Source: an uncultured Subdoligranulum sp. (GTDB taxonomy: Bacteria > Bacillota > Clostridia > Oscillospirales > Ruminococcaceae). From it: 55,209 nt of DNA. Each line of letters starts with the position of its first letter. The stretch's first letter is position 1. Shown here piece by piece: positions 1 through 55,209 of this stretch. The position numbers were made by a program, and so were the translations under genes. Location of the stretch: positions 1-55,209 of the forward strand of contig CAJFMB010000007.1 of the NCBI GenBank assembly GCA_904390925.1, given 5' to 3'. Under the pieces are notes generated by a model that was not told where the DNA came from, made no database searches, and was given only the letters and a program-made list of their open reading frames with translations.

Positions 1-28
1 GCACATCTCAGATTTTGGAGGGATGTGC
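1..28. other. 7-bp inverted repeat at the window edge
   Basis: GCACATC at 1-7 is the exact inverse of GATGTGC at 22-28, with a 14-nt loop. It lies in the non-tRNA sequence that replaces the 3' half of the neighbouring tRNA-Leu. It could be an arm site of an integrated element or simply a hairpin; nothing in the window decides. Confidence 0.3.
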
Positions 29-120
29 GGGAGGGATATTAAAACCAAATGAAAATATGAAGTTGTGAAAGCGCCGATTTATCAAGGGTTTTGCCAGGGC
101 ACCCAACATTCTACGAAGTA

Positions 121-161
121 GATTTTGAGTCCGTCTCGTCTGCCAATTCCAACACACCGGC
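121..161 (-). tRNA. Truncated tRNA-Leu (CAA), 5' half only
   Basis: Read on the minus strand from 161, the sequence gives a leucine tRNA 5' half. It has acceptor strand GCCGGTG, a D-stem TTG/CGA around the loop GAATTGGCAGA, anticodon-stem strand ACGGA and anticodon loop CTCAAAA with anticodon CAA (127-125). After this the match fails: the next bases, TCTAC, pair with only 3 of the 5 stem bases. No T-arm (GGTTCGA) and no CACCGGC acceptor partner occur in the remaining 120 bases. The gene is therefore broken or interrupted just 3' of the anticodon, a usual crossover site for tyrosine-recombinase elements. The 3' half could lie beyond the window. Confidence 0.75.
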
Positions 162-173
162 TGATACCTGATT

Positions 174-202
174 ATTGTACCACCTCCCGGCGATAAAATC
201 AA
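174..202 (-). promoter_or_regulatory. Promoter of the broken tRNA-Leu
   Basis: On the minus strand TTGATT (202-197) is followed after exactly 17 bp by TACAAT (179-174). The tRNA 5' end at 161 lies 12 nt past the -10 box, normal for a stable RNA gene. The upstream half of the gene thus still has an intact promoter. Confidence 0.7.
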
Positions 203-234
203 GACCGGCTGCCGCTTTTTTGTCTGCCCGGCAA

Positions 235-301
235 TTTACACAGATTTTACATACAGTTTACGGTACTGTGGTGTCGACAAACCGGGGGAATTCGGTATAA
301 T
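235..301 (+). promoter_or_regulatory. Pho-box-like triple repeat and -10 element
   Basis: TTTACA occurs at 235 and 246 and TTTACG at 257, giving three hexamers with an exact 11-bp period. This matches the direct-repeat architecture bound by PhoB/PhoP response regulators (established for the family). A TATAAT lies at 296-301 without a recognisable -35 hexamer, as expected for an activator-dependent promoter. The next gene is a PhoB/PhoP-type regulator, so autoregulation by phosphate limitation is the inference. Confidence 0.65.
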
Positions 302-367
302 AAAATCAATACCATGCCGGACTGCGCCGTCTGAGGATTGCGGCCCGCAAGAGAAAGAGGAAGCAAC

Positions 368-1063
368 ATGATTTATATCGTCGAGGATGATTCCAGTATC
401 CGCGAGCTGGAAAAGTATGCGCTGCAGACAAACGACTTCGAGGTGGAAGGCTTTGCCGACGGCAAAAGCTTCTGGACGGCGGTGCACAGCCGCCTGCCGG
501 AACTGGTCATTCTGGATGTGATGCTGCCGGATGAGGACGGCATCTCGATTCTGGCCCGGCTGCGGGAGGATGCCTCCACCCGGTCGGTGCCGGTCATCAT
601 GGTCACCGCCAAATCCAGCGAGATTGATGTGGTCCGCGGGCTGGACCACGGTGCGGATGACTATATCACCAAGCCCTTCGGTGTGCTGGAATTCATCAGC
701 CGGGTCAAGGCGGTGCTGCGCCGTGCCGCCGCTGACGCCCCCTCCGCGGCCGGTGTGCTTCGGTTCGGGAACATTGTCATGAATGATCTGTCCCGTACCG
801 TCACGGTGGAGGGCACCCCGGTGGAGCTGACCTTCAAGGAATACTCGCTGCTGCATTTCTTCCTGGAGCATCCCGGCGAGGTGCTGGCCCGGGAACGCAT
901 CATGAAAGCGGTCTGGGACACCGATGACCTGCTGGAATCCCGCACCATCGACATGCATGTGCGTACCCTGCGCCAGAAGCTGGGCGATGCCGGCGACGTG
1001 ATCCAGACGGTGCGCAAGGTGGGCTACAAACTGGATGCGGAGGCCGGCGATGAAGCGAATTGA
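368..1063 (+). CDS. OmpR/PhoB-family response regulator
   Basis: A 231-residue DNA-binding response regulator, the usual length for the family. The receiver domain (about 1-120) has acidic residues E6-D8, phospho-acceptor D50 in ILDVMLP and the conserved lysine in MVTAKS. A winged-helix Trans_reg_C domain (about 135-228) contains the LTFKEYSLL and RTIDMHVRTLRQKLG segments. The ATG at 368 is chosen over an in-frame ATG at 338 because AGAGGAAG lies just upstream of it. The gene overlaps the downstream histidine kinase by 14 nt, so the two are translated from one message. The Pho-like repeats upstream suggest a PhoB/PhoP role in phosphate limitation; no pst or phoU genes are in view to confirm that. 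Other OmpR-family specificities remain possible. Confidence 0.9.
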   Translation: MIYIVEDDSSIRELEKYALQTNDFEVEGFADGKSFWTAVHSRLPELVILDVMLPDEDGISILARLREDASTRSVPVIMVTAKSSEIDVVRGLDHGADDYITKPFGVLEFISRVKAVLRRAAADAPSAAGVLRFGNIVMNDLSRTVTVEGTPVELTFKEYSLLHFFLEHPGEVLARERIMKAVWDTDDLLESRTIDMHVRTLRQKLGDAGDVIQTVRKVGYKLDAEAGDEAN

Positions 1064-2444
1064 AAGCATGGCCCGGCGCATCTGGAAGTGTCTGACCCTG
1101 ATCGCGCTGGTCTGTGTGCTGCTGACCGCGCTGGGCACGGCGGTGCTGTTTCACGGTGCCTTTGGCCGGCAGCTGGACCAGGACCTGTCCCGCACTGCCC
1201 GGGCGGTGGCGGTGGCCTATGACAGCCACGGCGTGGAGGCCCTGGACGACTATATGCCCATGCAGGACTCGCTGCGGCTGACGCTGATCCAGCCGGACGG
1301 TACCGTGTTGTATGACTCCTCCAACGCCGGGGAGCTGGAAAATCATCTGAACCGTCCTGAGGTGCAGGCAGCCCTGACGGAAGGCTCGGGCGCCGCCACC
1401 CGGAAAAGCCGCACGGTGGGTTACGAGACCCATTACTATGCGCTGCGGATGTCGGACGGAAACATCCTGCGCCTGGCGGATGACGCGGACGATCTGTGGA
1501 TGTCCTACACCCAGGCATTGCCCTGGCTGGCAGGCGGAATCCTGGTCATGCTGGTTCTGGGGGCGCTCTTTGCCTGGTGGCTGACCCGGCGGCTGGTGCG
1601 GCCCATCACCTGTATGGCCGATCACCTGGACGACATCGAGGCCTATGTCCCTTATGTGGAGCTGGAACCGCTGGCCTACACGGTACAGCAGGACCGCAAG
1701 CTGCGGGAGGACAACGAGACCATGCGCCGGGAATTCACCGCCAATGTCAGCCACGAACTCAAGACCCCGCTGACCAGCATTTCCGGCTTTGCCGAGATGA
1801 TCGAGACCGGCATGGTCCGGCCGGAGGACATTCCCGGCTTTGCCAAGCGCATCCACAAGGAGGCGCGGCGGATGATCTCGCTGGTGGCGGACATCCTGCA
1901 GCTTTCCGAACTGGACAGCATGCGGGACGAGGACCGGAAAAAGGACTTTGTCGTCCAGCCGGTCCATCTGGACGAGCTGGTGCAGGATGTGGCCGCCAAC
2001 ATGACGGTCAACGCCAAAAAGAATTATGTGACGGTGGAAAGCGATGCACGGCCCACGGTGGTGATGGGCAGCAGCGATCTGTTGTCCGAGCTGATCACCA
2101 ACCTGTGCGACAACGCGGTGCGCTACAACCGGCCCGGCGGACATGTCCGGATGCGCTGCGGTACCGGCGAGGACGGCTGCCCCTGGTTCAGCGTGGAGGA
2201 CAACGGCATCGGTATCCCCAAGGAAAGCCAGACCCGCGTGTTCGAGCGCTTTTACCGGGTGGACAAAAGCCGCAGCAAAGCCACCGGCGGCACCGGTCTG
2301 GGGCTGGCCATTGTCAAGCATATCGCCATGCTGCACGGTGCCCGCATTGACCTGAAAAGCCAGGTGGGGACCGGCACCACCATCCGGGTGACCTTCCCCA
2401 AGCCGGACCTGCCCGCCCAGGACAAGGCGGCAAAAAACAAATAA
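1050..2444 (+). CDS. PhoR-like membrane sensor histidine kinase
   Basis: A 464-residue sensor kinase, cognate to the regulator it overlaps. One transmembrane helix (about 14-36) is followed by an extracytoplasmic sensing segment of about 115 residues, then a second helix (about 158-178). The phospho-acceptor is H235 in VSHELKTPLTSISG. The ATPase domain has the N box (LITNLCDNAVRYN), G1 (VEDNGIGIP), F box (FERFYRVDKSRS) and G2 (GGTGLGLAIVKHI). The start at 1050 is preferred to 1035 because CGGAGG lies 6 nt before it. A sensor with a sizeable extracytoplasmic domain and no accessory partner in view fits the PhoR class, but the ligand is not shown by sequence. Confidence 0.9.
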   Translation: MKRIESMARRIWKCLTLIALVCVLLTALGTAVLFHGAFGRQLDQDLSRTARAVAVAYDSHGVEALDDYMPMQDSLRLTLIQPDGTVLYDSSNAGELENHLNRPEVQAALTEGSGAATRKSRTVGYETHYYALRMSDGNILRLADDADDLWMSYTQALPWLAGGILVMLVLGALFAWWLTRRLVRPITCMADHLDDIEAYVPYVELEPLAYTVQQDRKLREDNETMRREFTANVSHELKTPLTSISGFAEMIETGMVRPEDIPGFAKRIHKEARRMISLVADILQLSELDSMRDEDRKKDFVVQPVHLDELVQDVAANMTVNAKKNYVTVESDARPTVVMGSSDLLSELITNLCDNAVRYNRPGGHVRMRCGTGEDGCPWFSVEDNGIGIPKESQTRVFERFYRVDKSRSKATGGTGLGLAIVKHIAMLHGARIDLKSQVGTGTTIRVTFPKPDLPAQDKAAKNK

Positions 2445-2457
2445 GAAAAAGCGATCG

Positions 2458-2489
2458 GCAGTCTCTTTTGTATGGGAGGCTGCTTTTTT
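2458..2489 (+). terminator. Rho-independent terminator after the two-component genes
   Basis: GCAGTCTC (2458-2465) pairs with GAGGCTGC (2476-2483), with one G-T pair, and is followed at once by TTTTTT. Confidence 0.85.
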
Positions 2490-2555
2490 GTGGCTGTTTC
2501 CGGCTTCTGCCGGTTGGGAAAAGCGCATACCCTGTGTCGAGGGGAGGGAAACGCT

Positions 2556-3650
2556 ATGCCACATCCGCACAAGCCCGGAACCATTGCCGCAGCGGGGGCT
2601 GTCATTGCCTGCCTGATCGGGGCCGGCTTTGCCAGCGGACAGGAAGTGCTGCAGTTTTTCACCGTGTACGGGCGGGAACGGGGGGCAATGGGCGGGGTGC
2701 TGGCATCGGTCCTGTTGGGCGTTGGCACGGCATTGCTGCTCACCGGGCGGCAGAACGCCTTTTCCTGCTGCGGGCCACTGGCGGGACGGCTGCTGGCGGG
2801 GGCGTCTCCGCTGCTGCTGTTCGGGGTCTATACTGTCATGCTGGCCGGGGCCGGGGCACTGGTGCAGACAGGCTTCGGTCTGCCTGCCCTGCTGGGCCGG
2901 GCGGGAATGCTGGTTGTCACGCTGGTCACCGTCCTGGCGGGTCTTGGCCGCATGACTGACATTCTGGGGCGGGCCGGACCCCTGATTGTGGCCTTTGTGC
3001 TGGCGGCGGCGCTGGGAACTCTGCTGACGGCGCCGCCGGCGGAACCGCTTGCTGCCGCTGCGGACCCTCCGGCACGCAGCTGGTGGATGGCGGCGCTTGT
3101 CTATGCGGGGTACAACCTGTTTCTGCTGGCCCCCTTTCTGCAGGCCATGGGCAGCCGTCTGCCTGCCCGCAGCGGTATCATCGCCGCCTGGCTGGGCTGC
3201 GGCGGATTCGGGGCAGCGCTGGTGTTGCTGCACCTGGCTTTCTGCCGGATGCCCACCGCCCTGGCCGATACCGCCCCGGCGGTGGCGCTGGTGGCAGACC
3301 TCTGGCCCCGGGCTGTGGCTGCGGCGGTACCGGTGCTGCTGGCGGGGGGCTATACCACCGCTGCACCGCTGCTGTTCAGCGTCTGCGAGGCACTGCCCGG
3401 CAAAGAAGGTCGTGGCCGCTGGAAAGTTCTGCTGGTGGGTCTGGCAGGGTTTGCCGCCTCGGGGGCTCCCTTCGGGCAGCTGGTGGCGGCACTGTATCCG
3501 CTGATCGGCTGGTTCGGGCTGGCACTGACCGCCGGCGCGGTGGTGGCCCGCCTGGTGGGACCCCCCGTTGACAAACCCTGTTCAGCGTGCTACGATGCCA
3601 GACAGAACTTCACTCCCTCAGAAAGCAAAAAGGACGGTGCATCGCTGTGA
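2556..3650 (+). CDS. YkvI-family integral membrane protein
   Basis: A 364-residue, very hydrophobic protein with about ten predicted helices. The opening segment, AAAGAVIACLIGAGFASGQEV, resembles the first helix of YkvI-type transporters (COG3949, related to amino-acid/sodium symporters), where a broken GAGFASGQE helix is typical. The true substrate is not known for the family. The ATG at 2556 is chosen for the AGGGGAGGG site just upstream; an earlier in-frame ATG at 2472 lies inside the preceding terminator. The 3' end overlaps the GTG of the next gene (GTGA) and carries that gene's likely promoter. Assignment is by sequence character and not by a search. Confidence 0.75.
   Translation: MPHPHKPGTIAAAGAVIACLIGAGFASGQEVLQFFTVYGRERGAMGGVLASVLLGVGTALLLTGRQNAFSCCGPLAGRLLAGASPLLLFGVYTVMLAGAGALVQTGFGLPALLGRAGMLVVTLVTVLAGLGRMTDILGRAGPLIVAFVLAAALGTLLTAPPAEPLAAAADPPARSWWMAALVYAGYNLFLLAPFLQAMGSRLPARSGIIAAWLGCGGFGAALVLLHLAFCRMPTALADTAPAVALVADLWPRAVAAAVPVLLAGGYTTAAPLLFSVCEALPGKEGRGRWKVLLVGLAGFAASGAPFGQLVAALYPLIGWFGLALTAGAVVARLVGPPVDKPCSACYDARQNFTPSESKKDGASL
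3568..3596 (+). promoter_or_regulatory. Internal promoter for the sugar-phosphate kinase
   Basis: TTGACA (3568-3573), 17 bp, TACGAT (3591-3596), placed inside the last codons of the ykvI-like gene and about 50 bp before the kinase start. Confidence 0.6.
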
Positions 3651-4588
3651 TCGTGACAGTTACCATGAACCCCGCCATTGACAGGACCGCCAGCATTGAG
3701 GCTTTGCATCCCCATGCCCTCAACCGGCTGGGCCGGGTGGAACAGGATGTGGGCGGCAAGGGAATCAATGTCTCCAAAATGCTGGCGGCGCTGGGCCGGC
3801 AGAGCATTGCGTGCGGCTTTGCGGCAGGGCAGGCGGGCCGGATGGTGGTGGATACGCTGCGCGCCTGGCCGGGGGGCCGGATCACGCCGGATTTTGTCAG
3901 CCTTTCCGGCGAGACCCGCACCAATCTGAAACTGGTGGAGCCGGACGGCTCCCTGACGGAACTGAATGAATCCGGCCCGGCAGCAACCCCGGAACAGCTG
4001 GAAACCCTGACCCGGAAACTGCTGGACCATGCCGGACCCGGCACCCTGTTTGTGCTGGCGGGCAGCATCGGTCCCGGCGTGCCGCAGGACATTTACCGGA
4101 CGCTGACCGCCCGGCTGCGTGCGGCGGGAAGCCGGGTCCTGGCGGATGCCGACGGCCCCTTGTTTGCCCGGGCGGTGGAGGCCTGCCCCGATGTGGTCAA
4201 GCCCAACGCATACGAACTGTGCCAGTATTTCGGGGTGGAAACCACCGAGGACCCGGATGCGCTGATCCCCATGGGCCTGACCCTGACCGGGCGGGGCGTG
4301 GGGCTTGTCTGCATTTCAATGGGCGGAAAGGGGGCCTGTTTTGTCTCGGGACAGCACGCCTGGTATGCCCCGGCGCTGCCGGTGGCCCCGCGGTCCACAG
4401 TGGGGGCGGGGGACGCCATGCTGGCGGGGGTGGCCTGCGGTCTTGACCGGAACCTGCCGCTGGAGGACTGCCTGCGCCTTGGTATGGCGGCATCGGCGGC
4501 AGCCTGTACCACGTCCGGCACCCGCCCGCCGGAACCGGGCATAACTGAGCAACTGCTGGTTAAGGTGAATTTAGTAAACAAACGTTAA
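3647..4588 (+). CDS. 1-phosphofructokinase/tagatose-6-P kinase family protein (PfkB)
   Basis: A 313-residue ribokinase-fold kinase of the FruK/LacC branch, which phosphorylates a ketohexose phosphate with ATP. It opens with VTVTMNPAIDRT, the hallmark of this branch, and has the GGKGINVS substrate-binding segment. The C-terminal PfkB signature is VGAGDAMLAGVACG, with the catalytic base Asp in GAGD. The start is a GTG at 3647 that overlaps the preceding stop codon, with AAAGGA upstream. No fru or lac genes flank it, so whether it acts on fructose-1-phosphate or tagatose-6-phosphate is not decided. Confidence 0.88.
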   Translation: MIVTVTMNPAIDRTASIEALHPHALNRLGRVEQDVGGKGINVSKMLAALGRQSIACGFAAGQAGRMVVDTLRAWPGGRITPDFVSLSGETRTNLKLVEPDGSLTELNESGPAATPEQLETLTRKLLDHAGPGTLFVLAGSIGPGVPQDIYRTLTARLRAAGSRVLADADGPLFARAVEACPDVVKPNAYELCQYFGVETTEDPDALIPMGLTLTGRGVGLVCISMGGKGACFVSGQHAWYAPALPVAPRSTVGAGDAMLAGVACGLDRNLPLEDCLRLGMAASAAACTTSGTRPPEPGITEQLLVKVNLVNKR

Positions 4589-4593
4589 CGTTT
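4580..4593. promoter_or_regulatory. 14-bp perfect palindrome at the pfkB stop codon
   Basis: AAACGTTAACGTTT is perfectly symmetric and contains the TAA stop of the kinase gene. Its AACGTT half-sites resemble LacI/FruR-type operators. It sits about 110 bp upstream of the promoter of the next gene, so a regulatory role is only a suggestion. Confidence 0.3.
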
Positions 4594-4657
4594 TGTTGAA
4601 AACGGGAATTGATATCAGCATTTTTACAATGGAAAAAGTGCTCTTTGGAGAAATATT

Positions 4658-4677
4658 GAGGAAAATTCCTCTTTTTT
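4658..4677 (+). terminator. Terminator after the pfkB-family gene
   Basis: GAGGA and TCCTC flank a 4-nt AAAT loop and are followed by a run of T. The stem is short, so strength is uncertain. Confidence 0.6.
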
Positions 4678-4701
4678 GACGATGTTGCGCTAGACAAACT
4701 C

Positions 4702-4730
4702 TTTACAGATGCCTAAAAATGGGGTACAAT
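4702..4730 (+). promoter_or_regulatory. Promoter of the DtxR-family regulator
   Basis: TTTACA (4702-4707), 17 bp, TACAAT (4725-4730). Confidence 0.7.
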
Positions 4731-4736
4731 ATTTTT

Positions 4737-4957
4737 AACAGCATAACGCCGCAGCCTTTTGTGCAACCTGAACCGGGAACTTGTTGCGCTCAGCGTCTTT
4801 CATGTCGGAATTTTTGCCGGACAGCAACTGTTACTTCAAACTTCTCTGACTGCATGCCGCTCTTGGCTATGCACTCTGGCTGCCGCCCTGCGGCGGGAAC
4901 GCGGCAACTCACTTGGCGGCATTTTTGCCGCTGCCTGCGAAAGGAGGCCCACCCGCC
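4737..4957 (+). other. Long 5' leader of the DtxR-family gene
   Basis: About 220 nt lie between the promoter and the ATG. A hairpin GCGGCA-TTTT-TGCCGC sits close to the ribosome site, and several GC-rich inverted segments precede it. I recognise no known riboswitch here. Two short open frames cross the leader but lack ribosome sites. Confidence 0.4.
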
Positions 4958-5356
4958 ATGCGCGCAACGGAATCACGCGAGGACTATCTGGAAGCCATTT
5001 TGATGTTGAGTAAGGAAAAAAACTATGTTCGCAGTGTGGACGTGGCGGATCGTTTGGGCGTGACAAAACCCAGCGTCAGCCGTGCCATCAGCCTGCTGCG
5101 GACCGCTGGCATGATCGCCATGGACCCCCACGATGGAGCCCTAACCCTGACCGAGGAGGGGCGCAAGGTCGCCGAGCGGGTATACGGCCGGCATCTTTTG
5201 CTGACCCGCCTGCTGACCGAGCTGGGGGTCAACCCGACAACTGCCGCGCAGGATGCCTGCCGCATTGAGCATGTGGTCAGCGAGGAAACCATGACCCGCC
5301 TGCGGGAACATCTGGAAAAGCACAGCAGCGCCCAAAAGACCGACGACCAGCAGTAA
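4958..5356 (+). CDS. DtxR/MntR-family metal-dependent regulator
   Basis: A 132-residue repressor-type regulator. The N-terminal winged helix reads SREDYLEAILMLS, then VRSVDVADRLGVTKPSVSRAISLL. The dimerisation and metal-binding part contains LTEEGRKVAERVYGRHLLLTRLLTELGV and DACRIEHVVSEET, whose His and Glu positions match the MntR/IdeR ligand set. It lacks the SH3-like third domain of DtxR, as MntR does. The ATG at 4958 follows AAGGAGG by 10 nt. It stands alone between two terminators. A role in Mn2+ or Fe2+ homeostasis is expected; which metal cannot be told by eye. Confidence 0.88.
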   Translation: MRATESREDYLEAILMLSKEKNYVRSVDVADRLGVTKPSVSRAISLLRTAGMIAMDPHDGALTLTEEGRKVAERVYGRHLLLTRLLTELGVNPTTAAQDACRIEHVVSEETMTRLREHLEKHSSAQKTDDQQ

Positions 5357-5377
5357 CACCACAACATCACAAAACAA

Positions 5378-5415
5378 AGCAGATCCCACTGTCCTGTACA
5401 GTGGGATCTGCTTTT
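5378..5415 (+). terminator. Strong terminator after the DtxR-family gene
   Basis: A perfect 15-bp stem (5378-5392 with 5398-5412) with a CCTGT loop, followed by TTT. Confidence 0.85.
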
Positions 5416-5624
5416 CTCTATATAAAAGCCTTTCGGCATTGTTTGTTGTCTGGCCTGCGCCGGGCGGCTGCCCTGGCATGGCGTCAGGCTCAGTGGGAAA
5501 TGCTCTGGCGGTGGAAGATCCCGCATCTTTTTTGCTTGCATCCTTATCTTATTCCGAGGCTGTGGAAAAGAAATCAAAGCCGGATGAAAGAACAGTCAAA
5601 AAACTTTTGCCGTTTCATGAACGG
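5416..5624. other. Gene-free stretch between two convergent terminators
   Basis: About 210 bp between the plus-strand terminator and the metQNI terminator. I see no supported gene, repeat or structured RNA in it. Confidence 0.5.
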
Positions 5625-5672
5625 AAAAAACAGAACGGGCCGTCCGGTCTGCTTGCAAAAACCGGACGGCCC
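5625..5672 (-). terminator. Terminator of the metQNI operon
   Basis: GGGCCGTCCGGT (5637-5648) pairs perfectly with ACCGGACGGCCC (5661-5672). On the minus strand it is followed by GTTCTG and then TTTTTT. Confidence 0.8.
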
Positions 5673-5717
5673 GTGCCGTGCTTTGAAATTCTCTGCCGCT
5701 TTTGGGAAAAACGGCAG

Positions 5718-6428
5718 TTATTTGCGCAAACGCTTATCACAGCGGACTGCCAGCCAGGTGCCCACACTCTGGAACACCTGTACCAGGATCACCAGCAGGG
5801 CGGTGGCCACCACCATGATCAGGTATTTGTACCGGTAGTAACCGTAGTTGATGGCGATCTGACCCAGACCGCCGCCGCCGATGATGCCGGCCATGGCCGA
5901 GTAGCTCAGAATCGTTGTCAGAGCAATGGTCACGTTGGAGATCAGACTGGGCATGCTTTCGGGAACCATGACCTTGGCAATGATCTGGAAGGGGGTGGCG
6001 CCCATGCTCTGGGCGGCCTCCACCACGCCGCCGTCCACCTCACGCAGGCTGGTTTCCACCAGGCGCGCCACAAAGGGGAAGCTGGCGGCCACCAGCGGGA
6101 CAATGGATGCTACCGTGCCGATGGTGGTGCCCAGAATCAGCTGGGCCAGCGGCTGTACCATGATCATCAGGATCAGGAAGGGAACGCTGCGCAGCAGATT
6201 GATGACAATGTTCAAAATCGTCATCAGCCAGCGGGGCAGGGGCAGCAGACCGTTTTTATCGCCCACCACCAGCAGAACGCCCAGCGGCAGCCCGATGACC
6301 AGTGCCAGCAGGGTGGTCAGCGCGGTGGCGTAAAAACTTTCCCAGGTGGCAAAGGGCAGATCCGGCAGTGTGTCCAGCATGGTCTGCCATTCATCGGACG
6401 CGGCAATGGATGCAATCAGTGCGCTCAT
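5718..6428 (-). CDS. metI: Methionine ABC transporter permease
   Basis: A 236-residue membrane permease of the D-methionine/L-methionine ABC importer. It has about five helices and the inner-membrane permease loop EAAQSMGATPFQIIAKVMVPESMP, which contacts the ATPase (EAA motif of the family). It overlaps the metN stop codon by 4 nt (ATGA), so it is translationally coupled. It closes the metQ-metN-metI operon, and a strong terminator lies 45 bp beyond. The order Q-N-I differs from the frequent N-I-Q order. Confidence 0.93.
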   Translation of the reverse strand: MSALIASIAASDEWQTMLDTLPDLPFATWESFYATALTTLLALVIGLPLGVLLVVGDKNGLLPLPRWLMTILNIVINLLRSVPFLILMIMVQPLAQLILGTTIGTVASIVPLVAASFPFVARLVETSLREVDGGVVEAAQSMGATPFQIIAKVMVPESMPSLISNVTIALTTILSYSAMAGIIGGGGLGQIAINYGYYRYKYLIMVVATALLVILVQVFQSVGTWLAVRCDKRLRK

Positions 6429-7435
6429 GCGTGTTCCACCTCCTCAAAGCTCAGGCCCGGATAGGCCCTGATATAGTCAATGGCCCGCTGTGCGGCGGCC
6501 TCGTCCTCCGGCAGGGCCAGCAGCATGCTGCCCAGCGTCTGGCCGTGGACCAGGCGGGTGTCCGCCGCCACAATGGAAACCAGCGCGCCGCACTCGATGG
6601 CCAGGCTGGCCACCAGCGGCTTGTCGGTGGTCTGGGTGCCGTTGAAGGCAACCCGGACCAGCCGGCGCCCGGGCAGAAGCTCGCCCTCGCTGCGGGGGGC
6701 ACCGGCGGGGAATACCAGCCGGCGGGCGGCATCGGTTCTGGGGTTGGAGAAGATTTCCGACACGTCACCCTGTTCCACCACACGGCCGCCGTCCAGGATG
6801 GCCACATGGTTGCAGACTTCCTCCACCACGCTCATCTGGTGGGTGATGATCACCACCGTGATGCCCAGCTCCTGGTTGATTTTCTGGATCAGCTGCAGAA
6901 TCGAGTGGGTGGTGTTGGGGTCCAGGGCACTGGTGGCCTCGTCACACAGAAGCACCTTCGGGTCGGTGGCCAGGGCACGGGCAATGGCAATGCGCTGTTT
7001 CTGTCCGCCGGAAAGCTGTGCCGGGTAGGCGTCCGCCTTGTCCGGCAGACCCACCAGTTCCAGCAGCTGCCGTGCCCGGGCTTCGGCCTGGGCACGGGGC
7101 CGGCCGGCCAGCTCCAGCGGGAAGCAGATGTTTTTCAGGCAGGTGCGCTGCATCAGCAGGTTGAACTGCTGAAAGATCATGGCAATGTCCCGGCGTGCCG
7201 CGCGCAGACCGGCGGGGGACAGACTCTGCATCTGCTGGCCGTTGACGGTGACAGTGCCCTGGTCGGGACGCTCCAGCAGATTGATGCAGCGGACCAGCGT
7301 GGATTTTCCCGCGCCGGACATGCCGATGATGCCGAAAATGTCCCCGTCGCCGATGGACAGATTGATGTCCTCCAACGCGGCCACGGTGCCGTTTGGCGTC
7401 TCGAAGTGCTTGGTAAGGTGTTTAAGCTCGATCAT
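6425..7435 (-). CDS. metN: Methionine ABC transporter ATP-binding protein
   Basis: A 336-residue ATPase. It shows Walker A GMSGAGKST, Q-loop FQQFNLL, signature LSGGQKQRIAIARAL, Walker B VLLCDEATSALD and H-loop VVIITHQM. The C-terminal extension (about 250-336, starting near LPGRRLVRVAFNG) is the NIL/ACT-like domain that binds methionine and inhibits transport in MetN proteins. It starts 63 bp after metQ and is translated with metI. It powers uptake of methionine bound by MetQ. Confidence 0.94.
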   Translation of the reverse strand: MIELKHLTKHFETPNGTVAALEDINLSIGDGDIFGIIGMSGAGKSTLVRCINLLERPDQGTVTVNGQQMQSLSPAGLRAARRDIAMIFQQFNLLMQRTCLKNICFPLELAGRPRAQAEARARQLLELVGLPDKADAYPAQLSGGQKQRIAIARALATDPKVLLCDEATSALDPNTTHSILQLIQKINQELGITVVIITHQMSVVEEVCNHVAILDGGRVVEQGDVSEIFSNPRTDAARRLVFPAGAPRSEGELLPGRRLVRVAFNGTQTTDKPLVASLAIECGALVSIVAADTRLVHGQTLGSMLLALPEDEAAAQRAIDYIRAYPGLSFEEVEHA

Positions 7436-7498
7436 TCGCTGACATTCCTTCCGATGAGATAAGCTGTGGAAACAAGATCCCCGCGGGGCAGGGCCAAA

Positions 7499-8422
7499 TC
7501 AGAACAGCGGAACCACCGCGCCGCCGTAGGTCTCGTTGATGAAATCCCGGACCGCGTCGCTCTGCAAAGCAGCAGCCACAGCCAGGATGACGGGATCATT
7601 CTCCCGGCCTTCCTTCACCACCAGCACGTTGGGGTAGATCTGGGCGGCGTCGGAGTCGGCACTCTCGGTGGCCAGGGCATCCTTGGCGGAGGAGAAACCA
7701 GCCTGGGTGGCGTAGTTACCGTTGATGACGGCCATGTCGGCGCTGGACAGGCTGCGGGGCAGCTGGGCGGCCTCCATCTCCACAATGTCCAGATTCTTGG
7801 GGTTGGAGGTGATGTCCTGCTTGGTGGCGGTCAGGCCGGCGTCGGGGTCCAGCTCAATCAGACCCTGGGCGGCCAGCAGCTGCAGGGCACGGGCTTCGTT
7901 GGAGGTGTCGTTGGGGACCAGGATCTGGGCGCCGTCGGCCAGTTCGTCAATGCTCTTGGTCTTGCCCGGGTACAGGCCCAGAGGCTCGTAGTGGATCTTG
8001 GCCACAGAAACCAGATGGGTGCCGTTCTCGGCGTTGAAGGTGTCCAGATAATTCTGATGCTGGAAGTAGTTGGCGTCAATCTCGCCGTTTTCGGTGGCGG
8101 TGTTGGGCTGGATGTAGTCGGTGAATTCGACGACTTCCAGGTTGATGTCGGCCTGGGCCAGAATATCGGCGGCCACCTTCAGGATCTCGGCATGGGGCGC
8201 CGGGGAGGCGCCCACCTTGACGGTGGTGCCGGCCAGGGACGCATAGTCGATGTTGGGGTCGAAGCCGTCGCCGGTGAACTCAGCCGTCTCCGAGGAAGCG
8301 GCGGAGCCGGAGGTGGCGGAAGAAGTGGAATCCGGAGTGCTGCCGGAATTGGAACCGGCGCCGCAGGCAGCCAGGCTGACGGCCAGCACCCCGGCCAGCA
8401 GGGCAGAGATCAGTTTTTTCAT
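7499..8422 (-). CDS. metQ: MetQ substrate-binding lipoprotein
   Basis: A 307-residue NlpA/MetQ-family lipoprotein. The signal peptide ends in lipobox LAAC with lipidated C20, followed by a Ser/Thr-rich linker (about 21-50). The mature domain begins with TTVKVGASPAPHAEILKVAADIL, then YIQPNTATENGEIDANYFQHQNYLD, both diagnostic of methionine-binding proteins. It captures methionine outside the membrane and delivers it to MetNI. It is first in its operon and is preceded by a leader of about 270 nt with a Met-rich peptide and a terminator. Confidence 0.93.
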   Translation of the reverse strand: MKKLISALLAGVLAVSLAACGAGSNSGSTPDSTSSATSGSAASSETAEFTGDGFDPNIDYASLAGTTVKVGASPAPHAEILKVAADILAQADINLEVVEFTDYIQPNTATENGEIDANYFQHQNYLDTFNAENGTHLVSVAKIHYEPLGLYPGKTKSIDELADGAQILVPNDTSNEARALQLLAAQGLIELDPDAGLTATKQDITSNPKNLDIVEMEAAQLPRSLSSADMAVINGNYATQAGFSSAKDALATESADSDAAQIYPNVLVVKEGRENDPVILAVAAALQSDAVRDFINETYGGAVVPLF

Positions 8423-8500
8423 GGGTAAATCCTCCTGTTAGCAAGTATTGGATGGAAAAAATGTGACAAACCGCAGCGCCCCTCTCGAGAACGAGGCGCA

Positions 8501-8545
8501 AAACAAAAGAAAAAGGGCAGAGCGCCTTTGCAGCGCCCTGCCCTT
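8501..8545 (-). terminator. Intrinsic terminator inside the metQNI leader (attenuator)
   Basis: On the minus strand AAGGGCAGGGCGC (8545-8533) pairs with GCGCTCTGCCC (8525-8515) and is followed by TTTTTCTTTTGTTTT. It lies between the promoter and metQ, 14 nt after the stop codon of the leader peptide, so it would end transcription before the operon unless overridden. Confidence 0.8.
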
Positions 8546-8559
8546 GAACTCCCTGCTTT

Positions 8560-8649
8560 TCACACGCCGGAAAATGCGCACAGGGAAGCAAGTACAGGTT
8601 GCCGCAGCAAACTGCACATGCACATCATCATGCCATCACGACGGTACAT
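8560..8649 (-). CDS. Met/Cys-rich leader peptide of metQNI (29 aa)
   Basis: A short frame not matching any family I know. It has a good ribosome site (GGAAGGAG, 9 nt before the ATG at 8649) and 29 codons. Codons 7 to 12 read Met-Met-Met-Cys-Met-Cys, four methionine and two cysteine codons in six. The UGA stop falls 14 nt before the stem of an intrinsic terminator. This is the arrangement of ribosome-mediated attenuation leaders (trp and his leaders in proteobacteria). A ribosome stalled for Met-tRNA or Cys-tRNA would alter the fold and let RNA polymerase pass. Function is inferred from placement and codon content; translation is untested. Confidence 0.65.
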   Translation of the reverse strand: MYRRDGMMMCMCSLLRQPVLASLCAFSGV

Positions 8650-8669
8650 ATACGGCAACTCCTTCCCTG
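8581..8669 (-). promoter_or_regulatory. Long-range leader hairpin enclosing the leader peptide start
   Basis: On the RNA, CAGGGAAG and GTTGCCG (8669-8653) pair perfectly with CGGCAAC and CTTCCCTG (8604-8581), giving 7 + 8 bp with a small bulge. The 5' arm contains the ribosome site of the leader peptide and the loop holds its first 15 codons. The 3' arm can instead pair with CAGGGA...CAAG (about 8557-8544) just before the terminator, an antiterminator-like alternative. Confidence 0.5.
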
Positions 8670-8702
8670 AACGCCGCCCGACAGGCGGTTTTGTCATTTG
8701 CA

Positions 8703-8731
8703 AGTATAGCCGCATCCCTGTGATCTGTCAA
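8703..8731 (-). promoter_or_regulatory. Promoter of metQNI
   Basis: TTGACA (8731-8726), 17 bp, TATACT (8708-8703) on the minus strand, close to consensus. Transcription would start near 8696, about 270 nt ahead of metQ. Confidence 0.85.
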
Positions 8732-8840
8732 CCTTTTGGCGCAAAAAAACCAAAAACAGGCAAAATTTGCGCGATTTTCCGCAGAAAAAAGCCCGAATGT
8801 TGCATAAACTGTACGATATGTTCAAATTCGGCACTTTCCC

Positions 8841-8869
8841 TTGCGCAACCCATAGAGATTTGATATGAT
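8841..8869 (+). promoter_or_regulatory. Promoter of the Rrf2-family regulator
   Basis: TTGCGC (8841-8846), 17 bp, TATGAT (8864-8869). It diverges from the metQ promoter, whose -35 box lies about 110 bp away. Confidence 0.65.
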
Positions 8870-8929
8870 ATATAAGCCAATTACCGGGCCTGTCAGCAGG
8901 CCGACGGAATGTATGGGAGAGTTTACTGC

Positions 8930-9352
8930 ATGAAATTTTCCACCAAGGACCGCTATGCGCTGCGTCTGATGCTGGAACTGGCGGCGCACAAACCGGACGA
9001 GTTTGTGCCCCTCAAGACGGTCAGCGAAAATCAGGGCATCAGCCTGAAATATCTGGAGCAGATCATCACTCCCCTGTCCCGGGCAGGGCTGGTGGTCAGC
9101 GGCCGGGGCAGCCAGGGCGGCTACCGGCTGGCCAGGCCTGCTGCCCAGTACACGGCAGGGGAGATCCTGCGTGCCATCGAGGGGGAACTGACTTCCATTC
9201 CCTGCCTGGCCTCCACCGCCGAGGAATGCCCGCGGCGCAATCTCTGCCAGACGCTGGGATTCTGGGCCGGACTGAATGCTGCCATCAACCGCTATGTGGA
9301 CAGCGTCACGCTGGAGGATCTGTGCCGTGCCCCCGATGCGGCCAGCCTGTGA
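8930..9352 (+). CDS. Rrf2-family transcriptional regulator with three cysteines
   Basis: A 140-residue regulator of the IscR/CymR family. The winged helix covers MKFSTKDRYALRLMLELA, then ISLKYLEQIITPLSRAGLVVSGRGSQGGYRLARP. Three cysteines follow in a C-X7-C-X5-C arrangement (IPC...EEC...NLC), resembling the IscR Fe-S ligand set (C-X5-C-X5-C). Its divergence from metQNI recalls CymR control of sulfur genes, but classic CymR lacks this cysteine trio. It may sense Fe-S or redox state and act on metQNI, on itself, or elsewhere. The ATG at 8930 is chosen for GGGAGAG upstream; an earlier in-frame ATG at 8909 has no ribosome site. Confidence 0.85.
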   Translation: MKFSTKDRYALRLMLELAAHKPDEFVPLKTVSENQGISLKYLEQIITPLSRAGLVVSGRGSQGGYRLARPAAQYTAGEILRAIEGELTSIPCLASTAEECPRRNLCQTLGFWAGLNAAINRYVDSVTLEDLCRAPDAASL

Positions 9353-9381
9353 CATCCTCCGACCATTTACAAAACTTTCGC

Positions 9382-9410
9382 TTGTAGCAGCCGGGCAAAT
9401 GGGGTATAAT
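9382..9410 (+). promoter_or_regulatory. Promoter of the lipoprotein gene
   Basis: TTGTAG (9382-9387), 17 bp, TATAAT (9405-9410), about 87 bp before the ATG. Confidence 0.65.
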
Positions 9411-9497
9411 ACAGTTGATACCCCCGGGCCGGCTGTCTTTTTGTGTCTGTCCGGGGCTTTGCCCTGAAATCCTGAACCCTTCGGAGGTCATCTGAAT

Positions 9498-10127
9498 ATG
9501 AAACTGCATCACAGAATCCTGTCGCTGGTGACGGCGGCGGCGCTGGCCCTGACCCTGACCGCCTGCGACCCGATGGAAACGGCCAAGGGCCTGGTGGTGG
9601 ATATGGTCCACGCCATGGGCCTGGGCACCACATCCACCGACGACGAGGCGGACGAGCTGCACGCGGAGGCCGGCGGCTCCATCACCCTGCCGGAAGGCTT
9701 TGACCCCACCGGCAGCTTCCATACCCTGCTGCAGAACGGCCAGCTGTACATTGCCTTCAACGATATTTCCCTGTACAAGCTGGGCAATACCGACTATTTC
9801 ACGGCGGCCGGCGACAGCGTGACCATCACCGCCTATGGCTCCACCGATGAGACGCTGACCTCCATTGACAGCTACAAGATCGCCCTGTGGGAGCTGTCGG
9901 ACGACAATGCCCATACCACCTATGTGCCCAACAGCACCATTTACATTGACTTCTCGTCGGACGAAACCTGCCACACCCACACTGTCACCGGCCTGACCGC
10001 CGGCAAGCGGTACAAGGCGACCGTCACCTTTGACTCGACGGTGGCCTATGCCACCGGTGTGGTCTGCATCAGCGGCCTGACCGACGATGCCCTGGTGGAT
10101 GCGGATGCCGGCAACGCGGATGCCTGA
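9498..10127 (+). CDS. Predicted lipoprotein of unknown function
   Basis: A 209-residue exported protein. The signal peptide ends in lipobox LTAC with lipidated C23. The mature part (about 24-209) is acidic and rich in Thr, Ser and Asp. Its segment TYVPNSTIYIDFSSDETCHTHTVTGLTAGKRYKATVTF has the look of a beta-sandwich (fibronectin III-like) strand pattern with a C-terminal acidic tail. No catalytic motif is visible. It is a single gene between its own promoter and a terminator. I do not recognise a family. The start follows GGAGG by 10 nt. Confidence 0.75.
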   Translation: MKLHHRILSLVTAAALALTLTACDPMETAKGLVVDMVHAMGLGTTSTDDEADELHAEAGGSITLPEGFDPTGSFHTLLQNGQLYIAFNDISLYKLGNTDYFTAAGDSVTITAYGSTDETLTSIDSYKIALWELSDDNAHTTYVPNSTIYIDFSSDETCHTHTVTGLTAGKRYKATVTFDSTVAYATGVVCISGLTDDALVDADAGNADA

Positions 10128-10143
10128 AAAAGATTGCTGACGA

Positions 10144-10189
10144 CCGCCGGTCAGTGCAGAGAAATCTGTGTCTGGCCGGCGGCCTTTTG
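10144..10189 (+). terminator. Terminator after the lipoprotein gene
   Basis: CCGCCGGTCAG (10144-10154) pairs with CTGGCCGGCGG (10172-10182), followed by CCTTTTG. The T tract is short. Confidence 0.65.
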
Positions 10190-10231
10190 TGTCCGTTTCG
10201 GGCGGAACATCTGATTCAGAAGGAGAATGTT

Positions 10232-11176
10232 ATGCAGCAACATCAGATTCGCAACACCCTGTTGCTGGTCCTCGGCGCGCTGATCTGGGGCGTTGCCTTT
10301 GTGGCCCAGGCAGTGGGCAGCGGCTATGTGGGGGCCTACACCTTTCTGGCCTGCCGCAGCTGGCTGGCCTGTGTGTTTCTGGCGGGACTGATTCTGGTCC
10401 GGCGCCGCCTGGCCCGGCGGTTCCAGGCGCGTCCCGCCGCCTCCGCCGTCCCCGACCGGCGCAAGGCGCTGCTGGGAGGGATACTCTGTGGTGTGTTTCT
10501 GTTCGCCGCCTCCGCCGCCCAGCAGATGGCGGTGGGCACCGTCTCCACCGCCAAGGCCAGTTTCCTGACCGCGCTGTATATCGTGCTGGTGCCGCTGGCG
10601 GGCTTTTTCACCGGCAATCGTCCCGGGTGGCGGATCTGGCTGTGCATCGGGGTCAGTGTGGCGGGGCTTTACCTGCTGTGCATGGCGGGACAGGATACCC
10701 TGTCGTTGTCGGGCGGCGAATGGCAGCTGCTGCTGGCTGCGTTGCTGTTTGCGGTGCAGATTCTTCTGGTGGGGCGGTACAGCCCCCATGCCGACGGGGT
10801 GGAGCTGAGCTTTTTCCAGTTTGCCACCGTTTCGGTGCTGTCCACCCTCTTTACCTTTGTCTTCGAGCGGCCCAGCTGGCAGCAGATTGCCGGGGCGGCG
10901 GGGGCCATCCTCTACTGCGGTATTCTGTCCAGCGGCATCGGCTACACACTGCAGATCATCGGCCAGCGGGGCCTGGACCCCACCATCGCCAGCCTGGCCA
11001 TGTGCCTGGAAAGCGTCTTCGGCGCGTTGTCCGGCTGGCTGATGCTGGGCCAGAAGCTGACCCTCACCGAGCTGACGGGCTGTGTGCTGATGTTTGCCGC
11101 CATCGTGGGTACCACGGTGGCCGAACGGCCGTCCCGGAAAACCGGCCGAAAGGATACATCGGAAGCCGCGGAATAA
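10232..11176 (+). CDS. EamA/DMT-family transporter
   Basis: A 314-residue protein with about ten helices arranged as two EamA repeats (about 9-145 and 160-300). Family hallmarks are LLLVLGALIWGVAFVAQAVG at the start, TAKASFLTALYIVLVPLAGF near the end of repeat one, and GLDPTIASLAMCLESVFGALSGWLMLGQKLT in repeat two, with the usual small-residue helix pairs. Members export amino acids, metabolites or drugs; the substrate is not predictable here. The ATG at 10232 follows AAGGAG by 6 nt. A bidirectional terminator follows. Confidence 0.88.
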   Translation: MQQHQIRNTLLLVLGALIWGVAFVAQAVGSGYVGAYTFLACRSWLACVFLAGLILVRRRLARRFQARPAASAVPDRRKALLGGILCGVFLFAASAAQQMAVGTVSTAKASFLTALYIVLVPLAGFFTGNRPGWRIWLCIGVSVAGLYLLCMAGQDTLSLSGGEWQLLLAALLFAVQILLVGRYSPHADGVELSFFQFATVSVLSTLFTFVFERPSWQQIAGAAGAILYCGILSSGIGYTLQIIGQRGLDPTIASLAMCLESVFGALSGWLMLGQKLTLTELTGCVLMFAAIVGTTVAERPSRKTGRKDTSEAAE

Positions 11177-11213
11177 CCGGAGCGCAATGCCTGACAAAAA
11201 TACAGCAACAAAA

Positions 11214-11245
11214 AACCTGCCAAAGACCTCTTTGGCAGGTTTTTT
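11214..11245. terminator. Bidirectional terminator between the DMT transporter and sortase operons
   Basis: ACCTGCCAAAG and CTTTGGCAGGT form a perfect 11-bp stem with short loop. T runs flank it on both strands, so it can serve both convergent units. Confidence 0.9.
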
Positions 11246-11277
11246 GGTATTGCAATATCTGTGGAATTGTGGAAAAC

Positions 11278-12018
11278 TTACCCGGCTGTCTGGCCGGCCA
11301 GGTCATCCGGCAGGGCACCGCTGCTGTCCTGAGCGATGGGGTCGGCATAGACCAGATACCGGAAATTGGTATGCCAGGTGCTGCCGAAGGGATAGCAGGT
11401 ATACAGGATGCAGCTTGGCGCAGTATCACCCCAGCGGCACTGGTCCACCTCGGTCTCGTCAATCACCTTGGTCTCGGTGATCCGGTAGGAAAAGTTGCCC
11501 CAGGGGGTCTCCAGATGGATGATGCCGCCGATCTGGGCCGAGCCCAGGTCATTGAAAAAGGTGTCGGTGTGGGCACCCACAAAAACCGTGCCGTTCTCAC
11601 CGGGCAGCACACAGCCGTCGGTCGAGTGCACACCGGCCCCCTGGGCAAACTGACTGCCGGTGTCGCCCCAGTACATGGTGCAGTCGATCACCGTATCGTC
11701 CACCCAGACCCGGCCCAGCTCGCTGCCCTCGGTCAGGGTGGTGCGGAAATCCGCCAGCTGCTGCAACTGGGTTTCCCGTGCGGCAGCATCGGACAGCTGT
11801 GCCTCGGCGGCGGCGCGGGCGGCCTGCTCTGCGGTCAGCTGGGTTTGCAGGTCGTTCACCTGCTGCTGCAAAGCGGCAATCTGTTCGGACAAAACAGCCT
11901 GCTCGGCGCGGGCATCCTGCAGATGCAGCGTCTGCACCACCGCCGCCGCGGCAAATGCCACCGCCAGCACCACAGCAATGCAGAGCGCCACCAGGCGCCG
12001 CGCATATTTGCGCTTCAT
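11278..12018 (-). CDS. Class D-like sortase with N-terminal coiled coil
   Basis: A 246-residue membrane-anchored transpeptidase that attaches proteins to the cell envelope. An N-terminal helix (about 10-30) is followed by an Ala/Gln-rich coiled coil (about 33-90) and the sortase beta barrel. Catalytic residues are in place: H150 in VGAHTDTFF, C208 in ILYTCYPFGS and R220 in HTNFRYLVYA. The YTCYPFG context suits class D-type enzymes. The ATG overlaps the stop of fumB by one base (TAATG), so translation is coupled to a fumarase subunit, an unusual neighbour. No LPXTG-type substrate gene is visible in the window. Confidence 0.88.
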   Translation of the reverse strand: MKRKYARRLVALCIAVVLAVAFAAAAVVQTLHLQDARAEQAVLSEQIAALQQQVNDLQTQLTAEQAARAAAEAQLSDAAARETQLQQLADFRTTLTEGSELGRVWVDDTVIDCTMYWGDTGSQFAQGAGVHSTDGCVLPGENGTVFVGAHTDTFFNDLGSAQIGGIIHLETPWGNFSYRITETKVIDETEVDQCRWGDTAPSCILYTCYPFGSTWHTNFRYLVYADPIAQDSSGALPDDLAGQTAG

Positions 12019-12590
12019 TACGCCTTGGCAGCCTGCGCTGCCAGGTAAGCGGCCGGGCCGCTCTGGTACAGATCACCGCCGTGGGCGTCCAGCAGCACCG
12101 TCAGCGGCATGTCACGGACCACCAGGCGGCGCACCGCCTCACAGCCCAGATCCGGCCAGGCAATGATCTCGCAGCTTTCAATGCTGCCGGCCATCAGGGC
12201 ACCGGCCCCGCCGATGGCAGCCAGATAGACGGCGCCGTTTTTCACCACCGAATCCTTGACTGCCTGGCTGCGCTTGCCCTTGCCGATCATGCAGGCCAGG
12301 CCCAGGTCCAGCAGCCGGGGGGTGTAGGCATCCATCCGGCCGGAAGTGGTGGGACCTGCTGCCCCGATGGCACAGCCCGGACGTTCCGGGGTGGGGCCCA
12401 CGTAATAGACGGCGGCACCCTTCAGGTCAAAGGGCAGGGGCTTTCCCTCGTCCAGCAGCTGCATCATGCGGCCGTGGGCGGCATCCCGGGCAGTGTAGAC
12501 CACACCCGAGAGCAATACCGTGTCACCGGCTTTCAAGGGAGCCAGATCGGCCGGGGACAGCGGCGTCTGCAAACGATACTGCACGGTCAT
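12018..12590 (-). CDS. Fumarate hydratase beta subunit (class I, Fe-S)
   Basis: A 190-residue Fumerase_C domain protein, the separate C-terminal half of class I fumarase or tartrate dehydratase. Typical segments are DTVLLSGVVYTARDAAHGRMM, VYYVGPTPERPGCAIGAAGPTTSGRMDAYTP and MIGKGKRSQ. With the alpha subunit it interconverts fumarate and malate in the cytoplasm. It overlaps the 67-codon frame upstream by 4 nt (ATGA) and the sortase gene downstream by 1 nt. The malic enzyme gene in the same cluster supports fumarase over tartrate dehydratase. Confidence 0.9.
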   Translation of the reverse strand: MTVQYRLQTPLSPADLAPLKAGDTVLLSGVVYTARDAAHGRMMQLLDEGKPLPFDLKGAAVYYVGPTPERPGCAIGAAGPTTSGRMDAYTPRLLDLGLACMIGKGKRSQAVKDSVVKNGAVYLAAIGGAGALMAGSIESCEIIAWPDLGCEAVRRLVVRDMPLTVLLDAHGGDLYQSGPAAYLAAQAAKA

Positions 12591-12790
12591 TCTCCTTCCT
12601 GTGCACGGCGATAGCTGGCCTTTACCTGGGCATGGTGCCGGTTGACCAGTTCCATCTCGGCTTTGCTGATCTGCGGGTCCAGGTCCTGCTGGTCCTGGGC
12701 CGGGTCGGAGCGGCTGCGGCGGACGGCGTCCGGCTGTGCACCCACCCCGTCAATGGAAATATCAATGGCTGCGTTGCCTTTCAGCGGCAT
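12587..12790 (-). CDS. 67-residue protein between fumarase subunit genes
   Basis: A small charged protein of no family I recognise. It opens MPLKGNAAIDISIDGVGAQP and continues with an Arg/Ser/Asp/Gln-rich central part (about 24-40) and a likely helix (QISKAEMELVNRHHAQVKASYRRAQ). It has a strong ribosome site, AAGGAGGG, 6 nt before its ATG. Its stop overlaps the fumB start by 4 nt and it begins 34 nt after the alpha subunit gene. Such tight coupling inside a two-subunit enzyme operon makes it a likely real gene. It might assist assembly or the 4Fe-4S centre, but that is speculation. Confidence 0.7.
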   Translation of the reverse strand: MPLKGNAAIDISIDGVGAQPDAVRRSRSDPAQDQQDLDPQISKAEMELVNRHHAQVKASYRRAQEGE

Positions 12791-12824
12791 GGCAAACCCT
12801 CCTTTTTCCGAAAAAATCTCGGAC

Positions 12825-13670
12825 TCAAAGCACCACGCTGGCCCGGCGGGTCACGTGACAGCTCATATTCACTGCCACCGGCAGGCAGGCCACATGGGTG
12901 GGCATCTGGCAGATGGCCACACCCAGACAGGTGGTGCGACCGCCGAAGCCCTGGGGGCCAATGCCCATGGCGTTGATGGCGTCCTTCAGCTCGGTCTCCA
13001 GCGCTGCATAGTAGGGGTCGGCGTTGGGCTGGTCCAGCGGGCGCAGCAGCGCCTCCTTGGCCAGCATGGCGCATTTGTCAAAGCTGCCGCCGATGCCGAT
13101 GCCCAGCACAATGGGCGGGCAGGGATTGGCACCCGCCTGGCGCACCGTGTCCAGTACAAAGTCCTTGACGCCCTGCACACCGTCGGCGGGCTTGAGCATG
13201 GCCAGACGGCTCATGTTCTCGCTGCCGGCGCCCTTGGGGGCAATGGTGATGCGGCAGCCGTCGCCCTCCACCAGGTGCAGCGTCACAAAGGCAGGGGTGT
13301 TGTCGCCGGTGTTCACCCGCTTGAGCGGGTCGGCGGTAATGCTCTTGCGCAGATAGCCCTTCTCATACCCGCGGCGGACACCCTCGTCGATGGCGGCCTG
13401 CAGGTCGCCGTCAATGTGGGCATCCCGGCCCAGCTCCACAAAAATGCAGGCCATGCCGGTGTCCTGGCAGATGGGCAGCTCCCGGTCTGCCGCCACACAG
13501 AGATTCTTCTGCAACAGGCCCAGAGTCTCCTTGGCCAGCGGCCAGGGCTCCGAGGCCTCAGCCGCATCCAGTGCCGCCTTCACGTCGGCGGGCAGCCGGG
13601 TGTTGGCCTGGATGCAGAGCTGCTCCACCGCGTCGGTGATGGCGGCGGCGGAAATCGTCCGAATGCTCAT
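12825..13670 (-). CDS. Fumarate hydratase alpha subunit (class I, Fe-S)
   Basis: A 281-residue Fumerase domain protein, which carries the catalytic 4Fe-4S cluster in class I fumarases. The three expected cysteines occur in LPICQDTG, ANPCPPIVLGIGIGGSFDK and GRTTCLGVAICQMPTH. The KGAGSENMSRLAML motif is also typical. It pairs with the beta subunit two genes down. Its ATG overlaps the stop of the malic enzyme gene by 4 nt. Class I fumarases are oxygen-labile, which suits an anaerobe. Confidence 0.92.
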   Translation of the reverse strand: MSIRTISAAAITDAVEQLCIQANTRLPADVKAALDAAEASEPWPLAKETLGLLQKNLCVAADRELPICQDTGMACIFVELGRDAHIDGDLQAAIDEGVRRGYEKGYLRKSITADPLKRVNTGDNTPAFVTLHLVEGDGCRITIAPKGAGSENMSRLAMLKPADGVQGVKDFVLDTVRQAGANPCPPIVLGIGIGGSFDKCAMLAKEALLRPLDQPNADPYYAALETELKDAINAMGIGPQGFGGRTTCLGVAICQMPTHVACLPVAVNMSCHVTRRASVVL

Positions 13671-14842
13671 ACCCGTGCCGCGCCGCTTTCCCGGGCGGCT
13701 TTCGCCACCGCGTCGGCCACAGCGCCTGCAATGCGGGGATCAAAGGCTTTGGGCAGGATGTTGTTTTCGTTGAGTTCCTCGTCGGGGATCAGCCCGGCAA
13801 TGGCGCGGGCCGCGGCCATCTTCATGGTGGGATTGATGTCCCGGGCACGCACAGACAGCGCACCCTTGAAGATACCGGGGAAGGCCAGAACATTGTTTAC
13901 CTGGTTGGGGAAATCGCTGCGGCCGGTGCCGATCACCCGCACGCCGGCGGCCTTGGCCAGGTCGGGCATGATCTCGGGGGTGGGGTTGGCCATGGCAAAG
14001 ACGATGGCGTCCTTGGCCATGGTGGCGGCCATCTCCTGGGTCAGAGCGCCGGCCACCGAGGTGCCGATAAAGACATCGGCGCCGCGGATGGCGTCGGCCA
14101 GTGTGCCGGACATCCGCTCGGGGTTGGTGATCTCGGCCAGGTGGGCCTTGTGGCCGGGCAGCCCCGCGGGACGGCCCGGGACCAGAATGCCGTTTTCGTC
14201 CACCGCAATGATGTGGCGGGCACCGGCGGTCATCAGCATTTTGATGATGGCGGTGCCGGCGGCGCCGGGCCCGTTCTGGACGATGCGGATGTCCTCGATC
14301 TTCTTGCCCACCACCTTCAGGGCGTTGAGCAGGCCGGCCAGCACAATGATGGCAGTGCCGTGCTGGTCATCGTGAAAGACCGGAATATCCAGCTCCCGCT
14401 CCAGCGTCTCCTCGATCTCGAAGCACTCGGGGCTGCGGATGTCCTCCAGGTTGATGCCGCCGAAGGTGGGGGCAATGGCCTTGACCGCCGCAATGACCTC
14501 CTCCTTGGTTTTGGCATCAATGCAGATGGGGAAGGCATCCACGCCGCCAAATTCCTTGAACAGCACGCATTTGCCCTCCATGACAGGCAGGGCAGCCTCC
14601 GGGCCGATGTTGCCAAGACCCAGCACCGCGGTGCCGTTGGAGACCACCGCCACCATGCGGCCCTTGCAGGTATAGCGGTAGACATCTTCGGGATTTGCCT
14701 TGATCTTGCGGCAGGGCTCGGCCACGCCGGGGGTGTAGGCGGTGGACAGCGCATCGGTGTTGCGGCATTCCACCAGGCTCTTCACGGCAATCTTGCCGGG
14801 AAACTTCCCGTGCAGTTCCAGAGCAGCCTTGTTGTAATCCAT
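13667..14842 (-). CDS. NAD(P)-dependent malic enzyme
   Basis: A 391-residue malic enzyme of the short bacterial type, converting malate to pyruvate and CO2 with reduction of NAD(P)+. The N-terminal domain has the tyrosine region LSTAYTPGVAEPCRKI and catalytic lysine region CVLFKEFGGVDAFP. Metal ligands lie in PVFHDDQHGTAI, and the nucleotide site is in VQNGPGAAGTAIIKML. The ATG at 14842 is preferred over one at 14848 because AAGGAGG ends 6 nt before the former and directly abuts the latter. It leads the malic enzyme-fumA-ORF67-fumB-sortase run, so fumarate and pyruvate metabolism are linked. Confidence 0.93.
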   Translation of the reverse strand: MDYNKAALELHGKFPGKIAVKSLVECRNTDALSTAYTPGVAEPCRKIKANPEDVYRYTCKGRMVAVVSNGTAVLGLGNIGPEAALPVMEGKCVLFKEFGGVDAFPICIDAKTKEEVIAAVKAIAPTFGGINLEDIRSPECFEIEETLERELDIPVFHDDQHGTAIIVLAGLLNALKVVGKKIEDIRIVQNGPGAAGTAIIKMLMTAGARHIIAVDENGILVPGRPAGLPGHKAHLAEITNPERMSGTLADAIRGADVFIGTSVAGALTQEMAATMAKDAIVFAMANPTPEIMPDLAKAAGVRVIGTGRSDFPNQVNNVLAFPGIFKGALSVRARDINPTMKMAAARAIAGLIPDEELNENNILPKAFDPRIAGAVADAVAKAARESGAARV

Positions 14843-14863
14843 ATACATCCTCCTTCAGCTTCT

Positions 14864-14884
14864 CGCTGCACGTTGGGTGCAGCG
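14864..14884 (-). promoter_or_regulatory. 5' leader hairpin of the malic enzyme operon
   Basis: CGCTGCAC and GTGCAGCG form a perfect 8-bp stem with a 5-nt loop, just upstream of the ribosome site. Upstream a possible -10 (TATGAT or TAGAAT, about 14905-14917) is seen without a clear -35. Role unknown. Confidence 0.4.
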
Positions 14885-14942
14885 ACGGTATCAGGTCAGC
14901 TTTTGATTCTATCATACGCCAAACGGCGCAAAAAGTACAGGT

Positions 14943-16142
14943 TCAGCCCTGGGGTTCCAGCTCGGCATACTGCTGTTCCAGCTGAATGACGCAGAAGTGA
15001 TCCGGCCACTTTTCCCGGACGGCATCCCGCAGCGCATTCAGCAGGTCACGGCCGGTCTTGCTGCCCTTGGCAAAGTAGGCCGGCGGGACCGCCACATCAA
15101 AAATGACGTTGGTGTGGGTGTTGCCCGGCACAATGCGCAGATCGTGGATGTTGATCTCCGGATCAATGCCATGGGCGGTTTTCTCCACAAATTCCCGCAG
15201 TTCGGTCACATGGGGATCACTGGTCACCACCGGGTCAAAGTGAATGGTGACGATCAGCCCGTCGTTGGCGAAAAAGTCCTTTTCCATCTGGTCGATCTCG
15301 TCGTGCATGGCCATCACATCCCCCTCGGCGGGCATTTCCAGATGGAAGCTCACCAGCCGGTTGCCGGGGCCGTAGTCGTGGATCATCAGGTCGTGCATGC
15401 CCAGCACATCCGGGTAGGACTGGGCCTTTTTCTGGATGTGCTCCACCAGTTCCGGGTCAGGGGCGGCGCCCAGGATCGGGTCCAGGGTGTCCTTCACCAG
15501 GCCGAAGCCGCTGTACAGGATGAACAGCGCAACCGCCAGGCCCATGATGCCGTCCAGACGGTCAAAGTTGGTGAAATGGGCCACCAGGGAAGCCACCAGA
15601 ACCGCAGAGGTGGAGATCACATCGTTGCGGCTGTCGGCGGCGGTGGCGATCAGCGTGTCGGAGTGGATCAGGTTGCCCACCTTGCGGTTGAAGCCGCTCA
15701 TCCACAGCTTGACCAGGATGGAGGCTACCAGCACACAGGTAGACAGCCAGCTGAATTCCACCGGGGTGGGGGAGATGACCTTTGCCAGACTCTCCTTGCC
15801 CAGCTCGATGCCGATGACCAGAATCATCACCGACACGGCAAGCCCGGCCAGGTACTCATACCGGGCATGGCCGTAGGGATGTTCCTTGTCCGCCGGCTTG
15901 CCGCCCAGCCAGAATCCCACCAGACTGACAATGTTGGAGCTGGCGTCCGACAGGTTGTTGATGGCGTCGGCGGTGATGGAAACGCTGCCGAACAGCGTGC
16001 CGACGATGAACTTGCCCAGAAACAGAAAAACGTTGCACAGAATACCCACAATGCAGGCCAGATTGCCGCAGGCCGACCGCACGGCCTTGTCCGCGGTATT
16101 CTGCAGGTTTTTGATGAAGGTACGCAGCAGAAAATCAGTCAT
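14943..16142 (-). CDS. Cation diffusion facilitator (CDF) metal exporter
   Basis: A 399-residue CDF-family proton/metal antiporter. It has about six membrane helices, with SVSITADAINNLSDASSNIV in helix 2 and HPYGHARYEYLAGL after it. A second Asp motif, HSDTLIATAADSRNDVISTSAVL, is typical of helix 5. Two C-terminal cytoplasmic ferredoxin-like segments (about 215-290 and 295-390) contain HDYGPGNRLVSFHLEMP and NTHTNVIFDVAVP, so the tail is longer than in simple CDFs. The start at 16142 has GGGAG upstream. Zn2+, Fe2+ or Mn2+ are possible; the DtxR/MntR regulator in the window is a candidate controller but no operator is obvious. Confidence 0.9.
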   Translation of the reverse strand: MTDFLLRTFIKNLQNTADKAVRSACGNLACIVGILCNVFLFLGKFIVGTLFGSVSITADAINNLSDASSNIVSLVGFWLGGKPADKEHPYGHARYEYLAGLAVSVMILVIGIELGKESLAKVISPTPVEFSWLSTCVLVASILVKLWMSGFNRKVGNLIHSDTLIATAADSRNDVISTSAVLVASLVAHFTNFDRLDGIMGLAVALFILYSGFGLVKDTLDPILGAAPDPELVEHIQKKAQSYPDVLGMHDLMIHDYGPGNRLVSFHLEMPAEGDVMAMHDEIDQMEKDFFANDGLIVTIHFDPVVTSDPHVTELREFVEKTAHGIDPEINIHDLRIVPGNTHTNVIFDVAVPPAYFAKGSKTGRDLLNALRDAVREKWPDHFCVIQLEQQYAELEPQG

Positions 16143-16163
16143 TGAATATACAACTCCCTCGTA

Positions 16164-16187
16164 CCCGGTGCAGGGAAAGGCACCGGG
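16164..16187 (-). promoter_or_regulatory. Leader hairpin upstream of the CDF exporter
   Basis: CCCGGTGC and GCACCGGG form a perfect 8-bp stem with an 8-nt loop, about 20 nt before the CDF ATG and overlapping its likely 5' UTR. I do not recognise a metal riboswitch. Confidence 0.35.
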
Positions 16188-16280
16188 CCTCCTCTCCAAT
16201 GGATGCAATCCCAATCCATACAGTATATGCCCGCAGGGAAAGAGTTTGCCGCACTTTCCCTGTGGACAACGCACCAATAA

Positions 16281-16326
16281 AGTTTCCCGCCAGGTTCGGG
16301 CATCTGCCCTGACCCGGCGGGAAACT
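16281..16326 (-). terminator. Terminator-like hairpin after purA
   Basis: AGTTTCCCGCC and GGCGGGAAACT form an 11-bp stem with an inner GGGC/GCCC stem. On the minus strand TTATT follows. A second hairpin (about 16346-16366) lies between it and the purA stop. Confidence 0.6.
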
Positions 16327-16388
16327 CTGGTGTTCAGATAGCGGTATGCCGGCAGCACACCGGCATCCGACGCCCGCTGCGGCCGGAA

Positions 16389-17678
16389 TTACCGGACGAT
16401 GCAGGCCTCGCGCTCGGGGCCGACCGAGATGTACTTGATCTTGCAGCCCACAGCCTTCTCGATGTAGTTGACATAATCCTGGGCGGCCTGGGGCAGATCC
16501 TCGAACTTGCGCACAGCGGTGATGTCACAGTGCCAGCCGGGCAGCTTCTCCACCACCGGCTGGGCGTCGTCCAGCGTCTTGCCCATGGGGAAGACATCGG
16601 TGATGCTGCCGTCGCTGAGCTTGTAATGGGCCACCACGGGGATTTCCTCCATGTAGTCCAGCACGTCCAGCAGGGTCAGGGCCAGCTCGTCGCAGCCCTG
16701 GCACTGCACGCCGTAGCGGCTGGCCACCACGTCAAAGGGACCCACGCGGCGGGGACGGCCGGTGGCAGCGCCATACTCATGGCCATGCTCACGCAGGACA
16801 TCCTTATCCGCCTCGGTCATGGCCAGCTCGGCGGTGAAGGGACCCTCGCCCACGCAGGAGGAGTAAGCCTTCATGATGCCCACCGACAGGTCCAGCTTGC
16901 GGCCGGGGATGCCGGCGCCGATGGGGGCGTAGGCACCGATGGTGTTGGAGCTGGAGGTGTAGGGATAGATACCGAAGTCAATGTCACGCAGAGCACCCAG
17001 CTGGGCCTCGAACATGATCTTCTTGCCGGCATCGTCAGCCTTGGCCAGGAAGTCGCCCACATTGCAGATGTAGGGGGCGAACACCTCGGCGTAATGCTGG
17101 CACCAGGCCCACATCTCATCCACCGAGATAGGCTTCTGGCCGTAGATGCGCTCCATAATCAGGTTTTTGGACTCGACAATGGTATTCAGGCGCTTGCGCA
17201 CACCCTCATCCATGTGCAGCAGGTCGCCCATGCGCAGCGTCTTTTTCATGAACTTGTCGCCGTAGGTGTAGGCGATGCCGCGCTTGGTGGAGCCGAACTG
17301 GGCACCCGTCTTGGACAGGCGGGCCTCCTCCAGGCCATCCTCATCCACATGGAAGGGCATGGTGATGGTGGCGCGGTCGGAGATCTTCAGGTTGTCGGGG
17401 CTGATGGCAATGCCCTTTTCCCGCAGCTGAGCGATCTCCCCTTCCAGGTGGTGGGGGTCAATGACCATACCGCCGCCCATGACGCAGACGACTTCCGGGC
17501 GCAGAATGCCCGACGGGATCAGGTTCAGAACAAACTTGCCCCGCTCGTTTTTCACGGTGTGGCCGGCGTTGTCGCCGCCCTGGTAACGGGCCACAATGTC
17601 ATAATCCTGGCTGAGCAGGTCCACCATACGGCCCTTGCCCTCGTCGCCCCAGTTGATACCGGTGATTGCTGTCAACAT
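16389..17678 (-). CDS. purA: Adenylosuccinate synthetase
   Basis: A 429-residue enzyme, the standard bacterial length. It joins IMP and aspartate using GTP, the first committed step to AMP. Visible motifs are the N-terminal GTP loop GINWGDEGKGRMVDLL, QGGDNAGHTV, the signature region GSTKRGIAYTY and the C-terminal guanine-binding ISVGPEREACIV. It forms a single-gene unit with its own promoter, diverging from the trigger-factor-like lipoprotein gene. Confidence 0.97.
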   Translation of the reverse strand: MLTAITGINWGDEGKGRMVDLLSQDYDIVARYQGGDNAGHTVKNERGKFVLNLIPSGILRPEVVCVMGGGMVIDPHHLEGEIAQLREKGIAISPDNLKISDRATITMPFHVDEDGLEEARLSKTGAQFGSTKRGIAYTYGDKFMKKTLRMGDLLHMDEGVRKRLNTIVESKNLIMERIYGQKPISVDEMWAWCQHYAEVFAPYICNVGDFLAKADDAGKKIMFEAQLGALRDIDFGIYPYTSSSNTIGAYAPIGAGIPGRKLDLSVGIMKAYSSCVGEGPFTAELAMTEADKDVLREHGHEYGAATGRPRRVGPFDVVASRYGVQCQGCDELALTLLDVLDYMEEIPVVAHYKLSDGSITDVFPMGKTLDDAQPVVEKLPGWHCDITAVRKFEDLPQAAQDYVNYIEKAVGCKIKYISVGPEREACIVR

Positions 17679-17790
17679 GGTAATTCTACCTCTTTCAAAA
17701 GGTCAGGCGCGCAGCCTTTTCCGCGCGCCCTGCGCGGGATTCGCTGCTGCGTCGGCACGGCGCCGCTGGCGCGTGCCATACTACATACCC

Positions 17791-17819
17791 ATTATAACAA
17801 ATCCCGCATAAAAAACCAA
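17791..17819 (-). promoter_or_regulatory. Promoter of purA
   Basis: TTGGTT (17819-17814), 17 bp, TATAAT (17796-17791) on the minus strand. A GC-rich leader of about 105 nt follows. No purine riboswitch aptamer was recognised in it. Confidence 0.75.
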
Positions 17820-17894
17820 TACCTGCAAAAAAATCAGCATTTTGCGCAAAGGTGCTTCCGCGGACGATCGTCAGATTTGCCATCGTTTTGACAC

Positions 17895-17923
17895 TGTACA
17901 ATCGTCCCGGTGTGGTGTATAAT
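17895..17923 (+). promoter_or_regulatory. Promoter of the trigger-factor-like lipoprotein gene
   Basis: TGTACA (17895-17900), 17 bp, TATAAT (17918-17923). A better -35, TTGACA at 17888, is 24 bp away and so too far. Confidence 0.55.
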
Positions 17924-18003
17924 AGTAGCTATTGCAAAAAGTCCACGGTGCCGCATGGGTTATCGGAACGGCGCCGCTTGCTGACAAGACAAGGAGAAAC
18001 CGA

Positions 18004-19200
18004 ATGAAACGCAACATTACATTCCGTGCCGGCGCACTGACGCTGGCTTTGGCCATGGCAGCCGTTCTGGCCGGCTGCTCCCAGGAAGACAGCAGCGCTT
18101 CCACCGGCGAGACCGCGACGGGGGATACCGCTGCCGATCAGACTTCCACCAGCGAATCTGCCACCGATGAGACGGCAGATCCCTACGCCTACCTGGCAGA
18201 TTTCAGCTACAGCGATGCCTTTGATGAGAACGGCTATCTGACCGGAGTCACCGCGCTGGATTACGTCACCCTGCCGGATGACTACAATGCCATGACCCTG
18301 CCCGCCGGTACCGATGAGGTCACCGACGAGGATGTGGACAACTACATCGACCAGAACATCCTGTCCGGCTATGCCACCCAGGAGCAGGTCACCGACCGTG
18401 CCGCCGAGATGGGCGACAGCGTCAACATCGACTTTGTCGGCTCGGTGGATGGCGAGGAATTTGACGGCGGTTCCGCCCAGGGCTATGACATCACCCTGGG
18501 GTCCGGCAGCTTTATCGACGACTTTGAGGATCAGATTGCCGGCCATACCCCCGGCGAGACCTTTGATGTCAATGTCACCTTCCCCGACGATTACAACAAC
18601 GCCGACCTGGCGGGCAAGGATGCAGTCTTTGTCACCACCCTGAACTACATCAATGAGACGGTTCTGCCGGAACTCACCGATGAATGGGTCCAGGAAAACA
18701 TCAACCAGTATTTTGGCCTGAAAACGGTGGAAGACCTGCGGGAACATGTGCGCAGCCAGATGGTATTCAGCAGCATGAGCAATGCCGTGTACCAGCAGCT
18801 GATGGATAATTCCACCTTCCAGGAGGCACCCGCCGAGGTAACCAAATTCTTTGAGGATTGCTACCTCTACAGCGCATATACCTACGCCCAGAACTATGGC
18901 ATGACGCTGAATGATATGCTGTCCGCCATGGGATATGGCGATGCCTCTGAACTGCTGGAAACAGGTGCTTCCACGGTGGAAAGCATGGCCCGCCAGACGC
19001 TGCTGATGCAGGCTGTTGCCGAAAAGGAGGGTGTCGTCTGTGACGATGCCGCCCTGGCGGAAAACATCAATGATTATTTCAGCACCGCTACGCCGGAAAG
19101 CTATGTGGAAGGCTACGGCGAGAACTACGTCAAGACCAATGTCCTGCAGGACATGCTGATGCATCAGCTGGTGGACAACGCCACTGTGGCTGCCGAGTAA
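18004..19200 (+). CDS. Exported trigger-factor-like peptidyl-prolyl isomerase (lipoprotein)
   Basis: A 398-residue lipoprotein with lipobox LAGC (C25) and a Ser/Thr/Glu/Asp linker (about 27-60). An FKBP-type domain (about 135-220) includes GDSVNIDFVGSVDGEEFDGGSAQGYDITLGSGSFIDDFEDQIAGH. The C-terminal part (about 220-398) resembles the trigger factor chaperone region (LPELTDEWVQENINQYFGLKTVEDLREHV). The ribosome-binding N-terminal domain of cytoplasmic trigger factor is absent. Protein folding at the outer face of the membrane is therefore inferred. It has its own promoter and terminator. The start follows AAGGAG. Confidence 0.85.
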   Translation: MKRNITFRAGALTLALAMAAVLAGCSQEDSSASTGETATGDTAADQTSTSESATDETADPYAYLADFSYSDAFDENGYLTGVTALDYVTLPDDYNAMTLPAGTDEVTDEDVDNYIDQNILSGYATQEQVTDRAAEMGDSVNIDFVGSVDGEEFDGGSAQGYDITLGSGSFIDDFEDQIAGHTPGETFDVNVTFPDDYNNADLAGKDAVFVTTLNYINETVLPELTDEWVQENINQYFGLKTVEDLREHVRSQMVFSSMSNAVYQQLMDNSTFQEAPAEVTKFFEDCYLYSAYTYAQNYGMTLNDMLSAMGYGDASELLETGASTVESMARQTLLMQAVAEKEGVVCDDAALAENINDYFSTATPESYVEGYGENYVKTNVLQDMLMHQLVDNATVAAE

Positions 19201-19215
19201 CACCCAAATAAGACG

Positions 19216-19254
19216 ACCGGCGGTCGGGTATTCAAGCCCGGCCGCCGGTTTTTG
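19216..19254 (+). terminator. Terminator of the trigger-factor-like gene
   Basis: ACCGGCGGTCGGG pairs with CCCGGCCGCCGGT and is followed by TTTTG. Confidence 0.88.
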
Positions 19255-19260
19255 TCTGTG

Positions 19261-19313
19261 AAAAAGAGCCGCGCCGCCTGGCCGGAACCCAGGGGGAACC
19301 GACAGGCGGCGCG
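19261..19313 (-). terminator. Terminator of the DAHP synthase gene
   Basis: CGCGCCGCCTG (19270-19280) pairs with CAGGCGGCGCG (19303-19313). On the minus strand GGCTCTTTTT follows. Confidence 0.85.
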
Positions 19314-19337
19314 TAAAAAGGAAGGATAAGGGGAAAA

Positions 19338-20357
19338 TCAGTTCAGCTCCTTGCCGAAGAACTGAATCTCCGGCCGGAGGGTCTCCATCAGGGTGTCGAA
19401 CTGGTCGGGAGTCAGGCTCTGGGCGCCGTCGCTCTTGGCGTGGGCAGGGTCGTTGTGCACCTCGATCATCAGGCCGTCCGCCCCGGCGGCCACCGCCGCC
19501 GCAGCCAGGCTGGGCACCATGAAGGCAATGCCGGCCGCATGGCTGGGGTCGATGATCACCGGCAGGTGGGTCATCTTTTTCAGCATCGGCACAGCGGAAA
19601 TATCCAAAGTATTGCGCATGCTGTTTTCAAAGGTGCGGATGCCGCGCTCGCACAGCACCACGTTGGGGTTTCCGGCGGCCATGATGTACTCGGCGCTCAT
19701 CACCAGTTCCTCCAGCGTGGCGCAGAGGCCGCGCTTGAGCAGCACCGGAATGTTGGTGCGTCCCACCGCTTTGAGCAGCTCAAAATTCTGCATGTTGCGG
19801 GCGCCGATCTGGATCATGTCCACCTTTTCCCGCACAAACAGCGGAATGTGGACGCTGTCCATCAGCTCGGTGACAATGGGCTGTCCGGTGACCGCCCGGG
19901 CTTTGGACAGCAGCTCCAGCCCTTCCGCCCGCAGTCCCTGGAAGGAGTAGGGGCTGGTGCGGGGCTTGAAGGCGCCGCCGCGCAGAATCAAGGCACCCGC
20001 CTTCTGGACCCGTTTTGCCACCTCGGTGATCTGGGCCTGGCTCTCCACGCTGCAGGGACCCGCCATCACGGCAAAATGCCCGCCGCCGATGCGGACGCCG
20101 CCCACTTCCACCACCGTGTCATCGGGGTGAAATTTGCGGTTGGCCTTTTTGTAGGGCTCGGATACCCGGCGGCAGCTTTCCACAATGGGATTGGCCAGAA
20201 GCCAGCTTTCGCTCAGGGCTTTGGTGTCGCCGATCAGGCCAAGAATATGGGTGTCGCTGCCCTTGGAATCGTTGATCTGGAAGCCCATGGTCTCCAGTTC
20301 GCGGCAAAAGGCAGAAATCTTGTCTTCGGGGGCGTTCTGTTTCAGGATGACGATCAT
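19338..20357 (-). CDS. aroF: 3-deoxy-7-phosphoheptulonate (DAHP) synthase
   Basis: A 339-residue type I beta DAHP synthase, condensing PEP and erythrose 4-phosphate at the entry to aromatic amino-acid synthesis. An N-terminal ferredoxin-like regulatory domain (about 1-70, MIVILKQNAPEDKISAF) precedes the barrel. The barrel has VMAGPCSVES, LRGGAFKPRTSPYSFQGL, QIGARNMQNFELL, LLKRG, NVVLCERGIRTFE, IDPSHAAG and a terminal MIEVHNDPAHAKSDGAQSL segment carrying metal and substrate ligands. The ATG at 20357 follows AAGGAG. An inverted repeat in the promoter suggests repression, perhaps by an aromatic amino-acid-responsive regulator. Confidence 0.95.
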   Translation of the reverse strand: MIVILKQNAPEDKISAFCRELETMGFQINDSKGSDTHILGLIGDTKALSESWLLANPIVESCRRVSEPYKKANRKFHPDDTVVEVGGVRIGGGHFAVMAGPCSVESQAQITEVAKRVQKAGALILRGGAFKPRTSPYSFQGLRAEGLELLSKARAVTGQPIVTELMDSVHIPLFVREKVDMIQIGARNMQNFELLKAVGRTNIPVLLKRGLCATLEELVMSAEYIMAAGNPNVVLCERGIRTFENSMRNTLDISAVPMLKKMTHLPVIIDPSHAAGIAFMVPSLAAAAVAAGADGLMIEVHNDPAHAKSDGAQSLTPDQFDTLMETLRPEIQFFGKELN

Positions 20358-20408
20358 ACGGATACTCCTTATTATCAGTAAATGGAATGAATTTGAATCA
20401 GCATGCAC

Positions 20409-20437
20409 AGTTTAGCACTTTAACATGCTAAAGTCAA
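20409..20437 (-). promoter_or_regulatory. Promoter of the DAHP synthase gene
   Basis: TTGACT (20437-20432), 17 bp, TAAACT (20414-20409) on the minus strand. Confidence 0.75.
20411..20432. promoter_or_regulatory. Operator-like inverted repeat inside the aroF promoter
   Basis: TTTAGCA (20411-20417) and TGCTAAA (20426-20432) form a perfect 7-bp inverted repeat with an 8-bp spacer. It fills the space between the -35 and -10 boxes and overlaps both, the ideal place for a repressor. It is not CIRCE (TTAGCACTC-N9-GAGTGCTAA). Confidence 0.6.
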
Positions 20438-20489
20438 GCCTCCCGGACAAAAAACTTTTGCTCCCGGAAAGCCAAAGCGAAATCCTGCT

Positions 20490-20518
20490 TTGACAATGGC
20501 GGGACACCTCTCTATAAT
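20490..20518 (+). promoter_or_regulatory. Consensus promoter of ybaK-rsuA
   Basis: TTGACA (20490-20495), 17 bp, TATAAT (20513-20518): both boxes are perfect consensus. Confidence 0.9.
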
Positions 20519-20566
20519 AGGGGGCAGAACGGCGGGTTCAAACCGCCGGGGAAGGGAAGGTTTATC

Positions 20567-21058
20567 ATGGGCAAGGAAGCAAAAACCAATGCCATGCGTA
20601 TGCTGGAACGTGCCAAGGTCAACTATACGGCACATGAATATCCCCACGAGGAGGGCACCGCGGTGGACGGTGCCACCGTGGCACGCCTGACCGGGCAGAA
20701 TCCGGATCAGGTCTTCAAAACACTGGTCACCCAGGGGGCGGACCACAATTATTATGTGTTCGTGGTGCCGGTGGAGGCCGAGCTGGACCTGAAAAAGGCT
20801 GCCAAGGCTGCCGGTGTCAAGAGTGTCGCCATGATTCATGTGGCGGACATCAACAAGGTCACCGGCTACATCCGCGGCGGATGCAGCCCGGTGGGCATGA
20901 AAAAGCAGTACAAGACGGTGTACGATGCCAGCTGCCTGAGCCAACCCACCATGCTGGTGTCCGGCGGGCGGATCGGCACCCAGGTGGAGGTCGTCCCAGC
21001 GGACCTGATCCGGGTGACACGGGGCATCACGGCGGAAATCACCGCCGAACGCCCGTGA
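20567..21058 (+). CDS. ybaK: YbaK/EbsC-family aminoacyl-tRNA deacylase
   Basis: A 163-residue YbaK-domain protein, which clears Cys mischarged on tRNA-Pro by prolyl-tRNA synthetase (established for YbaK). Diagnostic segments are TNAMRMLERAKVNYTAHEYPHEEG, DQVFKTLV, the conserved lysine context and YIRGGCSPVGMKKQYKTVYDAS, ending with SGGRIGTQVEV. The ATG is preceded by GGGAAGG. The stop overlaps the start of the next gene by one base (TGATG), so it forms a two-gene translation-quality/rRNA-modification unit under a consensus promoter. Confidence 0.93.
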   Translation: MGKEAKTNAMRMLERAKVNYTAHEYPHEEGTAVDGATVARLTGQNPDQVFKTLVTQGADHNYYVFVVPVEAELDLKKAAKAAGVKSVAMIHVADINKVTGYIRGGCSPVGMKKQYKTVYDASCLSQPTMLVSGGRIGTQVEVVPADLIRVTRGITAEITAERP

Positions 21059-21780
21059 TGCGGCTGGACAAGTACCTGTCCCAGCGGCTGGGGCTTTCCC
21101 GCAGTGACAGCCGCCGGCTGATTGCCCGGGGCAGCGTGACGGTGAACGGTGCCGTCTGCAAAAAGGCGGATACCCAGCTGGAGGAAAACACGGCGGCGGT
21201 CTGTGTGGACGGCAGCCCGCTGGCGGGACAGTATCAGCAGTTTGTCTACCTGATGCTGAATAAACCGGAAGGGGTTGTCTCGGCCACCCGGGATGGCAGG
21301 GACACCACCGTCACCGATCTGGTGGCGGGGGACTATCCCCGGCGGCAGCTGTTCCCGGCGGGGCGGCTGGACAAGACCAGCACCGGCTTTGTGCTGCTGA
21401 CCGATGACGGCGGACTGGCCCACGACATTCTGGCCCCCGGCCGTCATGTGGAAAAGGAATATCTGGTCACACTGGACACCCCGCTGACGCCGGAAATGTC
21501 CGCCGGCTTTGCCGCGGGGGTCACGCTGGCCGACGGCCAGAAGCTGGCCCCCGCCCTGGCCGAACCGGCGGGACAGGACCCCTGCCTGGTGCGGGTGGTG
21601 CTGCGGCAGGGAGTCTACCACCAGATCAAGCGGATGTTCGGCGTCTATGATGCCGGCGTCAATGCCCTGCACCGCACCGCCATCGGCGGGGTGGCGCTGG
21701 ATGCGGCGCTGGCCCCCGGCGGCTACCGGGAACTGACCGCAGAGGAAGTGGAAACTCTGCGCGCCGCTGTGCGCAGATAA
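21058..21780 (+). CDS. RsuA/RluB-family rRNA pseudouridine synthase
   Basis: A 240-residue pseudouridine synthase. An S4 RNA-binding domain (1-60, MRLDKYLSQRLGLSRSDSRR) precedes the catalytic domain. That domain has LMLNKPEGVVSATRD, the catalytic aspartate motif PAGRLDKTSTGFVLLTDDG and VRVVLRQGVYHQIKRMFGVYDAGVNALHRTAIGG. The length and sequence suit the small-subunit RsuA (16S) type, although 23S-directed RluB/RluF types share most motifs. The start overlaps the ybaK stop. Confidence 0.92.
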   Translation: MRLDKYLSQRLGLSRSDSRRLIARGSVTVNGAVCKKADTQLEENTAAVCVDGSPLAGQYQQFVYLMLNKPEGVVSATRDGRDTTVTDLVAGDYPRRQLFPAGRLDKTSTGFVLLTDDGGLAHDILAPGRHVEKEYLVTLDTPLTPEMSAGFAAGVTLADGQKLAPALAEPAGQDPCLVRVVLRQGVYHQIKRMFGVYDAGVNALHRTAIGGVALDAALAPGGYRELTAEEVETLRAAVRR

Positions 21781-21806
21781 ACTGCCGGAAGGCAAAAAGC
21801 AGAAGC

Positions 21807-21845
21807 AAAAAATCCGTGTCAAATCACTTGACACGGATTTTTTGT
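21807..21845. terminator. Bidirectional terminator after rsuA-like gene
   Basis: AAATCCGTGTCAA (21810-21822) pairs with TTGACACGGATTT (21828-21840), a perfect 13-bp stem with T6 on the plus strand and a run of A upstream that becomes T on the minus strand. Confidence 0.9.
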
Positions 21846-21872
21846 TGCATCATTGCGGAAAATGGCAAGCCC

Positions 21873-22229
21873 TTACAGACCCAGGGCGGCGGCCCAGTCG
21901 GCCTCCCGGAAGCCCACCAGTACCTTGCCGGTTTCCAGAACCAGAATCGGCCGCTTGACCAGCATGCCGTCGCTGGCCAGCAGGGCAAACTGTTCCTCCT
22001 CCGACATGGCGGGCAGCTTGTCCTTCAGCGCCAGGCTGCGGTACAGCTGGCCGCTGGTGTTGAAAAACTTTTTCAGCGGCAGGCCGCTTTCCGCCTGCCA
22101 TTGGCGCAGTTCCTGCCCGGTGGGGCGCTCTTCCCTAATGCCACGGGCGGTGTAGCAGACGCCGCGGGCATCCAGAAACGCCTTTGCCTTTTTGCAGGTG
22201 CTGCAGCCGGGATACCAGACAAACAACAT
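21873..22229 (-). CDS. ArsC/Spx-family thioredoxin-fold protein
   Basis: A 118-residue protein of the arsenate-reductase (ArsC)/Spx family. It begins LFVWYPGCSTCKKAKAFLD with a CXXC at 9-12, and contains REERPTGQELRQW, KKFFNTSGQLYRSLALKDKLP and the terminal cis-Pro region LVKRPILVLETGKVLVGF. It may be a glutaredoxin-like reductase or an Spx/MgsR-type RNA polymerase-binding regulator; the RPI segment occurs in both. It begins only 9 nt after the amylosucrase gene and probably shares its transcript, though function appears unrelated. Confidence 0.85.
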   Translation of the reverse strand: MLFVWYPGCSTCKKAKAFLDARGVCYTARGIREERPTGQELRQWQAESGLPLKKFFNTSGQLYRSLALKDKLPAMSEEEQFALLASDGMLVKRPILVLETGKVLVGFREADWAAALGL

Positions 22230-22238
22230 GGGGATACC

Positions 22239-24059
22239 TCATTTCTTCAGCAGCCACAGCGCGCCGTAGGCGGGCATTTGTGCGGTGCCCGCATAGTCGG
22301 TGCCGGTCAGCAGATCGGTATAGCTGCCCTCCGGCAGGGGGACCTGTTTCGGTGCATTGGCAAAGTTGAACAGGCCCACCAGCGCCTCGCTGCCGTCCGA
22401 GCGGGTCATGCCCAGCACCGCGTTGTCGCCGGTGTCCAGCGTATCGGTGACGGCGCTGGCCTCAAAGGCCGGATGGGCATGGCGCAGTGTCTCCAGCTGA
22501 TGCAGACCCTCAAAGATCTGCCCTGCGGGGGTGGTGCCGTCGCTGCGCTGTGCCACACGGTCCCAGGGCAGCTTGCCCCGGTGGACATAGCGGCTGTCGG
22601 CGGCCTTGGCCGGGTCCTGCTTGTAGGTGTAGTCGTTCAGCTGGCCGATCTCGTCGCCGCTGTACAGCATCGGGATACCCGACTGGAACAGCATCATGGC
22701 ATGCAGCATCAGATCCTGCCGGATGGCCAGGGCCTCCTCCTCGGGGGTGGTGGCAGTTTCCAGGCCGCACATGCTGGCGGTGGTGCCGCAGAAACGGGCG
22801 TCGCCGGTGGTGGGGTCGTCGTTGTACAGCTCACCGCGGCTGACACTGCCCTCGGTGTGGCCCTGGAAGAACTCGTTCAGGTACTTCTTGTGGGGGACTT
22901 CCTCCATGCCCCAGCCGCGCAGCGTGTCAAAATCCAGGCCCCAGCCGATGTCGTCGTGGCAGCGCAGATAGTTCAGGAACACGTACTCTTTCGGCAGGCT
23001 GTTGACGCTGTCCAGCTGTTTGCGCAGCAGGCGGGTGTCCCGGGTGGCAACCGTGTGCCAGGTGGTGCACATGGTGGTCACGTTGTACAAAAGATGGCAT
23101 TCCGGCTTGTCCACTGTGCCGAAGTAGGGAACCACCTTCACCGGCTCCATCACCACTTCGCCCAGCAGAATGACGCTGGGACAGACAATCTCGCCGATCA
23201 TGCGCATCATCCGCACAATGGTGTGGACTCTGGGCAGATTGCGGCAGCTGGTGCCCAGTTCCTTCCAGATGTAGGGCACCGCGTCAATGCGGATGATGTC
23301 CATGCCCTTGTTGGCCAAAAACAGGAAGTTGTACATCATCTCGTTGAAGACACGGGGATTGCGGTAGTTCAGGTCCCACTGGTAGGGATAGAAGGTGGTC
23401 ATGACCCAGTAGCCGTTGTCCTGCCGGGTAAAGTTGCCGGGGGCGGTGGTGGGGAAGACCTGCGGCACTGTCTTTTCGTACTCGGCCGGGATGTCGGGGT
23501 TGTCAAAGAAAAAGTAACGGCTCATATACTCGCCGTCGCCGGCCAGCGCCCGCTTGGCCCACTCGTGGTCAATGCTGGTATGGTTCATCACAAAGTCCAT
23601 GCAGACATTGATGCCCTTTTTGTGGCAGGCGGTGGTCAGCTTTTCCAGGTCGTCCATGGTGCCCAGGTCGGGGCGCACGGTGCGGAAATCCGCCACTGCA
23701 TAGCCGCCGTCGTCCCGGCCCTTCACCGTGTCCAGGAAGGGCATCAGGTGCAGGCAGTTGACGCCGGTCTCCTCAATGTAATCCAGCTTTTTGCGCACGC
23801 CGTTGATGTTGCCGGCAAAGTTGTCAATGTACAGCATCATGCCCAGCAGGCTGCGGTGCTTGTACCAGTCGGGCTCTGCCTCCCGCGCCAGGTCCCGCTT
23901 GCGCAGGGCAGCGCTGCGGGCCTCGGCAAAGGCGTGCATCTGGTCCACCAGCTCGGCAAACATCGAGCCGTTGTCATACAGTTCCATATACAGCCAGCGC
24001 AGTTCGTCGTGGTGGCGGGCCAGCCGTTCCTGAAATCTTGCCTCGTCTTGTTTGGTCAT
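22239..24059 (-). CDS. Amylosucrase-type GH13 glycosidase
   Basis: A 606-residue GH13 enzyme that matches amylosucrases (subfamily 4), which split sucrose and transfer glucose to an alpha-1,4 glucan or to water. The N-terminal helical domain (about 1-85) and VNCLHLMPFLDTVKGRDDGGYAVADFRTVRPDLG are typical, as are PQVFPTTAPGNFT and TTFYPYQWDLNYRNP. Catalytic residues are nucleophile D259 (DIIRIDAV), acid/base E301 (LLGEVV) and the transition-state Asp in LRCHDDIGW. It starts 3 nt after the alpha-galactosidase stop. In this setting it would act on sucrose left after galactose removal from raffinose. Sucrose hydrolase remains a possible activity. Confidence 0.88.
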   Translation of the reverse strand: MTKQDEARFQERLARHHDELRWLYMELYDNGSMFAELVDQMHAFAEARSAALRKRDLAREAEPDWYKHRSLLGMMLYIDNFAGNINGVRKKLDYIEETGVNCLHLMPFLDTVKGRDDGGYAVADFRTVRPDLGTMDDLEKLTTACHKKGINVCMDFVMNHTSIDHEWAKRALAGDGEYMSRYFFFDNPDIPAEYEKTVPQVFPTTAPGNFTRQDNGYWVMTTFYPYQWDLNYRNPRVFNEMMYNFLFLANKGMDIIRIDAVPYIWKELGTSCRNLPRVHTIVRMMRMIGEIVCPSVILLGEVVMEPVKVVPYFGTVDKPECHLLYNVTTMCTTWHTVATRDTRLLRKQLDSVNSLPKEYVFLNYLRCHDDIGWGLDFDTLRGWGMEEVPHKKYLNEFFQGHTEGSVSRGELYNDDPTTGDARFCGTTASMCGLETATTPEEEALAIRQDLMLHAMMLFQSGIPMLYSGDEIGQLNDYTYKQDPAKAADSRYVHRGKLPWDRVAQRSDGTTPAGQIFEGLHQLETLRHAHPAFEASAVTDTLDTGDNAVLGMTRSDGSEALVGLFNFANAPKQVPLPEGSYTDLLTGTDYAGTAQMPAYGALWLLKK

Positions 24060-24062
24060 TTT

Positions 24063-26258
24063 TCATTCCGTCCTTTCCAGAGTGATCTGTACAGCAGGGT
24101 AGGTGCCCATCAGGGCGGGCAGTGTCAGACCGGCATGGCACAGGGCGGCGCCGGAACAGACCCTGCCGGTCAGGGAATCCCGGTAGCAGGCTTTGGGGTC
24201 CAGATGCCGGGGTCGGATGTGAATGGGCCAGGGATTGGCCTGGGGGTCCAGCACCACCAGATTGATCACGGCGGTGGACTGGTCGGCGGCGGTGAGCTGC
24301 CAGGCGGTGAAATACCGGTCGGTTGCTGCGTCGGTCAGCCGGTCGTACCGGCCCTGCAGCAACAGCGGCTGCAGGCTGCGGTAGGTGTGAATCTGGCTGC
24401 GGACCTGTTCCTTTTCCTCATCGGACAGGGTCTGCAGGTCCAGCTCGTAGCCGAAGGTCCCGCTCATGGCCACAATGGCCCGGGTGGCCAGCGGCGTGCT
24501 GCGGCCGCTCTGGTGGTTGGGGGATGCGGACACATGACTGCCCATCGCCGCAGGCGGGTAACCGAAGGAGGTGCCGTACTGGATTTTCAGCCGGTGAATG
24601 GGATCGGTGTCGTCGCTGCACCAGCTCTGCGGGAAATAGTACAGCATACCGGCGTCAAACCGGCCGCCGCCACCGGCGCAGCCCTCGAACAGTACATCGG
24701 GAAACTCGGTGGTCAGCCGGTCCAGAAGGGCATACAGGCCCAGAAGATACCGGTGGGCTGCTTCTCCCTGACGGGACGCGGGCAGCGCCCGGCTGAACAC
24801 ATCGGTGAGGTTGCGGTTCATGTCCCACTTGATATAGGAGATGTCATTGTCGCGCAGCAGGTGGGACATCACTTGGTACAGGTGGTCCACCACCTCGGGA
24901 CGGCCCAGATCCAGTACCAGCTGGCTGCGTCCGGTGGTGGGAGCACGGCCGGGCACTGCGAATGCCCAGTCGGGGTGGACGGCGTACAAATCGCTGTCGG
25001 CGGAGACCATCTCCGGCTCCACCCACAGCCCGAACAGCATTCCCAGGGCATGAATCCGGTGAATCAGTTCCGGCAGGGTGCAGCCCAGCTTGACCTCATT
25101 GATCTGCCAGTCGCCCAGACCACCCTTGTCATCCACCCGGTGACCGAACCAGCCGTCGTCCAGAACGAACAGTTCCACCCCCAGTTCCCGGGCCTGCCGG
25201 GCAATCCGGTACAGCCGCTCGGCATCAAAATCCATGTAGGTGGCTTCCCAGTTGTTCAGCAGTACCGGCCGGGGACGATCCTTCCAGCGGCTGCGGATGA
25301 CATGCTCCTGCAAAAACCGGTGGTACTGGTGGGACAGATCTCCCAACCCGGTGGCCGAGTAGCTGAACAGCACTTCCGGGGCGGTAAAGCTCTCGCCGGG
25401 GGCCAGCGTCCAGCTGAAATTTTCGTCGCTGATGCCGGCCACCAGCCGGGTGGAACCCATCTGGCTGACCTCGCACTCGATCTTGAAATTGCCGGAATAG
25501 ACCAGCATGGCGCCCAGGCACTCGCCGGCTTCCTCCCCGGCATCGGGGGCGGCCAGGATGGCAAAGGGGTTGTGGTGATGGCTGCTGGCACCTCGGGCGG
25601 AGCGCAGGGTGGTCACGGCGCGGGGCAGCGGCATGCGCTCTTTCTGGCGCTCCATGCAGTGGCGGCCCTGAAAGTGGATCAGATCCCAGCTGCCGAACGG
25701 CAGGTCCAGGCAGGCCGAGGCGGCCTTGTTCAGCGTCAGCGGACCGTCGGCGTCGTTGCGGAACAGCACGGCGCGGGTGATCACATCTGCCGCCTCAAAC
25801 ACCCCGTACAGCAGCGTCACCGTCAGCCGGGAGACGGAATCCTTCAGGGTGATGCGCAGCGTCTGGCAGTCATCTTCACTGCCGAAACTGGCAGGCAGCC
25901 CGGGCAGGGCGTATTTGCCGGGCAGGATCTCGACGCCCGCAAAGCGCAGGTCGGCGGTACGGCTGCCGTCGGGATTTTGCAGGCTCAGACAGGCAATGCG
26001 GTAATCGCCCACCCCGCAGCCGGTGTATTCCTGGTTGATGGTGTCCAGGGAGTAGCGACGGTCCTCCACCCCGGCGGGCTGGGGAGAAAAACCGCAATCG
26101 GAATAGAATTCGGTGCCGCGCAGATCATCGCCGGCGCCGAGGGAGGGGCCATAATACAGGTGATGCAACACACCGATGGAATCTGCCCACATCTGGTAGC
26201 TGGTATGGGCGGTGTGCAGGGTGAGCAATCCTGTATCGGGGGCAAACTGGATGCTCAT
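24063..26258 (-). CDS. GH36 alpha-galactosidase
   Basis: A 731-residue GH36 enzyme that removes terminal alpha-galactose from melibiose, raffinose and related sugars. A beta-sandwich domain (about 1-330) precedes the barrel. The barrel has NNWEATYMDFDAERL, VLDDGWFG, KLGCTLPELIHRIHALGMLFGLWVEPE and SYIKWDMNRN with nucleophile D479. The acid/base is D549 in SWCSDDTD, and CAGGGGRFD precedes it. Length and residue positions match characterised intracellular GH36 enzymes. No signal peptide is present, so the substrate is taken up intact by the ABC importer upstream. Confidence 0.94.
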   Translation of the reverse strand: MSIQFAPDTGLLTLHTAHTSYQMWADSIGVLHHLYYGPSLGAGDDLRGTEFYSDCGFSPQPAGVEDRRYSLDTINQEYTGCGVGDYRIACLSLQNPDGSRTADLRFAGVEILPGKYALPGLPASFGSEDDCQTLRITLKDSVSRLTVTLLYGVFEAADVITRAVLFRNDADGPLTLNKAASACLDLPFGSWDLIHFQGRHCMERQKERMPLPRAVTTLRSARGASSHHHNPFAILAAPDAGEEAGECLGAMLVYSGNFKIECEVSQMGSTRLVAGISDENFSWTLAPGESFTAPEVLFSYSATGLGDLSHQYHRFLQEHVIRSRWKDRPRPVLLNNWEATYMDFDAERLYRIARQARELGVELFVLDDGWFGHRVDDKGGLGDWQINEVKLGCTLPELIHRIHALGMLFGLWVEPEMVSADSDLYAVHPDWAFAVPGRAPTTGRSQLVLDLGRPEVVDHLYQVMSHLLRDNDISYIKWDMNRNLTDVFSRALPASRQGEAAHRYLLGLYALLDRLTTEFPDVLFEGCAGGGGRFDAGMLYYFPQSWCSDDTDPIHRLKIQYGTSFGYPPAAMGSHVSASPNHQSGRSTPLATRAIVAMSGTFGYELDLQTLSDEEKEQVRSQIHTYRSLQPLLLQGRYDRLTDAATDRYFTAWQLTAADQSTAVINLVVLDPQANPWPIHIRPRHLDPKACYRDSLTGRVCSGAALCHAGLTLPALMGTYPAVQITLERTE

Positions 26259-26315
26259 GGCGGGATTCTCCGTTCTTTACAGGTTTCAATACATATTTAA
26301 GAAAGATTCATTTTT

Positions 26316-26343
26316 ACTATAACACAGTGTGCGGAAAGTACAA
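26316..26343 (-). promoter_or_regulatory. Promoter of the alpha-galactosidase-amylosucrase unit
   Basis: TTGTAC (26343-26338), 16 bp, TATAGT (26321-26316) on the minus strand, downstream of the permease terminator. Confidence 0.65.
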
Positions 26344-26356
26344 GAGGCAGAAAACG

Positions 26357-26393
26357 GAATTTCCCGGCCGGCAGAATGCCAGCCGGGAAATTC
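26357..26393 (-). terminator. Terminator-like hairpin after the sugar ABC permeases
   Basis: GAATTTCCCGGC (26357-26368) pairs with GCCGGGAAATTC (26382-26393). On the minus strand CGTTTTCTG follows, a weak T tract, so partial readthrough into the GH36 gene is likely. Confidence 0.65.
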
Positions 26394-26430
26394 AGCAGAA
26401 AAATAGGATGGGAAAGGGAAGGTAACAGGA

Positions 26431-27267
26431 TTACTTGCCGCCGGTCATGGCAATGCCTTCAATAAAGTTGCGCTGGAAGGCAAGATAGAGGATGACCATC
26501 GGGATCATGGCCAGCAGGCTGCCCGCCATCAGGACGGGAAAGTTGGTGGTGTACTGGCCGTTCAGGGTGGACAGGCCGGCGGAGAGGGTCATCATGTTCA
26601 GGTCGGTGTTGCAGATCAGCGGCCACATCAGGTCGGAGTAAGCGAACACGGCGGTGAAGATGCCCAGGGCAGCCATGCTGGACCCGGTCAGCGGGAACAT
26701 CACCTTGGTGAAGGTCTGCCACTTGTTGCAGCCGTCCAGATAGGCGGCCTCGGCAATTTCATTGGGGATGCCCAGGTAGGTCTGGCGCAGGAAGAAGGTG
26801 CCGAACGCCGAGACCAGGCCGGGGAAGACCAGTGCAAAGATGGAGTTGGTCAGACCCATGCGGGCGAGCATCAGGTACTGGGGGGTGATGAAAATCTGGC
26901 TGGGCAGCATCATCTGAATCAGGACAATGCCGAACAGCAGTTTCTTGCAGGGAAAATTCAGCTTGGCGAAGGCGTAGCCGGCCATCGAGCTGAAAATCAC
27001 GGCGCACAGCACGCGGAAGAGAATCAGCAGGGCTGTGTTGACATACAGGTTGACAAAGGGAAGGCTTTGCAGCGCGGTGACGAAGTTGTCGAAATTCCAG
27101 CTGGAGGGCAGAATCTGCGGCGGAATGGCCATTGCCTCAGCCTGGGTCTTGAAGGAGGTCAGGATCATCCAGACGAAGGGGAAGATCATGATGATGCTGC
27201 CCAGGACCAGAACCACATACGTCAGCGCGGTGGAAAGCTGTTTGCTGCTTTTCATACTGGTATTCAT
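26431..27267 (-). CDS. Sugar ABC transporter permease (MalG type)
   Basis: A 278-residue binding-protein-dependent permease with six helices. It shows IPNEIAEAAYLDGCNKWQTFTKVMFPL (EAA loop) and SLPFVNLYVNTALLILFRV. The C-terminus (RNFIEGIAMTGGK) is the usual ending of the MalG/CUT1 class. It forms the channel with the MalF-type partner encoded 3 nt upstream. No ATPase gene follows, as in CUT1 systems that share an MsmK-type ATPase encoded elsewhere. Confidence 0.93.
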   Translation of the reverse strand: MNTSMKSSKQLSTALTYVVLVLGSIIMIFPFVWMILTSFKTQAEAMAIPPQILPSSWNFDNFVTALQSLPFVNLYVNTALLILFRVLCAVIFSSMAGYAFAKLNFPCKKLLFGIVLIQMMLPSQIFITPQYLMLARMGLTNSIFALVFPGLVSAFGTFFLRQTYLGIPNEIAEAAYLDGCNKWQTFTKVMFPLTGSSMAALGIFTAVFAYSDLMWPLICNTDLNMMTLSAGLSTLNGQYTTNFPVLMAGSLLAMIPMVILYLAFQRNFIEGIAMTGGK

Positions 27268-27270
27268 ACT

Positions 27271-28155
27271 TTACACCTCGTAATTGACCCACTTTTTCTG
27301 TCCGATGAACTGGAAGATGGTGACAATACCGATCAGCAGGACCGTCCAGACAACGATGGCGGAGGCATAGCCCTTGTCACCGGCAATGAAGCTTTCCCGG
27401 TAGAACAGGGACATCAGGCTCTGGGCATCATTCAGGGCGGGGTTGGCATCATCCACCATCATGTAGATCAGGTCAAAGACCTTCAGGGAGGACATCAGAC
27501 GCATGATCATGACGACAAACAGGGTGGGGGAAACCATGGGCAGGGTGATGTGGAAGAACTGCTTGACCTTGGAGGCACCGTCCAGGTTGGCGGCCTCGTA
27601 CAGGGTGGCGGAGACGTTCTGCAGGCCGGCCAGCAGCAGCACGGCGTCGTAGCCGATATTGCTCCAGACCTGGACCACCGCGCAGGTGATCAGCACCAGT
27701 TTGGAGTCGGTCAGCCAGCCGATGTTGGAACCCAGAATGCTGTTGATGATGCCGTACTGGGAGTTGAAGATCCATTTCCAGACCATGGCGACAGCGGCAG
27801 GGGCGACGACCATGGGCAGGAAGAAGATGGCGCGGAAGGTGGTGCGGCCGCGGATCTTGCTGTTGAGCAGCACCGCCACCAGCAGGGCCAGGAAGATGCC
27901 CACAGGCACCGTCAGGATGCAGAACAGGATGGTGTTCCAGGTGGCTTTCCAGAATTCGGCGTTCTGGAACATCTCCACATAATTGTCAATGCCCTCAAAC
28001 TCGAACATGCCGAAGGGCAGCGACTTGGAAAAGCTCATGTAAATGGCCTGGATGAAAGGCCAGATGTTCAATACCAGCAGACCGATGATGGTGGGGGCCA
28101 CCATGATCAGACCCCACATCGCACCGTCGCGGGCAAGTTTGGATGTCTTCTGCAT
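27271..28155 (-). CDS. Sugar ABC transporter permease (MalF type)
   Basis: A 294-residue CUT1 permease with six helices. It contains NTILFCILTVPVGIFLALLVAVLLN and the EAA loop LYEAANLDGASKVKQFFHITLPMVSPTLF. Its ATG overlaps the stop of the solute-binding protein gene by one base (TAATG). It is the second channel half of the importer assigned, from its neighbours, to raffinose-type oligosaccharides. Confidence 0.93.
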   Translation of the reverse strand: MQKTSKLARDGAMWGLIMVAPTIIGLLVLNIWPFIQAIYMSFSKSLPFGMFEFEGIDNYVEMFQNAEFWKATWNTILFCILTVPVGIFLALLVAVLLNSKIRGRTTFRAIFFLPMVVAPAAVAMVWKWIFNSQYGIINSILGSNIGWLTDSKLVLITCAVVQVWSNIGYDAVLLLAGLQNVSATLYEAANLDGASKVKQFFHITLPMVSPTLFVVMIMRLMSSLKVFDLIYMMVDDANPALNDAQSLMSLFYRESFIAGDKGYASAIVVWTVLLIGIVTIFQFIGQKKWVNYEV

Positions 28156-29432
28156 TACGCATCCTCCTCGTAATATTCGGCACTGGCTTCATCCACAATC
28201 TCCTGCATGGTCTGGAGCCCGGTATCCAGGTCCAGCTCACCGGTATAGATTTTCAGAAGCGTGTCGCTGACCGGCGTTTTCCACTCGGGGCGGGCGGCGT
28301 TGTTGACGCTCTGCACGCAGTAGTCGAACATGTCGATGAACGGCGTCACGTCGATGGGATACTCGTCAAAGACGCCGACCCAGGTGTCCTCCAGTCCCTC
28401 ATAGGCGGGAATGGCGGCGCCGCTTTCGCCCTGAATCCGCTGGCCTTCCTCGCTGCCGAAGAATTTCAGCACATCCTTGACGATGTCCATGTGCTTGTTG
28501 TTGGCGCTGGTGGCGTAGCTCAGGCCGTTGGAGATGGAGGCCCGGCCGTCACCGCTGACGGGATTGGGGCACTTGGGCAGGGCCGCCACATCCCACTTGC
28601 CCACCATGTCGGGGTAGTTCTGCAGCTCGGTCAGGATGTTCCAGTCGCCCTCAAAGAACATGGCGCCCTTTTCCGAGAAGAAAGCGGTGCCGGGCGCGGT
28701 CTCGGCAAAATAGGTCTGGTCGGGGCACCAGTCATAGCTCTGCAGCCCGATGTAGAACTCCATGCCCATCTTGGTGCCGGGATCGGTGAAGTTGGCGCGG
28801 GTCTTGTCCTCGGTCAGGATGCTGCCGCCCGCCTGGTAGACGAAGTTCCAGTAGCCCAGCTGGTCGTCGCCGTAGGCCATGTAGCCGTACTTGCCGGTGG
28901 CGTCGTAGATTTTCTGGGAGGCGTCCACCAGGTCATCCCAGGTCCAGGTTTCGTCCGGGTAGGCAACGCCCGCCTCGTCGAACATCTCCTTGTTGTAGAC
29001 AAGGCCCACCGTGTCCTTGTCCTTGGGCACGCCGTACAGCTTGCCGTCCGAGCCGCTTGCGTTGGCCAGCGAAATGTCGGAAAAATGTTCGGTATCGACA
29101 ATGTCGGAGCAGTCCGCCAGCTTGCCGTAGTCGGCATATTTCAGGATCTCATTGGTGTGCATCCAGAAAATGTCGGGCATCTGGTTGGAGATGGCAGCGG
29201 CCTCCAGCTTGGTCCAGTACTCGTCCCAGCTGGTGACCTGCACCTCAATGTGGACATTGGGGTGCTGCTCGGTATAGGCGTCGCACATGGCCTGCATACC
29301 GTCGCGCTGCGCAACGTCCCAGATCTGGAAGGTCAGGTTGACGGTGCCGTCGTCGGCCCCGGCGCAGCCGGCCAGTCCGGCTGCCATCAACGCCGCAATA
29401 GCGCCGGTGGCAATACGATGCAACTTTTTCAT
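28155..29432 (-). CDS. Sugar ABC transporter substrate-binding lipoprotein
   Basis: A 425-residue family 1 solute-binding protein. The signal peptide ends at lipobox LAGC (C23). The mature domain shows VNLTFQIWDVAQRDGMQAMCDAYTEQHPNVHIEVQVTSWDEYWTKLEAA and NQMPDIFWMH, characteristic of CUT1 sugar binders. The start at 29432 follows AAAGGAG by 7 nt. It is the first gene of the importer operon, facing the AraC-type regulator across a region of about 295 bp with two palindromes. Raffinose, stachyose or melibiose are the probable ligands, inferred from the GH36 gene. Confidence 0.93.
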   Translation of the reverse strand: MKKLHRIATGAIAALMAAGLAGCAGADDGTVNLTFQIWDVAQRDGMQAMCDAYTEQHPNVHIEVQVTSWDEYWTKLEAAAISNQMPDIFWMHTNEILKYADYGKLADCSDIVDTEHFSDISLANASGSDGKLYGVPKDKDTVGLVYNKEMFDEAGVAYPDETWTWDDLVDASQKIYDATGKYGYMAYGDDQLGYWNFVYQAGGSILTEDKTRANFTDPGTKMGMEFYIGLQSYDWCPDQTYFAETAPGTAFFSEKGAMFFEGDWNILTELQNYPDMVGKWDVAALPKCPNPVSGDGRASISNGLSYATSANNKHMDIVKDVLKFFGSEEGQRIQGESGAAIPAYEGLEDTWVGVFDEYPIDVTPFIDMFDYCVQSVNNAARPEWKTPVSDTLLKIYTGELDLDTGLQTMQEIVDEASAEYYEEDA

Positions 29433-29492
29433 GATCAGTCTCCTTTGATTTGGATACAATCGGTTGGGAGTTGTTTTGACGGCCGTTGAAAC

Positions 29493-29522
29493 AATACAGG
29501 GGAGAGGGTACCACTCCGTCAA
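29493..29522 (-). promoter_or_regulatory. Candidate promoter of the sugar importer operon
   Basis: TTGACG (29522-29517), 18 bp, TGTATT (29498-29493) on the minus strand. The -10 is weak, as expected for an activator-dependent promoter. An alternative -10 (TATAAT, 29600-29595) lies on the far side of the palindrome but has no good -35. Confidence 0.45.
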
Positions 29523-29541
29523 TCTGACGAAAACTGGTGAT

Positions 29542-29575
29542 GGAAATTGTGCATTGTGCACATTGTACAATTTCC
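29542..29575. promoter_or_regulatory. 34-bp palindrome, likely regulator site in the sugar locus
   Basis: The outer 9 bp, GGAAATTGT and ACAATTTCC, are perfectly inverted and the centre is the palindrome TGTGCACA. Within it ATTGTGC, ATTGTGC and ATTGTAC run in the same direction. It lies 20 bp upstream of the candidate -35 of the importer operon, where AraC-type activators bind. Confidence 0.6.
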
Positions 29576-29650
29576 TGCCTCTGATAGCAGAATCATTATA
29601 TATTCTGACGATGCCTGATAGAATACCTTTATGCCGCTTTTTACATACCA

Positions 29651-29663
29651 ATTTCAATGAAAT
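29651..29663. promoter_or_regulatory. Second palindrome in the sugar divergent region
   Basis: ATTTCAATGAAAT is a 6-bp inverted repeat with one central base, 12 bp upstream of the -35 of the AraC-type gene. A role in autoregulation is possible. Confidence 0.35.
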
Positions 29664-29675
29664 CATACAAAAATA

Positions 29676-29705
29676 TTGAAGTTGAAACGCATTATGGTAT
29701 ATAAT
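29676..29705 (+). promoter_or_regulatory. Promoter of the AraC-type regulator
   Basis: TTGAAG (29676-29681), 18 bp, TATAAT (29700-29705). The in-frame ATG at 29704 falls inside this -10 box, which argues for the ATG at 29728 as start. Confidence 0.65.
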
Positions 29706-29727
29706 GCAAAAAAAGGGGGGTGCCAGC

Positions 29728-30603
29728 ATGAACCCGCAACAGAACGGACAGCACAAATTCAAGTTCCATGTTTTCCGCGACGAACGGTTTATTGATCTGA
29801 ATCTGTATCAGTTCGGATGGGAACGGAATGATCCGGCGCATTCCTATGGACCGCATGCCAGAAATCATTATCTGTTTCATTATGTCATTTCCGGCCGGGG
29901 CAAGCTTTTTGCCAACAATCAGGAGTACGAGATCACACCCCGGCATGGGTTCCTGATTGTGCCGGGGCAGATCACCACCTACTGTGCCGACGAGGAGGAC
30001 CCCTGGGAGTATACCTGGCTGGAGTTTGACGGTCTGCGCGCCCACGAAAGCCTGGACCTGGCCGGCATCAGCGGCAGCAAGCCGGTTTACACCGCCTGGA
30101 ATGCCGAGGCGGGCCGCCTGCTGCAGGAAGAGATGCTGTACATTGTCAACCACAGCGACGCCAGCCCGGTGCATCTGATTGCCCACGGGTTTCTGTTTCT
30201 CGACCAGCTGGTCCAGTCCTCGGCGGACCGGCGCCACAACAGCGAGCGTCGCCTGCGGGATTTTTACATCCGGGAGGCGCTGGCCTTCATCGAGCAGAAC
30301 TATCAGCGGGACATCTCCATCGAGGAGGTGGCTGCGGTCTGCGGCCTCAACCGCAGCTATTTCGGCAAGGTGTTCCGGGACGCGGTGGGGGAGAGTCCCC
30401 AGGCCTATCTGCTGCACTACCGCATGGCCCGGGCGGCCCAGCTGCTGAAGGAAACCCGCCTGTCCATCGGGGAGATTGCCCAGCAGGTGAACTATCCCAA
30501 CCAGATGCATTTTTCCCGGGCTTTCAAGAGTGTGCACGGCATCTCCCCGCGGGAATACCGCTCCACCCACCTGCTTTCGCCGCCCGGCACCAAAGACAGG
30601 TGA
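29728..30603 (+). CDS. AraC-family regulator of the raffinose-type locus
   Basis: A 291-residue regulator. An N-terminal AraC cupin domain (about 1-165, including RNHYLFHYVISGRGKLFANNQEYEITPRHGFLIVPGQ) binds the inducer sugar. The C-terminal HTH domain (about 188-285) reads FIEQNYQRDISIEEVAAVCGLNRSYFGKVFRDAVGESPQAYLL, then LSIGEIAQQVNYPNQMHFSRAFKSVHGISPREYR. Its closest known role is MsmR/RafR-type activation of oligosaccharide genes. It diverges from the importer operon across two palindromes. The start at 29728 follows AGGGGGG. Confidence 0.9.
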   Translation: MNPQQNGQHKFKFHVFRDERFIDLNLYQFGWERNDPAHSYGPHARNHYLFHYVISGRGKLFANNQEYEITPRHGFLIVPGQITTYCADEEDPWEYTWLEFDGLRAHESLDLAGISGSKPVYTAWNAEAGRLLQEEMLYIVNHSDASPVHLIAHGFLFLDQLVQSSADRRHNSERRLRDFYIREALAFIEQNYQRDISIEEVAAVCGLNRSYFGKVFRDAVGESPQAYLLHYRMARAAQLLKETRLSIGEIAQQVNYPNQMHFSRAFKSVHGISPREYRSTHLLSPPGTKDR

Positions 30604-30675
30604 CAATATCCGGGAAACATTCCGGACAATCTGAACATATTGTGTAAAAATCAGCCGAAAGAGGCTGCCGGCGGA

Positions 30676-30705
30676 TTGACTGGCCGGGCTGCCGCATGCT
30701 ACCAT
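30676..30705 (+). promoter_or_regulatory. Promoter of the PF06541-type gene
   Basis: TTGACT (30676-30681), 18 bp, TACCAT (30700-30705). Confidence 0.5.
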
Positions 30706-30736
30706 TTGGCTGTAACATCAGGGGGCGGGTTTGGCA

Positions 30737-30756
30737 CTCCCCCCGCAGCGGGGAGG
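30737..30756 (+). promoter_or_regulatory. Hairpin covering the ribosome site of the PF06541-type gene
   Basis: CTCCCC (30737-30742) pairs with GGGGAG (30750-30755), which contains most of the GGAGG ribosome site 8 nt before the ATG. Folding would hide the site. Confidence 0.45.
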
Positions 30757-30764
30757 CGTCTTTT

Positions 30765-32072
30765 ATGCTGTATCATCTTGTCTGGCTGTTCTTTCTCTAT
30801 TCCGTCGCCGGCTGGGTGCTGGAGGTGCTGTTTGTGGCCATCCGGCGCCGGCGCTATGTGGACCGGGGTGTTCTGAACGGGCCCTTGTGCGTCATCTACG
30901 GCATTGCCGGTGTGATCATTGCGGTCACCATGCCGGAAATCCGGGACAATCTGTTCTTCCTGTTTCTGTACAGTGCCCTATACGCCACCGTCATCGAGTG
31001 GATCGCCGGGCATATTCTGGAACATGCCACCGGTACCCGCTGGTGGGATTACAGCCACCTGCCCTTCAACTTTGACGGCTATGTGGCGTTGCCGGTGTCG
31101 GCAGTGTGGGGCTTTCTGGGCGTGGTGATGGTGCGCTGGGTCAACCCGCTGCTGGTGGATCTGATTGATCTGATTCCCCAACCGGTGGGTCTGGGCATTC
31201 AGATCGCTGCGGAAGTGGTGCTGGTCATCGATGCCGTGGATACCGTGCTGACGCTGGCCAATGTCCAGAACCGTCTGCCCCGTGTGGAGCAGATGGGCAA
31301 CCGTTTGTCCACCCTGACACTGAAACTGGGCCTCTGGCTGCTGGGCCGCACCGAGCGGCGTATGGTCAAGGCCAATCCCCGCGCCAGCTTTGCCCGGACC
31401 AAAAAGGCAAAGCCCACCGTGTTTGCCCAGGGCTGCAGCTTTTACAAGATCGTCATGCTGTTTTTTATCGGCTCTTTCCTGGGCGATATTGTCGAGACCA
31501 TCTTCTGCCGCATCACCGCCGGCTACTGGATGAGCAGTTCCAGTGTGGTGTGGGGACCTTTTTCCATCGTGTGGGGGCTGGCCCTGGCCCTGGCCACATG
31601 GCTTTTGTACCGGTACAAGGACAGATCCTCCACCTTCCTGTTTGTGGTGGGGACCCTGGTGGGCGGCGCCTACGAGTATCTGTGCAGCGTCTTTACCGAG
31701 ATCGTGTTCGGCACGGTGTTCTGGGATTACAGTGCCATCCCCTTCAATCTGGCGGGACGTGTCAATCTGCTGTACTGTTTCTTCTGGGGCATCGCCGCTG
31801 TGATCTGGTTCCGTGTGTTCTACCCGGTGCTTTCCCGCTGGATTGAGAAAATCCCGCTCCGTCCCGGCAAGGTCATCACCTGGTGCCTGCTGGTCTTTAT
31901 GGCCGCGAACGTGCTGGTCAGCTCGGCGGCACTGTCCCGGTACACCGCCCGTGTGTCCGGCGTGCCGGCACAGAATGCGGTGGAAGTCTACCTGGACGCC
32001 CACTATGACGACGCCCGCATGGCTGCCATCTATCCCAAGGCCGTCCATACCGACAAGCCGGCAGTAAAGTAA
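30765..32072 (+). CDS. Membrane protein with two PF06541 (CmpB-like) domains
   Basis: A 435-residue membrane protein of the family annotated as putative ABC transporter permease (PF06541, function unknown). It holds two copies of the domain, about 10-135 and 235-385. Each has an initial helix with acidic residue (SVAGWVLEVLF / SFLGDIVETIF), a GP turn (LNGPLCVIYG / VWGPFSIVWG) and a WDYS.(L/I)PFN motif (WWDYSHLPFN / FWDYSAIPFN). A charged linker (about 185-225) separates them. Single-domain relatives are common in Clostridia, so this looks like an internal duplication. It has its own promoter and terminator. Confidence 0.82.
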   Translation: MLYHLVWLFFLYSVAGWVLEVLFVAIRRRRYVDRGVLNGPLCVIYGIAGVIIAVTMPEIRDNLFFLFLYSALYATVIEWIAGHILEHATGTRWWDYSHLPFNFDGYVALPVSAVWGFLGVVMVRWVNPLLVDLIDLIPQPVGLGIQIAAEVVLVIDAVDTVLTLANVQNRLPRVEQMGNRLSTLTLKLGLWLLGRTERRMVKANPRASFARTKKAKPTVFAQGCSFYKIVMLFFIGSFLGDIVETIFCRITAGYWMSSSSVVWGPFSIVWGLALALATWLLYRYKDRSSTFLFVVGTLVGGAYEYLCSVFTEIVFGTVFWDYSAIPFNLAGRVNLLYCFFWGIAAVIWFRVFYPVLSRWIEKIPLRPGKVITWCLLVFMAANVLVSSAALSRYTARVSGVPAQNAVEVYLDAHYDDARMAAIYPKAVHTDKPAVK

Positions 32073-32111
32073 CCACCGATCTGCCGCAGATAATCCCGTA
32101 ACAAAAAAGAG

Positions 32112-32163
32112 CCGGCAGACTGCCGTGTCCCCGAACCCGGGGGCAGACAGTCTGCCGGTTTTT
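32112..32163. terminator. Bidirectional terminator before gltD
   Basis: CCGGCAGACTG (32112-32122) and CAGTCTGCCGG (32148-32158) form a perfect stem with T5 on the plus strand and a run of A at 32103-32108, read as T on the minus strand. Confidence 0.9.
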
Positions 32164-32187
32164 GTATGATGCAGCCGAAGCTGCGGA

Positions 32188-33669
32188 TTACAGGTTGGTG
32201 TAGCCCATCAGGAACTTATCCACCGCGGCGGCAGCCTCGGCGCCTTCCCGCAGGGCCCAGACCACCAGGCTCTGGCCGCGGCGCATATCGCCGCAGGTGA
32301 ACACGCCGGGCACATTGGTCTGGTACATGGTGTCGGCCACACAGCCGCGGGCGGTGCGGTCCACGCCGAAGGCCTCGGCCACGTAGTTCTCGCAGCCCAC
32401 AAAGCCGGCGGCGATCAGGGCCAGGTCACATTCCACATCGAACTCCTCGCCGGTGGGAACCATGGCGCGGCGGCCGGTGGCTTCGTCCACCACCTTGCTC
32501 TCCAGCTTGCTGATGCGGGCACCGCACAGCTGGCCGGCCTCGTTCTTGTAGAACTCCTTCACCGTCGTCTGGTACAGCCGCGGGTCGCTGCCAAAGACAG
32601 CAATGGCCTCCTGCTGGCCGTAATCGGTTTTCAGGACCTTGGGCCACTCGGGCCAGTCGTTGCCGGGGGCACGCTCCACCGGCGGGCAGGGCATCATTTC
32701 CAGCTGCACCACGCCGGTGCAGCCCTGACGGATGGAGGTGCCCACGCAGTCATTGCCGGTGTCGCCGCCGCCGATGACCAGAACCTTCTTGTCCTTGGTG
32801 CTGATGGCCTTGCCGTCGGCAAAGTTGGAGTCCAGCAGGCTCTTGGTCACGCTGGTCAGGTAATCCACGGCAAAGTAGATGCCGTTGGCATCCCGGCCGG
32901 GGGCGTCGATGTTGCGGGCCTGCTTGGCACCGCAGCAGAGCACCACCGCGTCGTAGTTGTCCATCAGCTCGGAGGCGGGCAGGTTGCCGCCCACGTCGGC
33001 GTTGGTGCGGAAGGTGACGCCTTCCTGCTGCATCCGCTCGACCCGGCGGTCAATGACCCATTTTTCCAGCTTCATGTTGGGGATGCCGTACATCAGCAGG
33101 CCGCCCACACGGTCCTCGCGCTCAAACACCGTGACGGTGTGGCCGCGCAGGTTCAAAAGCTCGGCAACCGCCAGGCCGGCAGGGCCGGCGCCCACCACGG
33201 CGACCCGCTTGCCGGTGTGGGTCACCGGCGGGTTGGCGTGGAGCAGGCCGGCACGGTAGCCGTACTCGATGATGGCATGCTCGTTTTCCTTGACGGTGAC
33301 AGGGTCACCGGTGGCCATGCCGCAGGTGCAGGCTGCCTCGCACAGGGCAGGGCAGACCCGGCCGGTGAACTCCGGGAAGCGGTTGGTGGCCATCAGCCGG
33401 TGCAGGGCCAGTTCCCAGCGGCCCTGGTAGACCAGGTCGTTCCACTCTGGAATCAGGTTGTTCAGCGGGCAGCCGCTGGCCATGCCGTTGATCATCATGC
33501 CGCTCTGGCAGAAGGGCACGCCGCAGTCCATGCAGCGGGCACCCTGCTGCTGCTGTTCGTCCCGGTGCAGCGGCACATGGAATTCGTTGAAATTGGCAAT
33601 TCGCTCTTTGGGCGGCAGCTCGGTGCTGGTCTGCCGCGCAACTTTCATAAAGCCTGTGGGGTTTCCCAT
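32188..33669 (-). CDS. gltD: Glutamate synthase small subunit
   Basis: A 493-residue NADPH-oxidising subunit of glutamate synthase. The N-terminal part binds two 4Fe-4S clusters ([18 protein letters not shown], then [24 protein letters not shown]). FAD- and NADPH-binding folds follow ([40 protein letters not shown]). It passes electrons to GltB for conversion of 2-oxoglutarate and glutamine into two glutamates. It starts 15 nt after the gltB stop, so the two form one operon ending in a strong terminator. Confidence 0.96.
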
Positions 33670-33684
33670 AATCTTCTGCCTCCC

Positions 33685-36600
33685 TTACTGTGCGGTCTTC
33701 ATGGCGTAAAATGCTTCGATCTGCGCCTGCTCGCTGTCCTCGCCCTTTTCTTCCATCTGGGCAATCAGTCGCAGCATGCGGTCATAATCGTGGGGCAGGA
33801 CCTTCTTGAACTTGGGCAGATACTCGCTGAAGTTGTCCAGGATCTCCTTGCCGCGGGCGGAGCCGGTCAGCTCCACATGCTCACGGATCAGTTCCTTCAG
33901 CAGCGAAACATCATATTTGTGCTCCACCGGCTCCAGGCTGACCATGTCCTTGTTGACACGCTGATAGAAGTCCCAGTCCTCGTCCAGCACGTAGGCAATG
34001 CCGCCGCTCATGCCGGCTGCAAAGTTTTTGCCGGTCTTGCCCAGCACCACCACGGTGCCGCCGGTCATATACTCGCAGCCGTGGTCGCCCACGCCCTCCA
34101 CGACGGCGGTGGCGCCGGAGTTACGCACGCAGAAGCGCTCGCCGGCCACACCGTTGATGAAGGCTTTGCCCTCGGTGGCACCGTACAGCGCCACGTTGCC
34201 GATGACAATGTTCTCGCTGGCCTTGTAGGCAGCGTCGGCGGGCGGGTAGACGATCAGCTTGCCGCCGGACAGGCCCTTGCCCAGATAGTCGTTGGAGTCG
34301 CCGATCAGTTCCAGCGTCAGGCCGGCGGGGATAAAGGCGCCGAAGCTCTGGCCGCCGTAGCCGTGGCAGACCACATGGAAGGTATCCTCCGGCAGGGTGT
34401 TGCCGAACTTGCGGGTGATCTCGCTGCCGAAGATGGTGCCGAACGCACGGTCGGTGTTGCCGACCTCCAGCTCAACACGCATCGGCTTGGGCTCTGCCAT
34501 GTCGAAGCTCTTCTTGAACTTCTTCATCAGCACCCGCATGTCGGGGGTCTTTTCCAGATTGAAGTTGTAGACCGCCTTGGGGTCGAAGTGGACATTGCTG
34601 TTGTCAATCAGCGGGTTGGAGAGCAGGGCGCTCAGATCCAGCTCGCTGGCACGGCTGCCGGCAGGCTCCTGCTTCAGGCGCAGCAGATCGGTGCGGCCGA
34701 CCAGCTCATCCACCGTGCGGACGCCCAGCTTTGCCATATACTCCCGCAGTTCCTGGGCCATGAAGCGCATGAAGTTCATCACGTACTCCGGCTTGCCCTT
34801 GAACCGCTTGCGCAGCTCGGGGTTCTGGGTGCAGATGCCCATGGGGCAGGTATCCAGGTTGCAGACACGCATCATCACGCAGCCCATGGCCACCAGCGGA
34901 CCGGTGCCGAAGCCGAATTCCTCGGCGCCCAGCATGGCGGCAATGGCCACATCCCGGCCGCTCATCAGCTTGCTGTCCGCCTCGATGCGGACACGGCTGC
35001 GCAGACCGTTGAGGATCAGGCTCTGGTGAGCCTCGGCGATGCCCAGCTCCCAGGGCAGGCCGGCATTGTGGATGGAGTTGCGGGGCGCAGCACCGGTGCC
35101 GCCGTCAAAGCCGGAGATCAGGATGACCTCGGCGCCGGCCTTGGCAACGCCGGCAGCGATGGTGCCGACGCCGGCCTCGCTGACCAGCTTGACGTTGATG
35201 GCAGCCTGACGGTTGGAACACTTCAGGTCATAGATCAGCTGGGCCAGGTCCTCGATGGAGTAGATGTCGTGATGGGGCGGGGGAGAGATCAGGCCGACGC
35301 CGGTGGTGGAGTGACGGGTCTTGGCAACCCAGGGGTAAACCTTGCCGCCGGGCAGCTGGCCGCCCTCGCCGGGCTTGGCGCCCTGGGCCATCTTGATCTG
35401 GATCTCCTTGGCGCTGACCAGGTACTTGCTGGTGACGCCGAACCGGGCGGAGGCCACCTGCTTGATGGCGGAGTTGGACTCGGTGCCGAAACGCTCCTCC
35501 GGCTCGCCGCCCTCACCGGTGTTGGACTTGCCGCCCAGGCGGTTCATGGCGATGGCCATGCACTCGTGGGCCTCGTCGGACAGGGCGCCGTAGCTCATGG
35601 CAGCGGTCTTGAACCGCTTGACGATGTCATCGACGCTCTCCACTTCCTCAATGGGAACACCGGCCTCGGGGTAATTGAAGTCCAGCAGGCTGCGCAGGTG
35701 CATCTCGTCGTCGCCGGTGTGGGCGATGGCGTCGGTGTACTGCTTGAACTTGTTGTAGTCACCGGTCCAGCAGGCCTGCTGCAGCAGATGGATGGTCAGG
35801 GGATTGTACAGGTGCTGCTCGGCGTCGTGGCCGCTGCGCAGCTTGTGGCCGCCCAGGCTGGGCAGCTCGGTGTTGGTGTCCAGGCCCAGGGGGTCAAAGG
35901 CCTTCTGGTGCCGGGCCTCGATGTCCTCCTGGATGTCGGCCAGCGTGATGCCGCCCACACGGCAGGGGGTGTTGGTGAAGTATTTGTCCACCACCTCGCG
36001 GCTGATGCCCAGGGCCTCAAAGATCTGGCTGCCCTGGTAGGACTGGATGGTGGAAATGCCCATCTTGGAGGCAATCTTGACGATGCCGCCCAGGATGGCA
36101 TGGTCGTAGTCGTCCACAGCGGCGTAGTAGTCCTTGTCCAGCAGACCCTCGCGGATCAGCTGGCCGATGGTCTCCTGTGCCAGGTAGGGGTTGATGGCGC
36201 AGGCGCCGTAGCCCAGCAGGGTGGCAAAGTCATGGACCAGGCGGGGCTCGCCGCTTTCCAGAATCAGTGCCATGGCGGTGCGCTTCTTGGTGCGGACCAG
36301 GTACTTGGACACGGCACCCACAGCCAGCAGGCTGGGGATGGCCACATGGTACTCGTCGATGTCGCGGTCAGAAAGGATCAGGATGTTGGCACCGTCCCGG
36401 TAGGCACGGTCCACATCCACGAACAGGCGCTCGATGGCCTGATCCAGCTCGGTATTCTTATAGTAGCAGATGGAGACGGTTTCCACCTTGAAGCCGGGAA
36501 CCTTCATGGCCTTGATCTTCAACAGGTCGGTCTCGGTCAGGATGGGGTTGTTGATCTTCAGGACCTTGCAGTTCTCGCTGTCCTCCTCCAGCAGGTTGCC

Positions 36601-38235
36601 CTGGGCACCCACATAGACGGTGGTGGCGGTGATGATCTTCTCCCGCAGGGCGTCGATGGGCGGGTTGGTCACCTGGGCGAACATCTGCTGGAAGTAGTTG
36701 AACAGCGGCGGATGGGTATGGCTCAGCACAGCCAGCGGGGTGTCACTGCCCATGGCGCCGGCAGGCTCGCCGCCGGTCTTGGCCATCGGCAGGATCATGG
36801 TGGACACGTCCTCGTACTGGTAGCCGAAAGCCTTCTGCAGCTGGACCAGCTCCTGCGGGGTGTGGCTGGGGACCTTCTGGTTGGGGATCTTCAGGTTGGC
36901 CAGATCCACCAGGTTGCGGTCCAGCCACTCGCCGTAGGGCTGGCGGCTGGCGTAATCGGCTTTCAGCCGGTCATCGTCCACCAGTTCGCCCTTGACGGTA
37001 TCCACCAGCAGCATTTTGCCGGGACGCAGACGGTCCTTGCAGACGATCTCGCTGGCGGGAATGTCCAGCACGCCCACCTCACTGGACAGGATCAGACGTC
37101 CGTCCTTGGTGATGTAGTAGCGGCTGGGCCGCAGGCCGTTGCGGTCCAGCACGGCGCCCATCACGTCGCCGTCGCTGAACAGGATGGAAGCGGGGCCGTC
37201 CCAGGGCTCCAGCATGGTGGCGTAATACTGATAGAACGCCTTCTTTTTGGGGTCCATGCTCTGGTTGTTGGACCAGGGCTCGGGGATGGTGACCATGACG
37301 GCCAGGGGCAGGTCCATGCCGTTCATGACCAGGAATTCCAGGGTGTTGTCCAGCATGGCCGAGTCGCTGCCGCCCTGGTTGACGATGGGCAGGATCTTGC
37401 CCATGTCGTCCTTCAGGTACTTGCTGGCGATGGTCTCCTCACGGGCCAGCATGGTATCCACGTTGCCGCGGATGGTGTTGATCTCGCCGTTGTGCAAGAT
37501 GAAGCGGTTGGGATGGGCACGGTTCCAGCTGGGGGCCGTGTTGGTGGAGAACCGGCTGTGTACCATGCCGATGGCGCTCTCGTAGTCGGTGTCCTGCAGG
37601 TCGGGGTAGAACAGGCGCAGCTCCTTGACCAGGAACATGCCCTTGTAGACGATGGTGCGGCTGGACAGGCTGCAGACATAGGTGTTGCGGCAGCTCTGCT
37701 CAAAGACGCGGCGGACCACATACAGGCGGCGGTCAAAGTCGATGCCGGCCTTCATGCGGGAAGGCTTTTCCACAAAGCCCTGCCAGATGCTGGGCATGCA
37801 GTCCCGGGCCTTGGAACCCAGAACATCGGGGCAGGTGGGAACCTGACGCCAGCCCAAAAAGCGGAGCTTTTCCTTCTGGCAGACAATCTCAAACAGTTTT
37901 TTGGCCTGGTTGCGCTGCAGTTCATCCTGCGGGAAGAAGAACATGCCAACGCCATATTCGCGTTCGCCGCCCAGGGTGATACCCAGCTCGGCCGCGACCT
38001 TCTGGAAAAACTTGTCGCTGATCTGCAAAAGAATGCCGACACCGTCGCCGGTCTTGCCCTCAGCGTCCTTGCCGGCGCGGTGCTCCAGATGTTCGACAAT
38101 CTGCAAGGCATCGTCCAGCGTCTTGTGGCTCTTGCGGCCCTTGATGTCCACCACGGCACCGATGCCGCAGTTGTCGTGCTCAAATTTCGGGTCGTACAGC
38201 CCGGCGGGGGTGTTGCGTTCGGTGAATTGTTCCAT
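33685..38235 (-). CDS. gltB: Glutamate synthase large subunit
   Basis: A 1516-residue subunit. A 22-residue propeptide precedes C23 of CGIGAVVDIKGRKSH, which becomes the N-terminal nucleophile of the glutamine amidotransferase domain (about 23-420). A central domain follows (to about 790), then the FMN-binding synthase domain with SPPPHHDIYSIEDLAQLIYDLK and GFDGGTGAAPRNS. The 3Fe-4S ligands lie in CVMMRVCNLDTCPMGICTQ. The C-terminal beta-helix (GXXGXXX repeats, GATEGKAFINGVAGERF) is complete. The start at 38235 follows AAGGAGA. Nitrogen regulation is likely, and its leader RNA contains a strong hairpin. Confidence 0.96.
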   Translation of the reverse strand: MEQFTERNTPAGLYDPKFEHDNCGIGAVVDIKGRKSHKTLDDALQIVEHLEHRAGKDAEGKTGDGVGILLQISDKFFQKVAAELGITLGGEREYGVGMFFFPQDELQRNQAKKLFEIVCQKEKLRFLGWRQVPTCPDVLGSKARDCMPSIWQGFVEKPSRMKAGIDFDRRLYVVRRVFEQSCRNTYVCSLSSRTIVYKGMFLVKELRLFYPDLQDTDYESAIGMVHSRFSTNTAPSWNRAHPNRFILHNGEINTIRGNVDTMLAREETIASKYLKDDMGKILPIVNQGGSDSAMLDNTLEFLVMNGMDLPLAVMVTIPEPWSNNQSMDPKKKAFYQYYATMLEPWDGPASILFSDGDVMGAVLDRNGLRPSRYYITKDGRLILSSEVGVLDIPASEIVCKDRLRPGKMLLVDTVKGELVDDDRLKADYASRQPYGEWLDRNLVDLANLKIPNQKVPSHTPQELVQLQKAFGYQYEDVSTMILPMAKTGGEPAGAMGSDTPLAVLSHTHPPLFNYFQQMFAQVTNPPIDALREKIITATTVYVGAQGNLLEEDSENCKVLKINNPILTETDLLKIKAMKVPGFKVETVSICYYKNTELDQAIERLFVDVDRAYRDGANILILSDRDIDEYHVAIPSLLAVGAVSKYLVRTKKRTAMALILESGEPRLVHDFATLLGYGACAINPYLAQETIGQLIREGLLDKDYYAAVDDYDHAILGGIVKIASKMGISTIQSYQGSQIFEALGISREVVDKYFTNTPCRVGGITLADIQEDIEARHQKAFDPLGLDTNTELPSLGGHKLRSGHDAEQHLYNPLTIHLLQQACWTGDYNKFKQYTDAIAHTGDDEMHLRSLLDFNYPEAGVPIEEVESVDDIVKRFKTAAMSYGALSDEAHECMAIAMNRLGGKSNTGEGGEPEERFGTESNSAIKQVASARFGVTSKYLVSAKEIQIKMAQGAKPGEGGQLPGGKVYPWVAKTRHSTTGVGLISPPPHHDIYSIEDLAQLIYDLKCSNRQAAINVKLVSEAGVGTIAAGVAKAGAEVILISGFDGGTGAAPRNSIHNAGLPWELGIAEAHQSLILNGLRSRVRIEADSKLMSGRDVAIAAMLGAEEFGFGTGPLVAMGCVMMRVCNLDTCPMGICTQNPELRKRFKGKPEYVMNFMRFMAQELREYMAKLGVRTVDELVGRTDLLRLKQEPAGSRASELDLSALLSNPLIDNSNVHFDPKAVYNFNLEKTPDMRVLMKKFKKSFDMAEPKPMRVELEVGNTDRAFGTIFGSEITRKFGNTLPEDTFHVVCHGYGGQSFGAFIPAGLTLELIGDSNDYLGKGLSGGKLIVYPPADAAYKASENIVIGNVALYGATEGKAFINGVAGERFCVRNSGATAVVEGVGDHGCEYMTGGTVVVLGKTGKNFAAGMSGGIAYVLDEDWDFYQRVNKDMVSLEPVEHKYDVSLLKELIREHVELTGSARGKEILDNFSEYLPKFKKVLPHDYDRMLRLIAQMEEKGEDSEQAQIEAFYAMKTAQ

Positions 38236-38312
38236 ACTCTCCCGGTCTCCTTCCTGTCTCAACTTCAGTATGGGCGTTTTGTGCGCTCGAACAGTTGGGA
38301 TGAAACTAAACA

Positions 38313-38354
38313 GGCGTCCCGCAGATGGGCGCAATACTCCATCTGCGGGACGCC
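38313..38354 (-). promoter_or_regulatory. Perfect 16-bp hairpin in the gltBD leader
   Basis: Arms 38313-38328 and 38339-38354 are perfect inverted copies (GGCGTCCCGCAGATGG and its complement) with a 10-nt loop. It lies about 10 nt into the predicted transcript and is followed on the minus strand by TGTTTAGTTT, a weak terminator-like tract. Confidence 0.55.
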
Positions 38355-38369
38355 TTTGTCCATGGCTGT

Positions 38370-38398
38370 ACTATATCATATCTGCTTTTCTTTTACAA
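38370..38398 (-). promoter_or_regulatory. Promoter of gltBD
   Basis: TTGTAA (38398-38393), 17 bp, TATAGT (38375-38370) on the minus strand. The sequence upstream to 38525 is A/T-rich and holds no gene. Confidence 0.75.
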
Positions 38399-38525
38399 GC
38401 GGAAAACGAAATAAAATAAAGAAATTAACGCAAAAAACAGAACAAAACCGAAAGGACAAGATGTAAACTTAATATAATTTTGCAATCCCGGCCCCAAATC
38501 CGACGGGTCCGTGACCGGCGCACAG

Positions 38526-38945
38526 TCAGTGGATGCCGGCCGTCTCCCGGTCGTTCTGGGCGCGCAGTTCCGCCAGGATGTCAGCCAGCAGCTGTTCCTG
38601 GGTGGGACCCTTGGGGGCGGCGGGGGCAGCCGCCTTTTTGGAGTGGCCCAGCTCCATCAGACGGTTCATTGCCTTGACAATGCAGAACAGCACAAAGGCC
38701 ATAATGACAAAGTTGATTACCGCCGAGACAAAGGAACCGATGCACAGCGGGTCGGACCCGGGCAAAGCGATCACCACATTGCTGAAGTCGGTGTTGAAGG
38801 CCAGGCCCAGAATGGGGTTGAGGATGTCGTTGGTCAGGGAGCTGACAATGTTCTGGAAGGCAGCGCCGATGATGACGCCGACGGCCATGTCCACCACATT
38901 GCCCTTGAGGGCAAATGCCTTGAATTCGTTGAGAAATTTTTTCAT
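38526..38945 (-). CDS. mscL: Large-conductance mechanosensitive channel
   Basis: A 139-residue MscL with the usual two membrane helices. It begins MKKFLNEFKAFALKGNVVDMAVGVIIGAAFQNIVSSL, the highly conserved amphipathic helix and pore-lining helix 1. Helix 2 is FVSAVINFVIMAFVLFCIVKAMNRL. The cytoplasmic helix bundle lies near the end (PTQEQLLADILAELRAQN). It releases solutes on hypo-osmotic shock. A terminator sits directly before its ribosome site, so expression depends on readthrough from mrp or on an unseen promoter. Confidence 0.97.
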   Translation of the reverse strand: MKKFLNEFKAFALKGNVVDMAVGVIIGAAFQNIVSSLTNDILNPILGLAFNTDFSNVVIALPGSDPLCIGSFVSAVINFVIMAFVLFCIVKAMNRLMELGHSKKAAAPAAPKGPTQEQLLADILAELRAQNDRETAGIH

Positions 38946-38962
38946 AAGTAGGTCCTTTCTGC

Positions 38963-39005
38963 AAAAAATCCCGGCCGGCGGCCCTGCGGGTCGCCTGACC
39001 GGGAT
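38963..39005 (-). terminator. Terminator between mrp and mscL
   Basis: ATCCCGG arms (38969-38975 and 38999-39005, with inner GGCG/CGCC pairs) close the hairpin. On the minus strand TTTTTT (38968-38963) follows. It ends only 18 nt before the mscL ATG. Confidence 0.8.
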
Positions 39006-39028
39006 GCTGTGATATGGTTTTGGCTGGC

Positions 39029-39856
39029 TTATTTTTTCAGCAGAGCGGCAACCGCCTTGGCGGCACCGTCCAGATACTCACCGGCGAAGGTCTCGATCAT
39101 GCCGGCGTCCGCCTCCTTGGCCAGCTCGGGGTCAATGGGCATCTTGGCCAGCACCGGCAGACCGTACTTCTCGGCGGTCTCGTCCACATGGCTGTCGCCG
39201 AACACCTGGATGTGCTTGCCGCAGTCGGGGCAGACGGCATAGCTCATGTTCTCCACAATGCCCAGGGTGGGCACGTGCATCATCTGGGCCATCTGCACTG
39301 CCTTGCCCACGATCATGCCCACCAGCTCCTGCGGGCTGGAGACAATGATGATGCCGTCCACCGGCAGCGTCTGGAAAACCGTCAGCGGCACGTCGCCGGT
39401 TCCCGGAGGCATATCCACAAACAGGAAATCCACATCCTCCCAGATCACGTCCTGCCAGAACTGCTTGACCGCACCGGCAATGACGGGACCACGCCAGACA
39501 ACGGGGGCTTCATCGTCCTCCAGAAGCAGGTTGATGCTCATGATGTCAATGCCGACACGGCTCTTGACGGGCAGGATGCCGTCCTCGGTGCCGCGGGCGG
39601 GGCCGCGCACGCCGAACAGCTTGGGAATGGACGGGCCGGTGATGTCGGCGTCCAGAATACCGACCTTGTAGCCCAGACGGCGCATCGAGACGGCCAGCAT
39701 GGCGCTGGTCATGCTTTTGCCCACGCCGCCCTTGCCGGACACCACGCCGATCACCTTTTTGATGTGGCTTTTGGCATGGGGCGGTTCGTGCTGCGGGGCG
39801 CGGCTTTCGCAGTTGGCGCTGCAGTGGCTGCAGTCGTGGTTGCAGGCTTCGCTCAT
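39029..39856 (-). CDS. Mrp/NBP35-family iron-sulfur carrier ATPase
   Basis: A 275-residue P-loop protein that transfers Fe-S clusters to apoproteins. A cysteine-rich N-terminus, ACNHDCSHCSANCES, resembles the 4Cys N-terminal motif of NBP35. The ATPase core has the deviant Walker A VVSGKGGVGKSMTSAML, switch I ILDADITGPSIPKLFG and VDMPPGTGDVPLTVFQ. The C-terminal CPDCGKH provides the bridging CXXC cluster site of the dimer. The start at 39856 follows AAAGGAG. A structured leader and its own promoter precede it. Confidence 0.93.
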   Translation of the reverse strand: MSEACNHDCSHCSANCESRAPQHEPPHAKSHIKKVIGVVSGKGGVGKSMTSAMLAVSMRRLGYKVGILDADITGPSIPKLFGVRGPARGTEDGILPVKSRVGIDIMSINLLLEDDEAPVVWRGPVIAGAVKQFWQDVIWEDVDFLFVDMPPGTGDVPLTVFQTLPVDGIIIVSSPQELVGMIVGKAVQMAQMMHVPTLGIVENMSYAVCPDCGKHIQVFGDSHVDETAEKYGLPVLAKMPIDPELAKEADAGMIETFAGEYLDGAAKAVAALLKK

Positions 39857-39925
39857 GGTGAACAAACTCCTTTGATTCCTGATAAAACTTCTTTCGGCGT
39901 CCGGACCCGGCCGGGAACACCGCTG

Positions 39926-40004
39926 CCGGGCCAACTTTTCTTGGCAGGCCCGGTTCTTCTCCGCAAGGAAGATCCCCGGCACAAAAGCCGGGATCTTCCT
40001 TTGC
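39926..40004 (-). promoter_or_regulatory. Structured 5' leader of the mrp-like gene
   Basis: Two strong hairpins stand in the leader of about 155 nt. One covers 39963-40004 with a stem of about 18 bp (GGAAGATCC against GGATCTTCC, extended both ways). The other is CCGGGCC (39926-39932) with GGCCCGG (39947-39953). Neither is followed by a T tract, so they are not ordinary terminators on this strand. I recognise no known riboswitch. Confidence 0.5.
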
Positions 40005-40018
40005 AGACACTGTGATAT

Positions 40019-40047
40019 AGTGTACCGCGTTTGGGCCGGGATTGCAA
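40019..40047 (-). promoter_or_regulatory. Promoter of the mrp-like gene
   Basis: TTGCAA (40047-40042), 17 bp, TACACT (40024-40019) on the minus strand. Confidence 0.7.
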
Positions 40048-40123
40048 GTAGAGACGCCGAAAACTGCACATGGAAAAAACAGACACACTTTGCGTCAACT
40101 GCCCAAATCTGACAGGGACAACC

Positions 40124-40152
40124 TTGCGGCAGATGGGAAAATATATTACAAT
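40124..40152 (+). promoter_or_regulatory. Promoter of the AI-2E-family genes
   Basis: TTGCGG (40124-40129), 17 bp, TACAAT (40147-40152). A leader of about 120 nt with a GC hairpin follows. Confidence 0.65.
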
Positions 40153-40281
40153 AAAATCATAGCCCGGCGCGGCAGACCCCTGGATTGGGGAATTTGCCGC
40201 GGCAGGCTCGTTACCATATACAGAGATCTCAGTCAAAGACTTCCCCCGCTGCCGCAGGCAGCGGGAGTTCGGAGGAATTGT

Positions 40282-41451
40282 ATGAAAAAATGGCTGCACC
40301 ATCGGCCGGAAACGGTGGCCGACTGGCTGTTCCTGATTGCTGCCGGGGTGGCAATCTTTTTCCTGGTCAACCATCTGCCGGACATCGGCGGGGGCGTGGG
40401 CCAGGTCATCGGCATTCTTTCCCCCTTTGCGGGGGCCGTGGTACTGGCGTACCTACTGGATATGCCCACCCGCTTTTTTGCCAAGCACCTGTTTGGTGGC
40501 CGGCGTGGGCCCGCCATCGTTCTGTCCTATCTCTGCGCCATCCTGGCGATCGTTCTTCTGGTCAGTCTGGTGGTGCCTCAGCTGGTGGCAAGCGTACAGA
40601 TGTTCACCAACAACCTGGATAGCTATGTGGCCAACCTGCAAAGCCTTTTGACCATGCTGCAGGAACAGTACGGCCTGGATCTGGCTACCTTCAGCAGCTT
40701 CCTGGACGACTCCAGCGAAACCTTTGACCGGATCATGCAGACCCTGGCCTCCACCATGCCCACCGTGGCCAGCTATGCGGCCAATGCAGCCTCCAGCGTG
40801 GTGGCGGTGTTCACGGCGGTGGCCGGCAGCATCTATATGCTGGCCAGCAAGGAAAGCCTGCTGCACAATCTGCGGGCCGCGCTGCATGCAGCACTGCCTC
40901 CCCGCATGGCCAAGAGCGTGCTGGGCGTCTTTTCCATGGCAAACGACACCTTCAGCAACTACATCGGCGGCCAGATGCTGGATGCACTGCTGGTGGGCGT
41001 GGAAACCTTTGTCCTGATGACAATTTTCGGACTGAAATTTGCACCGCTGATCTCGGTTCTGGTGGGCGTGACCAATGTGATCCCCATCTTCGGACCCTTT
41101 ATCGGTGCGGTGCCCAGCGCCATCATTCTGCTGTTTGCCGATCCCATCCAGGCGCTGTGGTTTGTCATCCTGATTCTGGTGGTACAGCAGATTGACGGTA
41201 ACTTCATTGCTCCGCGCATTGTGGGCAATGCCATCGGTCTGTCGGGCCTCTGGGTCTTGATGGCCATTATCCTGGGCGGCGACCTGTTCGGGTTGCCGGG
41301 CATGGTGATCGGTGTGCCGCTGTTCGGCGTTATCTATGCGCTGGTGCGGGAATCGGTGGATGCAGGACTTTCCAGCCGCGGTATTGACGCGGAGGGAAAT
41401 CCGCTGCCGGAAGAAAACCCGGCCGCCAAAGACGCCAAGCCGCGCAAATAA
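40282..41451 (+). CDS. AI-2E-family transporter, copy 1
   Basis: A 389-residue protein of the PF01594 family (AI-2 exporter TqsA/YdiK-type; members also act as Na+/H+ antiporters or PerM-like exporters). It has about eight helices. Family segments include LSPFAGAVVLAYLLDMPTRF, a periplasmic coil (QMFTNNLDSYVANLQSLLTML) and GVTNVIPIFGPFIGAVPSAIILLFADPIQALWFVI, followed by QQIDGNFIAPRIVGNAIGLSGLWV. The start follows GGAGG by 6 nt. A close paralog lies 130 bp downstream, probably on the same transcript. True substrates are unknown. Confidence 0.9.
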   Translation: MKKWLHHRPETVADWLFLIAAGVAIFFLVNHLPDIGGGVGQVIGILSPFAGAVVLAYLLDMPTRFFAKHLFGGRRGPAIVLSYLCAILAIVLLVSLVVPQLVASVQMFTNNLDSYVANLQSLLTMLQEQYGLDLATFSSFLDDSSETFDRIMQTLASTMPTVASYAANAASSVVAVFTAVAGSIYMLASKESLLHNLRAALHAALPPRMAKSVLGVFSMANDTFSNYIGGQMLDALLVGVETFVLMTIFGLKFAPLISVLVGVTNVIPIFGPFIGAVPSAIILLFADPIQALWFVILILVVQQIDGNFIAPRIVGNAIGLSGLWVLMAIILGGDLFGLPGMVIGVPLFGVIYALVRESVDAGLSSRGIDAEGNPLPEENPAAKDAKPRK

Positions 41452-41581
41452 GGGCGGGAGCCGGAAAGTGTTTTTGTCCTGATCCTGAAAAAACAGGAAG
41501 GAAAAGCAATCAGCAGGGGACGCACCCACAGTGCCGGCAACCTGCTGAAGCGTGCGGGAAAACACGCATTGAGGAAGTAGA

Positions 41582-42838
41582 ATGAGTAAAAAACTCTGGC
41601 TGGACAAAAAACCGGAAACCAACAAGGACTGGCTGGTTATTCTTTGCAGCTGTATCCTGTTTTATCTGGTGCTGGGGGCACTGGGCAGCCTGCTGGAATT
41701 CGCAGGCGTTCTGATGAGCATTTTGTCCCCCTTTGCCGGTGGTGTCGTGCTGGCCTATATCCTGGACCCCTTTGTCCGCTGGATGTCCGGTGGAGTCCTG
41801 CACAACAATCCCCGGATGCGGTGGCTGGCAATTCTGTGTGCGTATCTGTTGCTGTTGCTGCTGATTTTTCTTCTGTCCTGGCTGGTGGTGCCCCAGGTGG
41901 GGACCAGCATGGGAACCCTGTTCACCAGCCTGCCGGGCTATGTCGCCAATGTGCAGAAGCTTTTGCTGGAACTGCAGGAGGGGTACGGCGTCAATCTGCA
42001 GGGGGTTGTGGATGCCCTGGACGATTACGAGCAGCTGATGACCAATCTGTACAACATGGTGGCTGGTGCGGCGCCCGAGATCATGGCCACCTTGCAGACA
42101 GCCGCCTCCAACCTGGTGGCGGTGTTCACGGCGGTGGCCAGCAGCATCTATATGCTGGCCGGCAAGGAAAAGCTGCTCCATCAGCTGCGCACGGTGATCC
42201 ATGCGGTTTTGCCCCGCGGCATGGCGGAGCAGACATTGCGCATCTGCCACAGCGCCAATACCAACATTACCGGGTTCCTGGTGGGCAAAATCATTGACGC
42301 CGCCATTGTGGCCCTGATCCTGTTTGTGGGTATGTCCATCCTGAACATCAGCTTTGCCCCGCTGATCGCGGTGCTGATGGGCATCACCAACATCATTCCG
42401 GTGTTTGGCCCCTTCATCGGCGCCATTCCCAGCATTGCCATCCTGCTGTTTGCCAACCCGGTGCAGGCACTGGAATTTCTGGTCCTGGTGGTCTGCGTGC
42501 AGCAGGTGGACAGCAATTTTATCGCGCCCAAGATTCTGGGCCAGTCGGTGGGCCTGTCGGCGCTTTGGGTGCTCTTCGCCGTGGTGCTGGGGGCCAATCT
42601 GTTCGGCGTTGTGGGAATGGTACTGGGCGTGCCGGTATTCGCCACCCTCTGCGGACTGGTGCATGAGTTTATTGCCTGGTGCCTGGACCGCCGCGGCATC
42701 GACGAGGAAGGCGTGCGGATTGTCAAACCGGAATCCGCCGCCAGCGCCGCTGTCCATATCCAGGGGGATGAGGACGCCCCGTCCCGGAATCCGGCAGGCG
42801 CTGACCCTGATGCACAGCCGTCCGACAGGACACCGTAA
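41582..42838 (+). CDS. AI-2E-family transporter, copy 2
   Basis: A 418-residue paralog of the preceding gene. It shares WLDKKPETNKDWLVI near the start, LSPFAGGVVLAYILDPFVRW, VVAVF-type segment NLVAVFTAVASSIYMLAGKEKLL and GITNIIPVFGPFIGAIPSIAILLFANPVQALEFL. The C-terminal tail (about 380-418) is Pro/Ala/Ser-rich and differs from copy 1. The ribosome site is GAGGAAG. The tandem pair suggests a duplication followed by divergence of the C-terminus, maybe for heteromeric or different substrates. Confidence 0.9.
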   Translation: MSKKLWLDKKPETNKDWLVILCSCILFYLVLGALGSLLEFAGVLMSILSPFAGGVVLAYILDPFVRWMSGGVLHNNPRMRWLAILCAYLLLLLLIFLLSWLVVPQVGTSMGTLFTSLPGYVANVQKLLLELQEGYGVNLQGVVDALDDYEQLMTNLYNMVAGAAPEIMATLQTAASNLVAVFTAVASSIYMLAGKEKLLHQLRTVIHAVLPRGMAEQTLRICHSANTNITGFLVGKIIDAAIVALILFVGMSILNISFAPLIAVLMGITNIIPVFGPFIGAIPSIAILLFANPVQALEFLVLVVCVQQVDSNFIAPKILGQSVGLSALWVLFAVVLGANLFGVVGMVLGVPVFATLCGLVHEFIAWCLDRRGIDEEGVRIVKPESAASAAVHIQGDEDAPSRNPAGADPDAQPSDRTP

Positions 42839-42875
42839 AGCGGCTGCCCCAAACGAAAAATACTACAACAGAAAA

Positions 42876-42915
42876 CCGCCCCGGCAGGCTGTCTCTCCTG
42901 CGGGGCGGCTTTTTT
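42876..42915. terminator. Terminator between the AI-2E genes and the suf operon
   Basis: CCGCCCC...GCAGG and CCTGC...GGGGCGG form a GC-rich stem followed by TTTTTT. A run of A precedes it, so it can also stop the convergent suf transcript. Confidence 0.88.
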
Positions 42916-42939
42916 GATTCTGGTCGATTCCGGCGGAGC

Positions 42940-43860
42940 TTACTCCAGGAAGCCCCGGATGATCTGCTCCTCGGCCTGCTGTTCGGTTAGGCCCAGCGTC
43001 ATCAGCTTGGTCAGCTGCTCGCCGGCAATCTTGCCGATGGCGGCCTCGTGGATCAGGCTGGCATCCACGCTGTTGGCGGTCAGCTGCGGGCTGGCCAGCA
43101 CGCAGGCGTCATCCATGATGATGGCGTCGCACTCGCTGTGGCCGGCACACTCGCAGTTGCCGTTGATGCGGCTGATGAACTCCTGCTTGCTGTGGTCCCG
43201 GGCAACACTGCGGCTGACAATGTTGGCCGAAGCACCGGTTCCGTTCAGGTCCACCACAAAGTCGGTCACGGCATGCTGGTCGCCGGTGGTCAGGATCTTC
43301 TCCTTCACCACCAGGCTGGCGCCGGCATCCATGGTGCCGCTGGTCTTGCGGATGGTGTCATCAATGCCGGAAATCTGGGTGGTTTCCATCAGCATCTGTG
43401 CGCCTTCCTCCAGGTGCACAATGGTGGTGGGGTTCATTACCCGCTTGGTGGCGGCATCGCCCTCGCCGTAGTGCTTTTCCACATAGCGAAGCTTGGCGTT
43501 CTTGCCCAGATAGAAGGTGTGAATGCCGTCGTGCTCACTCTGGCCGCCGCCGCAGCCGTGGATACCGCAGCCGGCAATGATGGTCACGTCGGCACCCTCG
43601 CCGATGTGGAAATCGTTGTAGACCAGGTCCTTCAGCCCGGCCTTGCTCAGAATCACCGGGATGTGCACACTCTCGTTTTTGGTGAACGGCTTGATGTAAA
43701 TATCAATGCCCGGCTTGTCGGTCTTGGTGACAATATCAATGTTTGCCGTGGTGCTGCGGCTTTCCAGCTGGCCGTTGGCGCGGATGTTGTAAGCGCCCAC
43801 CGGCAGCCCGTCCAGCTCGGCAACCTCTTTCAGCAAATTCTTTTCAATGGCGTCCAGCAT
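42940..43860 (-). CDS. SufB/SufD-family Fe-S scaffold protein
   Basis: A 306-residue SufBD core domain protein, shorter than the SufB of about 465 residues in E. coli or Bacillus. It retains the beta-helix repeats (IIAGCGIHGCGGGQSEHDGIHTFYLGKNAKLRYVEKHYGEG) and the C-terminal HSECDAIIMDDACVLASPQLTANSVDASLIHEAAIGKIAGEQL. The latter includes the family's conserved Cys/His/Glu positions. With SufC it forms the minimal SufBC type scaffold seen in many anaerobes. It overlaps the sufC stop by one base (TGATG). No sufS, sufU or sufD gene is adjacent. Confidence 0.9.
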   Translation of the reverse strand: MLDAIEKNLLKEVAELDGLPVGAYNIRANGQLESRSTTANIDIVTKTDKPGIDIYIKPFTKNESVHIPVILSKAGLKDLVYNDFHIGEGADVTIIAGCGIHGCGGGQSEHDGIHTFYLGKNAKLRYVEKHYGEGDAATKRVMNPTTIVHLEEGAQMLMETTQISGIDDTIRKTSGTMDAGASLVVKEKILTTGDQHAVTDFVVDLNGTGASANIVSRSVARDHSKQEFISRINGNCECAGHSECDAIIMDDACVLASPQLTANSVDASLIHEAAIGKIAGEQLTKLMTLGLTEQQAEEQIIRGFLE

Positions 43861-44600
43861 CAGGCACGCACCCCCTCTACTTTGTCTGCCAGGAAATCAC
43901 AGGCAGGCTGTGCCGCGTCGGCGCTGCCCAGCAGGGCAGGCAGAATCTCGGCGCGGGGGCCCATCTTGTGAATCCGGCCGTCCTTGATGACGACAATCTT
44001 GTCGGCAATGTTCAAAATCCGCTCCTGATGGCTGATGATCAGGATGCTGCCGCGGGTCTGCTCGTACATTTTCTCAAACACGCGGATCAGGTTCTGGAAG
44101 CTCCACAGGTCGATACCGGCCTCCGGCTCGTCGAACACCGACAATTTGGTGCCGCGGGCCAGAACCATGGCGATCTCAATGCGCTTGAGCTCACCGCCGG
44201 ACAGGCTGTCGTTCAGCTCCCGGTCGATATAGTCGCGGGCGCACAGGCCCACTTCGCTCAGGTATCCGCAGGCCTCGGTGACCGAAGCTTTCTTGCCGGC
44301 GGCCAGGCTCAGCAGGTCCTTGACCTTCAGGCCCTTGAACCGCACCGGCTGCTGGAAGGCATAGCTGATGCCCGCATTGGCACGGTCGGTGATGCTCATG
44401 TCGGTGATGTCCTGACCGTCCAGCAGAATCCGGCCGGATGTGGGCTTGTAAATGCCGGCGATCACCTTGGCCAGCGTGGATTTGCCGCCGCCGTTGGGGC
44501 CGGTCACAGCAACAAACCGCTCATCGATGGTCAGGCTGATGTCGTGCAGAATCTCTTTGTTGTCATCGGTCTCAAAACCGATGTGCTGCAGTTCTAGCAT
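43860..44600 (-). CDS. sufC: SufC Fe-S assembly ATPase
   Basis: A 246-residue ABC-type ATPase of Fe-S cluster assembly. It has Walker A GPNGGGKSTLAK, signature LSGGELKRIEIAMVLA, Walker B LSVFDEPEAGID and H-loop ILIISHQER. It powers conformational change in the SufB scaffold. The ATG at 44600 is used because AGGGAG lies just upstream, rather than an in-frame ATG far upstream at 44717. It leads the two-gene sufCB operon. A possible promoter is TTGGTA-17-TACTAC (about 44687-44659). Confidence 0.92.
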   Translation of the reverse strand: MLELQHIGFETDDNKEILHDISLTIDERFVAVTGPNGGGKSTLAKVIAGIYKPTSGRILLDGQDITDMSITDRANAGISYAFQQPVRFKGLKVKDLLSLAAGKKASVTEACGYLSEVGLCARDYIDRELNDSLSGGELKRIEIAMVLARGTKLSVFDEPEAGIDLWSFQNLIRVFEKMYEQTRGSILIISHQERILNIADKIVVIKDGRIHKMGPRAEILPALLGSADAAQPACDFLADKVEGVRA

Positions 44601-44826
44601 GGGGTCTCCCTCCGAAACGATGAAATACGCCGCGCCCTGCGCAGCGAGTAGCATAAGTAGTATGCCGCAAAAACCAGAATACCAACCGGCGCGCCCCAAA
44701 GCGGGCCGGACTGCCACCTTTTTCCTGCGGCATCGACATTATACCACGGGAATCTGCAAAGCACAAGTATTCATAGCAAAATTGTAGGAAATAATTTTCC
44801 GCGGGATTTTCGCCGCGAAAAAGCTC

Positions 44827-45170
44827 TTGACATCCCCATTTTGCCGTGCTACCATAAAACACAGACAAAAGCGATGAACGGGAAAAGTACCGCCAAACAG
44901 ACCGCCGCACAGAGAGCCTGGCACCTGCTGCAAGCCGGGTCCCGGTCTTGGCGAGAAAGAACACCCGCCAGCTGCAAACGGAACCCGCGCCGGTTTTTCC
45001 GGTACGGCAGTATGGGCGCCGCAGGCCGTGCGTTAAAGCGGCAGCGTTTCAATGGGGAACGTGAATGAAGGGGATCGTGCGGCCAAACGCACGATAAATT
45101 AGGTGGCACCGCGGATCATCAGACAGCGATTCGTCCTAAGAAAATGGGACGAGTGGGCTGTCTGTTTTTA
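44827..45170 (+). promoter_or_regulatory. T-box leader (Asn) controlling asparagine synthetase
   Basis: A promoter TTGACA (44827-44832), 17 bp, TACCAT (44850-44855) drives a T-box RNA. Stem I elements GATGAACGGGAAAAGTA (44873-44889) and AGAGAG are present. A candidate specifier AAC (Asn codon, 44960-44962) sits in the expected internal loop. The T-box sequence AGGTGGCACCGCGG is at 45101-45114. The terminator follows: GACAGC with GCTGTC arms and a T run to 45170. Uncharged tRNA-Asn binding would stabilise the antiterminator and turn on asnB. Confidence 0.88.
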
Positions 45171-45242
45171 TTTGTCGCTCTTCTCATCCAATCCGAACAG
45201 GGCAGGGAAGCCCCTGCCGAAAAACAAGGGAGAGTGTGCCGT

Positions 45243-46823
45243 ATGTGTTGTGTCATGGGTTATGCAGGACATGATCTGTCCAAAGAAAAGTTTACCGAGT
45301 ATCTGCTGCGTACCGCATCCCGCGGCCCCGACGATCATCGGGTTGCCGAGACGGAATTTGGCCTGATCGGTTTCGGCCGTCTGGCCATCATGGGCCTGAC
45401 GCCGGAAGGCATGCAGCCGTTTTTCCGTGGTTCGGACTGTGTGGTCTGCAACGGTGAGCTGTATGGTTTCCGTCCGGTGAAGGAGGAACTGGAAAAGGAA
45501 GGCTACACCTTCCAGTCCGACTCCGACTGCGAGATCATTCTGCCGCTTTATTATAAGTATGGCCTGGATATGTTCAAGCATCTGGACGCCGAGTTCGCCA
45601 TGATCCTCTACGACAGCCGCCGCAAGTGGCTGATCGCCGCCCGGGACCCCATCGGCATCCGGCCGCTGTTCTACGGCTACACCGAGTCCGGCAACATTGC
45701 CTTTGCCTCCGAGGCAAAGAACCTGATCGGGCTGGTCAAGAAGGTGTATCCCTTCCCCATCGGCAGCTATTACTGCAACGGCAAGTTTGTCCGCTACTGC
45801 GACATCGCCGATGTGCCCGCCTGCAACCACGATGACATGGACACCATCCTGAAAAACATCCGGGAAAAGCTGGTGGCCGGCGTGGACAAGCGGCTGGATG
45901 CCGACGCCCCGCTTGGGTTTCTTCTCTCCGGCGGTCTGGATTCCAGCCTGGTGTGTGCCATCGCCGCCCGCCAGCTGCACAAGCCCATCCGCACCTTTGC
46001 CATCGGCATGGACGTGGACGCGATTGACCTGAAATATGCCCGTCAGGTGGCGGACTACCTCCACGCCGACCACACCGAGGTCATCATCGACCGGGATACC
46101 GTGGTCAACGCCCTGGAGGAAGTGGTGGCCATGCTGGGCACCTGGGACATCACCACCATCCGCGCTTCGGTGGGCATGTACCTGGTCTGCAAGTATATCC
46201 ATGAGCACACCGACATCCGGGTGCTGCTCACCGGCGAGATTTCCGACGAGCTGTTCGGCTACAAGTACACCGACTTTGCCCCCAGCCCGGCCGCTTTCCA
46301 GGCCGAGAGCCAGAAGCGTATCCGCGAACTGTATATGTACGACGTGCTGCGTGCCGACCGCTCCATCAGCGTCAACAGCCTGGAGGCCCGCGTGCCCTTC
46401 GGCGACCTGGATTTTGTGCGGTACGTCATGTCCATCGACCCGGCCCGCAAGGTGAACACCTACGGCAAGGGCAAATATCTGCTGCGCAAGGCCTTTGAGG
46501 GCGACTGGCTGCCCGAGAGCATCCTCTGGCGTGAGAAGGCCGCCTTCTCCGACGCAGTGGGCCATTCGATGGTGGATGACCTGAAGGAGTACGCCGAGGC
46601 CCAGTACACCGACGCCGAATTTGCCGAGAAGGCCGGCAAGTACACCCATGGCCGCCCCTTCACCAAGGAGAGCCTGCTCTACCGGGAACTGTTTGAAAAG
46701 TACTATCCCGGCCAGGGCGAAATGATTGTGGACTTCTGGATGCCCAACCGTGCATGGCCCGGCTGCGACGTGGATGATCCCTCCGCCCGTGTGCTGAAGA
46801 ACTACGGCGCATCCGGCGTGTAA
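45243..46823 (+). CDS. asnB: Asparagine synthetase (glutamine-hydrolysing)
   Basis: A 526-residue class B enzyme that amidates aspartate with glutamine nitrogen and ATP. C2 (MCCVMGYAG) is the amidotransferase nucleophile. The N-terminal domain has RGPDDHRV, CNGELYGFRPVKEEL and AARDPIGIRPLFYG. The synthetase domain has the PP-loop LSGGLDSSLV, GTWDITTIRASVGMY, LLTGEISDELFGY and a terminal PNRAWPG. The start follows AGGGAGAG. It is under an Asn T-box and ends in its own terminator, so it is a single-gene unit switched on by Asn shortage. Confidence 0.96.
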   Translation: MCCVMGYAGHDLSKEKFTEYLLRTASRGPDDHRVAETEFGLIGFGRLAIMGLTPEGMQPFFRGSDCVVCNGELYGFRPVKEELEKEGYTFQSDSDCEIILPLYYKYGLDMFKHLDAEFAMILYDSRRKWLIAARDPIGIRPLFYGYTESGNIAFASEAKNLIGLVKKVYPFPIGSYYCNGKFVRYCDIADVPACNHDDMDTILKNIREKLVAGVDKRLDADAPLGFLLSGGLDSSLVCAIAARQLHKPIRTFAIGMDVDAIDLKYARQVADYLHADHTEVIIDRDTVVNALEEVVAMLGTWDITTIRASVGMYLVCKYIHEHTDIRVLLTGEISDELFGYKYTDFAPSPAAFQAESQKRIRELYMYDVLRADRSISVNSLEARVPFGDLDFVRYVMSIDPARKVNTYGKGKYLLRKAFEGDWLPESILWREKAAFSDAVGHSMVDDLKEYAEAQYTDAEFAEKAGKYTHGRPFTKESLLYRELFEKYYPGQGEMIVDFWMPNRAWPGCDVDDPSARVLKNYGASGV

Positions 46824-46850
46824 ACCCCGTATCGATTTTTTACAGAAATT

Positions 46851-46887
46851 CGGGCCCCCGGCCGTGGCGCGGCTGGGGGCCCGTTTT
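46851..46887 (+). terminator. Terminator of asnB
   Basis: CGGGCCCCCGGCCG (46851-46864) pairs with CGGCTGGGGGCCCG (46870-46883), then TTTT. Confidence 0.88.
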
Positions 46888-46918
46888 CCCCGCAACTGTT
46901 TCCAAAGGAGAAATACCC

Positions 46919-47419
46919 ATGCAGATCCGTCCCGCCACAGCCGCCGACCTGCCGCAGCTGATGGAAATTCTTGCCGGTGCCCGCCGGTTTATGGCAGAGC
47001 ACGGCAACCCCGGCCAGTGGCCGGCCAGCTATCCCGGTGAGGCGCTGATGGCGGACCAGATTGCCCGGGGCGTCTGCTACGTCTGTGAGGCGGACGGCGC
47101 CATCCAGGGGACTTTCTGCCTGATCTTCGGCGCCGATCCCACCTATGCGGTGATTGAAAACGGCGGATGGCCGGACGATGCCTCCTATGCCACCATACAC
47201 CGGCTGGCCTCCGCGGGCCGGATGCCGGGGGTGGGGCGCTTTTGTATCGACTGGTGCGGACAGCGGGCGGATACCCTGCGGGCCGACACCCACGCCGACA
47301 ACCATGTGATGCAGCATCTGCTGCAAAGCAGCGGTTTTGTGCGCTGCGGCATCATTTACACCGACAACGGCAGCCCGCGGCTGGCCTACTGGCGCGGGAA
47401 AAAATCCACCCCATTATAA
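46919..47419 (+). CDS. GNAT-family N-acetyltransferase
   Basis: A 166-residue GNAT protein. It opens MQIRPATAADLPQLMEIL with the usual alpha1 helix and continues DGAIQGTFCLIFGADPTY for beta strands. The acetyl-CoA region lies around VGRFCIDWCGQRADTLRADTHADNHVMQHLLQSSGFVRCGIIY, typical of C-terminal GNAT folds, although the V/I-x-x-x-x-x-G-x-G/A loop is degenerate. Substrate unknown. The ribosome site is AAAGGAG. Confidence 0.82.
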   Translation: MQIRPATAADLPQLMEILAGARRFMAEHGNPGQWPASYPGEALMADQIARGVCYVCEADGAIQGTFCLIFGADPTYAVIENGGWPDDASYATIHRLASAGRMPGVGRFCIDWCGQRADTLRADTHADNHVMQHLLQSSGFVRCGIIYTDNGSPRLAYWRGKKSTPL

Positions 47420-47459
47420 AAGGAAGGCGTACCGCCCGACCGGGCGGTACGCCTTCCTT
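47420..47459. terminator. Bidirectional 18-bp terminator hairpin
   Basis: AAGGAAGGCGTACCGCCC (47420-47437) and its exact complement (47442-47459) with a GACC loop separate two convergent genes. The minus strand has a TTTTAT tail; on the plus strand TTGTTTG follows. Confidence 0.88.
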
Positions 47460-47485
47460 GTTTGCTTTGCGGTTATGGCTGGATG

Positions 47486-48103
47486 TCAGGCATCCAGTTC
47501 CAACACTCCCGCGCAGTGGGACAGGGGAGTGAAGGTCAGACCGGGCAGCGAGGGCCGCAGCGCCTGTGCCACAAAGTAGATTTCATCCGGGTCCCAGAGC
47601 GGGCCGCTTTCGGTACGGCAGCGGTCCAGCTCGGTCCGGGTCTCAAAGGCCACATCCCCGACCAGGATGCGGCCGCCGGGATGCAGCAGTGTCTGCAGTT
47701 GCCGGAGAAATTCCACTTTCCGCCCGTCGTCCAGATGATGCAGCGAATAGGTGGCAACAATGGCATCGTAGTGGTTGGACAGCAGCTCCGGCACCAGACC
47801 GGCGGTGAAGTCCCCCTGGTACAGCCGGGCATCCGGCATTTTGCGGCGGGCGGTGTCGATCATTCTGGCGGAAAAGTCCTGCCCGAAGATTTTGCAGCCC
47901 TGTGAATACAACCGGGCGGTCAGCACTGCGGTGCCGAATCCGATATCCAGCACATTTTCATGGGGCCCGGCAAGAACCCGGTTGTAAATTTCATTCAGCA
48001 CCGCTCGGTACCCGGCAAAGGGGTAGGTGCCCGTCTCCTCGCTCAAACCGACGCTTGCGTCGTAACCGTCGGCCCACAGGTCAAATCCCTTTTGATCCAA
48101 CAT
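47486..48103 (-). CDS. Class I SAM-dependent methyltransferase
   Basis: A 205-residue methyltransferase. Motif I is NVLDIGFGTAVLTARLY, followed by acidic IFGQDFSARMIDTAR, motif IV-like YDAIVATYSLHHLDD and GGRILVGDVAF. The N-terminal DLWADGYDASVGLSEE is characteristic of a Firmicute group near YrrT. Target unknown. The ATG overlaps the stop of the GNAT gene by one base (TAATG). It shares an operon with that acetyltransferase and the YifB ATPase. Confidence 0.87.
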   Translation of the reverse strand: MLDQKGFDLWADGYDASVGLSEETGTYPFAGYRAVLNEIYNRVLAGPHENVLDIGFGTAVLTARLYSQGCKIFGQDFSARMIDTARRKMPDARLYQGDFTAGLVPELLSNHYDAIVATYSLHHLDDGRKVEFLRQLQTLLHPGGRILVGDVAFETRTELDRCRTESGPLWDPDEIYFVAQALRPSLPGLTFTPLSHCAGVLELDA

Positions 48104-48552
48104 TACAGCAATTTCTCCATTCGTACATGTTTCACGCCAGCCTCCTCAAACACGCCGGACACGGTACGGTATCCGCAGGCGGTGTAAAACCCTTCCGCCT
48201 CGCATTTGGCATCCAGCACCAGGCGGTCAGCCTGCCCGGCATACTGCCGTTCCAGTTGTGCCAGTACCGCCCGGCCGACGCCATGACGGCGAAACGCAGC
48301 CAGCACACAGAACCGCTGCAATACAACATTGCCGCCCTCCCGGTGGCAGCGCAGTGCGGCGGCTTCCTCCTGGCCGACCCGGGCCAGAAAATGGTCGTAC
48401 CCTGCCTCCAGACAGTCGTGCTCATCCTGTTCAATGGCGGCAGGAATGCCCCGCTCCGCCGTGAACACCGCCCGCCGCACGGCCAGACAGGCCGCCAGCT
48501 GCGGTGGGGTTTCGGCGTGGATCAGGGTGATCTCCAATGGATTTTCGTTCAA
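48103..48552 (-). CDS. GNAT-family N-acetyltransferase
   Basis: A 149-residue GNAT. The acetyl-CoA loop is visible in LQRFCVLAAFRRHGVGRAVLAQLE (R-x-x-G-x-G). It continues DRLVLDAKCEAEGFYTACGYRTVSGVFEEAGVKHVRMEK, the classic GNAT ending. Its N-terminus has CLAVRRAVFTAERGIP, seen in ElaA/YjcF-like members. It starts just 17 nt after the YifB stop and is coupled to the methyltransferase gene. Confidence 0.88.
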   Translation of the reverse strand: MNENPLEITLIHAETPPQLAACLAVRRAVFTAERGIPAAIEQDEHDCLEAGYDHFLARVGQEEAAALRCHREGGNVVLQRFCVLAAFRRHGVGRAVLAQLERQYAGQADRLVLDAKCEAEGFYTACGYRTVSGVFEEAGVKHVRMEKLL

Positions 48553-48568
48553 AATGAAAAATCTCCTT

Positions 48569-50089
48569 TTATTTCATGTATTTGCGGTCCATTGACCGGT
48601 ACTGCAATACCTCCGACAGATGCACCGCTGTGATGATCTCACTGTGGTCCAGGTCGGCAATGGTCCTTGCCACCCGCAGAATCCGGTCGTAAGCACGGGC
48701 GCTGTATCCCAGGCGCTCAAACGCTCCGCGCAGCAGCTGCTCGGCACCCGCATCCATCCGGCAATATCGCCGCAGCAGATTGCCCGGCAGGTCGGCATTG
48801 CACCGGACCCCCAGCCCCGCGTAGCGCTTTGCCTGGATGCGCCTTGCCTCCACCACCCGGGTACGGATGTCGGCGGTGGGCTCGCCGCCCTGCTCCGACG
48901 CCAGCTTTTCGTATTCCACCGGCTGCACCCCGATGTGCAGGTCAATCCGATCCAGCAGCGGCCCCGAAATCCGGTGCCGGTACTGGTCGATCATGGCGGG
49001 GGTGCAGCTGCAGGGATGGGTGGGATGCCCCAGATACCCGCACTTGCAGGGATTCATGGCGGCAGCCAGCATGAACCGGCAGGGAAACGCCGCACTGCCG
49101 TGCACCCGGCTGACGGTGACCATCCGGTCCTCCAGCGGCTGGCGCAGGGCTTCCAGCGCCTCCCGGGAAAACTCCGGCAGCTCGTCCAGAAACAGTACCC
49201 CGTTGTGGGCCAGACTCACCTCGCCGGGACGGGGCACCGACCCGCCGCCGGAAATGGCTGTGGCACTGGTGGTGTGGTGGGGACTGCGGAACGGCCGGAC
49301 CTTCAGCAACCCGCCGCCCGGCAACAGTCCCGCCACTGAGTAGATGGCGGTGGTCTCCAGTGCCTCCTCGTAGCTCAGCGGCGGAAGAATCCCCGGCAGC
49401 CGCTTGGCCAGCATGCTCTTGCCGGTGCCCGGAGGGCCGACCAGCAGAATATTATGTCCCCCGGCAGCCGCAACCTCCAGCGCCCGGCGGGCTTCCTCCT
49501 GACCGCGCACGTCAGCAAAATCGGGCCCGTGCCATTCGCCTTCGGCGGTGTACTCCGCCCGCAGCGTGGGGGAGAGGGGAACCTCCTTCGTCAGGTGGGC
49601 CGCCACCTGGCGGGCAGTGCGGGCCCCGTAGACCGTTATGCCCTCCACCGCGGCGGCTTCCTCGGCGTTTTCCGCCGGGACAAACAATTCCCGCACGCCG
49701 CAGCGCACGGCGGCCAGCGCCATGGGCAGAACCCCCGCCACCGGGCGCAGCGTGCCGTCCAGGCTCAATTCACCCACAAAGGCCTGCTGCGGCCCCGGCG
49801 CCGGCAGGGTGCCCTCGGCGGAAAGAATCCCCAGCAGGATCGGAAGGTCGTACACCGGCCCGGTCTTGCGCACGTCGGCGGGGGACAGGTTGACGGTGAT
49901 GCGGCTGGACGGCCAGGGATATTTCAGGTTTTTCACGGCGCTGCGCACCCGCTCGGAACTTTCCTTCACGGCGGAATCCGGCAGCCCCACAATGGCAAAC
50001 TGCGGCAGCCCGCCGGAGGTGTCCACCTCCACGCCCACCGCGTAGCCCTGCAGTCCGCTGACCCCGAAACTCATCACCCTGGCGAACAT
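48569..50089 (-). CDS. YifB/ComM-family Mg-chelatase-like AAA ATPase
   Basis: A 506-residue ATPase of the YifB/ComM family; ComM is a branch-migration helicase in natural transformation. An N-terminal Lon-like domain (about 10-130, LPQFAIVGLPDSAVKESSERVRSAVKN) is followed by the Mg_chelatase AAA core. The core has Walker A LLVGPPGTGKSMLAKRLPGILP, Walker B GVLFLDELPEF and a zinc-like CKCGYLGHPTHPCSC motif. The start at 50089 after GGAAGGAG gives the normal family length. Its own promoter lies at 50156-50184. No competence genes are next to it. Confidence 0.93.
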   Translation of the reverse strand: MFARVMSFGVSGLQGYAVGVEVDTSGGLPQFAIVGLPDSAVKESSERVRSAVKNLKYPWPSSRITVNLSPADVRKTGPVYDLPILLGILSAEGTLPAPGPQQAFVGELSLDGTLRPVAGVLPMALAAVRCGVRELFVPAENAEEAAAVEGITVYGARTARQVAAHLTKEVPLSPTLRAEYTAEGEWHGPDFADVRGQEEARRALEVAAAGGHNILLVGPPGTGKSMLAKRLPGILPPLSYEEALETTAIYSVAGLLPGGGLLKVRPFRSPHHTTSATAISGGGSVPRPGEVSLAHNGVLFLDELPEFSREALEALRQPLEDRMVTVSRVHGSAAFPCRFMLAAAMNPCKCGYLGHPTHPCSCTPAMIDQYRHRISGPLLDRIDLHIGVQPVEYEKLASEQGGEPTADIRTRVVEARRIQAKRYAGLGVRCNADLPGNLLRRYCRMDAGAEQLLRGAFERLGYSARAYDRILRVARTIADLDHSEIITAVHLSEVLQYRSMDRKYMK

Positions 50090-50155
50090 CCGAACACGCT
50101 CCTTCCCCGATGCAAACACATACTTTCCTGCTGCGGCAATTGCTTTTTTGTAACA

Positions 50156-50184
50156 AGTATACCGCCCGTCAACCCGCTGCACAA
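50156..50184 (-). promoter_or_regulatory. Promoter of the yifB-GNAT-methyltransferase unit
   Basis: TTGTGC (50184-50179), 17 bp, TATACT (50161-50156) on the minus strand. Confidence 0.65.
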
Positions 50185-50244
50185 GGGTTGCGCGCGCAAA
50201 CCCGGGAGAAAACGCAGGAAAAGTTGCTCTTTTCTCCTTTTCGA

Positions 50245-50273
50245 TTGACAATGTTAGCTAACCTTGGTATATT
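50245..50273 (+). promoter_or_regulatory. Promoter of the phosphoglucomutase gene
   Basis: TTGACA (50245-50250), 17 bp, TATATT (50268-50273), diverging from the yifB promoter. Confidence 0.85.
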
Positions 50274-50334
50274 GTATCTGTAACAGTGATTTTTAACAGA
50301 AATAATCACAACTTGGAAAGCGAAGGTGTTACAA

Positions 50335-52017
50335 ATGTATAAAGACATGTATGAGAGATGGCTTGCCGCCGATCTCGACGATCCTGATCTGAAGCCCGAA
50401 CTGGAAAGCGTCCGCGACGATGACGCGGCCATCCAGGACCGGTTTGCGGTCGCACTGAAATTCGGCACGGCAGGTCTGCGCGGCGTTATCGGTGCCGGCA
50501 CCAACCGCATGAACGTCTATGTGGTGCGTCAGGCCACCCAGGGCCTGGCCAACTGGGTCAAGACCCAGGGCGGCAGCCAGACGGTTGCCATCAGCTACGA
50601 CAGCCGCATCAAGAGCGATCTGTTTGCCCGCACTGCTGCCGAGGTTCTGGCCGCCAACGACATCCATGTCCGCATTTACGAACATCTGATGCCTGTGCCT
50701 GCGCTTTCCTTTGCCACCCGGTATTACAAATGCAATGCCGGCATCATGGTCACCGCCAGCCACAACCCGGCCAAGTACAACGGCTACAAGGCCTACGGCC
50801 CGGACGGCTGCCAGATGACCGACGAGGCTGCCGATGTGGTCTATGCCGAGATCCAGAAGACCGACATCCTGACCGGCGCCAAGACCATGCCCTTTGCAGA
50901 AGGCATGGAGAAGGGCCTGATCGAGTATGTGGGCGACGACTGCATCCGTGCGCTGTATGACGCCATCGAAGCCCGCTCCATCCGTCCCGGCATCTGCAAG
51001 ACTGCCGGCCTGAAGCTGGTCTACAGCCCGCTGAACGGCAGCGGCCTGGTGCCCGTCACCACGGTTCTGGGTGAGATCGGCATCTCCGACATCACCATCG
51101 TGCCCGAGCAGAAGAACCCGGACGGCAACTTCCCCACCTGCCCCTATCCCAACCCCGAAATCTTTGAGGCACTGCGCCTGGGCCTGGAACTGGCCGAGAA
51201 GGACGGCGCCGACCTGATGCTGGCCACCGACCCGGATGCCGACCGTGTGGGCATTGCCGTCAAGTGCAAGGACGGCAGCTATGAGCTGCTGACCGGCAAC
51301 GAGGTTGGCGTACTGCTGCTGGACTACATCTGCGCCGGCCGCATCGAGCAGGGTACCATGCCCAAGGACCCTGTCATGTGCAAGTCCATTGTTTCCACCC
51401 CGCTGGCTGACAAGGTCGCTGCCCATTACGGTGTCGAGTGCCGCAATGTGCTGACCGGCTTCAAGTGGATCGGCGACCAGATCGCCAAGCTGGAAGCGGC
51501 AGGTCAGGTGGACCGCTTCATCTTCGGCTTCGAGGAGAGCTACGGCTACCTGGCTGGTCCCTACGTCCGCGACAAGGACGCCATCATCGGCAGCATGCTG
51601 ATCTGCGAGATGGCTGCTTACTACCGCAGCAAGGGCAGCTCCATCAAGGAAGAGCTGGAGCGCATCTATGCCCAGTACGGCCGTTATCTGAACAAGGTGG
51701 ACAGCTTTGAGTTTCCCGGCCTGTCCGGCATGGACAAGATGGCCGGCATCATGTCCGAACTGCGCACCAACCCGCCGAAGGATTTCGCCGGCGACAAGGT
51801 CATCAAGGTTGTGGACTACGAGAAGCCGGAGGAGACCGGCCTGCCCGCCGCTAATGTGCTGATCTACACGCTGGAAAGCGGCTCCACCGTTGTGGTTCGT
51901 CCTTCCGGCACCGAGCCGAAGATCAAGACCTACTTCACCACGCTGGGCAAGGACCTGGCCGAGGCACAGGCCAAGAAGGACGAACTGGCCGCTGCCGTCA
52001 AGCCGATTCTGGCCTGA
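50335..52017 (+). CDS. Phosphoglucomutase/phosphomannomutase
   Basis: A 560-residue alpha-D-phosphohexomutase interconverting glucose 1- and 6-phosphate (or the mannose forms). It has LKFGTAGLRGVIGAGTNRMN in domain 1, the phosphoserine loop GIMVTASHNPAKYNGYK, the metal loop ATDPDADRVGIAVK, the sugar loop FGFEESYGYLAGPYVRDKDA and the phosphate loop VVRPSGTEPKIKTYF. Length fits the Firmicute PgcA group. The ATG at 50335 is chosen for GAAGG upstream, over a GTG at 50326. It is followed by a 60-residue membrane protein gene. Confidence 0.95.
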   Translation: MYKDMYERWLAADLDDPDLKPELESVRDDDAAIQDRFAVALKFGTAGLRGVIGAGTNRMNVYVVRQATQGLANWVKTQGGSQTVAISYDSRIKSDLFARTAAEVLAANDIHVRIYEHLMPVPALSFATRYYKCNAGIMVTASHNPAKYNGYKAYGPDGCQMTDEAADVVYAEIQKTDILTGAKTMPFAEGMEKGLIEYVGDDCIRALYDAIEARSIRPGICKTAGLKLVYSPLNGSGLVPVTTVLGEIGISDITIVPEQKNPDGNFPTCPYPNPEIFEALRLGLELAEKDGADLMLATDPDADRVGIAVKCKDGSYELLTGNEVGVLLLDYICAGRIEQGTMPKDPVMCKSIVSTPLADKVAAHYGVECRNVLTGFKWIGDQIAKLEAAGQVDRFIFGFEESYGYLAGPYVRDKDAIIGSMLICEMAAYYRSKGSSIKEELERIYAQYGRYLNKVDSFEFPGLSGMDKMAGIMSELRTNPPKDFAGDKVIKVVDYEKPEETGLPAANVLIYTLESGSTVVVRPSGTEPKIKTYFTTLGKDLAEAQAKKDELAAAVKPILA

Positions 52018-52040
52018 CGCCCTGCTGAGAGGAGTCCGCC

Positions 52041-52223
52041 ATGCTGTGGCCAATCGTTTCGCTTTTGATCACACTGGCCTTTTGTGCCGCTGTGGTGCTT
52101 GGGCTGTATTACCTGGTCAAGATCGCCGTGCGCAACGGTGTGCGGGAAGCCCTGAATGAGCGGGACAGACAGGCATATACCGGCAAGGCGGAAGGACCGT
52201 CCCAATCCCAGTATCAGCAATGA
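52041..52223 (+). CDS. 60-residue single-helix membrane protein
   Basis: One hydrophobic helix (about 3-26, WPIVSLLITLAFCAAVVLGLYYL) is followed by a charged tail with VREALNERDRQAYTG and a Gln/Ser-rich end. No family recognised. GAGGAGTCCGCC precedes the ATG, almost identical to the ribosome site of the CPBP gene downstream. It lies 24 nt after the mutase stop and before a terminator, so it is probably co-transcribed with it. Confidence 0.72.
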   Translation: MLWPIVSLLITLAFCAAVVLGLYYLVKIAVRNGVREALNERDRQAYTGKAEGPSQSQYQQ

Positions 52224-52225
52224 CC

Positions 52226-52263
52226 GGGAGGGCTGCCGCAATTGTGCGGCGGCCCTCCTTTTT
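52226..52263 (+). terminator. Terminator after the 60-residue gene
   Basis: GGAGGGCTGCCGC pairs with GCGGCGGCCCTCC, followed by TTTTTG. Confidence 0.88.
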
Positions 52264-52295
52264 GTTTCGGCCCTGCCGGAGATAAGGAGTCCGCC

Positions 52296-53054
52296 ATGAA
52301 AAAACCAATCAGTCCGCTGCTGGCTACCCTGCTGGCGCTTGCCTATCTGTTCCTCTCGGTCACCATACTGGTGGGGGACTGGCTGTACCTGATTTCGCTG
52401 ATCGGCGCCATTGTGGGACTGATTTTCCTGCGCCGCGGCACAGTGCCCGGCGCCGACGAGAAAAAGCCAGTCAGCCCCCTGCAGTGCTTCTTTTCGCTGC
52501 TGGTGGGTGTGGGACACAGCCTTTGTGCAGTGACCATTGTGTATCTTCTTCTGCTGTTCCAGCCGCCGGCCTTTGACGAACAGGCGGTGGAAATGCTCTC
52601 CACCCCGCTGGTGGTGCTGGGCATTGCGGTGGCGGCGCCGATTCTGGAGGAATATATCTTCCGTGGCATTCTGCTGGAATCCTACCGTCGGCGGATGCCT
52701 TTCTGGCTGGCGGCGGGGCTTTCTGCGCTGGCCTTTGCGGTGATCCATCTGAACTGGCAGCAGGGCACCCACGCCTTTTTGCTGGGAATCTGGACTGCCT
52801 TGCTGCTCTGGCGCACCGGGCGGATTCTGTATCCGGCGCTGGCCCACATTGCCAACAACTGCTGCAGTGCTTTCTCCTCCCTGGCACTCACAGCTCTTTC
52901 GCAGATGCTGCCTGTCGGCGCGGCACTGACCCTGTGCATGGTGTGCGGCCTGGCCCTGGTGGCCATCGGCCTGGCCGGGGTCTTCCGGGTGGAAAAACGG
53001 CGGGCAAAACTGGCCGCTGAGTCTCCTGTACCACAACCGCCGGAATCTGTCTGA
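52296..53054 (+). CDS. CPBP-family intramembrane metalloprotease
   Basis: A 252-residue membrane protein with about seven helices of the CPBP/Abi (Rce1-like) family. Active-site motifs are APILEEYIFRGILLESY (EExxxR), FAVIHLNW (FxxxH) and HIANNCCSA (HxxxN/B type). It may process peptides or prenylated proteins, or give self-immunity to a bacteriocin; none is encoded nearby. The ATG at 52296 follows AAGGAG; an in-frame earlier start at 52242 lies inside the upstream terminator. Confidence 0.9.
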   Translation: MKKPISPLLATLLALAYLFLSVTILVGDWLYLISLIGAIVGLIFLRRGTVPGADEKKPVSPLQCFFSLLVGVGHSLCAVTIVYLLLLFQPPAFDEQAVEMLSTPLVVLGIAVAAPILEEYIFRGILLESYRRRMPFWLAAGLSALAFAVIHLNWQQGTHAFLLGIWTALLLWRTGRILYPALAHIANNCCSAFSSLALTALSQMLPVGAALTLCMVCGLALVAIGLAGVFRVEKRRAKLAAESPVPQPPESV

Positions 53055-53082
53055 ATCCTTTCCCTTTATAAAACCATCAAAT

Positions 53083-53124
53083 CCGGCAGCGCCGCGGATG
53101 TTTGTCTGCGGCGCTGCCGTTTTT
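53083..53124 (+). terminator. Terminator of the CPBP gene
   Basis: CGGCAGCGCCGC (53084-53095) pairs with GCGGCGCTGCCG (53108-53119), then TTTTT. Confidence 0.9.
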
Positions 53125-53187
53125 GGTTGAAAAGAGGGCTGCATTCGCTGGAAAACGACGGAGGATGACGGCAAATTGCATAAAATA

Positions 53188-53243
53188 AAAACAATCAAGA
53201 GAAAAAGATATATTGAAAACAATCAAGAGAAAAAGATATATTG
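53188..53243. repeat. Exact 28-bp tandem duplication upstream of the ATP synthase genes
   Basis: Positions 53188-53215 and 53216-53243 are identical 28-mers with no gap (AAAACAATC...ATATATTG). The unit is A/T-rich while flanks are GC-rich. Each unit ends in TATATTG followed by AAAA, so one copy supplies a -35 (TTGAAA) and the next a -10 (TATATT). Confidence 0.97.
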
Positions 53244-53269
53244 AAAATTGCTGTGGAGTGCGCTATACT
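53213..53269 (+). promoter_or_regulatory. Two overlapping promoters of the ATP synthase operon
   Basis: P1 is TTGAAA (53213-53218), 18 bp, TATATT (53237-53242), and is created by the tandem repeat. P2 is TTGAAA (53241-53246), 17 bp, TATACT (53264-53269). P2 is the stronger match. Confidence 0.7.
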
Positions 53270-53322
53270 AAACCTAAGTTTTGGACATTCTGACCGACAA
53301 CGCACAAGGAGAACCGCTGCCC

Positions 53323-53592
53323 ATGAAGGATTTTTTGCATTCCGCCAGCCTTCTGGCCTGGATGACGCAGTTCGGGTTTTCCATTGCCGCCCCGCTGACC
53401 GGGTGCATCCTGCTGTCCGTCTGGCTGAAGGACCGGTTTGCCCTGGGGGGATGGGTGGTGGCGGTCGGTGTAGTGCTGGGGCTGCTGGGCGCCGTGGGCG
53501 GACTGATCACCTCCATCCGGCTGATGGACCGCCAGGGAGCTGCAGCGCAGAAACAAAGCTCCGACCGAAGTGACTGTTTCAACCGGCACTGA
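53323..53592 (+). CDS. AtpZ/AtpI-family small membrane protein
   Basis: An 89-residue protein with two membrane helices (about 13-32 and 42-64, the second VVAVGVVLGLLGAVGGLITSIRLMDR). The pattern of helix, DRFALGGW turn, glycine-rich helix and charged end is that of AtpZ, which precedes F-type ATP synthase genes in Firmicutes and is thought to form a Mg2+/Ca2+ channel with AtpI. The ATG at 53323 follows AAGGAG. It is the first gene of the operon. Confidence 0.8.
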   Translation: MKDFLHSASLLAWMTQFGFSIAAPLTGCILLSVWLKDRFALGGWVVAVGVVLGLLGAVGGLITSIRLMDRQGAAAQKQSSDRSDCFNRH

Positions 53593-53666
53593 AAGGCAGA
53601 GGCCTGAAAAACCGGCTGTCTGGTTCCAGAACCGCTGTGGCATACTGAAAAGAGGGGAAAACACCC

Positions 53667-54077
53667 ATGGAAAAGTATCGTGAAATGCTGGGCCAGGTGC
53701 TTCGCCTGGCAGTGATCGTGGCTGTCTGTGTGGCAGTCATGCTTGGCATATATGCCCTGATAGGGCTTTTCAGCAGCAAAGTTCTGATCGGGGGACTGCT
53801 CGGCGGCGGCATTGCGATTGCCCATTTTGTGTTTTTGTCCATCACGGTCTCCCGCGCCATCGACCGTGCCAGCGAGAAGAACAATGCCTCCGGCCTGCAG
53901 CTTGCCATTCAGGCATCGGCGGGTATCCGTCTGCTGATTCTTGCGGTGGTGCTGATTCTGCTGTTCAAAGCACAGATCTGTGACCCGTTGGCAACCCTGA
54001 TCCCGCTGCTGGTGGCACAGGTCGCGCTCAAGTGCATTGACCTGTTCTTGCCCGGAAAGGGGGATGACACGCCGTGA
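53667..54077 (+). CDS. atpI: ATP synthase subunit I (AtpI-like)
   Basis: A 136-residue membrane protein with four predicted helices, including LRLAVIVAVCVAVMLGIYALIGLF, KVLIGGLLGGGIAIAHFVFLSITV and RLLILAVVLILLF. It fits the AtpI family, which helps assemble the c-ring. The stop overlaps the GTG of atpB. Identification rests on position and hydropathy more than on sequence motifs. Confidence 0.75.
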   Translation: MEKYREMLGQVLRLAVIVAVCVAVMLGIYALIGLFSSKVLIGGLLGGGIAIAHFVFLSITVSRAIDRASEKNNASGLQLAIQASAGIRLLILAVVLILLFKAQICDPLATLIPLLVAQVALKCIDLFLPGKGDDTP

Positions 54078-54952
54078 ATGGCCCCAAAATCTACTTTACC
54101 ATTCCGCTGTTGGGCGGCATTCCCATTACCCAGACTGCGGTCTCCTCCTTTGTGGTGATGGTATTGCTGTGTACGGCGGGGATCATTTTGGGCCGCAATC
54201 TGCAAAAACGTCCTTCCCGGCGGCAGGTACTGGTGGAAAAAGGGGTGAGCATGCTCTATGACATGGTGCGGGACACCATGGGGGCGCACAACCTTTACTG
54301 GACGCCCTACATCGGTGCGCTGTTCCTCTCCTCGCTGGGCGGCTCTCTCATTGGCATGACCGGCATTCTCCGCTCTGCCACCGCCGACCTGTCCACCACC
54401 TTCACCTGGGCCATCATGACCAGCCTGCTCTGCTGGGGCTGCGGTATCCGGGCCAACGGCTTTTTCGGCTGGCTGAAAGGCTTTGCCGACCCGGTTCCGG
54501 TCATGCTGCCCATGAACATTGTCTCGGAAATCGCTCAGCCGATCTCCATGGCCTTCCGTCACTTCGGCAACATTTCCGGCGGCGGTGTGCTCACCAGTCT
54601 GCTTTACTCGGCGCTGGCGGCCCTCTCCGCCATGGTGCTGGGGGCGGTGGGCAGCAAGCCGGTGGCGGCTGCGGTCTTTCTGGCCGTGGGGCTGGCCCTG
54701 CTTGTCTGGGGCTTCCGTGTCAAAAAGCTGGGCCGCAAGATTGTCGGCATCCTGTTTGCCGCCACCGGCGGACTGGCATTGCTGGGCCTGTCGGGGGTGC
54801 CTTACCTGGAACTGGGTGTTCCGGGCATCCTGAGCTTGTATTTTGATGTCTTTTCCGGCGGTGTGCAGGCACTGGTGTTCAGCCTGCTGACCATGGTGTA
54901 TGTGGGCAACAGCTGCCCGCCGCCGGAACCGGCTGATTCCGATCAATCCTGA
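54074..54952 (+). CDS. atpB: F-type ATP synthase subunit a
   Basis: A 292-residue subunit a, forming the ion half-channels next to the c-ring. It has the essential arginine R162 in MAFRHFGNISGG and the terminal helix QALVFSLLTMVYVG with Q265. R162 and Q265 are 103 residues apart, against 42 in E. coli (R210 and Q252). The extra residues (about 182-242) include two hydrophobic stretches, VAAAVFLAVGLALLVWGF and IVGILFAATGGLALLGL, with a basic RVKKLGRK turn. The start is a GTG at 54074 overlapping the atpI stop. Confidence 0.88.
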   Translation: MNGPKIYFTIPLLGGIPITQTAVSSFVVMVLLCTAGIILGRNLQKRPSRRQVLVEKGVSMLYDMVRDTMGAHNLYWTPYIGALFLSSLGGSLIGMTGILRSATADLSTTFTWAIMTSLLCWGCGIRANGFFGWLKGFADPVPVMLPMNIVSEIAQPISMAFRHFGNISGGGVLTSLLYSALAALSAMVLGAVGSKPVAAAVFLAVGLALLVWGFRVKKLGRKIVGILFAATGGLALLGLSGVPYLELGVPGILSLYFDVFSGGVQALVFSLLTMVYVGNSCPPPEPADSDQS

Positions 54953-54964
54953 ATTCTGTTTTAT

Positions 54965-54981
54965 ACATTGCAGCGCAATGT
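54965..54981 (+). promoter_or_regulatory. Hairpin between atpB and atpE
   Basis: ACATTG and CAATGT form a 6-bp stem with loop CAGCG. It is followed by a U/C/A-rich, unstructured run before AGGAGG and the atpE ATG, which may favour high atpE translation as known in E. coli. Confidence 0.4.
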
Positions 54982-55031
54982 TTCTGGCTCTATTTTCACA
55001 AAACCAACCAAAACCCCACAGGAGGAACATT

Positions 55032-55209
55032 ATGGAAGAAGCGATTGTACGCGCCGCCTGCGCCATCGGCGCCGGCATCTGCATGGGCCTGGGCGCCATC
55101 GGCCCGGCCGTCGGCGAAGGCCACGCGGTGGGCAAGGCACTGGAGGGCATGGCCCGCCAGCCGGAGACCGCCGGCATCCTGCGCACCAACATGATTTTGG
55201 GCTGCGCCA
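55032..55209 (+). CDS. atpE: ATP synthase subunit c (cut by the window end)
   Basis: The first 59 residues of a c-ring subunit. Helix 1 is AACAIGAGICMGLGAIGPAVGEG, followed by the polar loop ARQPE (residues 42-46) that contacts the central stalk. E29 in GPAVGEG sits where Na+-type c subunits have Gln (GxGQG) and where two-carboxylate Na+ rotors such as that of Fusobacterium nucleatum have Glu. The ion-binding carboxylate of helix 2 lies beyond the window. AGGAGG precedes the ATG. Confidence 0.93.
   Translation, partial: MEEAIVRAACAIGAGICMGLGAIGPAVGEGHAVGKALEGMARQPETAGILRTNMILGCA

Follow-up and report, generated by a model that had tools for sequence, protein, structure and literature searches.

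A probable methionine- and cysteine-codon transcription attenuator upstream of metQNI in Gemmiger

The metQNI methionine transporter genes of the genome studied here are very probably preceded by a classical ribosome-mediated transcription attenuator, which would be specific for methionine and secondarily for cysteine. We have analysed a stretch of 55,209 nt from an uncultured Subdoligranulum sp. (assembly GCA_904390925.1, contig CAJFMB010000007.1), which we call the window; the relatives that carry the same leader belong to the genus Gemmiger. The sequence elements of the attenuator are present and conserved, and the sequences can form three mutually exclusive pairings, 1:2, 2:3 and 3:4, which is the layout of classical ribosome-mediated attenuation. 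Riboswitches or T-boxes usually do this job, SAM riboswitches and Met T-boxes being well known in the Bacillota. On the minus strand of the window, the order is promoter (8731-8703), leader frame (8649-8560), terminator (8545-8513) and metQNI (8422-5718). The features are the following:

8703-8731, minus strand: promoter, with -35 TTGACA (8731-8726), a 17-nt spacer and -10 TATACT (8708-8703), matching 11 of the 12 sigma-70 consensus positions.
8659-8667, minus strand: leader ribosome-binding site, SD-like GGGAAGGAG, with the ATG 9 nt downstream.
8560-8649, minus strand: putative leader peptide of 29 codons, MYRRDGMMMCMCSLLRQPVLASLCAFSGV, then stop (translated frame).
8614-8631, minus strand: control codons 7-12, Met-Met-Met-Cys-Met-Cys.
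8588-8621, minus strand: hairpin 1:2, with arms 8621-8607 and 8602-8588, in which control codons pair with region 2.
8590-8606, minus strand: region 2, the 5' side of the antiterminator, within the leader frame and directly after the Met/Cys run; it forms a duplex with the 5' arm of the terminator.
8529-8545, minus strand: region 3, the 3' side of the antiterminator according to the pairing analysis, mostly sharing its bases with the 5' arm and loop of the terminator.
8513-8545, minus strand: predicted intrinsic terminator 3:4, starting 14 nt past the leader stop codon and followed by a U-rich tract from 8512.
7499-8422, minus strand: metQ, methionine-binding lipoprotein (NlpA lipoprotein), PF03180 above its cut-off; best NCBIfam match MetQ, under NCBI's cut-off.
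6425-7435, minus strand: metN, ATPase with a C-terminal NIL domain, PF00005 and PF09383 above their cut-offs; best NCBIfam match TIGR02314 MetN, under NCBI's cut-off.
5718-6428, minus strand: metI, permease, PF00528 above its cut-off; best NCBIfam match MetI, under NCBI's cut-off.
8909-9352, plus strand: divergent Rrf2-family regulator, IscR/CymR-like by profile matches under their cut-offs.

Another gene, for an MntR/DtxR-like metal-dependent regulator, is found at 4913-5356 on the plus strand, just past metI.

An initial annotation of this DNA had described the near-consensus promoter, the 29-codon frame with its ribosome site, the run of Met and Cys at codons 7-12 and the terminator 14 nt after the leader stop. 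All of these are found at the positions given above. The run is not a chance frame, being unique in the window and conserved across the genus: Among the 635 frames of 10-70 amino acids in all six frames of the window, the leader is the only one with six Met or Cys within six residues, followed by one frame with five and three with four. The evidence for the terminator is its conservation, since a simple scan is weak on its own: Two terminators are found in the region, with 1.4 expected in shuffled sequences.

A comparison of relatives, which had been suggested as a check, finds the short frame with its Met run in all 31 genus genomes with a close metQ, and the terminator in 29 of 29. The genus set contains 35 genomes, including the window's own, and 31 of them have a metQ match at E < 1e-110. 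The metQ of G011 is more distant (64% identity across residues 66-305), and no metQ match is found in G018, G024 and G028, genomes which are 71-87% complete. Thirty of the 31 leaders were detected by the exact pattern ATGATGATGTGYATGTNCA, which occurs a single time in each of these genomes, while its reversed control never appears. The remaining leader is a variant, found in G032, which reads MTGFERRDAMMMRMCSMLRQPAQLSPCLV and was missed by the pattern. The pattern shares its contig with metQ in 29 of the 30 genomes, where it precedes the gene by 200-350 nt; in G001 the leader (L039) and metQ are each at contig ends. The exact leader pattern is absent from G018, G024 and G028, and the divergent metQ of G011 is not preceded by such a leader. 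Among 391 class-member genomes, the exact MMMCMC pattern is found in the window's own genome only.

The Met codons are the constant part of the control run: Met7, Met8, Met9 and Met11 are invariant in all 31 leaders. The Cys codons are softer. Cys10 is kept in 30 leaders (Arg in G032) and Cys12 in 25, with Tyr in L035, L036, L040, L049, L051 and L058. The reading of the initial annotation, attenuation for methionine and perhaps cysteine, is supported, with the refinement that methionine is the better supported signal and cysteine a secondary one.

We also looked for the attenuator at further methionine genes of the genus and rejected a second copy, the exact pattern being single in each genome that bears it. 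Eight stretches upstream of metY-like genes, from seven genus genomes, match no Rfam family at threshold; seven of them have no Met/Cys-rich frame, and the eighth has a weak one.

Between the terminator and metQ, 26 of 29 genus loci (L046 and L033, for example) and also G032 present a second conserved short frame. It is not found in the window, nor in L045, L051 and L056. This frame ends in Q-P-G-(V/I)-R-M or R-M-C.., often as M(K/E)xxPx(C/Y)xQPGVRM, its Arg codon is CGA in all 26 loci, and it overlaps the start of metQ in L035, L040 and L049. It resembles the PGARCMCRRMC end of the metL leader of Streptomyces lividans. Among 245 genomes which belong to the order but not to the genus set, none has the corresponding DNA pattern, and it is also absent from the window's genome. 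It may be a second leader or an arrest peptide acting on translation.

The terminator begins 10-19 nt past the leader stop in all 29 loci with enough sequence (L039 is cut). The antiterminator was not described in the initial annotation, which had proposed a layout of ribosome-mediated attenuation from the Met run and the terminator; we find it, and it is conserved. In 29 sequences, the codons past the Met/Cys run pair with the 5' arm of the terminator with energies from -14.8 to -27.8 kcal/mol. The duplex of the window has -20.7 kcal/mol, and 18 of 200 synonymous recodings are equally good. The native antiterminator is equalled by no more than 30 of 200 random synonymous recodings in 26 of the 29 sequences. 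The other three, L037, L043 and L044, have a weak antiterminator (-14.8), equalled by over half of the recodings. When partners were permuted over the 23 distinct pairs, 41 of 20,000 permutations were as good as the real pairing, a test in which, as in the shuffles below, shared descent stays in the data.

Helices were counted in an alignment of 28 distinct sequences, the three structures having been written from these same sequences. Terminator 3:4 has 92.2% of its cells paired, with five pairs changed on both sides (29 cells so changed). For antiterminator 2:3 the figures are 94.0% and one such pair, column pair 78-159, which takes U-A, G-C, U-G, C-G and G-U. Hairpin 1:2 has 93.7% and also one pair changed on both sides. 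Controls slid by 1-3 columns have 22-63% of cells paired, a comparison inflated by the origin of the structures. The percentage paired and the covariation score were compared with 500 shuffles of the 3' letters, a control which is inflated by relatedness: None is as high for 3:4 and 2:3, while for 1:2 four and three shuffles, respectively, are as high. Counts of pairs changed on both sides do not exceed those in the shuffles, of which 109 (3:4), 498 (2:3) and 479 (1:2) of 500 are as high, so 2:3 and 1:2 are supported by the retention of pairing, where most changes affect one side. Helices 1:2 and 3:4 were also recovered by RNAalifold without guidance.

Ribosome stalls were modelled in 29 sequences. 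The 3' edge of the ribosome was assumed to lie 12 nt past the first base of the A site, and the free RNA was folded up to the end of region 3; we asked whether at least half of the terminator arm is paired with region 2. The model predicts this in all 29 sequences for stalls at Met7, Met8, Met9, Cys10 and Met11, in 28 at Cys12, in 14 at codon 13, in one at codon 14 and in none at codons 15, 16, 18, 20 and the stop. Therefore the predicted switch point coincides with the end of the Met/Cys run. Cys12, the most variable control codon, is also the one whose stall would begin to encroach on region 2. When any upstream partner is counted, the modelled arm is paired in 2-9 of the 29 sequences for ribosomes at codons 14 to 20 and in none at the stop; at codon 20, the model has half or more of region 3 paired with upstream bases outside region 2 in nine. 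Naked leader RNA, with no ribosome, would form the antiterminator before region 4 exists in 22 of 29 sequences. Once region 4 is present, the terminator is preferred at equilibrium in every modelled state (means 0.88-0.97), so the control must be kinetic. A ribosome on the stop codon (8562-8560) would reach to about 8550 and stop just short of the terminator, which begins at 8545.

As for ribosome stalling, its coupling to transcription, the efficiency of termination and the amino acid sensed, we infer the following. RNA polymerase would start near 8696, and a ribosome would translate the leader. With ample Met-tRNA, and Cys-tRNA, the ribosome would run past codons 7-12, sweep region 2 (codons 15-20) and reach the stop, where it would leave the terminator free; 3:4 would form and metQNI would be off. 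When charging with Met (or Cys) drops, the ribosome would wait on a Met or Cys codon, where it would cover region 1 wholly or in part and leave region 2 free. The latter would then pair with region 3 while region 4 is still to be synthesised; the terminator would be blocked and metQNI transcribed. Those features of an attenuator which we have tried and which can be looked for in sequence are all found: a short frame with a run of codons for amino acids of the pathway (31 of 31 leaders, translation being putative), an intrinsic terminator between the leader and the first gene (29 of 29, with compensating changes) and an exclusive antiterminator which, in the model, would be freed by a ribosome on the control codons, although it is weak in L037, L043 and L044. 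The response to starvation is a prediction.

Other explanations may be considered. The leader peptide might itself stall the ribosome on sensing free Met, SAM or cysteine, Met and Cys being then an arrest motif and not hungry codons. Such nascent-peptide arrest would agree with the residues past the run (LRQP..A..C), which are also conserved in most clades. Nevertheless, this stretch of residues is encoded by the antiterminator strand, which can account for its being conserved, and it varies in four leaders. In L056 it reads VLWHSVPVSPC, yet the pairing is -17.2 kcal/mol and only 12 of 200 recodings are as good; in L037, L043 and L044, where the pairing is weak, it reads MMRKRPVPAF. Besides, the Met/Cys-rich leaders found at other methionine genes share their composition with this one but have no common C-terminal motif. 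We consider arrest unlikely. It is also quite unlikely that the leader and terminator are real while the promoter is mainly under the divergent Rrf2-family regulator, the attenuator being minor or constitutive. A gene of the Rrf2 family is found upstream, in divergent orientation, at 28 of 30 genus loci, and the matches of the regulator include CymR and IscR, both under their cut-offs. On the other hand, the same hexamers and spacer, TTGACA-17-TATACT, make up the promoter at all 30 genus pattern loci, the recurrent ACCATATTTGTAGGAAATT-like element seen by eye near the Rrf2 gene start is found in one clade and well upstream of the -35, and conservation of three exclusive helices would be left unexplained. 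Control by Rrf2 and the attenuator are compatible and can coexist.

The least probable explanation, which we consider highly unlikely, is that the leader binds a ligand, as a riboswitch, T-box or similar element, and has its Met-rich frame by chance. Both types of element do occur in the genus: SAM riboswitches are present in 32 of the 35 genomes, one in each, and T-boxes in all 35, above the Rfam cut-off in at least 30 among the matches listed. None of the 32 SAM riboswitches is located at metQ; that of the window's genome precedes metK (named by eye). Neither element is found at the metQ leaders of the window and G032, the two leaders scanned with Rfam. No family matches the whole window at the gathering threshold. 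With E up to 10, the region 8400-8740 gives 14 sub-threshold matches, none of them a riboswitch or T-box, and the covariance models of the SAM-I riboswitch (RF00162) and the T-box (RF00230) have no match there. The initial annotation had noted the lack of both at this leader, and the search with riboswitch models agrees. Its remark that attenuation would be an unusual control for this transporter needs a refinement: The control is not unique, since Met/Cys leaders are also found before other methionine genes.

Scanning the named genome collection gives 78 loci, of which we took 27, by title and peptide, as Gemmiger or close kin and 51 as others. From these 51 we picked 26 by hand and found a downstream frame for 25; the proteins of 20 were scanned, leaving out L068, L081, L092, L093 and L134 (L119 is cut). 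Judged by the best NCBIfam match, 16 of the 20 are sulphur amino acid genes:

MetN, under the equivalog cut-off: L064, L077, L084, L089, L095, L125, L137.
MetQ, under the equivalog cut-off: L099, L131, L136.
O-acetylhomoserine sulfhydrylase: L067, L083, L105 (second gene), L107.
MetX, under the equivalog cut-off: L074.
CysD: L063.
Other genes: L115, oligopeptide-binding protein; L076, amidohydrolase; L101, DnaQ-like exonuclease; L123 (Brachybacterium), regulator-like protein.

By their protein starts, L093 nearly matches L077 and L134 nearly matches L107. Many of the remaining pattern loci lie within long frames and look like chance. Hosts outside the genus include Lachnospiraceae, Oscillospiraceae, other Clostridia, Erysipelotrichaceae, Porphyromonadaceae, Flavobacteriia, Prolixibacter, Christiangramia, Synergistaceae, Kapaibacterium and an actinomycete. 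Two particular cases may be mentioned. The metQ locus L131 (6528-6890, Lachnospiraceae) has, by eye, two Met/Cys frames in series, the first with a terminator and then MKIKTNIIQKQTGTLRMCMCMCK. Four Brachybacterium contigs (L081, L091, L092 and L123) share MMRSMMMCMCMMHRQPSL or a near-copy; these frames overlap longer frames on the opposite strand, and a regulator-like frame follows in three.

A survey free of any pattern covered 90 of the 119 listed metN-like matches of class members, which include the window's own metN and weaker MetN-like proteins; four were dropped because no start was found, leaving 86 upstream regions. Short frames with at least four Met or Cys in eight residues are found in seven of the 86, versus two on the reverse strand and 1.2 in shuffles; with at least five, the numbers are five, zero and 0.07. 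Forty of these loci were scanned with Rfam: Four have a T-box at threshold and none a SAM riboswitch. Structure was tested in 28 hand-chosen leaders from outside the genus, 22 from the 51 pattern loci and six from the metN survey. Twenty-six of them, all but L105 and L119, have a predicted terminator, which lies at most 61 nt past the stop. Nine of the 26 have a significant antiterminator and 17 do not; with the tested stretch extended to the terminator the number is still nine, versus two for control stretches. The layout thus recurs outside the genus, at sulphur amino acid genes of other phyla too, with an antiterminator supported in only part of those leaders.

To our knowledge, methionine is missing from the amino acids for which leader-peptide attenuation is known, and a conserved three-helix attenuator with Met/Cys codons fills this gap. 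It suggests that two signals operate in one genome, SAM for metK and Met/Cys charging for import. It also raises the question of how attenuation can operate when the signal that it reads is required for initiation as well, and the same signature can be searched for in other phyla. We tentatively propose, with slightly more doubt than confidence, that Met/Cys-codon attenuation is a third general control of sulphur amino acid genes, beside SAM riboswitches and Met T-boxes. It would have arisen repeatedly (Bacillota, Bacteroidota, Synergistota and others) before metN, metQ, metY, metX and cysD, and would read the charging of Met and Cys together. As Met is also the initiator, a naked leader would be biased to readthrough, and failed initiation would also leave the importer on.

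Attenuation of the same kind for other amino acids appears in Bacillota in the his leaders and in a leucine-rich attenuator reportedly found in S. aureus (PMC5794164). Histidine leader peptides are reported in Firmicutes (PMC2965389). For Actinobacteria, the available part of PMC1262725 describes cysteine-codon leaders before cys operons. They are also leader peptides for a sulphur amino acid but differ in having Cys runs and no terminators found, and no conserved RNA structures are reported there for methionine operons. A Met-responsive 5'UTR has been described in Xanthomonas, where the word leader is not used (PMC6230763), and leader-like short frames are mentioned in general terms for Bacteroides (PMC7366714). 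The literature searched, outside which most subscription papers fell, gave no further Met leader-peptide attenuator beyond the following one.

A Met/Cys leader, metL, before metNIQ was proposed earlier in Streptomyces lividans TK24 (PMC8079986). As far as the available text describes it, it is also a short leader frame containing Met and Cys, MSTTSDRTPATEATTTPGARCMCRRMCAF, ahead of the transporter operon. It differs in its leaderless transcript and in having no typical terminator according to its authors, termination being unclear, and that part of the description includes neither an antiterminator nor comparative support. An SD, a terminator and alternative helices that are conserved distinguish the Gemmiger leader from metL.

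The Gemmiger leader also resembles attenuators of the classical trp/his/leu type, which likewise have control codons, a 1:2 hairpin, a 2:3 antiterminator, a 3:4 terminator and a promoter-proximal leader. It differs from them in that its control codons are Met and Cys and the amino acid which it would sense is also the initiator. With region 2 placed within the leader frame, some 28 nt ahead of the stop codon, part of this region would stay unmasked by a ribosome that has reached the stop.
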